Part shown: in pieces, positions 1 through 51,615 of the stretch | Position numbering within the stretch: the first letter of the stretch is position 1 | Layout of the letters: each line of letters begins with the position of its first letter | Assembly (NCBI GenBank): GCA_009602725.1 | Contig: WELB01000030.1 | Coordinates: forward strand, 781,390 to 833,004 | DNA: 51,615 nt | Direction: 5' to 3' | Source: Spirogloea muscicola | Lineage: Eukaryota; Streptophyta; Zygnematophyceae; Spirogloeales; Spirogloeaceae | Position numbers and translations under genes: made by a program | Notes under the pieces: generated by a model | Seen by the model: the letters and a program-made list of their open reading frames with translations, nothing else | What the model was told of the DNA's origin: nothing | The model's database searches: none

Positions 1-549
1 CTCCTGGAGCTCCGGTGCACTGCTCTCGCGCTGGCCGCCAGTGCGGTTGCCTCCCCGGCACAAGTGAGCCGAGGGTTTGATCGCAGCCGGCCGAGCCAGC
101 TTGTGGGCTGGGCAGCCGGACCCATGTTCCCCGCACGAGGCTGTGCAAGCTGCCTAGGTGCCGTATCCTCCCTCGCCACCGCCGTGGCCGCCGCGGCGCA
201 CGGCGTGGCATGAGGGACCCCGCCAGCTGGGGGCTGCGCTGCGGACGGCACTGTGCGCGGCGAGCTCCGAGGAGCGCGCCGCGCAGGTGCGCGCCGTGCC
301 TTGGCAGGCGGCGGCATGCGCGCCCGGCGGCGCTCAGGCGCTCGAGCGCCCCGGGGGGTTGGCAAGGCGCCGCAGCGCCCGGGGGGGCGGCGGCGCCGGC
401 GGCGAGCTAGGGAGCCGTTGGGTCGGCCAAAGGAGGCTTGAGTGGCCAAGTACGTGGGAACCCGGCGGGCCGAGGCGGGCGGGGCGCCGCGCCGCCATGC
501 CGGCGGAGGCCCCCCGCGTGAGCAGCAGCGCCCCGCAGGCGCCGCCGCC
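1..549. other. GC-rich 5' flank of POT1, no gene seen
   Basis: This stretch is strongly GC-rich, especially from about 190 to 549, and ends in the start codon context of POT1 (GCCGCCGCCATGG). Open frames here exist on both strands but are alanine/arginine/proline-rich in all readings, as expected of GC-rich non-coding DNA. I see no recognisable protein, and whether a divergent gene begins to the left of the window cannot be told. Confidence 0.5.
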
Positions 550-3500
550 ATGGCGCTCCCCCTGCCCGCGCCAAGCGCCGCTGCTCACCCCGGCGCGCCG
601 CCCGCCTCTGCGCAGGACTACGCGTACGTGAGCCTCGCGGACGCCGAGACGTGCGTCGACCAGCGCGTGCACTTCCACGCCGTCGTCGAGCATGCCGAGC
701 CGCCCAAGGACACGCGCGGCCGCGGTGAGGCCGCGCCTCCGCGCCGCAGCTGCGCGCGCGTCACAAGAGCGTGGCCCAGCTTCCAGTCCCGCAGCTAGCC
801 ACTCGCGGCCGCTGCGGCAGATGGGTTGTCTTGAGATCACAGTGTGGGAGCCGCCTGGACACGGAGTGCCAGTAGCGGCTTGCGTCACGGGGTGCCGCCA
901 TTGTTGGCGCCTCGCCCTCGAGCCCGCTCATGCACTGCTTGGCGCAACCGCGTCTGGTGTCTGGCTCTCAAGGCAAGGGCAGCCTCTTACTCAGGCTGCG
1001 CTTATGATCGCGTGCTTCCTGCACGCAGACAAGATGTGCACACTGGTGGTGAGGGACATGAGCCGCAGCAACCCGGGCCTGCGCGTCATCTGCTTCGCGC
1101 CCACTTTCGAGCAGCTGCCCGCAGTCAGGGCTCCGGGCGACATAATCCGCTTTCACCGCATTCATGTCGGCCTTCATCCCCGGCCCGTCCACCCATGTGG
1201 TGCTTTTAGCTCCAGCAGCTCTTATCCAGCAGCGTTCGACAGGCTATGTAACACATATGGGAGGGCGAGCCTCTGCTCCGCTAGGCTGCCTGCAGGCCGT
1301 CGCAGGCAGGGCACTTGCTTCGGGAAGCCATGCACAGGATCCAGAGTCAGGAGAGGGTCAGTCTGGGCCTACCCAATGTACTCTCGGGCTGCTGTGTGCT
1401 GTGTACAACTCAGCCGTGCAACAGCGATGCAGATGCTTACCCACAACGGTGCCCCGCAAGCGCGAGCCCACATCAAGGCAGGCTGCAGCTTCGTCCTCTT
1501 CGAAGGCCAGCGGGATGGCTCCATGGCCCCATACCACAAGTCCTCGAAAGAGTACACCCCCGGAGGCTCACTGGAAACGAAAGCCGTGGAGATCCTCAGG
1601 GCGTGGGCGTTGAACAACCCTGTCAACACTAGTGCGTGCCTCTGCCTTCCGAGTGGCCTCTCAGTACCAGACGCCAATTGGCCTTTCATTGACCTGCTGT
1701 GAATGATGCCCGGTGCTTCAGTGTTGCGAGAGTGCAGAGTGTTTGTATATTGTCTTGGTCAAAGAAATGACAAGCTGGTTCGGGGGCGCCCTGCCTTTCC
1801 AGGGCCCAAGCAGTACTTGACTAGTATTGAAGGAGTGAAGCACGACACGTTCTTCGACCTCTATTGCAAGGTCCGTCTGGCTTTTGCTTCGCATGCTTCT
1901 GCCCCAGCAGAGCTTGCTCTCAATTGTCTTCGTGGAGCATCATTACATGAGCTTCTCACTCTAACTGACAAGACCGCTCAAGGACTCGTGCAGATCTTGT
2001 TTGTTGACCAGCGAGAGTATGACGGGGCCGTGATGATGTATGCTTGGGATGGCACGGATGCGCCACCAGCTCCCTTGCAGGCCAGTGAGTTCAGCAAGGC
2101 ATTTGGTCACTTGGTGCTAGTCCCTGCAGCCATTACTAGTTGCCAACAGCATACGTACTTGCTTGCTGGCAAGCTGAATGGCTCCGTTACATCTCTGACG
2201 TGCGGCGCAGGAGGAGCAGCAGGAGGACGCCAGTGACGGTCCGGCCCCTCCCTCCCGATTCCCTCCTCTTCCTTACGAAGTTCTCAGGCAGACTCCTACT
2301 CTTGGCACCACCTTGCCGGTGGTCTTTGCCGTGGCGAGGGAAGAGTTGCCTCAACCATTGCCTCGGGAGGGCGATTGGGTGCGCTTTCGGAATCTGCGCT
2401 GCTGGCTCTCTCCTGAGGGCATGTATGAAGCAATTTTTGCAAGGGCGAGCAAGGTGTACCCTCTGCGGCCTGATACACCCCAGTTGCAGGAGATAACCAG
2501 GTAGCTGCAGAGCTGTCCCTGTACGTGTCGACATCACCGCCCCATCTTTGCGCTTGTGCATCAGATTACATCTTGCTGTATACATAATTTCCTCCTATGT
2601 CTGTACTTACCACAAGTTTAGACTGATGTAAGCACTTGTTGTGCATGACCTCAAGAGCATATGACGCTCGGAAAGAGAAGGCTGACATGCGGTATCCAAC
2701 GAGCATTCCACCCTGGATACAGGCAGACTCCCTTTCTTTGACCAGTGAGTATTGGTGGTCAGTGTCAAAGTCCGAGCTGAATGTCGAGCTGCTGGTCCTG
2801 CATTGCTTTCTCTGTTGAGCTTGTCTTCATATGAAAGGGTCACACATGATCATCTGGTGAACACCGTAATCTGCAGTTACGGACCATGAGAATGTGGGTT
2901 ACGTGCCACTGCGCGAGGTGCTTGCGCATTCTGAGGTTAGATTTTCTTCCTCTGATGGCCTCTGCAGACAAGTCAATTTTCATTCCCCGTCCTACAGTCT
3001 GTCAAATGTAGTTACCATTTGACATTGTGTGGCCTATGCAGGTCACTCACAAATTCCGCTGCGTTGTCCGGCTCGTGGACCTGTGGCCAAGACAGGTGGA
3101 GCACTTCTGTATGTTGCGGAGAAAATCATCCCAACCAGGAAATGGGACAAGTGCGACACCTTGTGCAGCTGGAGAGTCGTACTGCTACCGACTCCTCCTG
3201 ACACTGGAAGATCCTACTGCTCGTGTCCAAGCATGGCTGGTGGGCGAAGATGGGGTCAGTGACTGTGCTATTCCCCAAACTTTCAACAAGAAGGAATGCC
3301 ATGAACAGGGTTCATCTGCATTGCTATACTAGCGGCCTCAGTGGCTGTCAGAAACGTGTTACAAGGTCAAACCTGATTGATACTGCATCAGTGCCCCATT
3401 GGCTGTTGTGAAGTCATTGGTTGTCTTCTGTCTTCGTGCAGGAGATGTGGTGGACTGCAGCCCCACAGGCTGCTGTTAGGGTTTGCATGCTCACCCAGGT

Positions 3501-3773
3501 CCTTAAGCGTTTCACCTAAGCCATGTCGCGTGATTACCTCAGGTGAAGTTCTTCAACGGCCACCCTCCCGCAGACTTCCACCAGCCAAGCGCCACCGCAG
3601 ACGCCCTCAGGCGCAAGGTCTGGCGGCTCCTGGGCCAGGCAGATGACAGTGGCACCGTCAAGGGGAAGAAAGACCCTCCCTGGATGAAGTGCTGCCTCAA
3701 GTCGTACTATGTGGACAAGGCCTGCCCACGGAGCTCCCGCCTGTACAGTCTCTTTGGCACAACCATGGTGTAG
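550..3773 (+). CDS. POT1: POT1-like telomere end-binding protein
   Basis: Single-strand telomeric DNA-binding protein expected to cap chromosome ends in the nucleus. Supported exons: 550-724, 1029-1165, 1433-1631, 1803-1870, about 1994-2084, about 2209-2500, about 2640-2744, 2877-2935, 3042-3254 and 3543-3773; the junctions between 2084 and 2640 are unresolved. The first OB-fold reads from YVSLADAETC through the strand VICFAPTFEQLP to the family motif GDIIRFHRIH. A second OB-fold follows, with FFDLYCK, YAWDGTD, LGTTLP and DWVRFRNLRC. The C-terminal part begins VTHKFRCVVRLVDLWP and ends in PPWMKCCLKSYY and the terminal LFGTTMV. Estimated length is about 500-550 residues, normal for POT1. The start at 550 is the first ATG in a good context ahead of OB1. 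A telobox-like TTAGGGTTT lies in its last intron at 3476-3484. Family assignment is by motif order; paralogue type cannot be judged. Confidence 0.85.
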
Positions 3774-4813
3774 ATTAAGCATCCTTCTTAGGCACCATCT
3801 CCGGCAAATCCCTGCTACAGCTTACACAGGCATGTATTCGCCACTCTGACTATTCAGGGGTTGATACTGCCCCAAGTGTTGGTGTTTGCACCTGAACATT
3901 TTCAGGTGATGTTCATGGCCACTATTCTTTTGCAGGTCCTAGGTTGGGCCTTGTGAATAAGTCTTTTGACTTGGGTGTGGTCCAATACGCAGCCAAAGCC
4001 TGCAGAGCAACAGCTGCAGGCATCTAAATGGGTCACTGCATTGCACCCACACCGATCCTTGAAGCAGGCGCTGCAGAATTTCTCCAAGCTGGTGACTAGC
4101 TAGACAATCTATGAAAGCGTGTAAAATTCTATGTGAAGTCGATAGCCACTATGGTTTTGTAGGTCCTAATTTGGGCCTTGAGGTGCTCGGCCACTGTATG
4201 TATAAAGCCTGCAAGGCAACAGCTGCAGGCACCCATAAGGCACCTATTCGTTCTGTGCATTTTACCACACTGATCCTTCAATAAGGTGCAGCAAATTCTC
4301 CAAGTTGATGACCAGCAACCTATGACAGCATTTACACGTCTTCTAGCAGCAGTGGCACTCCTTGAAAGCCAAAATACATGTAGCACAGTTGCCATTCTTG
4401 TCATGTGGCTGCCTAATGCAGATAGCAAGATGGTGTGGCAACTGTGGAAGAAAGCTCTGTGGAACCGGCGTGGCCACACTGCTAGGTTGTGTCAGTCCGG
4501 AGGCGAAAGGTTATGCTAAGCGGACTAAGTAGAACAACCACTCTGCTTATCACAAAAACAGGAGAGAGCTCTCTTGCTCAAGCAGCCTGTTGAATTTGAA
4601 AGCATGTGGTGGTATTTGGAGATGGCACGAGGCCCTCCTATCGCCGCCAGTGACAACTAAAGAGGATCTATCTGCTTCTGCTTTGAGCTCCTAGCCTTTG
4701 GTCTATACAGATGAGCAAGTAGCATTCAGGGCAAGAGTGGAAGGAGAGACTTTCGCAATAGGCGTATCTCCACGCCAAGCGTGCACCCCCGGACTTCCCT
4801 GGTCTGCTCAGTC
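3774..4813. other. Convergent intergenic region, POT1 / receptor
   Basis: This is the space between the stop codons of POT1 (+) and the receptor gene (-). It holds the 3' UTRs and the two-copy duplication described separately at 3906-4347. No gene was recognised in 4348-4813. Confidence 0.5.
3906..4347. repeat. Diverged two-copy tandem duplication (~220 bp units)
   Basis: Unit 1 (about 3906-4128) and unit 2 (about 4129-4347) align along their length. Shared landmarks in the same order are GCCACTAT, TTTTGCAGGTCCTA / TTTTGTAGGTCCTA, TTGGGCCTTG, AAGCCTGCA followed by GCAACAGCTGCAGGCA, GATCCTT, and AATTCTCCAAG / AATTTCTCCAAG. On the minus strand both units translate to similar peptides with a CSCC core, but the open frames lack a convincing start or neighbours. 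An old segmental tandem duplication is the simplest reading; a small duplicated gene or RNA is possible. Confidence 0.7.
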
Positions 4814-7800
4814 TCAGAGCATGCGCACAAACTGGGGATCTTGCTCGCGCTTCTTCTTCCGATAATACCAAACCCCCACTGCAGCAATGGCGGCCGCCAC
4901 AACCAAGGCTACAATGATGCCGGCAATGGTGCCGCCATCGTCGCTGCCCTTCTTTTTGGACGAAGTTGTCACAGGAGGAGGATTGCCAGGCTGGGGCAGT
5001 GGCGGTGGAGTGAAGCTGCCATCTGCAGGAGGGGGAGAGGACTGGCAGCCAAAGCATGCGCAGAGGAGAGTTTCCCAAGTCAGCAATAGTGAGCTGCTAC
5101 TGACCCCTGCTGTGCAATGCAGCAATTGCAAGGCGGCCCACTCCCCTTATAAGTACTGGTGGAAAAGGACAGCTCTGCTACATCATGCACCACCATCATC
5201 ATCCTTGCGACCAACGGAGGTCAACAACACAGAGAAAGAGCCAGCAGAGAGGAACATGCATATCTTATAGCAAGGCCAACCACTACGATTTCCAAGTGCT
5301 ACCAGGTACAAGAAGCCCACGCACAGTTGAGGTGTCATTCTGGAAGTATTCTGGAGCTGCTGCAATCTGCGGAGCAGCTGGCGCATAAATATGCCGAGCT
5401 GTAGCAGGAGAGCAGCAAGGTCGGAGGAGATCCTGCGGAGCCAGCGAAGCTCCATCCTCCTTAACTTCTGCCTTTTTCTGCAAGGAGCCATCGCAACAGG
5501 CACCCACATGGAATCAAGACCGACATTGAATGCTGGACCAGGGACTAGCAATTGCTTGGCTGATGCAGAAGTTGGCCGAAAGACATAGGAGATCCTGTGC
5601 GGATGTTGTGCTGCTTCAACAGGATGACGAGCAGAGACATACCTCCCAAGCATACCCAATCAGGTTTACAAAGTCGAAAATCGGTTTCTCTCCTGCCCCA
5701 TAGTGCGACTGTCGCTCTCCAGTTTTTGGTTCAAACTGAACCTTGCCAGTACAACCGTTGAATCCTCCCCAATAACCATCGCTCAGCTCAGTAGTTACTT
5801 GCTCACTGACAATTGGAACGCCTGCCAAACAGAGGGTGCAAAGGCTCAAACCACAGACGAAGCTGTGCTGCCGCTTGTAAGAGCATGGAGCACACGTCCC
5901 CGATAGATTACAATCACAGACAGCACACTCAGGGCAAGAGCAGAGCTAGCAAAGGGACAAGTAGGAGGACGAGGTGGCGTACTGTTCTCTGTAAGTGTTT
6001 TGAAGACTTCAAAGTAGGCCCTTACAGCATCCCAGAGGTAGGGCACATATGCCCGAGTATGATCAAATCGTGGCGTCACATCCAATGTGAGTAGCCCAGG
6101 GTATTCATCATGACTCTGTTGCTTCCAGTAATCCGAGTACAATGTGCATGCTGGATCAGTGAGGATTCCACCTGTGCAGAGTAGAGTAATGACATGCTAG
6201 ACCATCAGAGATAACCTCTGGGTGAAGGCTCAATGCACAGCTGCTCACTGTCTGCTACATGCAGCTTCTTCTCTGCTCTCAAATGGCTCCTCTACCTCCT
6301 ATCCTTCATTGCAAAGTCAACACCCAGGCACACTCACTGGATTAAGCTTTTCCAACAACATGCTCTGATGGTTTTCTCTATGAAAAGCCCTGCACTGAGA
6401 CTAACTTGCAAAAGTGAACAAGCAGCCAAACTCACCATACGGAGCTATTCCCATTTCGCCTTGAAGAGGTGTGACAAGCTGGGCAATTGGATCCACTGCA
6501 AAGTCAGGCCACCAGAATATCAGCAAAAGCACATGTAAGCCCACCACATTCATTAGTTTGACTGACGAGATTGTATATCCTGACATTGCTCTGTCCTGTG
6601 ACTGCTGGTTACGCTAGGACCTGTTACTTACAGAAGCACTGCACTAATGCAACATTGGAAGAATGCCCACTTTCATGACTAGTGCCCAACATCATCGTCA
6701 CATTTGCAGCATCCCGGCATTCTTAAGGATGGCTGTCAAGGTTCATTGACAAGAGGAACACGAATGCAACTAGAAATACAGTATGTCATATGGTGCCAGA
6801 TCCTTGTCACCTTCGCCGACCAGATCAAAAGCCGTCACCCCATCAGAGCCAAGGTACCACCATGGGTACTTGGTATAATTCTGCGGCAAAAAATACAGCA
6901 TGGCACTCAAACATACCATAACAAATGGCAAGAGCAACTACCAGCAAGTCCATACACACAGATTTGGTGCCAGAACAGAGGCACTGTCACCAACTACACA
7001 TGAGCAGTAGATTTCTATGCAATGCTTGGGAACTGCATGACAATCTGGTAAGAGCAGTGAAACTTCTGAGGCTGATTGTGAAGCAGGCTTTGACTAATCA
7101 AACAGAGGTGATGATACGCAGAATATACGAAGGCTCCGAATACCCACTTTCTTGACAGCGTAACTGAAGAGAGTCTCAGTATCCTTGGGATTCATCACCA
7201 GGACCATGATTGGTGGCGATGTGATGTCAAACTCAGAGTACACCTTGTCGAAGTCCGTATCTTCGCGACCATCAATAGAGAGCATCTGTACTGACCTTGA
7301 TCCTCCGATTTTTGCTACTTGCTGTCACAAACGTCATCCAGTGTAGGGGCGTAAGTCAACCTCCATGCTGCAAGACTTGACAATACCGAAGGCTTGGCTG
7401 AAGTCCATTTACTGAATGCATAATTAGGGAAAGCTCCTCACCTGAATGTCATATGACAACCCTTCTCCATATGTATCGCCACTGAAGTACAAGATAGCCA
7501 CTCTTGGCCAATCAAAATAGTGAAGCTGTGAAAGCGCCATGACAAAGAACCAAAACGACAAGCAATAAGTGTAAATGAGCTCTGAGATATGCTATCATAC
7601 GTGCCGTCAAGCTCTTCAATGTAGCTGAAAAGCACATCACTGACCCTACACAACAATCCGTGCAGAACAACATAACAAGTACATTTTATATTGCGGCCTC
7701 TTGCATGGAGATTGCCTACCACAGTGCTAAAGGCATCCTTTTGTTTCTTATCACCATAGCTGCATCAAGAGCAGGTCCAATAGATCAGTACAAGAATGGA

Positions 7801-8933
7801 CGAGCACACTGGTGCACGCAAAAGCACATGAGAGAAAGCACAAACTGGACCAAAGGATGCGCAGCTCAAGGGCCAGATGCCATAGTAGTATGTGCTGGGA
7901 AAAACATTGAGTCATACTGAACACTTAAACCCTGTACTTTGACTCCAGGTTGAGCAATGGTGCTTGTAGGAAACATACGCAGTCCGGAAGAAGTAGGGGT
8001 ACACTGAATGATTCACCAGCGCACCATTGGTGGCTGCAAATGAGATGATAGAGAGCTTGTAATCGCTTGGCAGCTTCGATGCTCCACGAGCAGAATCCGT
8101 GCAAGCTGGCCCCACGATGCCAGCAACTCCTTGGGCAGCCAGCTTCTGTTGGCCACAGCACAAAGTCTCGTGTGAGAGCATGCCTTTTGTATGGTCAATA
8201 TTGACAAGACAGGTGGAGGGTTGTCATATCATCCTCTGTCACAGGCGGGTGCGTGGGAGGTCATTCACATGAACTGCTATGTGTACTAATTGCTACGAGA
8301 TGTATTTCTGCACAGGCTAACTAAGGAGGAGGGCAAGTGCTGGGACTCACAAGGGCAGCATCTTGAGCCTTTGCAAAGTCGCAGTCCGAGGACATGTAGA
8401 TCGGCTCAACCTGGAAGTCGGCGTATTGACCATTGAGCACCTCAACTGCCACTCTGGCGGCGCTGTGCCTGCAGCGAAAGGCACAAGGCAGGGTTGGCAT
8501 CAGAATGACAGTAGAGAAGAGACAATGTGCTTTGGTGCACTTGCATACGGGCCGCGAGGGAGCTCGGCGGCTTTTCGTAAAGACACAGAGAGCGAGGCAC
8601 AATCTCATTCTTGCCAGGAACCAGCCCCATGACTGGTCGTGGCAATGGACGTATCAGTGGTGCCACTGGTAGCACAACAGCTGGCGCAAGAGACACGTCC
8701 ATCCCCATCGCTGAAGCTTGTAACCGCCGTTTGAGAGACCGTGGTGCCGCCAGGAGGAGGAGAGAAGTGCGTTCTCACCACTCTTTGGCCAAGCGAGCCG
8801 GGATGGCTGCTTCGGCAGAGCCCGTGGTGGAGGGCAGCAGGAAGCCGAGCTTGATGGAATCGGCGGCGCGCGCAGCCGGCGCCGCGGCGGCGCAGAGTGC
8901 CGCAACCAGCGCCAGGAACAGCAGCGCCGCCAT
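4814..8933 (-). CDS. Single-pass receptor with ANF/GABA-B-type ligand domain, no signalling domain
   Basis: Predicted type I membrane protein. The start (ATG at 8931-8933) opens a signal peptide (AALLFLALVAALCAAAA), followed by SIKLGFLLPSTTG, the first strand of a type 1 periplasmic-binding fold. Exons with clean borders: 8779-8933, 8351-8468 and 7979-8145. Exons clear in frame but with approximate edges end at 7442 or lie around 7155-7290, 6790-6900, 6435-6495, 6000-6175, 5645-5825 and 5510-5590. Family landmarks are IVGPACTDSARG, ISFAATNGALV, YPYFFRTA, FDWPRVAILYFSGDTYGEG, YPWWYLGSDGV, YLWDAVRAYFEV and GYWGGFNGCTGKV. The last exon (4814 to about 5060) gives a proline-rich stalk, a helix (IAGIIVALVVAAAIAAVGVW), a basic stop-transfer KKKRE and a tail of about 15 residues. 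No kinase, cyclase, G-protein-coupled or channel segment appears before the stop. Ligand and partners are unknown. A MITE lies about 190 bp upstream. Confidence 0.75.
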
Positions 8934-8942
8934 GGCGCCGCG

Positions 8943-8945
<3 letters not shown>

Positions 8946-8973
<28 letters not shown>
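8946..8973. repeat. (CCG)n tract in the receptor 5' UTR
   Basis: An uninterrupted run of CCG triplets lies just upstream of the receptor start codon, inside its GC-rich promoter island. It is a candidate microsatellite. Confidence 0.9.
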
Positions 8974-9125
8974 AGGAGAGGGCCGCTCGGAGCGCGGGCC
9001 TGGGCGGCCTGGGGGTGGCAGCTGGGAGGGTGAGGAATAGCGGTCCTGGCAGATCCTCAGTTCCGGCGACCAATTTCCCGGGATCAGATGCGGGGCCCAC
9101 CCTCACCCGGCTCTCGCACCCTTTA

Positions 9126-9265
9126 GGGCCAATTTACACTAGACCGGTCGGTTACTCATTGGCCTCGCCTTGGCCTCAAATTGGCAAAGTCTTGACTTCG
9201 AGCGTCCAACAACGCGCGACACGTAACCTACAGCCGTGACCGACCGGTCGAGTGTAAATCGGCCC
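9126..9265. mobile_element. MITE, PIF/Harbinger (Tourist)-like, 140 bp with TTA target duplication
   Basis: The ends form a 27-bp terminal inverted repeat with two mismatches: the left arm starts GGGCCAATTTACACTAGACC and the inverted right arm GGGCCGATTTACACTCGACC; both continue GGTCGGT. The element is flanked by direct TTA (9123-9125 and 9266-9268). TTA/TWA duplication with TIRs beginning GGG is typical of PIF/Harbinger-derived MITEs. The 140-bp length leaves no coding capacity, so it would depend on a transposase elsewhere. It sits about 190 bp upstream of the receptor start codon. Confidence 0.88.
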
Positions 9266-9299
9266 TTAAGATGAATGCGGCTGCCGATATAAGCAGTGA

Positions 9300-9445
9300 G
9301 CTCTTCCAAAAAGGGGGCGGGGGCTGTGAAGAGCCAAGCCCAGAAAAGAAGAAAGGGCTCGCCCATTGAGGATGAACGATATTGAGGATAGGGGCTGGAA
9401 AAGCGAAAAGGAACGAACAAGGTCAACAGGGCCGAAAGAAAGGCA
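9300..9445 (-). repeat. Hairpin repeat (retroelement-associated)
   Basis: Contains CTCTTCCA, then GGGGCTGTGAAGAGCC, a short stem around a GTGAA-type loop, followed by AGCCCAGAAAAGAA. A second partial unit (GGCTCGCCCATTGAGG, then GGGGCTGGAAAAGC) ends near GGGCCGAAAG. The same module recurs at 9735, 10855, 18468, 32150-32790, 33150, 34020, 41365 and 43215. Strand is given so that it matches copies lying downstream of retroelement 3' ends. Confidence 0.7.
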
Positions 9446-9469
9446 ACATGCCGCACCCTTTTAAATGGC

Positions 9470-9690
9470 GGCCGCCGATCGGGTCGCCCCCCACCATCCG
9501 CGCCGCCGCCGCCGTCGGGGGGAGCACGCCCGCCGCCGTGCCTCGGCGCGCGGCGGCGCCACCAACCACGGCGCGCGCCACCGCCGCCGCCTTTTCGTAC
9601 CTGGGGTGTCCGTTGCGCCTTCCCCCCCCTGAGTGTCGTGTCCACGATCCCCCCCACCCCCCCCGGGCCTTCACATGGGGAAAGAAGAAA
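9470..9690. other. GC island without an assigned gene
   Basis: A very GC-rich block with CCG runs, C homopolymers and mixed GCC repeats, similar in texture to the 5' ends of POT1, ORC4, SPIKE1, DRP3 and EMC1. No exon of a recognisable protein follows on either strand; on both sides lie repeats. It may be the promoter of a displaced or lost gene, a non-coding transcript start, or repeat-derived DNA. Confidence 0.45.
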
Positions 9691-9734
9691 GCGCGGCCAG
9701 ATTGACTGGTGGCAGGGAAAGCCCAAGACCAAGG

Positions 9735-9800
9735 AAATTCCCAAAGAGAAAGTGCTCGCCCATTGAGAATGGGGCTGGAAAAGCCAGCCCCTATCCCAAA
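9735..9800 (-). repeat. Hairpin repeat, short copy
   Basis: Carries GTGCTCGCCCATTGAG followed by the perfect small hairpin GGGGCTGGAAAAGCCAGCCC. On the minus strand it lies downstream of the retroelement end at 9880-10002, the same order as at 43080-43290. Confidence 0.7.
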
Positions 9801-9879
9801 ACCTTCCCCGGGCCTCTTTGGCCTTGGGTTGTTTCAATACACGCACGTTCCCCGGGCCCACTACCGGCGCTGTCCCTCT

Positions 9880-10002
9880 CCTCCAGGGAAAAGATCGTGT
9901 ATTAGAAAGAAATGTAGGCCAAATGGCCCAGGTACAAAGGCAAGCACATCTAAAATCTACATAACCTACAGCAGATTGACCCGCTCAATAACCACGGGTC
10001 AA
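9880..10002 (-). mobile_element. 3' end of a retroelement (family A), cut by the gap
   Basis: On the minus strand the sequence leaves the N gap coding LTRGY and a TGA stop, followed by GCGGGTCA, GATGTGCTTGCCTTTGTAC, TTTGGCC and AATACACGA. This matches, in the same order, the end of the copy at 41390-42110. Only five codons plus the 3' UTR are visible; the rest of the element should lie inside the gap. Confidence 0.88.
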
Positions 10003-10384
10003 NNNNNNNNNNNNNNNNNNNNNNNNNNNNNNNNNNNNNNNNNNNNNNNNNNNNNNNNNNNNNNNNNNNNNNNNNNNNNNNNNNNNNNNNNNNNNNNNNN
10101 NNNNNNNNNNNNNNNNNNNNNNNNNNNNNNNNNNNNNNNNNNNNNNNNNNNNNNNNNNNNNNNNNNNNNNNNNNNNNNNNNNNNNNNNNNNNNNNNNNNN
10201 NNNNNNNNNNNNNNNNNNNNNNNNNNNNNNNNNNNNNNNNNNNNNNNNNNNNNNNNNNNNNNNNNNNNNNNNNNNNNNNNNNNNNNNNNNNNNNNNNNNN
10301 NNNNNNNNNNNNNNNNNNNNNNNNNNNNNNNNNNNNNNNNNNNNNNNNNNNNNNNNNNNNNNNNNNNNNNNNNNNNNNNNNNNN
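10003..10384. other. Assembly gap (382 N)
   Basis: Unknown bases. The left flank is the 3' end of a minus-strand retroelement copy and the right flank the 3' end of a plus-strand copy, so both coding regions point into the gap. The true missing length is probably much larger than the N count. Confidence 0.98.
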
Positions 10385-10640
10385 TTGGCTCTTCATCAAC
10401 GTGCAGGGCGCGCTCTAAGTCAGGCCTCCGGCTTTCGTGGCGGCGCTCCAGCTCCCCAAGTTAGCTTGTCAGATTTGTTTGAGCTCACCCGTGGGTACTA
10501 ATGTCATCTTAGGTACCTTAGATTAGGTCTCCGTATTATGTAGCATTGTTTAGTCTGCACTCGACTCTGCCTGAACAATGTATTGGCTTGAATTGGCCTC
10601 CCTTTCAATTCATGCGCCCCGCGCGCCTTCTCTCTCTTAT
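10385..10640 (+). mobile_element. 3' end of a retroelement (family B) with intact last 38 codons
   Basis: From the first base after the gap the plus strand stays open for 38 codons (HQRAGRAL, then SDLFELTRGY) to TAA at 10499-10501. The segment aligns with the C-terminus of the copies at 33545 and 41390. The 3' UTR carries the shared motif GGCCTCCCTTTCAATTCATG followed by CGCGCGCCTTCTCTCT near 10590. The undamaged frame suggests a young copy. Confidence 0.85.
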
Positions 10641-10854
10641 GCCAGGCGGCCTTGCACACCGTTGGTCACCGTCAGCTCGTGTGGACCACTGCTGGGCACC
10701 TGCACTCGTCAAGGTAGATAACTGGCAGAGCAACTCCTGGGGCGGCATCCGTAGCGTAACTTGCTTACTTAGTGGTATACGAGCTTCTGAGTCCTTCAAA
10801 CCGGTTGATAACTCTTGGCTGGCTTTTCAATGGTTCTTATCACAGCTATCGCCC

Positions 10855-11045
10855 CCCTTGGAAGAAAGAAAGGGCTCGCCCAATGAGGATATGGGCTGGA
10901 ATAGCCAGTCCAGAAAAAAAGCATGAGCATAGTACAAGAATGGGGCCAGGCGAAGTACGAAGAAAGACAAGCACAAAAAGGAACAAAGCAGCTACGAATC
11001 ACTCAGTAACCCCTGCTAAGCAGTCGCAGGTCAGAGATGCTAGGC
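10855..11045 (+). repeat. Hairpin repeat, long copy
   Basis: Starts near CTTGGAAGAAAG, with GGGCTCGCCCAATGAGG and the stem GGGCTGGAATAGCCAGTCC. It continues through GGGGCCAGGCGAAG to GCAGCTACGAATCACTCAGT and AACCCCTGCTAAGCAG. The latter block is shared almost exactly with 32330-32370, so the repeat unit includes both the hairpin and this tail. Confidence 0.75.
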
Positions 11046-11583
11046 TCCTGAAGAGCTTCTCCCTTTCTGGGCGACCAATCTTCTCTGATTCACCCAATTG
11101 CGACCCCTGCGATGAGCAGCTCACTGGGCTGCCAAAGGGCCATAGTTTTTCAAGCAGCAATATCAGCAATAGGAAGTTCCTGGCACCTTGAAGGGCCAGT
11201 ACGCATTTGACTTAACCTACAGACTCGCGCCACACAACCTGCAGTGGTCTGGAAACACCAGAGCAGACAGGTGACTAATTAGTGAAGGCTGGAATATCAG
11301 CCGGCATTGATCAAGGAAAGAGCAGCCCATCCTCCTAAGCAGCACCTAGCTGCCCTCTGGCCATGGGAATGTTGCTGCTAGGAAGCGCACAGGCAGATGC
11401 CATGCTTGACTTGACGGCACCTCTTACTCCTGCGCCGCAACCTGAATTGACTCCCTTGAAAACCACTGTCCCAAGGTTATCTGCATACAGTCATTGATCA
11501 GTTGCCAACTGTTAAAGGGTGACATCTAATTAAATCAGCATGTGTACAAGACTACGGGATTAAGTGCAAATGGCAGTATTTGT
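11046..11583. other. ORC4 3' flank, nothing recognised
   Basis: Unique-looking sequence downstream of the ORC4 stop codon; no coding exon, RNA gene or structured repeat was recognised. Confidence 0.4.
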
Positions 11584-14500
11584 TCAAGTGCCTACACCAC
11601 TGTAAAAACCTACCGGCCATTGGCGCTGATCAAGCTGCCTGGAGCGGGGAGCAGAAGGTAAATCTGTGGGTGGTTTGGATGGGCCTTTGATGAGGATGGC
11701 AGCTATCTCATGGTGTGAGACAAGCAGTTGAACCGGTCGGAACTCCATAAGATCCCAGTAGCTGGCGACGCCATCCTCAAAGGCAATGAGTTCCCGCTCA
11801 AGAAGGTGCTCAAAAGCCTGCCATAGTCAATGCAGATCATTATCTACAACCCTTGGGGCAGTGACTCGAATGTTTGTAATTTGTTACTTTAGTATGCACT
11901 AATGATCTTAGGTGTCATTCCTACTGAAGAAGTACACATATCCGGTCAGCTACCAGCAGTGGCTGTCTTAACAACCTCAAGCCACTTGACATGCCTGACC
12001 TATTTCCTTGCGTATGCTCTTGCTCTTATACTCCGAGGCCTGTGCCTACTAATCGAAACCTCCAAGCTTTCAGATATTGCAGGTTATAACTAGTTGCTCA
12101 CTCTGAGAGCCACTGAGCGAGAAAAATTGTCTGCCACACTGTGCTTGCTGGCTGACAGTTGCTCGTACTCTGCCCATGTAGACAGAAGGTGCCAGGACAA
12201 ATCTGTGAGAACAAGCCTACTATTGGCTGGAAACAGGACTACATAGGATGAGCATCGAGGTTCAAGCATAAATACAGAACGTGTTAATGTGAACAGGAGT
12301 CTACAAAAGATAAAAGGACAGCTGTTAATTTGCTCAGTATAATATGGTGCAACTTTGATCGGCAATGGTGCAGTGTCACTTTCTTCACCTGCAAAGATCA
12401 TGCTGAAGTTGTATGCATCTCTGTCCCGTCCTTCCAGTCGCTTCATGGCCACAAGCAAGTACATTTCAAGAATCGATACATCTGAGGATGAAATTTAACC
12501 ACTATGTTAGTGATGGAGAGCATAGCTAATCAAATCAGAGCCTTGCAAGAGCTTCATGAGTTGATCAACAATGCAAAGTAGCCACTTTCTTACCTCTAAG
12601 CATTAGCAGTTTCGGTGGCCCGCAAAGAGATACCATGGCCGCCTGAAAGTTATCGAGGGTAAGATAACCTATTCTGTGATCCAGATCACAGATGGCACGA
12701 AACCTGTTTCATGCAATATCTGACCTCTGCATCAGCAACCTACAAGATTTAGTAATCAGCCCGGTACCACTTATTTGCTATCTGATGAAGCTTGTGTCTT
12801 CACGGAAACAATATATGGAGCTGCTGTATACATCTGCATATGTCGATCAGGAACGGGGCAACAAAATGCAGAGTTGGGCCTTCTAGAAAGAGTACCCCAG
12901 GTCCATCACATGCTGCACACTCAGGTCTATGCTAGTGTGTGCCTGCAGAAGTCTTTGCATTTCGGGAACAGCCATAAGCTCCTGCACGTCAACAAGCACA
13001 ATCGTACTGATGATAAACCTCAGAACATAGTAATGCATAACATTCAATGCCCTTGAACGCCGCAATGCAACTCGCATGCTTGAGGTGCTAATTGACCAGC
13101 TCTAAAGGCGATACAAAGGCAATACTCTGCTGAGATTGTGAAATTTTGCTTCTTACAGCAAGCATATCATTGAAGTGGACTGCATAGTTGTTGTCTGAGA
13201 AAGCCGGCGGCTCAGGAAGTGTGAGAACCTCCTGAAGAAGGCTGCAAACATTGCAACAGCAGACCAAAGCTCCACAGCAACTTGAGTTACACAGCAATGA
13301 CGTAGACGCCCTTGGCAAGTCATCAGAGGCCCTACTGCACATCAGCTTGCTTACAAGTCACAAGTATGTCCCGAGCAACTTTGCTCTGCTTGTACAATGC
13401 AAAGCCTGGCTTAGGACTCACAGAGATGCGTCCTGCATGGTAAGTGGCAGGAAGAGCAGCTTCCTATGCAGAAAGCGGGACCGCACCCGCTTTTCTAGAA
13501 GTTGATCACCATCCTGCAAAATCCAGAATATGGTCAGTGAGGATCTATGGAGATCAAGAACCCTGAACAAGGCAAACCACCGTCATAGTAGGCCCTTACT
13601 GTGCTGACTGTCTCCAAGAAACTTGACAGAGTGCTCAGAGGCAATCTCACCAGGCGACAGCTTATTGCAACAACTGCAGCCTGCACGTAGGAGTATTGCA
13701 GGGCATCAAGGATTGTATAGAGCAGACTTTGCCTCCGGCCCTACGCAAGACACTTTGCAAGTGCAAAGTCTGTCAAAAGGAGGTTGAGGAGCAGTGCCTT
13801 CTTCTGCCTGCCCTGTTTTTGGTCCAGTTACTAAGATTCCAGGCTCAGATTTTGGTCAGAGGAAGAGGCATCTATTGCTAGGTAGTAAGTATCACTTGGT
13901 GCTGGCAGACTGAACATAATTACCACAATATTCTGGAATATTCTGCGAGCGACTTCTTATCTTGAACAACCTCATGTCCTGCTGGCGACACACTGCTTTA
14001 TCTGCTATTATGGGAACAGACCTGGGTAAATAAGTCAAATTCGTCCAGCACAAATATGACTGCTCTGTGTCCATTTGCGCACTCCCTGGAAGAGCGTTGA
14101 GAGTATATTAGACTCCTGAAGCATTTTGCAGAGCACCACAATGCTATAGCGCGCACAGGTCTTGCAGCACAGCTTGGTTGACCTGAAATGACACCAACGT
14201 TTGATGTCTAACTTGACCACAACGTGAAAGTGCAGGTGGTTACAGAACAGCACCTTAGCATGTCTTGTAGAAATTGCTCATTGTCCTCGAAGGAAGACTG
14301 CAAAACATACAGAAGAGCTCGATGACTTGGCTCTAGCTTCAAGTAGTCTATTTCATAGTGAGGTAGTCCATACTTGGTTCAACCTTCTAGTAGACTGATC
14401 AACATCTTAGCAAAAGCTGGGAGAGCTCATCCTGCTTATGAAGGACGTCTGCATCTGCTTGTTTGACGCTTCACTGTCAAGATTCTGCAACTGCTATACT

Positions 14501-15693
14501 TACTGCTCTGGAAAAAGGAAGGCTAAGATCAATACAGAGCTGCCGTGCTATCTCCTGTTTCCTCAATGACATGGCCATTTCAACCAATGTCACAAGCTCA
14601 GCACCTCATCATTAAGGCCAAGTACTGCAAGCATGCACTCAGGTGATGCACTCAGGTGATGCACGAATTGCTAGCAAAGTGCAATTGATGCCCAAACAAG
14701 ACCTGACGTATGACTGGATCACGCCTTGCCACGTGGTGGCTTGGGGTGCATACTTGTCTTATAGGACCGTCCCTTTCATGCTGCGAGGCTATTGTGACAC
14801 TGACCCTATTGAGAGCTTCGTCTGAACAATGCGACCTTAAAAGCGGTGCGGTCATCTCCATGGAGAACACCGTGTAGACGCACCTGCACATCGTCCCACC
14901 ATTACGACACAGGGAGGTGAATTCCTGCAACTTGATTGGAACAGTCGGCCTTGATCTTCTCGCTTGAGCCGGTCAAGCCACCAGCTAGAGAGCAAGCTTG
15001 TCATCAAGGTACAGTGTCGATCGACTGCCTTGCAGATATACAAGTCAGAGGCTGCAGCAAACAGTGGCTCACTTACCACGGATACTCGATTGGGGTACTT
15101 GGAAAGGAGATCAGCAAGCACAACTTCCACAACCCGGACAGCACAGCAGCGCCTTAGCTTCCGTGCGCAGTGAGCTCAGACATTCTTCTGACTTGCCTAG
15201 TCAGTCTTGGCGCAGACTTAAGGCTGCGGATGCCCAGGCAGCAGACATACCAAGGACTTCCCGCAGCCTCTGGGACCAAGTAGTAGGGCGGAGTTGTTCT
15301 GAGCCTGTAAAATGGCTCCGGTGAGAAGATCCTGCAATTGACTGTTAGACGGAGTCCCGCCTTACTGGCAGAGTGAGAAAGGTATAGACGGCCAGCCAAG
15401 TGAGACAGCTTCTTCCGGCGTGCTCTTGAAAGCAAGAGCAGCAAGGAGCTGATAGAGATGCAAGCTTCTCAGTCAACGTCGAGAGAGGAGCCAGCGCATG
15501 CAAATTGGTCGACGCACATCCGGTTTGCTTGAGCCTCTGGCCGGAGGAACCGAGCTTGCTCCCCGACGCTGCCGGACACGCCACAGCGGCCGTGGACGCC
15601 CACGAGCCTCCGGCGGAGAAGCGCCGCGGCCTCCTCCGCGAGGGCCGCAGCGGCAGCCGCGCCCGCAGGCGGCGCCGCGCAGGCGGCCGCCAT
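11584..15693 (-). CDS. ORC4: Origin recognition complex subunit 4 (AAA+ ATPase)
   Basis: Nuclear subunit of the complex that marks replication origins and loads MCM helicase. Exons with matching phases: 15251-15304 (Walker A, GPRGCGKS), 15077-15157, 14836-14883 (RLHGVLHGDD), 14504-14554 (EIARQLC), 14254-14297, 14022-14085 (Walker B, VIFVLDEFD), 13651-13740, 13422-13513 (DGDQLLEKRVRSRF, including the arginine-finger region), 13157-13241, 12896-12912, 12594-12673, 12389-12481 (ILEMYLLVAMKRLE), 12102-12169 and 11584-11817 (AFEHLLERELIAF to the stop). Exon 1 starts at 15693 in an alanine-rich segment with LLRRRLVG, but its donor is unresolved, as is an exon near 12990-13066. Estimated length of about 440 residues is normal. 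The 12896-12912 exon is only 17 nt, accepted because it restores both frame and the MDL motif. It is divergently arranged with psaK. Confidence 0.92.
14636..14665. repeat. Short tandem duplication in an ORC4 intron
   Basis: The 12-base word GCACTCAGGTGAT is repeated directly (GCACTCAGGTGAT GCACTCAGGTGAT overlapping by one base). It lies in an intron and has no evident function. Confidence 0.75.
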
Positions 15694-16017
15694 GGCGCAG
15701 CGCCACGCCACGGCGCGGGAGCGCCACCGTCTTCGTAATTTCTCCCGCCAATAACTGGGGTTATCCACGCTGCGCCCCGCGGGTTAACCCGACCGGCGGG
15801 AGGGGTGACCGTGACCGGCCTAGAGGGTGACGGGAGTATCACGGCGCCAGGCTGTCGGTAGGGGCCGGCTAACGGCAACTCATCCGGTCACCCATTGGGT
15901 GCGGCCACATCCGGCGGGGATCACGGGGCCACCCTCGACCGCCAATCGGAGACGCGCAGCAGACAATCCGACCATCCGTGGATCCTTGCAAGCCCGCTCG
16001 CTCCAAAGAATACGCAA
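15694..16017. promoter_or_regulatory. Shared divergent promoter region, ORC4 / psaK
   Basis: About 320 bp separate the ORC4 start codon (-) from the most likely psaK start codon (+). The region is GC-rich near ORC4 and near 16030-16180. I see no clear TATA box in it. A bidirectional promoter is an inference from spacing only. Confidence 0.45.
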
Positions 16018-17109
16018 ATGCCCGGATCCCCGCCAAGCCCNCCGCCGCTGGCAAGGTGCGTGCTGCAGGCGCTCGCTGCGGCGCCGCCCGCCTGCCTGGC
16101 GGCTGTGGCCCTTCAGCTCGCCCCGCGGCGACGGGCAGCCGCCCACCGTCTGCGGCGGAGCTTTGCGGCGGCGAACGCTGGCGGATGATGGCCTGGTCTC
16201 ACTGGCCGCACTGTGTGCGGTGTAGGCAGAGCAGTAGTCAGCACTGTGTGGGAACCATGCAGCGCCCGAGCATCTGAGCCTGCATTGTGCGCTTGCCCAA
16301 GCGCACAATGCAGCCACCCTGGTTGGGTCGCTAACGCTCCCTGCAAGCCTCCTCCTGTGGCCCCCAGGTTCTCCTCGCTGCTCGGCCCTGCAAGGGCAAG
16401 GGCGCCCTCGGCGCACGCTGTGATGGCTTCATTGGGTCCTCCACCAACCTGGTCAGTGCTCAGCGCCCTCAGTGCGGGGTGGGGGTGGACCGCATGGATG
16501 GTCCTTGTTGTCCTGCAGTCTTAATGAGCTGTAGCATATATGATCGTGTATTGCTGGGGGCCTCGGTTGCAGCGAGCAGGCTTCTGAGCTGTCCTCCGCA
16601 AGGAATTGCCAGTGTCTCATGGACTCGAGCAGGATAGGCTTGCTCCCAATGTAGACGCTCAACACGTGCGACGTTAGTTAGCTCTAGCATTGAGAATTAC
16701 AGGGGGCCCTTGCTAGCGGGCAGTCCAGTGGCTTATGGCAGTCCGCTTGTCTTCGTATTCAGCAGTTTGTCAAGTTCTGTACAGCTCTAGTCATACAATG
16801 TAATCAGTACGATGCAACGGATAGTGGCCAAAGGATGTGTGAGCAGCACTCACCTCCTTCACTGCGGGGGTCCATCTGCAGATTGTGTGCGGCTCCACCG
16901 CCCTCTTCCTCGCCGCCGCCCGCTTCGGCCTTGCCCCCACAGCCAACCGGGAGGCCAGCGCCGGCCTCAAGCTCTCTGAGAGAGACACAGGCCTGCAAAC
17001 GGGCGACCCGGCTGGCTTCACTGCCACCGACGTTCTCGCATACGGCACCATCGGCCATGCTGTTGCTATTGGCGCAATCCTCAGCCTCAAGCTCACCGGC
17101 AATTACTAG
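16018..17109 (+). CDS. psaK: Photosystem I reaction centre subunit PsaK, nuclear-encoded
   Basis: Thylakoid membrane subunit on the antenna side of photosystem I. Exon 16882-17109 is certain: it starts [19 protein letters not shown], includes [10 protein letters not shown] and [14 protein letters not shown], and ends in LKLTGNY. The preceding exon ends at 16451 with [13 protein letters not shown] before a GTCAGT donor; its left edge is at about 16337 or 16366. Two hydrophobic helices with the conserved GLAPT and DPAGFT motifs are diagnostic of PsaK. The transit peptide exon is less sure: the ATG at 16018 opens an Ala/Arg-rich stretch that looks like a plastid transit peptide, but an N at 16041 makes the frame uncertain and the donor could not be fixed. 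A frame stop upstream of 16337 shows that at least one more intron exists. Confidence 0.9.
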
Positions 17110-18219
17110 ACATAGAGCAATGGCCACATTCTTTGTACATGAGATATTAAGCAATTTGTCCTCCCTTGTCCCCATTTACCAGCCCCCTCCGCAAATAGGA
17201 CTGTGATATGTTACTTGGTGGTCTTCTTCGTGTTGAAGTTTGAGGCAGTTGTTGCAGTCTTGAGTTGCCCGCCATTCTCAGGGTGTAGGTCAAGCTTGTG
17301 GTGGCCGTTAAGACTTGTATTCTACCTGAAGTGCAAGTTACCTATGCATTATGCAGCTGCTCAATGTTCCTGACTTATTGACTTGACGACTAACTGTAAG
17401 TCTGCTGTCAATTACTGTGCTGTGGTACTGTTGCTCTTGGGTGTTATGCCTGGGCTGGCTAGGATGAAACGTTGTTGGACCAGTGTCAGGAAATCTTGAG
17501 GGTTCCGTGGTGCCCATTTGGTTGTGAGTCTGTTGTACTTGTGAGCAGATACAAAGCACTTCCGCTGCCCAACAGAATAATGCAGTAAGCACATTGCTTT
17601 CTGATGGCATAAACATTGAACCTTATCCTCTGCACCCCCAGTCCTTTCGCTTTCCTTGGTTTGGTCAAACAATGAGCTAACCGTGAGTACAGTCTTCATG
17701 ATTAACTCCCAAACAGACTTTTGCCCTGCTAAGCTTACACTTCTGTGTCATACGTGCTTGCTTAGGCTACACGGTTAGCTAGAGGCCTGTGCAGAACAGC
17801 TCATGACAATCGCGCTTCCAGAAAATGACATTGATTAGTCTTGCTCTGCAAACATTCCGTACGTGGTAATGTACTCCAAGCATTTGAGAGCAGACAAGAA
17901 GAGATAGAAGGTATTAAAAGAGCGAAGGAGCACTTTCTTGAGTGTCGTGTGACTGCATGCTTGTCATGCCTTCGAACTGAGTCCAAATCTGGTCTGAGCG
18001 TCTTCAGAAGTGAGGCAGCAGAATTCAATAATGAGATAGCCACCTAGGCATCTTCTCCGTAAAGGTGCTGACAATGAATAAGAAGGGCCTGCCAAGCCCT
18101 GCGCTGGTAGTCCTCCTCCTTCCAATCCAGAATTGCCGGCGCCTGGCTCACACTCAATCATCGATGGGAGTGGAGTGCCTGGGGTTCGAAGGTGCGGAAG
18201 ATTGAAGACCTTAGGCCCC
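17110..18219. other. psaK 3' flank, no gene seen
   Basis: AT-richer sequence with the psaK 3' UTR at its left. Open frames of up to about 95 codons show no familiar motif and no consistent exon phase. Nothing else was recognised. Confidence 0.45.
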
Positions 18220-18570
18220 CTTAGCATGGTTCCCTTCGTATAGGGCTTGGCTTCCGGTAGCACTGCAATGCCTACACCGCTCCCAGGCACTCCCGGTACA
18301 CCAGCGTGCCAGGCGCACACTAGGCCAGGCTAATGGCGTGCGTTGGTGGTGCTCTGGCTCCTCAGCTTAGCTCGTCGCTTATGATGTGCTCACTTGTGGG
18401 TGCTAGAGACTCCCTCAGACAGCTCAGTGCACAGTTACCAGAGCCACTTTTGTAAGGAACTGGCTCATTCAAAGGGGGCGCGGGCTGTGAACAGCCAGCA
18501 CTTGTAAGCCTTGGATTGGCCTCCCTTTCATTCCATCCGCCCCGCGCGCCTTTATATTTCTTGTTGCCCC
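18220..18570 (+). mobile_element. Decayed retroelement 3' end (family B)
   Basis: The plus strand from about 18285 gives a degenerate match to the element's C-terminus (ACCAGCGTGCCAGGCGCAC for HQRAGRAL; GTGCTCACTTGTGGGTGC for VLTRGY), with stops. It is followed by a hairpin unit (GGGCTGTGAACAGCCAGC at 18482) and by GGCCTCCCTTTCATTCCATC / CGCGCGCC. An old, inactive fragment. Confidence 0.7.
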
Positions 18571-18714
18571 GTTCTTTGCACAAGCGTTTGTCTGAACGGT
18601 GTGTTGACCTGGTTTAGCCTCCGAATTCCTTCATGCGCAGCGCACCATTCCACTTTTAAAGGTAGAAGGCTGTGACGCCCGGGCGCAGCAGCAAATAACC
18701 GTTCGCTAAGCAAG

Positions 18715-18790
18715 GCAATGGCTGAAAGACGCTAGCCCAAAAAGAATGAACAAGGTCTGAAAGGGCCAGAAGGTGCGAATAATACGAGTA
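18715..18790 (-). repeat. Hairpin repeat, partial copy
   Basis: Retains CGCTAGCCCAAAAAGAATG followed by ACAAGGTCTGAAAGGGCCAG and AAGGTGCG, the right half of the unit seen intact at 32395-32480. The stem itself is damaged. Confidence 0.55.
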
Positions 18791-18929
18791 CACTCTCCGT
18801 GACGTCTGCGAACGAACGCTCAATTGTATCTAGTCAACATATGCAGATGGGAAGGTGCACCGCCCCCAATCATTCGTCCTCCGGCCCTTGTTGATGTTTC
18901 TGCAGGCCGTGGCGCTGATGCGTTCAGTA

Positions 18930-19275
18930 TTGCCGCATAAAAAAGAAGGGACTTGCGCTCACTTTGCAGCGCTCCCAAGATTCGGCTAAACATCAGCGTG
19001 CCGGGCGTGCTCTTAGCCACTTAGCCAGGCCACTGGCTTCCGCACTGGTGCCCGGGTCCCCAAGTTAGCCTGTCGGATCTGTATGTGCAAACTCGCGGGT
19101 ACTGAAGTCCCCCTTCAGCCGGCTTTTGCTCTTCAACCTTAGGCCCGTTTGGCATAGAGCCTCGATTTATTTAGCCCCAGTCTTTGCATAAGCTTTTGCC
19201 TGTATAGTGTATTGGCTTGATTTGGCCTCCTTTTCATTTCAGACACACTGCCCGCCTTCTCTCACTCTCTCTGTC
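18930..19275 (+). mobile_element. Decayed retroelement 3' end (family B), second copy
   Basis: TTTGCAGCGCTCCCAAGATT encodes the LQRSQ segment and is followed by ATCAGCGTGCCGGGCGTGCT (HQRAGRA). The terminal TRGY coding is degraded to CTCGCGGGTACTGA. Downstream come CCCCAAGTTAGCCTGTCGG, GTATTGGCTTGATTTGGCC and TCCTTTTCATTTC. Frameshifts make it inactive. Confidence 0.75.
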
Positions 19276-19962
19276 TCTCACCTAGGGCCCACACAAACGT
19301 TGGCGCTCACCCGGCGTATCAGGCTGGCCTGCAAGCCGTCACTTGCCCAACACTTTCCCGCCCTGTGGTGCAGGACTCAGCATTTGCCCAACTTGAGTCC
19401 TCGGTCGTGCCGCAAGTGCTCTTTGATTACGCGACACTGCACATCTGCGTGCCAACAACAGCGAAGTTTTGGGCAAGGTGCCTACGAGAGCTTGCAAAAA
19501 CGCCATCTGCCCCTGACAACCCACCAATAGGAATATAGGTTCAGCCACAATACATGCCTATGCTGGACTTGCCCAGTCTCAAGTGGTAATGATATTGTGA
19601 AGCATCACACCCTTCGGTTGGTTGAACACAAGCTACACCTATATCCTCTCCGTCTAACAAGACAGCCTCAGCCTAATGCAAGGCCATCGAGTGCTGCTGT
19701 GCCGAAGGCGAGCACACCTGGTCAGCAAGCAAAGAGCCGCCTATGTCGACCTGCTTGCCTCGCAGGAAGTTATCCTGGATCTTGCCAGGTCATTCCGACT
19801 TTGAGTCAAGCAGGCAGTAACATCTATACAAAGAGCCCTAAGAATGGCCTCAAAAAGCTGCGTATGACTTGAGCAGGTCTGGGCGCTTGACTCCCCCTTC
19901 TTGAGAAGTACGTCCAAGTCTGACAGCTGCTAGTGCTTCACAAGGCCCACTTCAAGAAGCTG
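19276..19962. other. SPIKE1 3' flank, no gene seen
   Basis: Low-complexity TCTC tract near 19260-19285, then unremarkable sequence up to the SPIKE1 stop codon. Open frames of about 90-105 codons occur on the plus strand without recognisable motifs. Confidence 0.4.
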
Positions 19963-22900
19963 TCATAGGCCTGTTACACTCGGTTTGGCTGTCCTATCCA
20001 GCGTCAAGGATGGGGCTCGTGACGATGGCCGCGAGCCGCGCACAACTTCAGCAATGCCCGGCAAGAAAGCTGAAATCTCAGTTGTCAACGTCTGCAGTCC
20101 AAAGACGAGCTCCTTGTGGAACTCCAGGTCGCCCTCTCGCATGACGCGTGTGTGCACATTGATTGCCTCCTTACACACACTGATGAAGCTGCGGATGGCC
20201 TCGGCGAGCAGCGGCACATTGGCTGGGCTCAGGTGCGGCCGCGGCTGCGGCTGCCGCTCTGGCCCCACAGGCGACAGGAACGCCATGCACACACCCAGCA
20301 TGCCACTATTCACTTGCACGGCCACGCTGCCCTGGAGCATGCGCTGCAGCACCTGTGTGAAGCAAGGTGGAAAGCAGGGTAGCATATGAGCGGCAACCCA
20401 TGGTGGCTCACATGAAGTGTTGCGGGAAGAGTACGTCACATGCGAGCTTGTTCGAAATGTAAAGATGACATGTCGATCTTACCTGTGCTCGTGGAGCGTA
20501 GTCGGCACCGCTGCTAGCAGCTACTGACAGCTCGTTCTGCAGCGCCTGCGTCCTGGACTCGATCATTGACACCGCGCATTCCAAAGGCGAGTACTCTCGG
20601 CTCTCTGACTTCACCACCTGAAGCCGCTTGACTAGGGCAGGGAACGGGCTCTCGCTCTCGAGGATGGTCCTCCTCTTCCATTGGTCTTCCAGTCCTCCAG
20701 CCTGGACGTAACAGCCAAACCAGTGGAGCTACTACAGTAAGACTACTGAAAGCCCTGCATGTCCTCTGTGCTAAGGCAACAAAATGTCATGTATTGATGA
20801 TGAAATGCCATAGGTGACTACCAACCACTTGACCTTGCCACATCGACACCCTCCCAAGTAAACCCATCAGTTGTCCTGAAAGGGGTGCTCACAGTAAAAG
20901 TGGCACTCAGATAAATTCGGCAAGAACCCAGATCGCGTCTAATACTGCTGACCTGTGATTTGCCATTTGTGGTGAACGGGGTGTCGAACAGGAATCTCTT
21001 GTATGAAGGCGCAGCTGCGGCAACGGTCTCTGGCGGCTTTCCCTTCCAGCACTCTTCCTCGCTGCCCACCACTGGCTCGACCGACGTGATCTGGAGGTAC
21101 GCAAAGCCCGGCTGCAGCTCCTCTGGCTTTATGTTCCTCGAATCCGGGAAGATCTGCAGCGGCACGTCGTAGTCATATCGCTTCTCGTACACCTTCCCCA
21201 GCCTCTCTACCATGTCGCCAAGGCGCACATCTCTGGCTTCCCGATAGATGAACTCCCTGGCAGTCGGAACAAGAGCCAGAAAGAATCAGACAGATTAGAG
21301 TCAACAGGCACCAACCACCTCCATACACCTAGTTAAGCACCCTAACTGAAGATCGTTTCATTGCTGACCCAAGCAATACTGCCTCCCTACAAGACCATGG
21401 TAATGCATTACGTAAGGACAGGTGCGGAGCTATTGCTCACTTCTTGTTCAGGCGACCGAAGCGGTCACCGTAGAAGCCCACACGGTAATAAGTTGCATCC
21501 TTGAACGGAATGGACCTGCCCTCCTGTTCTTGGATGGACTCGTAGATGCTCGTAAGAGACATGTGCACCCTTGCCAGCTGTTTCCAACAATTGTCTATGT
21601 TAGTACAACATCCACGTCAACTTATTACCAGTGATCTGCATGCCAAATATACTCGTTCACATCTCACAGACCTGTAGACATGGCGGCCTATCAAGCACAT
21701 AAATGCAGGCAACTTCTGTATTGGGCTGGCACGTCAAAGTTCCAGGAATAGGCACGACTGTGGCTATGCTTTATTCTTGACCTGGCCAAAAGCACGCCGG
21801 CTCTTGAAGGCTGGAATCTGCAACTCCAGGAGGTCAGAGCAGAAGCTGTAAAGCTCCGCCTTAACGAAGAAGCCATATGCCATCTGTAGGTATCTGATGG
21901 CGGAGTCCGCAGTGAGCTTTGTTGTTCCCAGGCCAGCGGTGGAGTTGTTGGGGTCCTCGATCCCGTCTAACATCCTGACAGGACATATTCTCCGCAGAGT
22001 GTCGAGGTGTTCCAAGGTCCATGTTTTGGATCCGCCTACAGACACTAGCATCTGCAAGAGCACGGATGCTAAGATACAGTCAATACAAAGATACAGTCGC
22101 TGTAAACCCACCAAACTACAATTTGCTTCTTGAGCAGTAGTAGTAAATCGCTTTGTTGTCCATCACACTATCATTCGCTTCTTGAGCAGTAGTAGTACAT
22201 CACTTGGTGAAAATAGCAGGCATTTGGAGACGACAACACACCACTTCGCATGCTTCAGCAACAACGTGATTATCGACAATGAGGAGCAGAGCCATGTGTG
22301 CATTCGCCATCTGAAGCTACACTTACCCTGAGGATGACCCCCACCACAGCAACAGCACATTGGGCAGCTTCTGCCCAAGACTCGTTCTCCTGGTGATTGT
22401 TGCAAAGGTGGAGAAGCCACATGATTTGAAGGTCTGGTACTCGCCTATAAGCTCGTGCCAGAGCATAAAAGCTCTCTGCCATCACGTACTTGTCTGCAAC
22501 ACTGAGCATGGCCTGATCCAGAAGACAAAGTCACCCGCACTTAGATTGATGATGCATACTGGTCTTCTAGATGCCTCGTGCCTGTACGTTGGCAACAATG
22601 GGAATGAGCTATTTCAGAAAGGTGATAAATTAGTCAAAGCCCTCATTAACGTCTTGTGCTACTTCCCTGCACTCGCAGGAAACCACACAAGATCAGCACC
22701 ACTCACAAGTCGGGAGTGTTCAAGCTGGGCCTCCAAAACCTCCACCAGCGAATCCTTGAGCTCGCCAAGGACATGCTGGCGCCATGATCTCTCCTCTGAG
22801 ATGGACAGTGCTGGCTTTATTGTATCGGCAATTCCCTCCAACCCCACAATAGAGGCTGCAGTGGTGGCCGGAGAGGCTGCCGTGGTTGTGGGAACACCCT

Positions 22901-25900
22901 CCAGTCTTCCAAGCTCTGCTAGGGATAACCTCAGCCTGGCAATTTCCTCGCTCTCTTCCAGCACCCCTCTCAAGTTCTTGGTCAGAACAGGAACATCTGA
23001 GATGAGCTCGGACAACGTCATGATCAGCATCACCTGCAAGCGCTCTGTGCTGCGGAAGTTGGTGTGCCCATTCTGTCAAGCAACAATCACAAGCAATGTG
23101 TAAGCAGCTTCACGCAACCACCTCCAAGGCATTCTCAAACTATGTGCAATAACAGTCCTTCAGTCTTTTGAGTCAAACGCCTGTGCTTCTACATTCCAGA
23201 CAAGGACTGTGTTTCTAATTCCATCTAAAGAAGCTAGTGAGCAGCCTTACTCAAACATCCAAGAGCTTATACGCAGGGTAAAACTGTCCACAGTGAGGAC
23301 TCACATTTAGGAGTATGTAAAGAGCAGCAATGGCTCCCTTTCGAAGGAACTCTGTCTTTGATACAAGGAGGCGGACGAAGTAGAAAGCGACATCCTTTTG
23401 GAAGCGGTTATTCACAGGTGAGAGGAGGACAGCCCCTTGAGATGAGAGGAGCTCTGAGAATATGGGAAGAAAGGTCTTCCAGAAGGTAAGATATTGGCCT
23501 TTGGACAAAAGAATTGTCAACACAGCTGTGAAGCACTCTAATTTGTCATAGTCCGTCTGAACCTGCCGAGCCGATACTGCTGCTGAGAATCTTCGCAGGA
23601 TCTCCACAACTTGAAGGCTGACGGCAAGGCTCATGTTATCCTCCCAAACTACCTGCAGGTCTCCAGAAATGTCAACTCAGTGGACTGCCAAAGCGGCGCC
23701 TACCGCGCCTATGCGGCTCTTTTGCTCTTCCTTTCCTTCTGCAATGCAACCTGTAGTCCTAAATGGGTAGCCATGCCATCCTAGCTGTGCCTTGTCTGTA
23801 TCATCTGCACATTGCTCGATGCATGACTGTGTCTTGCTGTTGCTTTTGCATACAGTCATATGCTACATTGCAAGCTGCAGAGTACATTGATCCAGTACTG
23901 TGCTGTGCACTTCAATAGCCATCACATGACTCTTATATCTGACTATAGGCACAAATGTCTGCACGGACAACACTCTCACTGAGCTTGCTCATACCAGCTT
24001 GGACTTCAAAACAGGATGTAAGCTGTCCCTCAGAGCCCTGACAGCCTCCTTCCGCGATATTTGTGGCTGAGTCAAGGCGTCCCGCAAGGGAGCTCTAACG
24101 GGTCCAAATGAGCTGGGAGAGCTAAGCTGCCCTGCCAGCGCCAATTGCATCTGACTTGACTGAGAAAGCTTACGCAGGAGGAAAGCATTTTCACCAGCAG
24201 TCTGTACCTGCAGAGAAGTTTTCATTAGCTCCAATGGTCGCAGAGGTGCAAGAAACCTTTCTGCTGCCACCAGTACAGCTCAATAGCAGTCCAAAAATAC
24301 TCTGTGCTGAGAATAGTAAGCATTGTCCTGTCAACGCAGCTCCTAGAGCCCTCAACACAGAACAGGGGACTTCAGAGCAAAGACAAATACAATCACGAAA
24401 TTGAAATCTAGCAGCCATTGCATCCTCACAGAGTTGCGAGAAGGGATTTGGAAGCCCATGCAGTGACCTTGTTATCAACTCGAGAAGCCTCTGATAAGAA
24501 CCAGTCGGTGGAGGGAGCTAGCTTGTTGGAATAATTGGGTGATGAAGTGCCTGCGTCGTCCTCGGGGCTGGGCAACTTTGGGCCTGGAATTGCCTCTACC
24601 ACAGGCTTGTTGCGCTGCAAAGCCAAGTTTCTCAATCAGCACTGAAAATGTATGGGCTGCAGCTGCATACTGCGCAATGTATAAGCAACAAACTGCTCCA
24701 TCAGGGGGTAGTTGACATGGAGGCAGACCCCAAAGAGCATCAGAGACTCCTCCAAGAGCTTGAAGAAGAGGCGACTGTGCTCTGGACTCTGCTGCCAAAG
24801 CTCCAAGAGGGACTGGTCATCAACGTAGCGCAAGACCATCAACACGCACACAAGCTCATCCCGTTTCTCTGTGTGGCCAAGTGTGCTGAACGTTCCCCAT
24901 CGGTCAAGCACCTGCTCAGAGGTCAGTAGCCCAACGGCCAAAGGCACATGAGCAACTAGAAGGGCGAGTCCAATTGCCATACCTTCCTAGACCGAGCTGT
25001 CTGGTGTAAGTGTAGCTTCGGAATGATAATGTAAGCAACTGTGGTGCTGAACCAAGCAATAGCACTAAGTAATTGTGATGCTAGACCAGAATCTCCTACA
25101 GGGGAGGGTTTCACACAAGATTGATAAGTGGCAGGTATAGTTGTGCTATGTGCATTTTGTCTTCCTTGCTCTGATACTTCACATCGTTCTCGTGCTTGCA
25201 CATCAAGCTGGCTAGTATCCTTGCCGCCTGCCCAGAAGAACGAGTTCTGAATGAGGACAGTGTCAATATGCCATGTATCATTACACTCCAATTACATCAG
25301 ATTTCCGTAACCCCACACTGACCTTTGACCTAGGATAACATAAAGTACATTACCTTGGATCTCAGGTGGAACTCCTCATGGTCAAGTGTGGCAACAAGCT
25401 CATGAAGGACGACTGCTGACAGATAATTTCTGCAGCTTGAGAGGATGGTTGTCTCAGTACTAATCAGCCTAAGTAAGCGAAGCATTGTGAGGCACTTGAC
25501 ACATTAGCTCGAACATCAAACAGAAGCCGAGAATCAGTGGCTCCAGAGACTGGCTCAAGGACCATAGATTGGACCAATATGGTACGAGATGATCAAGCTA
25601 AAAGCAGGGCCTTCAACACAGGAGCTGGTATGGACTATGTTTGACATTGCCAGGTCAGAGCATTGCTTCTCCTCATGCAACGTACTTTTCCGAGGGCACT
25701 CGGCCAGGAAGCTCCAAGTAGAGGTCATGATCAGATATGATCCCTAGAAATGTGAGCTTACAGTCCTGCAAGACTTGTTGCTGCACACCTTGGAACTTAT
25801 CAAGGTACAAGGCCACCTGTAATGGCCAGAGATGCAGAGGTCATAATCTGACAAGCTGACTTTCCATACTAGCAAAGTGAAGCTTGCTTTCACTAAAGGT

Positions 25901-28900
25901 AGCACCCTAACAGTGATGCCAAGCAAGCTGAAGTGAAGCTCTGAGTGTAATTAAGGTGATGGTAGGGAGTGGGTAATCCCTACCAAGTCATACACTTGAT
26001 GGGGGTCCACAACAGAAAGGAGGTCGTAGCAGAAGAATGCCAGGGAGCGGTTTAACCTCCTTGTCAAAGCAAGACCCTTTTTGGCCCTTTCCTGCACCTC
26101 TGCCAGTAGGCACTCAAACAATTGCCAGATACACCGGAACACATCGTCCTTGAGCTGCAGCGGTGGTTTTACCTCGCCTGCAAGGAGAGCGGCAAAAGTA
26201 GCATCAAGACGTGCAAGTAGCTACAACCTGCAGCACAAGTTCCAGCTTAGTGGTATTTGTAGGTAAAATCTACATTGACATTGAGCCACGCACTAAAGCT
26301 TGATCTGTGAAAGAAGGATTCTACAAACTGCAACGAAAGGCCTTGAGAGCCAAACTTTCACGAACCCGACTCAGTGTCGTTGACCGAGTGAGCAAGTTCC
26401 ACGGCCATAGACTTGACAAGAAGCTCCAAGAAGACCCATGCCATGCTCAGGACATCCTCATACACCGGGCCCACCCTGTAGCCTTTAGCCTGAAACAGAG
26501 CAGACAGCGGTTATACGCCCTCCGTAGCTCTAGAGAACTCTAGAGAACTCTAGAAACCGCCTATATATAAATGTGAGAACGAGCAGAAATGATGGAAGCT
26601 ACCAACCTTCGAACGAGCCAAGGAGCGCCACACAGAGCAAAGCCCAGGGTACACAGGCTGTGCGCGTGTCTCACAATCGTCATAAGCGTAGTCAACATAG
26701 TGCACTAGGTACTTGCTGCGGTCTGCAGTATCTCCAGACTCATGCTGGACTCTGCGCGAAGGAAGTCAAACCGTACATGAACAGCCTGACACACTTCAAC
26801 TTCTCTGCTCATCAAGTATTTCTTACTTGCAGCAATAAAGATGATGCAGATAACCAGTATCCTTAAGCATGAGGTAGACATGGTAGTCCTCTGTGTCCAG
26901 CAACACACCTGCTTAGCACGTTCACAACGGCCCGAAACGCAGCCACCTAGAACATCCAGAGCAAGCCAATGATACATGAGAACTGATCGACCTGACTTAG
27001 TCACACCCCGAGCATAATGCATCTCAAATTTGCGTGGATACCTGACCTTTCTCTGTTGAGGTCAGTCACCCTTGTGATTGACGTAGTTACCTGAAGAGTT
27101 TCACCACCATCACCAATCATGCGCAGAAGCATGTTCAGGATAGGCTGGAGATACTGGAGGATGGAATTTGTGTCAACGTTCTTCAAAGAGTTGATAGAGT
27201 CCAGTAAATCCGAGCCAACAGACGAGCTTGTTTTCAGTATGTGCTTGTCATATTCATTGAAGAACTCCCGAGCCTTGCTGTTGATTGGATAGACGGAGGA
27301 GCAGAGGCGCAATCTCAATCTGAATTGTGGCTTTCCCTCTTCCCAGTAGGAAAGGCTTTGCTGCTCAACAAATCCATGGAGGACATATCAACACGCGTCA
27401 GATAGCACGTATAAACTTCTCTGAACATGAACATGATTGGGGCATTGCATTTGCAGTATACGCAGTACGATAGGACTAGCAGCTCCTTGCTGAGCAATTT
27501 GTTTGCAACCCAGTGATGGACAGAGATACCTTCGTGGACTCTAGAAGGTAGTTAGGCATCAGCTCCTTAATGATGGGCAAACTGCCATCTGATTTAAGCA
27601 CCCTGGCAAAAGCACACGAGAGCTTGCTAAGCTTCCATACTCATTCCAATCCTGTACATGTGACGAAACAAAGCATCCCCCTTGTCTATGCTAATTCATT
27701 CATTATCATGTAGCTTGGTGTAAGGAGGATGCAACAACAGCGCCAGACAGCCAGCAGTCACTGGCAGCTCAGAAGTCCAATGTCTTGACTAGCACAACAG
27801 TTGAGCATGCATTTGGACGTACTGTGCTCCCATAGCTAAAGGTACTACAGAGTAGCCAACCACGACCTGCACGGACACAAAGTCAGAGGAGGACAAGGAG
27901 GAGCTTGTGAGTTCTACTTCACTTCACTGGCAACAAACAGCAACCCTAGTCCAGAAGATGGCTCATAGTCTGAGAGCAATTGGCCACCAAACCAAAGGCC
28001 AGCAGCGTACACTTAGAGTTTGACCAAGGCCGACCACGGCAGCAAAATCATGCTCACAGGTTTGGGAGGCTCCGTCTTGAGGAGGAGGTCCACGTGGAAG
28101 AATGTAAATAATAGGTGATGCTGTGTAGTGATAATTGCTGGAAGCCTTATCTTAAATTCATCATGAAATAGACAAACTTTCATTGACGAGGCTACTTGGC
28201 TGTATGCACTCCTTAGCATAGGGCCCTCATCTCCACGAGGGAAGATAGCCTGTAAACAGTGCCAAGCTCGTCAGTGCCTTGCAATTCACATGAGCCATTC
28301 ACAGTAACGAGCAATATACCGTATAAGAAAGCTTTCATGCCAGAGTCTCGATGCCAGACTTGAGGGCAGACCGTATGTGAGCACCGTATGACCGTATGAC
28401 ACTGCCTACGACATAAGCAACGCAATGGCTGGGCTTCCTTGCGTGCACAACAGTCTTACCTCAAGAGCAGGTTTGTTGAAGTCTGAGTCATCATTGCGGA
28501 GCTCAACGCGGATAAAAAGGTTACGCTTTTTGGTGACCGCGATTGATTGAGGGTACACGTACAGGCAATGCAGCACCTGGCTCAGGGGCTCGCTCCTACT
28601 GATGGAACGGAAGTCCAGGGCACGAAACTGCAATCAGGGCACATGTGCTTATCATGAGATTGACATAATTCCCATACTGTGTCATACACTACTCCACAAG
28701 AAAAGCAATGCTGGTATTTGATATGTCATGATTTCAGAATGCAGCCACATGGCAGGTACTTACCCCCTTGATGTCCATCTTCTCCCACAACAACACCCCA
28801 TCTGTACTCAATGACGGAAAGGTGTGTGGGTGATGACCATTTCCCTGTGGACTTTCGATTGAGATTGCGAAGGAGGCATTGGAGTCCAATGACATGGACC

Positions 28901-31900
28901 TGTCCAGCGCTGCTGGCCTCTTCATCCTGACAACACCAGCTGGGAGCTGGTATGAGCTCAGGTCCTGGGGCAATCGCTCTATCTCGAAACGCATGGTTGC
29001 TCGCACTGGCTTGTGCGCCTTCCGCTTCGGGTCCTGCAAGGCAAAGACCTCATGAGGAACAGTCAGGACCAGTAAAGACCACATTGCGCAATTCTTGACA
29101 TTACAGGCTGACCAAAAGCTTGACCCATTTCTGAATCCTGCTAACAATGCCAAGCCTGCACCAGTCCATGGGTGCCTTGGACCTGTAGCTGGTCCTCTGT
29201 GTAGCAATCCTTGATACGATTGAAGACTGGGATGTCGACCAGCACGGGAGGGCCTCCTTGCTCAACAACCAGGGGAGGGTTGTCAGGCCCCCCCCCGGGT
29301 GTTGTGCTTCCTCCTTCTGTACTAACTGGGGTAGACATGCCAGAGCTGGACGTGCTTGAAGCCACGCTCGAAGCAGAAGACGGAGTGATGGAACCAAAGC
29401 CACCAACACCTCCAGTCACGTTGGCATCGAAGAGCGGAATCGTGGTCCAGGCAAACGACTCTCGGAAAGGCATCACCTGTGCCCACTTCTGCAATTGCTT
29501 CTTTTCCTTCTCATTCAGCATCGGCTGCGACAGGGAACAGCAACAGCAGGCAGTCACTGCCTGCACATGCAAGCTCTCTTACAACCCAGATAGGAATGTC
29601 TGTACACATGCTGCATCTGCGTTCCTTAATGACCCTTGGGATAATCGGTAGTTTCGCAAGTGCCAGCTTGCCGCCTCTGTCAGGAGATTGACAACGTCAT
29701 GCACGTAGTCCAAGAGTGTGGCCTCCTACCGGAGTCTCACGAGCGTAGACATTCGACCTGACACCTGTGGGGCTCTCTTCTGTTGCCGGTTTCTCCATCT
29801 GCACCAGGAGGAAGACCGAAGCAGACGGAGCATCCAGAGAGAAGATAGCTCTCTTCTCTGGAGATGTACTTTCCTGAAATGAGGTAGCATCAAATGATCA
29901 AGTGAGGCTTACACGGGTTGCAACTGCTTCAGCACCAGCTGCTCTCACACCTACCGTCATTCGGTCAGGTGCATGAGACATGCTTGAAAGCTCACCACTA
30001 TCTCAGCGAAACATGGAAACATTCAGATTTCTAGCAAACCCGTGAAGGGTAGGCGCATGAGTGGCAAAGTGTACCCCTGGCCAGTCAGGAGGCAGGAATT
30101 GGAAGTAAAAGTCCTCGGATAGCTTCTCCTTCCGATTGTTGTGGTACAGGCAGATGGTTCCATATATGGGCTCCACCAAGCCAGCCTGTATGGTGAGTGA
30201 CAGCACTCTGACCGAGAACTTCATACCGCTGCAAAAGTGAGAAAGCGCATGGTCATTGCCGGCTGGACGCCCTTGCATGACTCCACAATTGATACCAATA
30301 CCTGATTGCTACAGGCCAAAGCTGACAAGCATTGCAGCTGGAAGTACAAGCTCAGAAAGCTTCACCAGCACAATCTCTCGGACATCCACGCCAGCACAAC
30401 TGAAACATGTGATGGGCTGTTGTCAGCTGCAACTCACCAAGGAGTGGTCACATTCGGCGGCCCAGGAGCTCTGTTGCCCTGGAACACTGAGCGCTCGTGC
30501 TCCCAGCTGAAGATAGGATCATAGGTGACCATTGGGGAGTAACCAAGGTGCTGCACCGAAATTTATATGATTACTGGTCTGGCAGGTGCTCAAGAGGTGG
30601 TCCAGAGCCCTGTTATGCTGCCCACTGACAGTCTCTAGCAACATTTGCATCCTTTCTTTACAAGCATCGCAAATTAGTTGGAGTACAATTCCAGCTTATG
30701 TTGTCTTCATTGCACACATCATCTGATGATCGAGAACACACTGCATGTTGCAGATGGCTGCACTATCGAGTCGACTACAAAGCTTGTGCTAGGCCCCAAG
30801 AAACCTCTAATTTCATATTCCTGTTAGGTTAGGCTTACCTCTTGGTGTCCACTGTCTTTCTCCCGGTCCACAGTGATGTCCTCGGGCGTCTTTGGCTCAA
30901 TGGCCAAACCCAGAAAGTGGGCATGGCCATTGGTATCAGGCTGGATGATGATTTTGGGCAACGGCGGCAGCGACCCAGGCGTCTGGGGGGAGAAGTTCTG
31001 GCTGGCAGCGGGCGAGTGCGGTGCCCGAGGTGGGAGGGGGCTCTCTGCCACAGCCAAAGCAGGAATGGCTGATGGTGAGCAGCCTGCACCATCCCAAGCA
31101 GGCCCAATTGCACCTCAACTGCCAAGCTACCGTGCTACGGCGGCCAAGTCCTCGTCACCGAGCTGCTGGCCGCGAGCCCGGCACTTGCACTCGGTAAGGC
31201 ATGTTGGTCAAGTGCAGCCGCTTCTCGAAGCCCCTGCCCTTTGCCGACGAGCTCTGCACTATCAAAGCTCGCCGACTCCTTCCTCAGGCCTGGCTTGCAC
31301 AGCCACCGCAGGAGCAGCCTGTTCCTTCGAGTCGTCCGCTGCAACTCACCGTGCTCGGGGCCCTGGCTCTCGAACACCTGCGGCTCGAGCGGCGGCGCCG
31401 GGACGCTCTCGTAGTGGCCATACTTGTTGTCCACGTGGATGAGGTCCCCCTTGTAGCACTGGACGAGCTCCAGCAGGTGCGGCCACGCCTCCAGGTTGCC
31501 ATGGAGCTGCGGCGGGACAGGCCACAGCAGCAGCAGGCGGGAGCCTCAGACGGCGAGGAGGCTCATGGCCAGGGGGCACGACGACGCCCGGGCTCGCCTG
31601 CTCAGCCACGCGACGAGCGGGCCCCGGCTGCGGCGCAGCCTTGCCAAGAAGGAGTGGCAGAGGCAGCGTCACAGAAGGACGGCGGTGAGCAGGAGCGCAA
31701 CGGAAGACAGAGCGCCGCAATGCACGCCCGCGCTGCCTTTCCAGTCACGCGGGCGCGGCCCTGCTTGCTGCCCTCGGCCCGGAGCTTCTCGAGCCGCCAG
31801 CAGGGCCTCCCGCAGCCATGGCGGCCGCGAGCAAGCGGAAGCGAGAGGGGGAGCCGCACCAGGGGGTCGACGTCGGCGGCGCAGCCCGCGGCGGCGCCGG

Positions 31901-31934
31901 GCCGGGGGAGGCGCTGCAGGCGCAGCAGGCTCAT
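19963..31934 (-). CDS. SPK1: SPIKE1-type DOCK guanine nucleotide exchange factor
   Basis: Activator of ROP/Rac GTPases that shapes cells through actin; it acts at membranes and ER exit sites in plants. I traced 31 exons whose phases all agree (5760 nt, 1919 aa): 31860-31934, 31350-31506, 30839-31044, 30438-30550, 30075-30228, 29730-29873, 29183-29524, 28764-29033, 28460-28627, 28058-28249, 27823-27866, 27530-27602, 27091-27336, 26909-26946, 26607-26751, 26366-26489, 25984-26177, 25686-25816, 25354-25429, 25117-25227, 24729-24911, 24468-24614, 23995-24201, 23305-23652, 22707-23072, 22327-22512, 21782-22051, 21441-21577, 20953-21256, 20483-20701, 19963-20352. N-terminal mark: VDNKYGHYESV. The DHR1/C2 region is about residues 490-620 (KRNLFIRVEL, HLLFTFFHVD); DHR2 is about 1430-1900 (ATYYRVGFYGDRFG, EDQWKRRT, GSVAVQVNSG). 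Slightly longer than the Arabidopsis protein. The C-terminus carries an extra Ser/Pro-rich tail ending SVTGL. Confidence 0.96.
22121..22205. repeat. Short direct repeat in a SPIKE1 intron
   Basis: GCTTCTTGAGCAGTAGTAGTA occurs at about 22125 and again at about 22176, each followed by similar bases (AATCGCTT / CATCACTT). A recent local duplication inside an intron. Confidence 0.75.
26527..26552. repeat. CTCTAGAGAA tandem triplet
   Basis: Three head-to-tail copies of CTCTAGAGAA/CTCTAGAAAC lie in a SPIKE1 intron. Minisatellite only. Confidence 0.7.
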
Positions 31935-32120
31935 GGCCGCGGAGCGCCGGCGCTAAATTGGCCGCGTCCGGGCCCCGNGCACGCCTGCGCCCCGCCGGCC
32001 GCGTCGTCGCGTCCCGGCCGCGTCGCTGTCGCCGCCCTGGCGGGCGCGCCCCACCCAGCTGTCGGGCGGCCCCCGCCAGGCTGGGCCACGGGGGCGTGTG
32101 GTGGCGCACCAAACGTCGGC
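31450..32120. other. GC island at the SPIKE1 5' end
   Basis: Continuous GC-rich DNA covers the first two SPIKE1 exons, the first intron and about 180 bp upstream of the start codon. An isolated N at 31978 lies in it. This is the likely promoter; no core element was identified. Confidence 0.55.
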
Positions 32121-32149
32121 CGCCCGACTATCCCCCCCAGCGCCAGGAA

Positions 32150-32790
32150 CAGCTCTTCGAGTGTGAAGGCAATGGCTGCGAGAGGCCAGCCCAGAGGACA
32201 AGGTCCGCACGGAGAAGGGAGGCGCTTCCAGGAGAGGGCGGTGGCTGGGAGAGGCCAGCCCAGAGAGAAGAACAAACAATGTTCCGAAAGGGCCAGGGAA
32301 AGGGCTAAAAGCTAGCACACATGGAATCAAGCAGCTACGAGACACTCAGTAACCCCTGCTAAGCAGCCACAAGGGCCGGAAGGCGCAAAGCAACAGCTCT
32401 TCCAATGTAAGGCAAGGGCTGTGAATAGCCAGCCCAGAAAGAATGGACAATGTCCAAAGAGCCGAAAGGCGCCTAAACCACACAGCTATGCAAGAGACCT
32501 CAGCGAATGGGAGCCACGAAACTACTCTCCATGACTCCTGCAAGTGGGCGCTCAATAACCTCTGGTCAGCAAGTGCAGATCAGAATGACTAGAGGGCGGA
32601 GCCGGGCTCTTCCAGTAGAGGGCAATGGCTATGACTAGCCATCCGAGAAGAATGTACAAACCAAGTTCAAAGGGGCCAGAAAAGTGCTAAAGCACGAGGC
32701 AACTCAAGTGGCCACTGGGTGCTCAATATCCCGTTTTGAGCAGCTGCAGGTTCAAGAAACTAGTCTCCGGGTAGCGGTCCTCTGTCTATA
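32150..32790 (-). repeat. Tandem array of hairpin repeat units (about 3 copies, ~200 bp each)
   Basis: Units begin near CTCTTCGA (32153), CTCTTCCAATG (32396) and CTCTTCCAGTAG (32608). Each has a stem such as GGGCTGTGAATAGCCAGCCC, then AGAAnGAATG, ACAA, GGGCCAG or GAGCCG, and a tail with TCAATAACCT / GGTCAGCAAGTGCAG. The first unit contains a doubled stem. The array lies between the SPIKE1 promoter and unit 4 at 33150. Strand is given to match copies downstream of retroelement ends; it has no coding frame. Confidence 0.75.
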
Positions 32791-33149
32791 GCCAGAGGCT
32801 GCAGCCTAAGCGCGACCAGTATGCAATTCAGCGCGTGTGCCATTGACCCCTGCAGCGACACTGACAAGCGCATGCGATACACCTGGGCGCGAGAGCCTGC
32901 TGTGTTGAAAGGCCTGCTTCCCTTGGGAATGTCGGGACACCGCGCTGCGCGCTAGCTGGTGCAGGAAATCGAGCCACCGAGCCGAAAGCCCCGTGGACGT
33001 CGACGGCAAGGTGGAACATCTCGTTTTCCGGCGGATGGTCAGCATGCTTTGCCTTGTTGCCTCGAGCCGCACTGGCCACTGCATGCCCTGCCTCGGAGGC
33101 AGATACAGTGAGGTTGGCGCGGTCGAACGCGTCTGTTGTCACCACGAAA

Positions 33150-33320
33150 ACAGCTCTGGAAGGCGATGGCTGTGAGAAGGAAGCTCATCCAATTGGGCCG
33201 AGAGCTGTCAACGACGCTTCCAGCAGAGGGCTGTGAAATGCCAGCCCGCAAAGCTTGAGGAATGAGCCAGTCGTACTTTCAACGAACCAGGTCCGAAAAG
33301 CCCGGGCTGGTGGGCGCCCC
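33150..33320 (-). repeat. Hairpin repeat, degenerate copy
   Basis: Has GGCGATGGCTGTGAGAAGG, then CTTCCAGCAGAGGGCTGTGA followed by AATGCCAGCCCGCAAAG, and ends near AGGTCCGAAAAGCCCGGG. This is the same element order as the 32396 unit, with local duplication. Confidence 0.6.
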
Positions 33321-33544
33321 ACCCAATACCCCGGCATCTCGCCGTACGGCCAGGCCGCCCAGCGCTGGCGTCAGCCCACGGCCTCGGCGCCGCCCCGCGG
33401 CCTCGCGTGGCTGGGGTGGTTTCTCTGCGACCACTTCTTTCCATGCGCCATGGACATATACGGCGGCTACGGAACGAAGTGGTCTTCTATCCTCCATTAC
33501 CTGGCACTGCATGTCGATGCCCGCCGACGTAGTCGGGCGGGTAG

Positions 33545-33850
33545 CTTAGGCCATTCTAGCGTCCCGCAAGCTATCGTAGCATGCTGTAGGATGCGGCTAT
33601 CATTAAGTCTGCAGCGCTCCCAGGCACTCGCGATTTACCAGCGTGCTGGTCGTGCATTAGCCCAAGCTAGTGGTTTCCGTGGTGGTGGTTTGGCGCCTCA
33701 GTATAGCTTTTCAGATATGCATGTGCTCACTCGGGGATACTAGTGTCCCCCTTAGCCAGCTCATTACCCAGTTAACAGGACATTTGTAAGGCTAGAACTG
33801 GCCTCCCTTTCAATTTCATGCGCACCGCGTGCCTTCTCTCTGGAGGATGT
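33545..33850 (+). mobile_element. Retroelement 3' end (family B), open C-terminal frame
   Basis: The frame stays open through PQAIVACCRMRLSLSLQRSQ, YQRAGRAL and SDMHVLTRGY to a TAG at 33741-33743. It aligns over about 65 residues with the end of the 41390 copy. The 3' UTR contains GTGTCCCCCTTAGCCAGCTC and GGCCTCCCTTTCAATTTCAT followed by GCGCACCGCGTGCCTTCTCT. No reverse transcriptase or nuclease coding remains upstream. Confidence 0.82.
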
Positions 33851-34019
33851 GAAAATCGTGGCCCCGATGGCCCAGCACGGTGCCTGGCAGTAAACTGGAA
33901 GAGCAGTTGTGTATTCGTTGGCAGTGCCCGCACCAGCTACGCTACCGCTCCTGGAGCTGCCACTGCTGCAGCCGTGCCTCACGAGCGAGGAGAGGAGACC
34001 CAGACACTAGTCTCTGACT

Positions 34020-34190
34020 GGCGGCTGCTCAACAGGGGATATTGGGCACCCAGTAACCACTTCGAGTTGCTGCATGCCTTGGCGCTGTCTGGCCCCTTTG
34101 CACTTTGTTCAGTCTTTTTCTGGACTGGCCAATCACACCCATCGCCCTCTACTGGAAGAGTCTTTCCTGGAGAAGAGAGGGGGAGAGGCG
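34020..34190 (+). repeat. Hairpin repeat downstream of a retroelement end
   Basis: On the plus strand: GCTGCTCAACAGGGGATATT, CTGGCCCCTTTGCACTTTGT, the stem region CTGGACTGGCCAATCACACC and CTCTACTGGAAGAGTC. This is the reverse complement of the 32608 unit, so here the module lies downstream of, and in the same sense as, the retroelement end at 33545-33850. Confidence 0.72.
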
Positions 34191-34314
34191 GAGTCCAGTA
34201 ACCAGGTGAAGTCCAAGTGTCCTTCCCTACAAGGAGCTCCACTCGGCCCACAGGCAATAAGTATGCGCAACACCTTATACCTCGAGCACTCAGGTGCCTG
34301 TGGCACGCGCAGCT

Positions 34315-37300
34315 TCAGCTGGCACCAATCGAAGTTGGGCCATTGAGCTTGTCATTTCTGTTCTGACCTGACATCTTCTTAGAGACGGCGACAGCATCGG
34401 GCTGGCTGAAGATTGGGCTGCTGGAAGAGAAGCTATAAGAGAAGGAGGACGTGAAGTCGCTGCCGATTGCGGCTGCTCGAGAAGGGGGGGGGAGGCCGGT
34501 CGCATCCACGCTAAACGATCGCAAGGGGACCTCGCCATCCAGAGGTAAGTCTTCGAGAGTCTGGCAATAACAGCACTTGAACGAGGATGATCACTACCTT
34601 ACTTATTTGTCGTTCTTCTGTCCCACCCATGAGCTGCTGTTATTGGAGGCACAAATGTCAACCAAGTGGCATGATCACCTCGCCTTACCTCACCTCATCC
34701 TCACGTATCTCCAAATGCAGAGGGTCACGGCAGAGCTTTTAACATACTAATTGCAGCTCAGTAGTAGCAGTGAGGGCCGATGCCTCAACAAATTGCATAA
34801 ATACATCAAAAGGGGGTGTAGTTACCCATGATGCCTGTTGCAGGACTTTGAGAATCTCTTTACACCGTTTCCGCTTGAACGCTATCTCTTCCTTCTCCTG
34901 CAACAGATCATCTAACAAAGATTCCCTGCCAGAAAACCCACAACATGAACAGTTATCCGGTCATTGTAGCCACTCATACAAGCCCCTGGTGCTGCTCAGG
35001 GTGCTCAATCTGCAGCACCCAAGCTGTACAGTCTGTATGCCTGCTTGAACCTGCTCCAATTTGCCTCCTGCTTTCTTGGCACTTGCAAACGAAAGCGCCA
35101 TCATGAAATGTGCAAGATGGAAAGGCACAACACTCCAAGTGCCTCAGTAAGATCAAAATACCTATACAAGTGACGGATAAATACGTTGTGCAGCTCCCTT
35201 TTGACCTGATTGACCTGCGAAAACATAGTCTTCACGTAAGCAAACACAAATCTCTCCAGGTTTGAGTCAACTTACTTCTCTGTGCGGAGCTATCCAGCCT
35301 CCGTGTAATCATCACAGAGCCAAATCTCATGCTTCAAACAACAATGTGGATGATATGGAGAGCACAAATCCGTCTACCAGGAAGTGCATAATAGCCTTGG
35401 GTACTTGATCCTGCACATTCTTTCGCACAATGTCATAATAGGACTTCAGAAGGAGCTTGGTAACAGCTATTTCTGTTGCCTCCTGCTCTGTGTGCACGTC
35501 ACTTGCCCTCAGGACAGCTGGTGGCTGCAAGGCAGCAACCACGCAACATCCCCAGTCAGTAGTGATACATGAGATTAAGTGGTAGACAATGGAGTTGGGT
35601 GATGTCAGGCTGATCCATAGATTTACTATGTCGCACCTCCCTGAGAAGGATGCTCTGCGGTAACTCCTGCAGGGGCTCTGTGAGTGAGCTTGCAAGGGAC
35701 GCTGTCCTTCCACTCAGACTTCTATGCTCCTGGCTTGATGAGAAGATTGAGGAAATCCCCCAACCACCTTATTTACAGCAAGCAATGGAAAACAAGCATG
35801 AAACACAATGACAATCAACTTTGGAAACCATATGTATACTGCAGTCGTGTCATAGATTGACGTGACTGGCTCAAGTGTGTGCATGGTCCAGGTTGGTCCA
35901 GGTTCACATACATTTCTATTGTTGAGCCTGGCAAGTTTGTTCCATTTGCACGCTAACATACAATTTGTTAGAATGCTCACGGCAAGTACCTGATGTTGTG
36001 GGCTTTTCAGAGTGGTGCCCATTGTGAATAGACAAGCGAGCAGCCTGTGCGACAGGAATAGCAGACAAGCAACCAGGACTATTTGAGGAGGTCTCTAGCC
36101 AAAATCTGAACCACTTTGGACCTATTGAGTAGACAATATTGCTAACACAGCTTGTTACAGAAGACAGCTTGCTACGTCCTCTTTTGAAGGAAATGTGTGT
36201 CCCCGTCAGTTGGAATGGCAACAAGGGCAACATTGCTTCCAAAAGTGCAGACGGTCCGCAATAAGTGGGGTTAGAGGAGGGGTGGCTCACAGAGTCAGCA
36301 ACAACATTAACAGAAAGCCCATTGCGTGCTAGTATTGCTCGGGCTTTTGTTGGTGATTTCTCTGGGACTCTTTCTAATGGTTGCTCCTTCCAGTCTGTCA
36401 CTTCATTCTGCAATATACAAAAACAAAGCCAACATATGACAACCTAGTACGCTCAGGTGCCACGATGCATGGAAGCACTAAGGTCAGTACAAGCAAAACA
36501 TATTCACACCAGTCGAATGAGGAATAACATTTCAAGAATAGAAGTAAACTCAGCCATGCCTCATCCCTTGAATTCAGATACCTTCACAGATAGGCGGCTC
36601 TGTTGAAGAGCAACCTCGACTGCTTTGCTACCTCCAATGAAACTTGGATGGGAGGTGTTGATGTAGCCCATCTGATTGCCAGATAGACAAAGAACTTTAG
36701 CGTGTGCAGAGTCTGCTGTAAGCTCCTGTACGCTCCTCACCATCTTGCTTAAGGCATGCGAACTGTAAGCAGCAAATCCATGCCATTGTCTTTTTCTTTG
36801 TGCATCACAAATCAAACCAATCCTATCAGCTCAAGCATTTAAGCTCTCTGTAAAACCAGCTCTGACCTCCATGTTGACGAGGTGGCCAATCATGGTCTCA
36901 GCAGGAGCTAGCCCCTCCCTCAGGAAGCTGCCAACAGTCTCTTCAACCTTCCGCCTCAAGTTGGGAAATCTTTGCAACTCGTATGTTTCACATCGATGTG
37001 AGATCTGAGCAGTGCACAGATTTTTAGAGTTGATGTCATCAAGCATCCAAGTGTTGGCGGAGCGTAAGTTGCAGGTGACCTTGGTCCAGAAAGGATGAGA
37101 TCTCAGAGCAAGCTTCGAAGGTTTTGCTGACAGTTGCTTCTGTCATGCAAATACTTAAGGAAGACTGGAAGCTGTTTCCCCTCCTCCATCAGTTACGTCT
37201 TGCACAGGAGCCAACTTGCATGTATCCACATAACGCACGCATGCTTGTGAGAAATCTCACCTTTACTAGTTCGTCATAAATGAATCGTGCACATTGAAGG

Positions 37301-40300
37301 CTTGGATCATGCAATCGTGCAATTTGTCTCCTTATCAGCACCTCAAAAGGGACCTGCACACAGTATGTCATCAGCAGTCTGACAAATAAAACAAATAAAA
37401 CAAGTCAATTCCAATGAATGTCGTCAAGTCATCAAAGTCAACCAAAGCAACCCAAAAGCAAGAACAAATAGCATGATAAGCAAGTTGAGTAACAAGTAAA
37501 TACGTGACCACAGACACTTTCTGTGCACTTGATGCTCACCTCAGGCACAAACAAGACATTCTTGGGCCCCGTGGCGTTTTGTATAGCGGTGCGGATATCA
37601 TCGTCAGTAAGATCGTCACATGGATCCACTTCCTGTTACATCCATGAGACAAACAGTGAGCTGTGCTACCCTGCTCAGAAGCACAGACAAGACATAACCA
37701 GCACCGCATTTTGGCCATGCAGAAGAGTAAGCACTGATCAGACTACCAAATCCAAGACCTCCATCTACTCATGTCAGACATTGCAGCAATCTCATTGGCA
37801 TCTCCTATCTGCCCCCTAACACTCCTGAACAAGGCACTCTTCCTTTTGCCATACTGCCTACAAGGAAGTTAGGAGAGTACATGTGGATTCATCATTGTCA
37901 ACAAGGACAGCCATGTCTTCATCAAACGAAGGGTCGATCAGAGTGCAGCAAGCCTTTACCTCCAGACTCTTGACAAAGATTGCTTGGAAAATGTAATGGA
38001 TTCGAGCCCCTCCGGACAACTCAGTTGTGGACATCTCTTCGTTTTTGCCATCGACAATGGATGAGAATGCTGCAAAGAATTCAACAGTTGCTTAATTTCA
38101 GAACATTGGCCAATGATCAACAACATCGGAAAATTCGACAGTTTGCTTGATGGGCCCTCTTTCAGTGGCTTACAAAGAGCCTCAAGGAAACTATATACAG
38201 AGAGGTACCATATTTGTTGACTATAAAACCTCGTGAATTACCTTGAGAGTATTTCGTCAGTATATCAAGGAGAAGGATGCCGCGCCCTGCCTGGTAAGAG
38301 CAGAGACACATGAAGCAGCATGCATCAATGTGGAGCCCTTGTTAAATTTGGGCATTGTGTATCTAATCGCAAGCTAGCCTCAAGCAGATACACGCATGCA
38401 TGACACACATACCAAATGTGGACATAGCATTGCTAGTGCAAGGCCAGTGATTGTCAGGATATTGTGCATGTAGCTGTTTACCTTGTCCGTCAGCTCTCCA
38501 TAACTAAGTAACTCCTTTTGCAAAGTAACCATCTGTGTGTTGATTCGGGCCTTGAGTTCAGGTAGAATGACTCGGATGTGCTGTACAAGTATCTGAGGCA
38601 TTCAAACACTCAATGCAAGTGGTCATCTGCTGTTAAACGAAAATGATGACAACCTTGCACGACCAGGACTCTATTGCCCTCCTTCAAGGCGCTGTGAAGG
38701 TGATACTGCACATCTGCAGACATTGAGACCTAAGGTCTCGCTATCCAGCTACACACTTGTCTGACACATCCATTGCTGAGCAAACACTCACCTGGTTTAG
38801 CTTCTTTGCAAGTTGAGGGATGCCACATCTGTCAGCAAGGCTGTGATATACCTGTTGTTATGACAGACGAAAGTAAGGCCAGTACAGTCATGCCTCTGAT
38901 CTAACTTGGCCAACTACAAGTACAAAAAGCGTGGAAAAGGTCATATCTGACATTACAGGTCTATGATGGTCCAAGAAGCATGATGAAGTGATGCAGGCTC
39001 TCCTGACTACAACTTCTCAATCTGCTTAAGAGATGCTGACATAAAGCAGCTATGAACTTTCTCCATGAAATCACTACGAGCTAGAACTAGGTGAAAGGGT
39101 GATCGAGAGATTCTTGAAGCTACTCAGCTGTGCTGAGCACATTCTCTTAAATATTCCACCTTACCGGGCGACTGTTGAAGAAGGTTTCTTCATACTCAAG
39201 AGCATCTCTTATCTCCTTGTTCTCATCAATATCCTATGGGGACAGACACGTTCGTCAGGCATCAACGCAATGACAACAGTACAGAAGTGCGAAGACATGG
39301 GCCCACTGGAGCAAATCAGAACCCTTTAAGTCACATCAAAGCTCCTCTTACAAAAAACTCTCTCCTGCTCCTTACATTGTTAAGACGACGATGGGCATCC
39401 TGTACTTACTCCTTGGCTGCGATTGACCACTCCAATGTAACCTAAACGCAAGGGAATGACATTCCCAAGGAGGAAATTGCGTGCATCTGTTCCGCGGTCC
39501 ATTATGTCCAACTGCACCGCAAGCACAGCTTTAGAACACTTTTCTTCACTACCATCAAGTCAAACTTTGGCAAGGCTTGGATGCTCCAATACGGAAAATT
39601 GATGTCAGTGATTCGGAGGATCGCATGAGCTGACCTTGGTGATGACTCCGATTGTGCGAGAGCCTGTTTCACACACAGCAACAGGGCAAGCATGACATAC
39701 TTTGTAGGTGCTGTGTGGTCCACCGTAAGCCTTTGCATTTGTAAATATATTGCCAATAGGGTACTGTAAGGCTAAAACTTGCACAATGTGTGCAATATGT
39801 TACTAAACCCTGCAATGTCTGCTTTCAAAAGGGCTGCTATGCTAATTGGCTGTAACCTTCTGCCAATGCAGTGAACATCAAATGTTTAGCACAGATGGTT
39901 GGGCAAAACAATTGAACTTAGAAGCAACTAACCATCAGGATCAGCTATGCGGGCCATTTGTAGAGCATCGGAGTTGGCCAGGTCAGCATTGGCTGGCGAA
40001 ACGGCCAGTATGATGCAGGTCTCGTGCTTGATGTAGCTGAGCACCATCGTGCGCACTCGCGCTTCGATATCGCTAGGCTGATCTCCAACTGGCACTTTGG
40101 TGATCCCCGGGAGATCCACCAAGGTGATGTTGAGCACCCTTGGAGAGTAAACCTTGAGCCTGATCTGCTTGTCAGAAATGCCCTTGTTCTGGCCAACCTC
40201 TCGCGCCGTCTCAGCCTGCCGTAGGAGAAGTCAGTCAAGAAGGGCATGAGAAGGAAGCCTTCTGATGGATGAATTGAGACCGTACTTGTACTTCAGCCGC

Positions 40301-40798
40301 ACATGTCTCAAAGGCGATCCTGAAGTCAAGGTAAGTAGTCCGGCGTTGCTCAGAGTAAGCCCATTGAAAGGAGTAGCATGTTTGGACCTGGATTTCTTTC
40401 CGTATTAGGCTGAAGTCTGTGAAGTGCCTGCCAGGAAGGTGCAAGAATTCGCCCCATTCTTCGCCATCTTTGGAGGCCCCGCCCGCGGGGCCGCCAGGGG
40501 CTGGCTCTTGGTCATCCTTGACTCTGGCGGGAATCTGCACCAGCTGCAGCACCAGCGGCCGACGGGTGCAGACGTCTGCGCCTCGCGGCAGGAAGTCCCG
40601 CCCGACCAGTGCCTCGAGGACGCTGGACTTGCCGCTGCTCTGGCTCCCCACCACCGCGACCTGCGGGAGGTCGATGGTCGACGCGGATCCGAGCTGCGCG
40701 AAGATGTCCTGCAGCTTATTGATGAGCGGGATGACGGACTGGCCCAGCAGGACGTCCGGGGGCGGGCCGGCGCCCGCCGCCGCCGGCACCGGCGCCAT
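34315..40798 (-). CDS. DRP3: Dynamin-related protein of the DRP3 (mitochondrial/peroxisomal fission) type
   Basis: Large GTPase that constricts mitochondria and peroxisomes. Nineteen exons agree in phase (2733 nt, 910 aa): 40388-40798, 39933-40215, 39635-39663, 39410-39511, 39165-39233, 38792-38851, 38482-38592, 38242-38290, 37960-38069, 37540-37632, 37261-37353, 36867-37004, 36582-36671, 35990-36407, 35637-35767, 35378-35524, 35162-35214, 34826-34925, 34315-34560. GTPase motifs: G1 GSQSSGKSS at residues 51-59, G3 DLPG 171-174, G4 TKLD 240-243. The middle domain ends with [14 protein letters not shown]; the effector domain has [13 protein letters not shown] and KAIMHFL. No PH or proline-rich domain is present, as in DRP3/Dnm1. 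The linker between middle and effector domains is about 85 residues longer than I recall for land-plant DRP3, owing to one long exon. A 29-nt exon carries part of the GTPase domain. The start is the first ATG before the conserved [11 protein letters not shown]. Confidence 0.95.
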
Positions 40799-40919
40799 GG
40801 AGCAGCCGCGCCCCAGGCCTGCGCTGCACCTCGGCCCGCGCCGTGCAGCGCCTGCGACGGCCTCAGAGGGAGCCCTACGACGGGCGCGAGGCCACTCCCA
40901 GGACTGGATGCCGCCGGCA

Positions 40920-40922
40920 CAA

Positions 40923-40953
<31 letters not shown>

Positions 40954-40955
40954 AG
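40920..40955. repeat. (GGC)n tract upstream of DRP3
   Basis: About ten uninterrupted GGC triplets lie about 120 bp upstream of the DRP3 start codon, within its GC island (about 40480-41060). Probably in the 5' UTR or promoter. Confidence 0.85.
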
Positions 40956-41364
40956 GCGCTGGCGGCGGGGCGACTGCGCGGGACTGACGCACGATCTGGC
41001 CACCTGGCGGGCGGGGGGTGCCGGCGCCCGCTTCGCAGACGGCGGAGCTCGCCCAGCGTGGGGAAACGAGCCGCACTTTCGCTTTGGCTGCGGCACACTG
41101 GGCGGGGCTTGGACCGCTGGGCGGACCACGTCGAGAAAATAAGCGGCTGCTGGTACTCAAAAGAGCGGCCGGCTGTAGAAGCCAGCCAGGGGCATACAGA
41201 GGGTGTTGATTAAAGTATTGGCGGAGCCACAGGCTAGGCAGACCTCGTCGCGTGCCCTCGGGAACCCAAGCTCACACTTCTGCCGACGACCCGCCCGTCG
41301 CCCCCGTCGCCTTCCTTTGTCTGCCGTCTCCGCGTCACAGCCTGACAGTGCCGCGCCGCTGGCT

Positions 41365-41415
41365 TGCTTTGGCACAGCCCTTGCCCACTTTGGGAGAGCC
41401 ACATTCTTTGGCCTC
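41365..41415 (+). repeat. Hairpin repeat fragment at a retroelement's left edge
   Basis: CACAGCCCTTGCCCACTTTG followed by GGGAGAGCC resembles the stem's right half (CACAGCCCTTGCCCCCATTG at 43246). It abuts the truncated element beginning about 41390, suggesting one insertion next to another. Confidence 0.55.
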
Positions 41416-42110
41416 CCTCTCTTTTGCTACCGTGCAGTCGTGGAAGTCAACGATATCATGCCTATCACCACGGACGCCCAGGGACGTCATCATCGCCGCA
41501 CACTTGACATTGTGGGCGTGCAACCTGGTGGAGGACCACGGGCCCTGGTCGACGTTGTGGTAACGGAGGGGTACAAGGGACCAGCATCCACACACATCGC
41601 TGGTCACGCAGTGGGCGTTGCAGAACAGAGAAAGCTGCAGCATTACTCCGACTACCCTCAATTCGATCAGCTCCTGCCAGCGGCAATCGACGTCTTTGGT
41701 TGTCTGGGTCCTCGTTTCCACACCCTCCTCCAAAACATTGCCGATCTAGGCTACACACGTCGTGCAGATGTGTTTCCGGTTGAGTTGGGCTTGCCAGCTG
41801 CATATCTGTCTTTCTTGCGACGACGTGTTTCGGCCTGTTTGCAGCGTGCTCAGGCTAATGCCTTGCACCAGAAAGCTGGCCGAGCTCTAGTTGGTGGCAG
41901 AAGGGCTTCGTATCTGACATCTAGTATTCAGGCATCGATTAGCGACCTTTATGTTTTGACCCGTGGTTACTGAGCGGGTCACTTTGCTGTAGATTATGTA
42001 GGTCTTCAGATGTGCTTGCCTTTGTACTTGGCCTTTGGCCTTCGTTTGTTTCAAATACACGAAATTCTTCCTCTCATTACATGCGCACCGCTCGCCTTCA
42101 TGCGGATCCC
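41390..42110 (+). pseudogene. 5'-truncated retroelement (family A) with a PD-(D/E)XK-like nuclease domain
   Basis: An open frame runs to TGA at 41971-41973 and lacks a credible start. It reads RRTLDIVGV, ALVDVVVTEG, VAEQRKLQHYSDYP, AAIDVFGCLGPRFHTLL, then a helical segment FLRRRVSACLQRAQANALHQ and the end SDLYVLTRGY. Acidic residues in strands followed by a lysine and a conserved FGxxGP turn are what I know from the restriction-like nuclease domain at the C-terminus of many algal reverse transcriptase ORFs. That identity is recalled, not searched. No reverse transcriptase motif (F/YxDD) lies upstream before the DRP3 promoter, so the element is 5'-truncated, as target-primed retroelements often are. 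The 3' UTR (GATGTGCTTGCCTTTGTAC, CAAATACACGAAATTC) recurs at 9880-10002 and 43080. Confidence 0.75.
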
Positions 42111-42479
42111 GTCAAGCTGGACCAAGCCGTGCTCCGCACGTCGTCGACCACCTATTAAGAACCCCATGACCACTTGTCAAGAACCCCTATGGCGCCTCAA
42201 TTTCATGCGCACCACGCGCCTTCTCTCTATGGCGCCAGGGGAACTCAAGGACGCGGTCTGTAGCCGCGACAGTCTGCAAGCTGGTCCTGACGCTCTCGAG
42301 GGCGATGACTGTCTCAAGCAACCTCGCACGTCAGTTGACATGAGCAGCTGCTCCAACACCTTTGAGCATGCGCTGTATTTTGCCACTGCTCTGCCCCACG
42401 TTTGGACAAAGCCCACAACACATCCAACCTACAAGGACCTAGCAGTGGCAAGGCTGCACGTTAGCTTCTTGCCATGGCA

Positions 42480-42566
42480 GTCAGCATGAGCTCCTTGCCG
42501 ATGGCCCCATCAAAGGCATGTCAGCATGGGGTCCTTGCCGATGGCCCATCCATGGCATGTCTGCAT
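42480..42566. repeat. 40-bp tandem repeat, two copies
   Basis: TCAGCATGAGCTCCTTGCCG followed by ATGGCCCCATC-AAGGCATG is repeated as TCAGCATGGGGTCCTTGCCG with ATGGCCCATCCATGGCATG, then a third partial start (TCTGCAT). Located among retroelement fragments. Confidence 0.8.
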
Positions 42567-42649
42567 AATTCTGCCGCAGGCAACATAAGAGTGCGTCATG
42601 CCCATAATTGACTGCCCTTCTTTGGTGGCACTGTTGGCCTCTCTCATAG

Positions 42650-42790
42650 CCTCGACGTGTTTACAAGTCGGACGGGCATCAACTAGCGACCTCTACGTGC
42701 TGAAACATAGTCACTGAGCGGGTCAGCTTAGCAGCACGTAATGGACAGCTGTCGATGTGCTTGTATTTGTACTCGGCAACTCAGTCCCAC
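42650..42790 (+). mobile_element. Retroelement 3' end fragment (family A)
   Basis: GGGCATCAACTAGCGACCTC and the following TACGTGCTGAAACATAGTCACTGA correspond to the coding of ASISDLYVLTRGY-stop in the 41390 copy, with substitutions (TRGY degraded). GCGGGTCA and GATGTGCTTGTATTTGTAC follow at the same spacing. Confidence 0.82.
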
Positions 42791-42834
42791 CTCTAATCAC
42801 TCAAATTCACACTCCATCTCTCCTTCCCTAGTCG

Positions 42835-43075
42835 CGCGCCTTCCCTCTTTCATCAGCGTGCTGGGCGCGCTCTAAATTAGGCCACCAGCTTCCGGCGGCG
42901 CTCTGGCTCCCCAAGTTAGCCAGTTGGATCTGTGCGTGCTCACTCGTGAGTATCATCATCAAAGTGTTACCTTAGCCACCTCAGCATAAGGGCTTCGTAT
43001 CATGTAGCCCCAGATTTTGCACTGATTTCTGCCTGAACAATGCATTGGCTTGCATTCGCTTCTTCAGGCCCCTTT
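42835..43075 (+). mobile_element. Retroelement 3' end fragment (family B)
   Basis: ATCAGCGTGCTGGGCGCGCT (HQRAGRA) is followed at conserved spacing by CTCCCCAAGTTAGCC and GTGCTCACTCGTGAGTATCA, where the terminal TRGY is changed. The frame is broken by a stop after the first motif. Downstream GCCTGAACAATGCATTGGCT matches 10565-10585. Confidence 0.78.
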
Positions 43076-43079
43076 TGGT

Positions 43080-43290
43080 CTTTAGATGTGCTTGCCTTTG
43101 TACTTGACCATTTGGCCTTCGTTTGTTGTTGTTGTCCTTTGTTTGTTGTTGTCTTTGTTTCAAATACACGAAATTCCTTCGTAGCTGCCGAGCGTTTTTG
43201 CCCCCTACGAACCTTTGGTCATCTTTTCGGGCTGGCTTTTCACAGCCCTTGCCCCCATTGGGAGTGCCACTTCTTGCATTGGCCACCCTT
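43080..43290 (+). mobile_element. Retroelement 3' UTR fragment (family A) plus hairpin repeat
   Basis: GATGTGCTTGCCTTTGTACT, TTTGGCCTTCGTTTGTTG with a local duplication, and CAAATACACGAAATTCCTTC match the family A 3' UTR. They are followed by the hairpin GGGCTGGCTTTTCACAGCCC and TTGCCCCCATTGGGAGTGCC at 43228-43270. The order UTR-then-hairpin is the same as on the minus strand at 9735-10002. Confidence 0.8.
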
Positions 43291-43615
43291 ATAGATCAGG
43301 CGCTCCGCGCCGCCTTCTGTCTCCCGATTCATTCATTGCCGCGCGCACCGCGCGCGTGCGCCGCTTGGGAGGCCGCCGGCGACGACCTGGGCCGCCGCCG
43401 CCGANGCTCGCGCCTCGCCGCGGCGTTGCAAGCAGGTCCCCGTCGCCGTCGCCGCCCGCGGCGGTCCTCCCGGATCGGCGCCCAGCGCAGCCTACATTCG
43501 GCACTGATGGGAGCGGCCTGCAGCTCGCGACCGGCGCTTGGGGGACGGCCCTGAAGCCCCCGGCCGCAGAGGGACGCCTTCACGGAGCCCGAAACCTGCT
43601 GCCTCGGCGGCTGCC

Positions 43616-46600
43616 ATGAAGCGCCAACACTCGCCATGGCGGGGCCTCCTGCTGTTGCTCTGCGCCATGCTTCCTCTGCTCGGGCATGCCTTGTTTGAGG
43701 ACGAAGTCGGCATGTCCGACTGGTGAGCTCCACACCGATCTGAGGCTGGCGTGAACAGCTCCGAATGCGGCATGCTAAGAGACACCGAGAAGGCTAGGCT
43801 TGATCAGACTGCCTTGCGACGAGCAAAGCTGACTTACTCAGCAGCTCTTGCCCCTAAACCCAAACCCCAGACCGCACCCAAACCCTAATCCAAACGCTAA
43901 CCCATAAGATACATTTGCGATGCTGCACACTGAGCAGCACGCATTGTCAGAGTGCTTCTCCTCGCATCTGTGTTTTGAGCTGATGCCGTGGAGGTTGAGT
44001 ATCCCGCTTGGTGGCAGGCACCAGTCATACATCGGCAAAGTGAAGCTAGCCAAGTTGCAGACGTACGGCCAGAGGAAGCGGGTTTTTGTTGCTACAGAAC
44101 AGAACGTACTTGCTGCCCTCAACCTTCGCAGTGGCGAGCTCAGTAAGTCCAAGTCACAAGCACCTTCTGGACTCACACGCTCTGCAAAGCTTATTCACAA
44201 GTATTAGTTACACTACAAGATAAAGAGTTCCACCCTCAATGAGAGCCCGTGAATCGACCAGTAGAAAAGTCGTCACAGAAATTTCACCTGCAGAGCCTCC
44301 TGGGTTCCGCTTCACAGCTGAGCTTGCATGATCGAGTGGAAAGATCCAACATTTTAGCTGAGCATTAATGCTCCCACATGCTTACAGTCTGGAGGCATGC
44401 ATTTGCGCCTGGCGACCACATCGATGGGCTCCACATTTCAGGCAAATGTGAGTTTCGGGCTTGTGCACGTGAACGCGACGCCTCTCTTGCTCTAAGCCAT
44501 CTGCTTCGTTGTGGGCTTGTGTGCTTCCATTGGTTGAGACATAATACAAGAGCAGCAAAATTGTGTAAAGCGAAGGCCTGATCTTGGCACATTGCTGGAG
44601 CAATCAAGGCCATACATTCCTCGTTCACTGGAGCTCATGGTCTGCTTTGGGCAAGGTTGCGCCCTTTGGGATATGCTGTGTCTATGGGGGCCTTTCATTG
44701 AGGTTCTTGCATCCTTACCCAACATCTGTTCTTATCTGGATATGCCCCTGGATCAGATGTTATCACACTGATTGGGGGAATAGCTCTACGGGCTTGGACA
44801 GTGGTTGAGGGCACCCTCATCTGGGAGACGATTCTGCCATCCTCAGCAAGCGAAGGCCTGAAGAAATCTCCAAGTCCCATACTTTTACCTCTTCAGACTT
44901 CAACCGACCAAGTAATGCTGTCAAGTCATAGCACTATCTTCCGCCAAGACAAGGAGCAAACTAGATAGCAGGTGCTTGTGAAGTTCATTTTCAGAAAGAA
45001 GTAGCGAGCTTCAGATCCAAGGAGAGTTGGATTGCAATTATGGTTGCTTTTGTGCTCATACCATAGCCACTTGACAGAAAGACTCCATTCTTGGGTGGAG
45101 CTAAGAGTCCTTCTTTCTATGTCTTGTACAGGTATCTGGGAGTAAGGATGTCCTGATTCTTGCAGGAGGTGTGCTGAGCATGATATCTGTGCTAGATGGC
45201 ATTGTTGCTTGGCAAGTAGAAACCCAGGCAGACAGGTGAGCCTAGGGACTACACTGACAAGGAGACGATAGCCCTTGTACAGGCAGGGTTGCTCGTGCTG
45301 CACGGATGCTCTCAACAAGTGTCAGTAAAGTTTCTGAGAGTCACTTAAGTTTTCAGAATGCCATCGAGGACTTGAAAGTGCAGATACTTGACTAATAGCT
45401 GCATGCACAGCAAAAAACAGTCTAGCCATTGAACTTCATCTTCTGCTGCATGCAGCATTTTCCTCGCAACCAAGAGCAACCTTGTATATACAAGTCACTC
45501 CTCAGGAGCGCAAATTACCTTCTCAGAGGTTGATATGGCTACTGGCACTGCAAGGGAGGAAAAGAAGTTCCAAGCGACATCCTCTGTACAGGAAAAACTT
45601 GCTCTTACTGAAGACACACTGTTCGGTCAGTATAAAGGCTAACACCAGCTTCGTCCATTGGTTTGTGACACTGCTGAGAGGTCCATCTTCATGCTGATGC
45701 CTGCTGGGTGCATGCACTCCAGGTTTCAGTTGTTTGTTTACTGAGGCACCTGCAGTGATGCACATGCTGGTCAAGACCATAATCATGGACAAAGTCGGAA
45801 ATAGAGATGACTTCTTTTGGGCAGGTAAAAGGGCGCCTCTGATATGGCAAAAGCTGTCATCTTTATTGCAGCTGTTAGCCGTACTGGCGAGAGCATCTTC
45901 AGCGCCAGTATGTCAGTGGCAAGCACAAGTGGCACAAACAGATTTCACGAGACATTAATTGTGTCGCTTTTCTCTGAAGTGACAAGTCTGTCAAAGGCTT
46001 CTCTGTGCTCATCGCACACAGAGGGTGCAGTTTGTTTGACCATGAACAGCAGTGTCTTCATAGTTGAGGTGGGCTCTACGGCAGAGACTCTCAGAGTGAC
46101 GGGCGAGTACAAGCTGCCGGTGATACTCACTGACAGTTTAGAATTGGACGATGGAAGACGCGTATTTGCAGTCGTTCAACCGGTTGGCTTGGAGACTGAT
46201 CACAAGATTATGATCAAGGTGATCAAAGCCAGCGCAGTTGCTTGGTCGCAGAACGCAGGCTGGGAACACTAGCAGCTGTAGCACATCTATATTTGTCCTA
46301 CTTGTTATACATCTGTAAAGGCTCTCACGTGATTACTATGCACATCGCAGACTGTGGCGACAGATAGCGAGCTGCTGGGCCAAGAGGTAGTGAGCTTGGG
46401 ACCAGAACGGGGCACCGTCTTGAAGGTTTTTCTGAATGCATACCTCAAGAAAGGGGGGGACGCCTATGGTTTCCGAGCTCTGGTGGTGTGCCAAGACCAT
46501 TCACTGGCATTGTTGCAACAGGTAGTTCGACCTCGAATATGGCAACTTGTATCCACGTCAAAGAGTTGTCAAAGAGTGTTGGCTCTCTGGGATGCATAAG

Positions 46601-49600
46601 GTCAATATTGCTTCATTCCTGGTGTTATGCTGCTATTGCTGACCAAGCTGCTGAAGGCGTGTAACACGGGTTCAGATGTTGTCACTTCACCAGTACCTCA
46701 CCAGCAAGTTGCCTTTGCAGGGTGAGGTTGTCTGGCTGAGGGAGGAAGCACTAGCCGGCGTGGTTGATGCCTGCATGACTGACCTTCCCCTGGAGAAGGA
46801 GGGAGTGCTTTCGGAGGTTGAACATGACCTTGCACAGTGGTTCCGGGTGAGCCGTCCATCACTCCATACAGCTGTGCAGCGAAGTCACCAGAAAGTTCCT
46901 CAAACCTACGCACTATATCCTCAACATTTAAGAAATTGTCACTGCTTGAGGGCACAGTGTAGGTCAGCAGGCATCTGGAAGAGTCACTTGATCCAGTTCT
47001 TGTTCGTCAGGCTACTGTTCACCAGCATGAGTACCAGTCTTCATTGACCAAGTAAGTGCTGTTATGAATGCCGGTCTGCGGCGCTGCAGGGGCACTTTCT
47101 TGGTGCCAAAGCAACCCTTATGTTGGCTACCCCTGAGGAGAAGCTTCTTGTGCAAGAGTTACGCCAGAACAGCGGCGAGAGAAGCAAGATGACAAGGGAC
47201 CGCAACGGGTTCCGCAAGCTGGTGGTGGCCGTTACAAGTGCTGGGAAGGCCTATGCACTGCACACAGGAGATGGTCATGTCATTTGGTCCAGGCTGCTAA
47301 CGCCCTTCAGAGACACAGAATCAGGTACCAACCTCTCCACTGCTGTTACAGGTTTAATTCTGCTGATTGCCATGCATTGGCATTGACTTGCTTGGTGTAG
47401 CAATTGACGTGACAGTACCTTTCATACTCCTATATGAAGTCCAATTTACAGCCAGAGGAGGGACGTGATTGTGGAGCCGGTTGAATTGAGGTGCAGGTCA
47501 GGAGCCCGCACCTAAGCTTCAGAAGGTGCTCTTGTGGAAGGAACCCCATAAGAACCTGGAGACTTCTTCTCAGGTTGTTGTCCTGGGAACAACAAGCTCC
47601 GGGAGTGGTCTGCTTCTTTGGTTAGATGCCAACACTGGCAAAGAAATGCAATACGTGCTACTGCCTTATACTGTGCAGCAGGTCATCAAAGTGAGATAAG
47701 CTGACTACTCGACCTAAGACCTGAGCCTTGCATCTGCAGGGCACTGGTCAGAGCATCTGTGCAAACCTCCTGTCTTGCTGGTCATTTCAGCTGCAGCTAA
47801 GTATGACATTGTGTTGCATGACACAAGACTTACACACACAGTCTCATCCAGCAAAACAGGCCTGATCATAGCACGTACTGCATGCATTATTTTTTATTGG
47901 GATTCTTGATGCAGAATGCTGGTACTGTACAAATATCGAAGAGGGTCACACAGCTGCCACATACGTCACATTTTGCCCAATTTTTCTGGAGATCCTAATG
48001 TGGGCTTGTGGTTACTTGCAGCTTGCCCTGCATGATGCATTGGATCAACGACTCTTCCTGCTTATTGATGAGAATGCTAATGCACACCTACTTCCTGAGA
48101 GTCGTGAAGCGCAACAAATTTTTGAGGCTCACTTGAGGAAGACATTCTTCTACATTGTTGACAAGGAAAGAGGTGTCATCAGTGGTTACAGAGTCAAGAA
48201 GCCACTGAACACCGATTCCAAGACGGCCTTCATTTATCCCTCTGAAGAGCTGTGGACAGTAGTGTTCCCAGTTGAGGTGGAGCGTATAGCCTTGGTAGCT
48301 ACCAAAGCAGCTAATGAGGTCTCTCTTCCTCCACCACTTGCTTATCATTATTAGCATCTCACAAGAGCTCTCGCCGTTGAATGGTGAACATTGCAGTCTA
48401 GCCCCAGCACTCCTTACTTGCTTACCGATTGGCTGAACAGGGGGTCTACACACAAGCGAAGGTGCTTGGTGATCGCAACGTACTGCTGAAGTACTTGAAC
48501 CCAAACACAGCATTCATTGCTACTACTGCTGCATTTGCAGACAGACAGAAGCCTGCGACCAATGTACTGACGGCCTACTTAATAGACACCGTGACTGGCG
48601 ACATTCTCTACCGCGTCACTCATGCAGAGATGAGTGGCCCTGTACATGCTGTAAGTACCAGAGAACATACAGGGTGCTCCTCGGCATTGTGAGTGCTATG
48701 TCCGGATCATGAGGGATGCATGAGCTGCTCTGCAGTGGCAGCTCCGATTCACCAGATACAAGGCTTCACGAGAAAGCACAGCTGAAGAGCAAAGGGGCAT
48801 GCAGCCATTCAAGGAGCTCCTTGAAAAGACTCATGATAGGCTTTCTCCTCCCATCAGGTCTTCTCTGAAAACTGGGTGGTGTACCACTACTTCAATGTAC
48901 GCAGCAACCGCTTTGAGGTATCTGTATTGGAGTTGTTTGATGAGTCTCCGCAGGTGAGTCGTTGGCCAGGCATTTGGACCAAGAAGAGATTGTAAAAGCA
49001 ATGCTGTATGTGTAGCTGCTTTGGCCGAACGCATCACACGGAGGTCTCATGTTTTCCAATTTGAAGCATTCGTCAGGATATTAAGCTCGAAGTAGGAGAG
49101 AGAAGCTGTAGAAGATGTAACAGAAAAGGAAGTGTACGTGTTTGGGCTTTCAGGAGGACATGGGCGAGATTGTGAAGCAGGCACTGAGATTGAAGAGCAG
49201 TAATTACACCTCACAGTCTTCTTATAGAAGGCCCTCCCTCAAGGTGGCTGGGCAGAGCTACTTCTTCCCCCACTCAATCAAGAGCATGGCTGTCACTGCC
49301 ACCTCCTCTGGCATAACTACAAAGAATATCCTCGTGGGAACAATCAGAGATCAGGTAAGTGCTTGCCATCTGTAGTCTCCTTGTCATCTGTTGTCACTGC
49401 TGCAGAGGTACGCAACCGAGCTGCACAATGTGCTGCTTGGGTGTGGTCCACGGGGTACGTTACAAGTATGAGGCCTCTTTCTGTTTCCACCTACTTCTGA
49501 GCTCTTTTCGTGTGTTACTTTGATTGGCCAAGGTCAAGTGTTACCAGGTGAGACATGATAATGTATGAGGACCCTATCTAAGCCTGCTTTGCACTGTCGG

Positions 49601-50229
49601 TTCCTTTGCCTGTGCAAGGTGTTGGCACTTGACAAGCGCCTGGTGGATCCCAGGCGCTCCCTCAATCCCATGCCACAGGAGAGAGAAGAGGGTCTCTTGC
49701 CCTACACAGACACACTGCCCATCAATCCTCAGGTGATAGGTGATGGTCAAGTAGGTGGTGTGCAGTTATGCTAGCATCTCAAGTCTCCTACTACTATCTC
49801 TCTGACTTGCCATCTCAGCAAAATGCTCAGCTTGCAGCTTCTGGAGTGCAATCCTTTAGGCCGTGTTGGCACAATCCAAGATGCATAGGAGCCCCTAAGC
49901 TCACATGCAAGCATGTCAAGATTGATGTTGACCTGCACCTTCATCAACTCTTGCTTGCATCTGTCCAGTCTTACATCACTCATCGGAGGCAAGTGGAGGG
50001 CCTGAGGGGAATTCTTGCTGCTCCATCTCGCCTGGAATCCACGACGCTGGTTTTTGCCTATGGTCTTGACCTTTTCTTCACCCGAAGTGCCCCCAGCAGG
50101 ACATATGACACGCTAAGTGAGGAGTTCAATTACTTCCTCCTCCTGTTTACAATCTTCGCCCTAGTTCTTGCCATCTTGGTCATTTGGGTACTCTCAGCGC
50201 GCAAAGACTTGCAATATAGGTGGAAATAG
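43616..50229 (+). CDS. EMC1: ER membrane protein complex subunit 1
   Basis: Largest lumenal subunit of the EMC, which inserts membrane proteins at the ER. Seventeen exons agree in phase (2973 nt, 990 aa): 43616-43722, 44018-44142, 44388-44447, 44757-44911, 45132-45235, 45456-45625, 45872-46218, 46351-46521, 46721-46846, 47090-47324, 47497-47690, 48022-48318, 48441-48650, 48858-48953, 49154-49354, 49619-49732, 49969-50229. A signal peptide (GLLLLLCAMLPLLGHA) precedes the family start LFEDEVGMSDW. Conserved marks: YIGKVKLAK, YGFRALVV, KMTRDRNGFRKL, YLIDTVTGDIL, SENWVVYHYFN, VLALDKRLVDPRR, LESTTLVFAYGLDLFFTR. One helix near residues 958-979 and a short cytosolic tail RKDLQYRWK close the protein. 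Length equals the human (993) and plant forms. Intron 1 holds telomere-like CCCTAAA repeats. TGTAAA at 50251 could be a polyadenylation signal. Confidence 0.97.
43851..43910 (+). repeat. Degenerate telomere-like (CCCTAAA) repeats with an exact telobox, EMC1 intron 1
   Basis: A run of CCCCTAAACCCAAACCCCAG, then ACCCAAACCCTAATCC and CGCTAACCC. Nine bases at 43880-43888 are a perfect AAACCCTAA. It may be an interstitial telomeric repeat or a telobox cis-element; intron 1 near the start is a usual place for teloboxes in plant genes. Confidence 0.7.
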
Positions 50230-50889
50230 CATAGAATTAGACAGGCAGAGCGTGTAAATGCTAGCCCGGCATTTGTATGGCAATCCACCTTACGCAGCTA
50301 GCCTGCTGTGACATCTACCATCCCCACCTGAAGCAGCTACCTCCTAATAATACTAGGAAGAGCCATTATGCAATTCTTTCAGTGTAGTCGGTCTTGACTA
50401 GACTGATAAGGCTGCAACACTGCACAATTTATGCTGTACAAGGGAACAATTTGCACCCTCCTGTTTGACTTTGATCTTCAAGAACCGCGTCATCCGAGAC
50501 CGAAGCTTCTTGGGTGTCAGGACATTGGTGTGGAGATGAAGCGAGACAATCTCATGATGGAACTCGTGTGAGGAGTGACACGATTGCATGTCCTTGCAGG
50601 GAGGCTCTTGCATCTGCCAGGCTTCATCATGCACAATCCGGATCAGGAAATGAAGATGACCACTTTATACTTTACAAGCATTTAGACAACATGGTGGCCA
50701 GCTTGACTTGCAGCCAAGCATCTCGCAAGCAGCTGCTACTTCAAGCTGAAGTTGAGCTAAGATGAGAGCGGCACCATGCTGATGTCAGCCATCCAGAGCA
50801 ACAATCTGTGTAAGCGATACAGCGACCGTGCAAGGAAGCTGGCCTGTGCACCGCTGCATGTACATGGCGTGCAGTGCACGTCCCCTATC
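50230..50889. other. Convergent intergenic region, EMC1 / epimerase
   Basis: Contains the 3' UTRs of two convergent genes. Open frames of 78-83 codons show no recognisable motif and overlap on opposite strands. Nothing else was recognised. Confidence 0.45.
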
Positions 50890-51615
50890 TCATGAGCTGT
50901 CAAACCCAGACATGCCACACTGCTCGAGCTCGATCAGCACACCATGCGTGTCGCCGGGATTGAGGAAGAACACGGGGTTGTGGTGCGCGCCCAGCTTGGG
51001 ATTGCCGTCCCCAAGGATGCGCACGCTGCAGCTGCGCAAGTGGGCTGCCGCGCCTGTGATGCTGTCCACCTGCAGCGGCAGGCTTGCCTTGTCAAAGCAA
51101 GTGCCTGACAGGTTGCAAGGAGCAACTGGAAACGAGGGCAGGGTGAGGCAGCCTTCTTCTTGGCACGTCAATGGAGGTGCAGCTGGGCTGGCGTCGCAGC
51201 GGCAATGTGGGTCGTGGGGGCTTGCCCTCACGTTGAGGCAGACATGGTGGACGCCGCCGCGCGGGTTGCGGTCGAGGAACTTGGCCACGGGGCTGGCGGC
51301 GCCCAGCGGCTGCAGGAGCTCGATGGTGGCGCTGCCCAGCGCGGCGAACACCACGGTCACGCCGTGCTCCGGCAGGTCCTGCGCGCCCTCCCCACCTCCG
51401 CCATGGGCCATCAGGCCCCTCGCGCCGGGCAGCTGCCGCGGCCGAGATATGGCGGCTGGCGAGCTCGATCGGCGCGACGGGGTTTGAGGGTCAAAGGGTT
51501 TGGGGTTTAGGCGCACCCTGGGGCTGCTGACGCGCGCGCCCAGCGCCCGGCGGTAGTGCTCGGCGGCGGCGGCGGCGTCGGGCACGGCGATGGCGACGTG
51601 GTTGAGGCCCGAGAC
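50890..51615 (-). CDS. MCEE: Methylmalonyl-CoA epimerase, 5' end cut by the window
   Basis: Interconverts (R)- and (S)-methylmalonyl-CoA, linking propionyl-CoA breakdown with the B12-dependent mutase, usually in mitochondria. Exons 51517-51615 (partial), 51232-51378 and 50890-51069 agree in phase and give 140 residues plus the stop. It is a glyoxalase-fold protein. LNHVAIAVPD supplies the first metal-binding histidine, VTVVFAALGSATIELLQPLG the middle strand, GGVHHVCLN the second histidine, and GVLIELEQ the glutamate. These match the established metal ligands of the family. A short tail (CGMSGFDSS) follows the usual end. The initiator and any targeting peptide lie beyond the right edge. The first visible intron holds telomere-like repeats. 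Confidence 0.93.
   Translation of the reverse strand, partial: VSGLNHVAIAVPDAAAAAEHYRRALGARVSSPRVRLNPKPFDPQTPSRRSSSPAAISRPRQLPGARGLMAHGGGGEGAQDLPEHGVTVVFAALGSATIELLQPLGAASPVAKFLDRNPRGGVHHVCLNVRASPHDPHCRCDASPAAPPLTCQEEGCLTLPSFPVAPCNLSGTCFDKASLPLQVDSITGAAAHLRSCSVRILGDGNPKLGAHHNPVFFLNPGDTHGVLIELEQCGMSGFDSS
51478..51512 (-). repeat. Telomere-like repeat at the start of an epimerase intron
   Basis: On the minus strand CCTAAACCCCAAACCCTTTG followed by ACCCTCAAACCCC begins within a few bases of the intron's GT donor. It is a degenerate CCCTAAA array, comparable with that in EMC1 intron 1, in the opposite orientation on the chromosome but in the same sense relative to transcription. Confidence 0.65.

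What the first reader, a model, noticed from the sequence alone, without database searches (positions are those of the whole stretch)
4814..8933. Green-lineage receptor with an animal-type ANF/GABA-B ligand domain and no effector domain
The gene encodes a signal peptide, a type 1 periplasmic-binding domain with GABA-B/natriuretic-receptor marks (YPYFFRTA, ISFAATN), one transmembrane helix and a tail of about 15 residues. In animals this domain normally precedes a cyclase, a channel or seven helices; a tail-only form resembles the natriuretic clearance receptor. In plants the known users are glutamate-receptor-like channels, which this is not. What it binds and how it signals are open.
Basis: partly seen in the sequence, partly recalled or inferred. 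Interest (0 to 1): 0.75.

Follow-up and report, generated by a model that had tools for sequence, protein, structure and literature searches.

The report
Early-plant single-pass amino-acid-type receptor family
A real and well-conserved gene in a green alga related to land plants makes a membrane receptor with a clamshell domain of the kind that binds amino acids in animal receptors, one membrane span and a tiny tail; relatives occur in mosses, liverworts and clubmosses, so its unknown job can be tested in laboratory plants.

Summary
Minus strand 8933-4814 holds a 12-exon gene (538 aa): signal peptide, type 1 Venus-flytrap (VFT) domain, one transmembrane helix, 15-residue tail. The genome appears to be the alga Spirogloea muscicola. 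Two collinear copies keep every splice site, with no gaps in 1620 coding bases and dN/dS 0.14-0.20. It is not a glutamate-receptor-like channel (GLR); five such loci lie elsewhere in the genome.

It is not an oddity of one alga. Relatives with the same layout occur in Zygnematophyceae, liverworts (Marchantia), mosses (Physcomitrium, Sphagnum, Ceratodon) and lycophytes, and their tree follows plant phylogeny. No named fern or seed plant was found, though the searches lose members.

Two features were missed. The five-residue amino-acid motif of class C receptors is complete in 21 of 22 members. The tail carries a conserved [F/Y]-x-R-hydrophobic motif (15 of 20; shuffled mean 0.40), resembling adaptor sorting signals.

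Best reading: a dimeric receptor for an alpha-amino acid or derivative, coupled through its tail to a cytosolic partner, most likely a clathrin adaptor. Ligand and output are inferred, not shown. It is a new variant of a known kind.

The parts
8779..8933 (-). exon 1: signal peptide (about residues 1-24, by eye) and first beta strand of the VFT domain
   Evidence: donor GTGAGA; kept in L014 and L015
8351..8468 (-). exon 2: VFT lobe 1, includes C81
7979..8145 (-). exon 3: VFT lobe 1 core, GPACTD...ISFAATN...YPYFFRTA; holds C106, T107, T130
   Evidence: ANF_receptor match; alignment A3
7720..7759 (-). exon 4: YGDKKQKDAFSTV, holds D150
   Evidence: P0001 has the same join to exon 5
7442..7525 (-). 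exon 5: LHYFDWPRVAILYFSGDTYG..., holds Y179
7148..7321 (-). exon 6: VFT lobe 2
6811..6880 (-). exon 7: YPWWYLGSDGVTAF, holds D259
6436..6495 (-). exon 8: LQGEMGIAPYG
5983..6171 (-). exon 9: VFT lobe 2, YVPYLWDAV helix
5643..5821 (-). exon 10: FNGCTGKVQFEPKTGER, end of the VFT core
5325..5477 (-). exon 11: end of VFT and Pro/Ala-rich linker (alternative donor gives end 5303)
   Evidence: P0001 junction; both junctions keep the frame
4814..5041 (-). exon 12: rest of the Pro-rich linker, TM helix, tail and stop (alternative acceptor gives start 5022)
   Evidence: P0001
4862..4936 (-). transmembrane segment GGTIAGIIVALVVAAAIAAVGVWYY with GxxxG at its outer end
   Evidence: AF2 helix 499-529 of P0001
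4814..4861 (-). cytosolic tail RKKKREQDPQFVRML and stop
4820..4831 (-). conserved tail motif F-V-R-M ([F/Y]-x-R-hydrophobic)
   Evidence: 15 of 20 tails, shuffled mean 0.40, maximum 5
8098..8100 (-). T107, equivalent of mGlu1 Ser165 (binds the alpha-carboxylate)
   Evidence: S or T in 22 of 22
8029..8031 (-). T130, equivalent of mGlu1 Thr188
   Evidence: 21 of 22
7750..7752 (-). D150, equivalent of mGlu1 Asp208
   Evidence: 22 of 22
7469..7471 (-). Y179, equivalent of mGlu1 Tyr236
   Evidence: 22 of 22
6842..6844 (-). D259, equivalent of mGlu1 Asp318
   Evidence: 22 of 22

Best explanation
The gene encodes a type I membrane receptor. Its extracellular Venus-flytrap domain closes on an alpha-amino acid or a simple derivative, recognising the amine and carboxylate as class C receptors do. 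It probably works as a dimer, helped by a GxxxG face in the membrane helix. It has no catalytic or channel part of its own. The output goes through the short tail, whose conserved [F/Y]-x-R-hydrophobic motif recruits a cytosolic partner. The likeliest partner class is a clathrin-adaptor medium subunit, which would make this an internalising amino-acid-binding receptor (capture, clearance or sensing by trafficking). Shown here: the gene model, the fold prediction, the conservation of the pocket motif, and the conservation of TM and tail. Inferred: the ligand class, dimerisation, the adaptor partner, and location at the cell surface.
Against: Of the 15 tails with the motif, 14 have Phe and one has Tyr at the first position (listing); canonical YxxPhi has Tyr, so adaptor binding may be weak or absent. 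Two mosses have Thr at the fourth position (FIRT, FVRT), P0020 has YVEL, and P0023 (Physcomitrium copy a) and P0026 lack the motif. The motif was defined after looking at the tails, and the members are related, so the shuffles overstate significance. The wider [GAS]xxx[GAS] pattern at the TM start (21 of 22) is not exceptional: shuffled mean 12.3, reached by one shuffle. AtGLR3.4 keeps four of the five pocket residues (S, T, D, D), so they mark a pocket type and not a proven ligand. No ligand, localisation or partner data exist here.
Confidence: 0.42

Rival explanations
1. Signalling co-receptor: ligand binding closes the VFT dimer, and the TM plus tail motif dock a separate kinase, G-protein or other signalling partner; traffic is not the main output.
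For: Same outside design as venus kinase receptors (VFT, one TM, intracellular kinase; passages of PMC2680970 and PMC4026697), with the kinase moved to a partner. Conserved TM GxxxG and tail motif.
Against: No partner gene is known. The tail is 15-24 residues in 19 of the 20 short-tailed members and the motif looks like a sorting signal. No charged residue in the 19-residue TM cores (listing), so no sign of charge-paired assembly.
Confidence: 0.25
2. Auxiliary or decoy subunit of plant GLR channels: the VFT is homologous to the GLR amino-terminal domain and could co-assemble with it.
Against: GLRs persist in seed plants (AtGLR3.4 is one), where this family was not found (the searches lose members, see Tried and rejected), so it is probably not obligatory. 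Five of five GLR loci keep the matched block (profile about 125 to 163-167) in one open stretch where this gene has an intron near profile 154, so it is not a recent cut-down GLR.
Confidence: 0.1
3. Same receptor, but the ligand is not an amino acid: a peptide or other molecule, perhaps at a dimer interface as in natriuretic receptors, with the pocket motif kept for structure.
For: ANF_receptor is shared with natriuretic receptors (family name). Conservation is broad: 54 of 408 ectodomain sites are identical in at least 21 of 22.
Against: All five ligand-contact positions are kept together in 21 of 22 members, while venus kinase receptors, which respond to L-arginine, keep only the Ser strictly.
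Confidence: 0.15
4. Gene-model artefact: TM exon or tail belongs to another gene, or a longer effector part lies beyond 4814.
For: The exon 11/12 junction has two workable choices; two Closterium models run on for 133 and 167 residues.
Against: Stop and the last 15 residues identical in three genomic copies; the same C-terminus (QFVRML) in the Mesotaenium model P0002 and in P0004 and P0005. The Closterium extension of P0006 carries an unrelated CP12 domain, which points to a fused gene model.
Confidence: 0.03

Closest known systems
Plant GLR channels (e.g. AtGLR3.4)
   Same: homologous amino-terminal VFT domain; best solved sequence match
   Different: no SBP_bac_3/Lig_chan channel part; different intron placing in the tested block
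Class C GPCRs (mGlu, T1R, CaSR, GABA-B)
   Same: VFT fold with top structural scores and the five-residue amino-acid motif
   Different: one TM and no seven-helix domain
Venus kinase receptors of invertebrates
   Same: VFT, a single TM and an amino-acid ligand (there shown for L-arginine, here predicted)
   Different: no tyrosine kinase; tail of about 15 residues
Natriuretic clearance receptor NPR-C
   Same: VFT-type domain, one TM and a short tail without cyclase (NPR-C side recalled)
   Different: not among the shown solved matches (60 of 81 and 60 of 200 rows); amino-acid pocket motif and a short conserved tail motif here
Plant vacuolar sorting receptors
   Same: type I, one TM, short tail with an aromatic-x-x-hydrophobic signal
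   Different: unrelated lumenal domain (recalled); this family has Phe instead of Tyr in 14 of 15 motif-bearing tails
Bacterial LIV-type amino-acid binding proteins
   Different: membrane receptor with introns, no ABC transporter

Membership tests
Pfam ANF_receptor superfamily (type 1 VFT) | profile match above the curated cut-off | tested here: met
   E 1.1e-31, 110.6 bits against a cut-off of 25.4; 22 of 22 members at E of 0.01 or better
Plant GLR channel | Lig_chan/SBP_bac_3 pore and ligand core after the VFT | tested here: not met
   no such domain in the protein; Lig_chan matched at 5 other places in the genome, none at this gene or its two copies
Class C GPCR | seven-helix domain 7tm_3 | tested here: not met
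   one TM in the window protein (P0001 row), no 7tm_3 in the protein at E up to 1
Class C amino-acid VFT | residues matching mGlu1 Ser165, Thr188, Asp208, Tyr236, Asp318 | tested here: met
   complete in 21 of 22 members; residue list from PMC2680970
Class C amino-acid VFT | binds an amino acid | not testable with these tools
   needs a binding assay
Natriuretic/clearance receptor | closest relationship of the VFT to natriuretic receptors | tested here: inconclusive
   no natriuretic receptor among the 60 shown solved matches (81 in all; 200 in all)
Natriuretic/clearance receptor | one TM and a short tail without enzyme | tested here: met
   this is layout only
Venus kinase receptor | intracellular tyrosine kinase | tested here: not met
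   stop after 15 residues in three copies; no kinase in any of 22 members
Cargo or clearance receptor with YxxPhi tail | Tyr-x-x-hydrophobic sorting signal in the tail | tested here: inconclusive
   [YF]xx[MILVF] in 16 of 20, mostly with Phe
The streptophyte family described here | VFT, one C-terminal TM, short tail, and tree-like descent | tested here: met

The most novel reading that the evidence does not exclude
Plants before the seed plants had, and mosses, liverworts and lycophytes still have, a dedicated extracellular amino-acid receptor separate from GLR channels. It is a VFT dimer with one membrane span whose whole output rests on a four-residue tail signal, giving amino-acid sensing or clearance by regulated endocytosis. 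The family predates land plants and was given up in the line to seed plants. (Odds lowered from 0.30 to 0.27 on re-check, because one profile search missed a close member, which weakens the claim of loss.)
Probability: 0.27. Interest if true: 0.8.

Novelty: new variant of a known kind. Interest (0 to 1): 0.6.

Why it matters
How early plants perceive extracellular amino acids, and what VFT domains do in plants outside GLR channels, are open questions. This family gives them a concrete and testable gene: one member was found in Marchantia (MPTK1_1g13780) and two in Physcomitrium. By the tree it is older than land plants, and it has a predicted ligand class and a four-residue tail motif to mutate. 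It also corrects database names ('glutamate receptor 3.1', 'metabotropic glutamate receptor-like protein E') that would mislead readers.

Tried and rejected
An extra exon at 7645-7601 (in the open, fairly conserved frame around SYIEELDG) was considered and rejected: it does not fit the phase of exon 4, the direct join of exons 4 and 5 gives the length seen in homologues, and P0001 has that join. The idea that the ANF hits on C80, C49 and C48 are further members was rejected: all five loci have Lig_chan on the same strand within about 2-3 kb, so they are GLRs. 7tm_3 gave no hit in the genome, but no control rang, so this says nothing on its own. Peripla_BP_6 gave no hit in the genome. Rfam and tRNA scans of the window found nothing (the tRNA scan uses bacterial settings). 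Hydropathy is a plain Kyte-Doolittle window: 8 of 22 members have a second window above 1.6, in each case inside the predicted VFT core, and P0001 has none.

Paper searches for this family found no paper on it: searches returned 0; one search returned 112 papers, and the five listed hold only the general prefix 'Mapoly'. The library holds open-licence papers only, so this is weak evidence that the family is undescribed. One search (Arg preference of sorting signals) returned 0, so that preference is not cited.

The absence in ferns and seed plants is only as good as the protein searches. Each scored only about 8000 candidates sharing most words. The Spirogloea query missed Marchantia and Physcomitrium. 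The profile search also missed Marchantia, although its alignment held Riccia fluitans, which is 69% identical to Marchantia. The Riccia query found them but did not list the zygnematophytes; the lowest identity among the family members it listed was 40%. So the absence rests mainly and is tentative. Several members (P0003, P0004, P0005, P0010, P0019, P0022, P0024, P0026) have no species name, so a fern among them is not excluded.

Rows dropped: of 29 proteins (P0001-P0029), alignment A3 uses 22. Left out were P0007, P0012, P0013, P0014, P0015, P0028 (partial, odd or near-duplicate models) and P0029 (a distant protein of other layout, E 1.9e-4). The tree and A4 also leave out P0006. The tail tests leave out P0006 and P0008.
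Full report
Source and gene. The window lies in a 153 Mb genome (C30:781390-833004). The annotated protein P0001, tag SM000058S18485 at s58:116900-120996, matches the copy on contig C58. That SM tags belong to Spirogloea muscicola, a zygnematophyte (taxonomy), is recalled; the position on scaffold 58 fits contig C58. The gene runs on the minus strand from 8933 to 4814 in 12 exons. Two other contigs, C58 (L015) and C131 (L014), carry copies that align in pieces, in order, over window 2894-10865 and 3342-12371. This fits the genome triplication known for this alga (recalled; I saw only a search listing of other papers). Between copies, exons are 95-97% identical with no gap column in 1620 nt. 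Introns are 87-92% identical with 35, 95 and 124 gap columns. dN/dS is 0.20, 0.16 and 0.14. The gene is therefore under purifying selection in its described form, stop codon included. One detail is open: P0001 joins exons 11 and 12 at 5325/5041, while my first model used 5303/5022. Both keep frame and change only the Pro-rich linker.

The family. Three protein searches (14, 15 and 17 hits) gave 29 distinct proteins. Named sources are Closterium, Riccia, Marchantia, Calypogeia, Sphagnum, Physcomitrium, Ceratodon, Diphasiastrum and Selaginella; Spirogloea and Mesotaenium are read from sequence tags. A tree of 21 of them (midpoint-rooted for drawing) separates zygnematophytes (100/100) from land plants, with liverworts (100/100), mosses (93/88) and a lycophyte group (93/98); unnamed rows fall inside these groups, and the order of the land-plant groups is left open. 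This is vertical descent, not recent transfer. All 22 aligned members match ANF_receptor, 19 also Peripla_BP_6. The other matches are CP12 on Closterium P0006 (E 6.7e-19), which looks like a fused gene model, and two weak matches in single members (E 0.006 and 0.0087). None is a kinase, cyclase, channel or seven-helix domain. Twenty of 22 have tails of 15-38 residues; the two Closterium models have 133 and 167.

Ligand pocket. PMC2680970 (passages seen) lists the mGlu1 residues that hold the amino acid: Ser165, Thr188, Asp208, Tyr236, Asp318. The phmmer alignment of this protein to mGlu3 pairs T107, T130, D150, Y179 and D259 with the corresponding mGlu3 residues (mGlu3 contact numbers recalled). 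The spacings agree: 23/20/29/80 here and 23/20/28/82 in mGlu1; the extra residue before Y179 is an insertion of the Spirogloea protein alone in A3. In the family, position 107 is Ser or Thr in 22 of 22, T130 is kept in 21 of 22 (the exception, P0006, lies in a duplicated stretch of a doubtful model), and D150, Y179 and D259 are kept in 22 of 22. Four of these five sites fall among the 54 of 408 ectodomain sites that are identical in at least 21 of 22. AtGLR3.4 has Ser, Thr, Asp and Asp at four of the positions; at that of Tyr it has Cys in the profile alignment and Gly in the single-sequence alignment. I infer an alpha-amino acid or simple derivative as ligand. I could not assign the side-chain pocket.

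Membrane helix and tail. The helix begins with GxxxG in 16 of 22 (shuffled mean 2.9, maximum 10 in 20,000 shuffles), a common helix-pairing motif (recalled). The tail ends in a conserved motif: [YF]xR[MILVF] in the last nine residues in 15 of 20 (shuffled mean 0.40, maximum 5), [YF]x[RE][MILVFT] in 18 of 20 (mean 0.54, maximum 4), and plain [YF]xx[MILVF] in 16 of 20 (mean 2.51, maximum 10). Examples are QFVRML (Spirogloea, Mesotaenium), MFNRL (Marchantia), SFIRTMH (Physcomitrium b), TFFRMQH (Selaginella) and VYVELVQESH (Diphasiastrum). The last residue varies, so a PDZ-type end is unlikely. The pattern resembles the YxxPhi sorting signal. Plant vacuolar sorting receptors use such a signal, YMPL, in a short tail (passages of PMC4844349 and PMC5264500). 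Against this reading, 14 of the 15 motif-bearing tails have Phe in place of Tyr. The patterns were chosen after inspection and the members are related, so the shuffle counts are descriptive.

How it may work. Best supported: a dimeric amino-acid-binding receptor whose output depends on a cytosolic partner bound by the tail, with a clathrin adaptor as the first candidate. Steps shown are gene, fold prediction and conserved features; steps inferred are ligand, dimer, partner and place in the cell. Rivals are a signalling co-receptor, a GLR partner, and a non-amino-acid ligand. Against the GLR-derived reading, five of five GLR loci keep the matched block (profile about 125 to 163-167) in one open stretch, where this gene has an intron near profile 154.

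Compared with what is known. It shares layout with the natriuretic clearance receptor (recalled) and, outside the cell, with venus kinase receptors, but fails the defining tests of GLRs, class C GPCRs and venus kinase receptors. Two database names in the family, 'glutamate receptor 3.1' (Physcomitrium P0023) and 'metabotropic glutamate receptor-like protein E' (Selaginella P0011), are not supported by domain content. I rate it a new variant of a known kind: VFT receptors are well known, but this streptophyte single-pass form with a conserved tail signal is not described in the papers I could search.

Noticed in passing
window 9121-9270: Short element with 35-nt inverted ends (89% complementary, 80 nt between the arms), just upstream of the gene, absent from both other copies at the same place (alignments break at 9116 and 9102 and resume near 9273): a MITE-like insertion special to this copy.
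   Followed up: partly
window, + strand, up to 3773: Convergent neighbour gene with POT1A-like OB fold (telomere protection), Pfam PF25507 E 3.3e-16 and 6.3e-11 on the stretches 3012-3329 and 3534-3770; its start was not worked out.
   Followed up: partly
window 50893-51615, - strand: Glyoxalase-type exon (PF13669, E 3.3e-12).
   Followed up: no
alignment A3, linker between ligand domain and TM: Linkers are 63-118 residues with 5-14 Pro in the seven zygnematophyte-group rows against 13-28 residues with 1-5 Pro in the fifteen land-plant-group rows; perhaps a wall-spanning glycosylated stalk.
   Followed up: partly
Physcomitrium P0023, Selaginella P0011: Members are named in databases as 'glutamate receptor 3.1' and 'metabotropic glutamate receptor-like protein E' although they have neither channel nor seven-helix domain.
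   Followed up: yes
Closterium P0006: The gene model fuses the receptor with a CP12 domain at its end, probably two neighbouring genes joined.
   Followed up: partly
P0029 (unnamed ENA record): An 897-residue protein of different layout with periplasmic-binding domains (PF01094, PF13433, PF13458) and, by eye, a multi-helix membrane part at its C-terminus; seen only as a weak hit (E 1.9e-4).
   Followed up: no
window 10003-10384: Run of N, an assembly gap.
   Followed up: no
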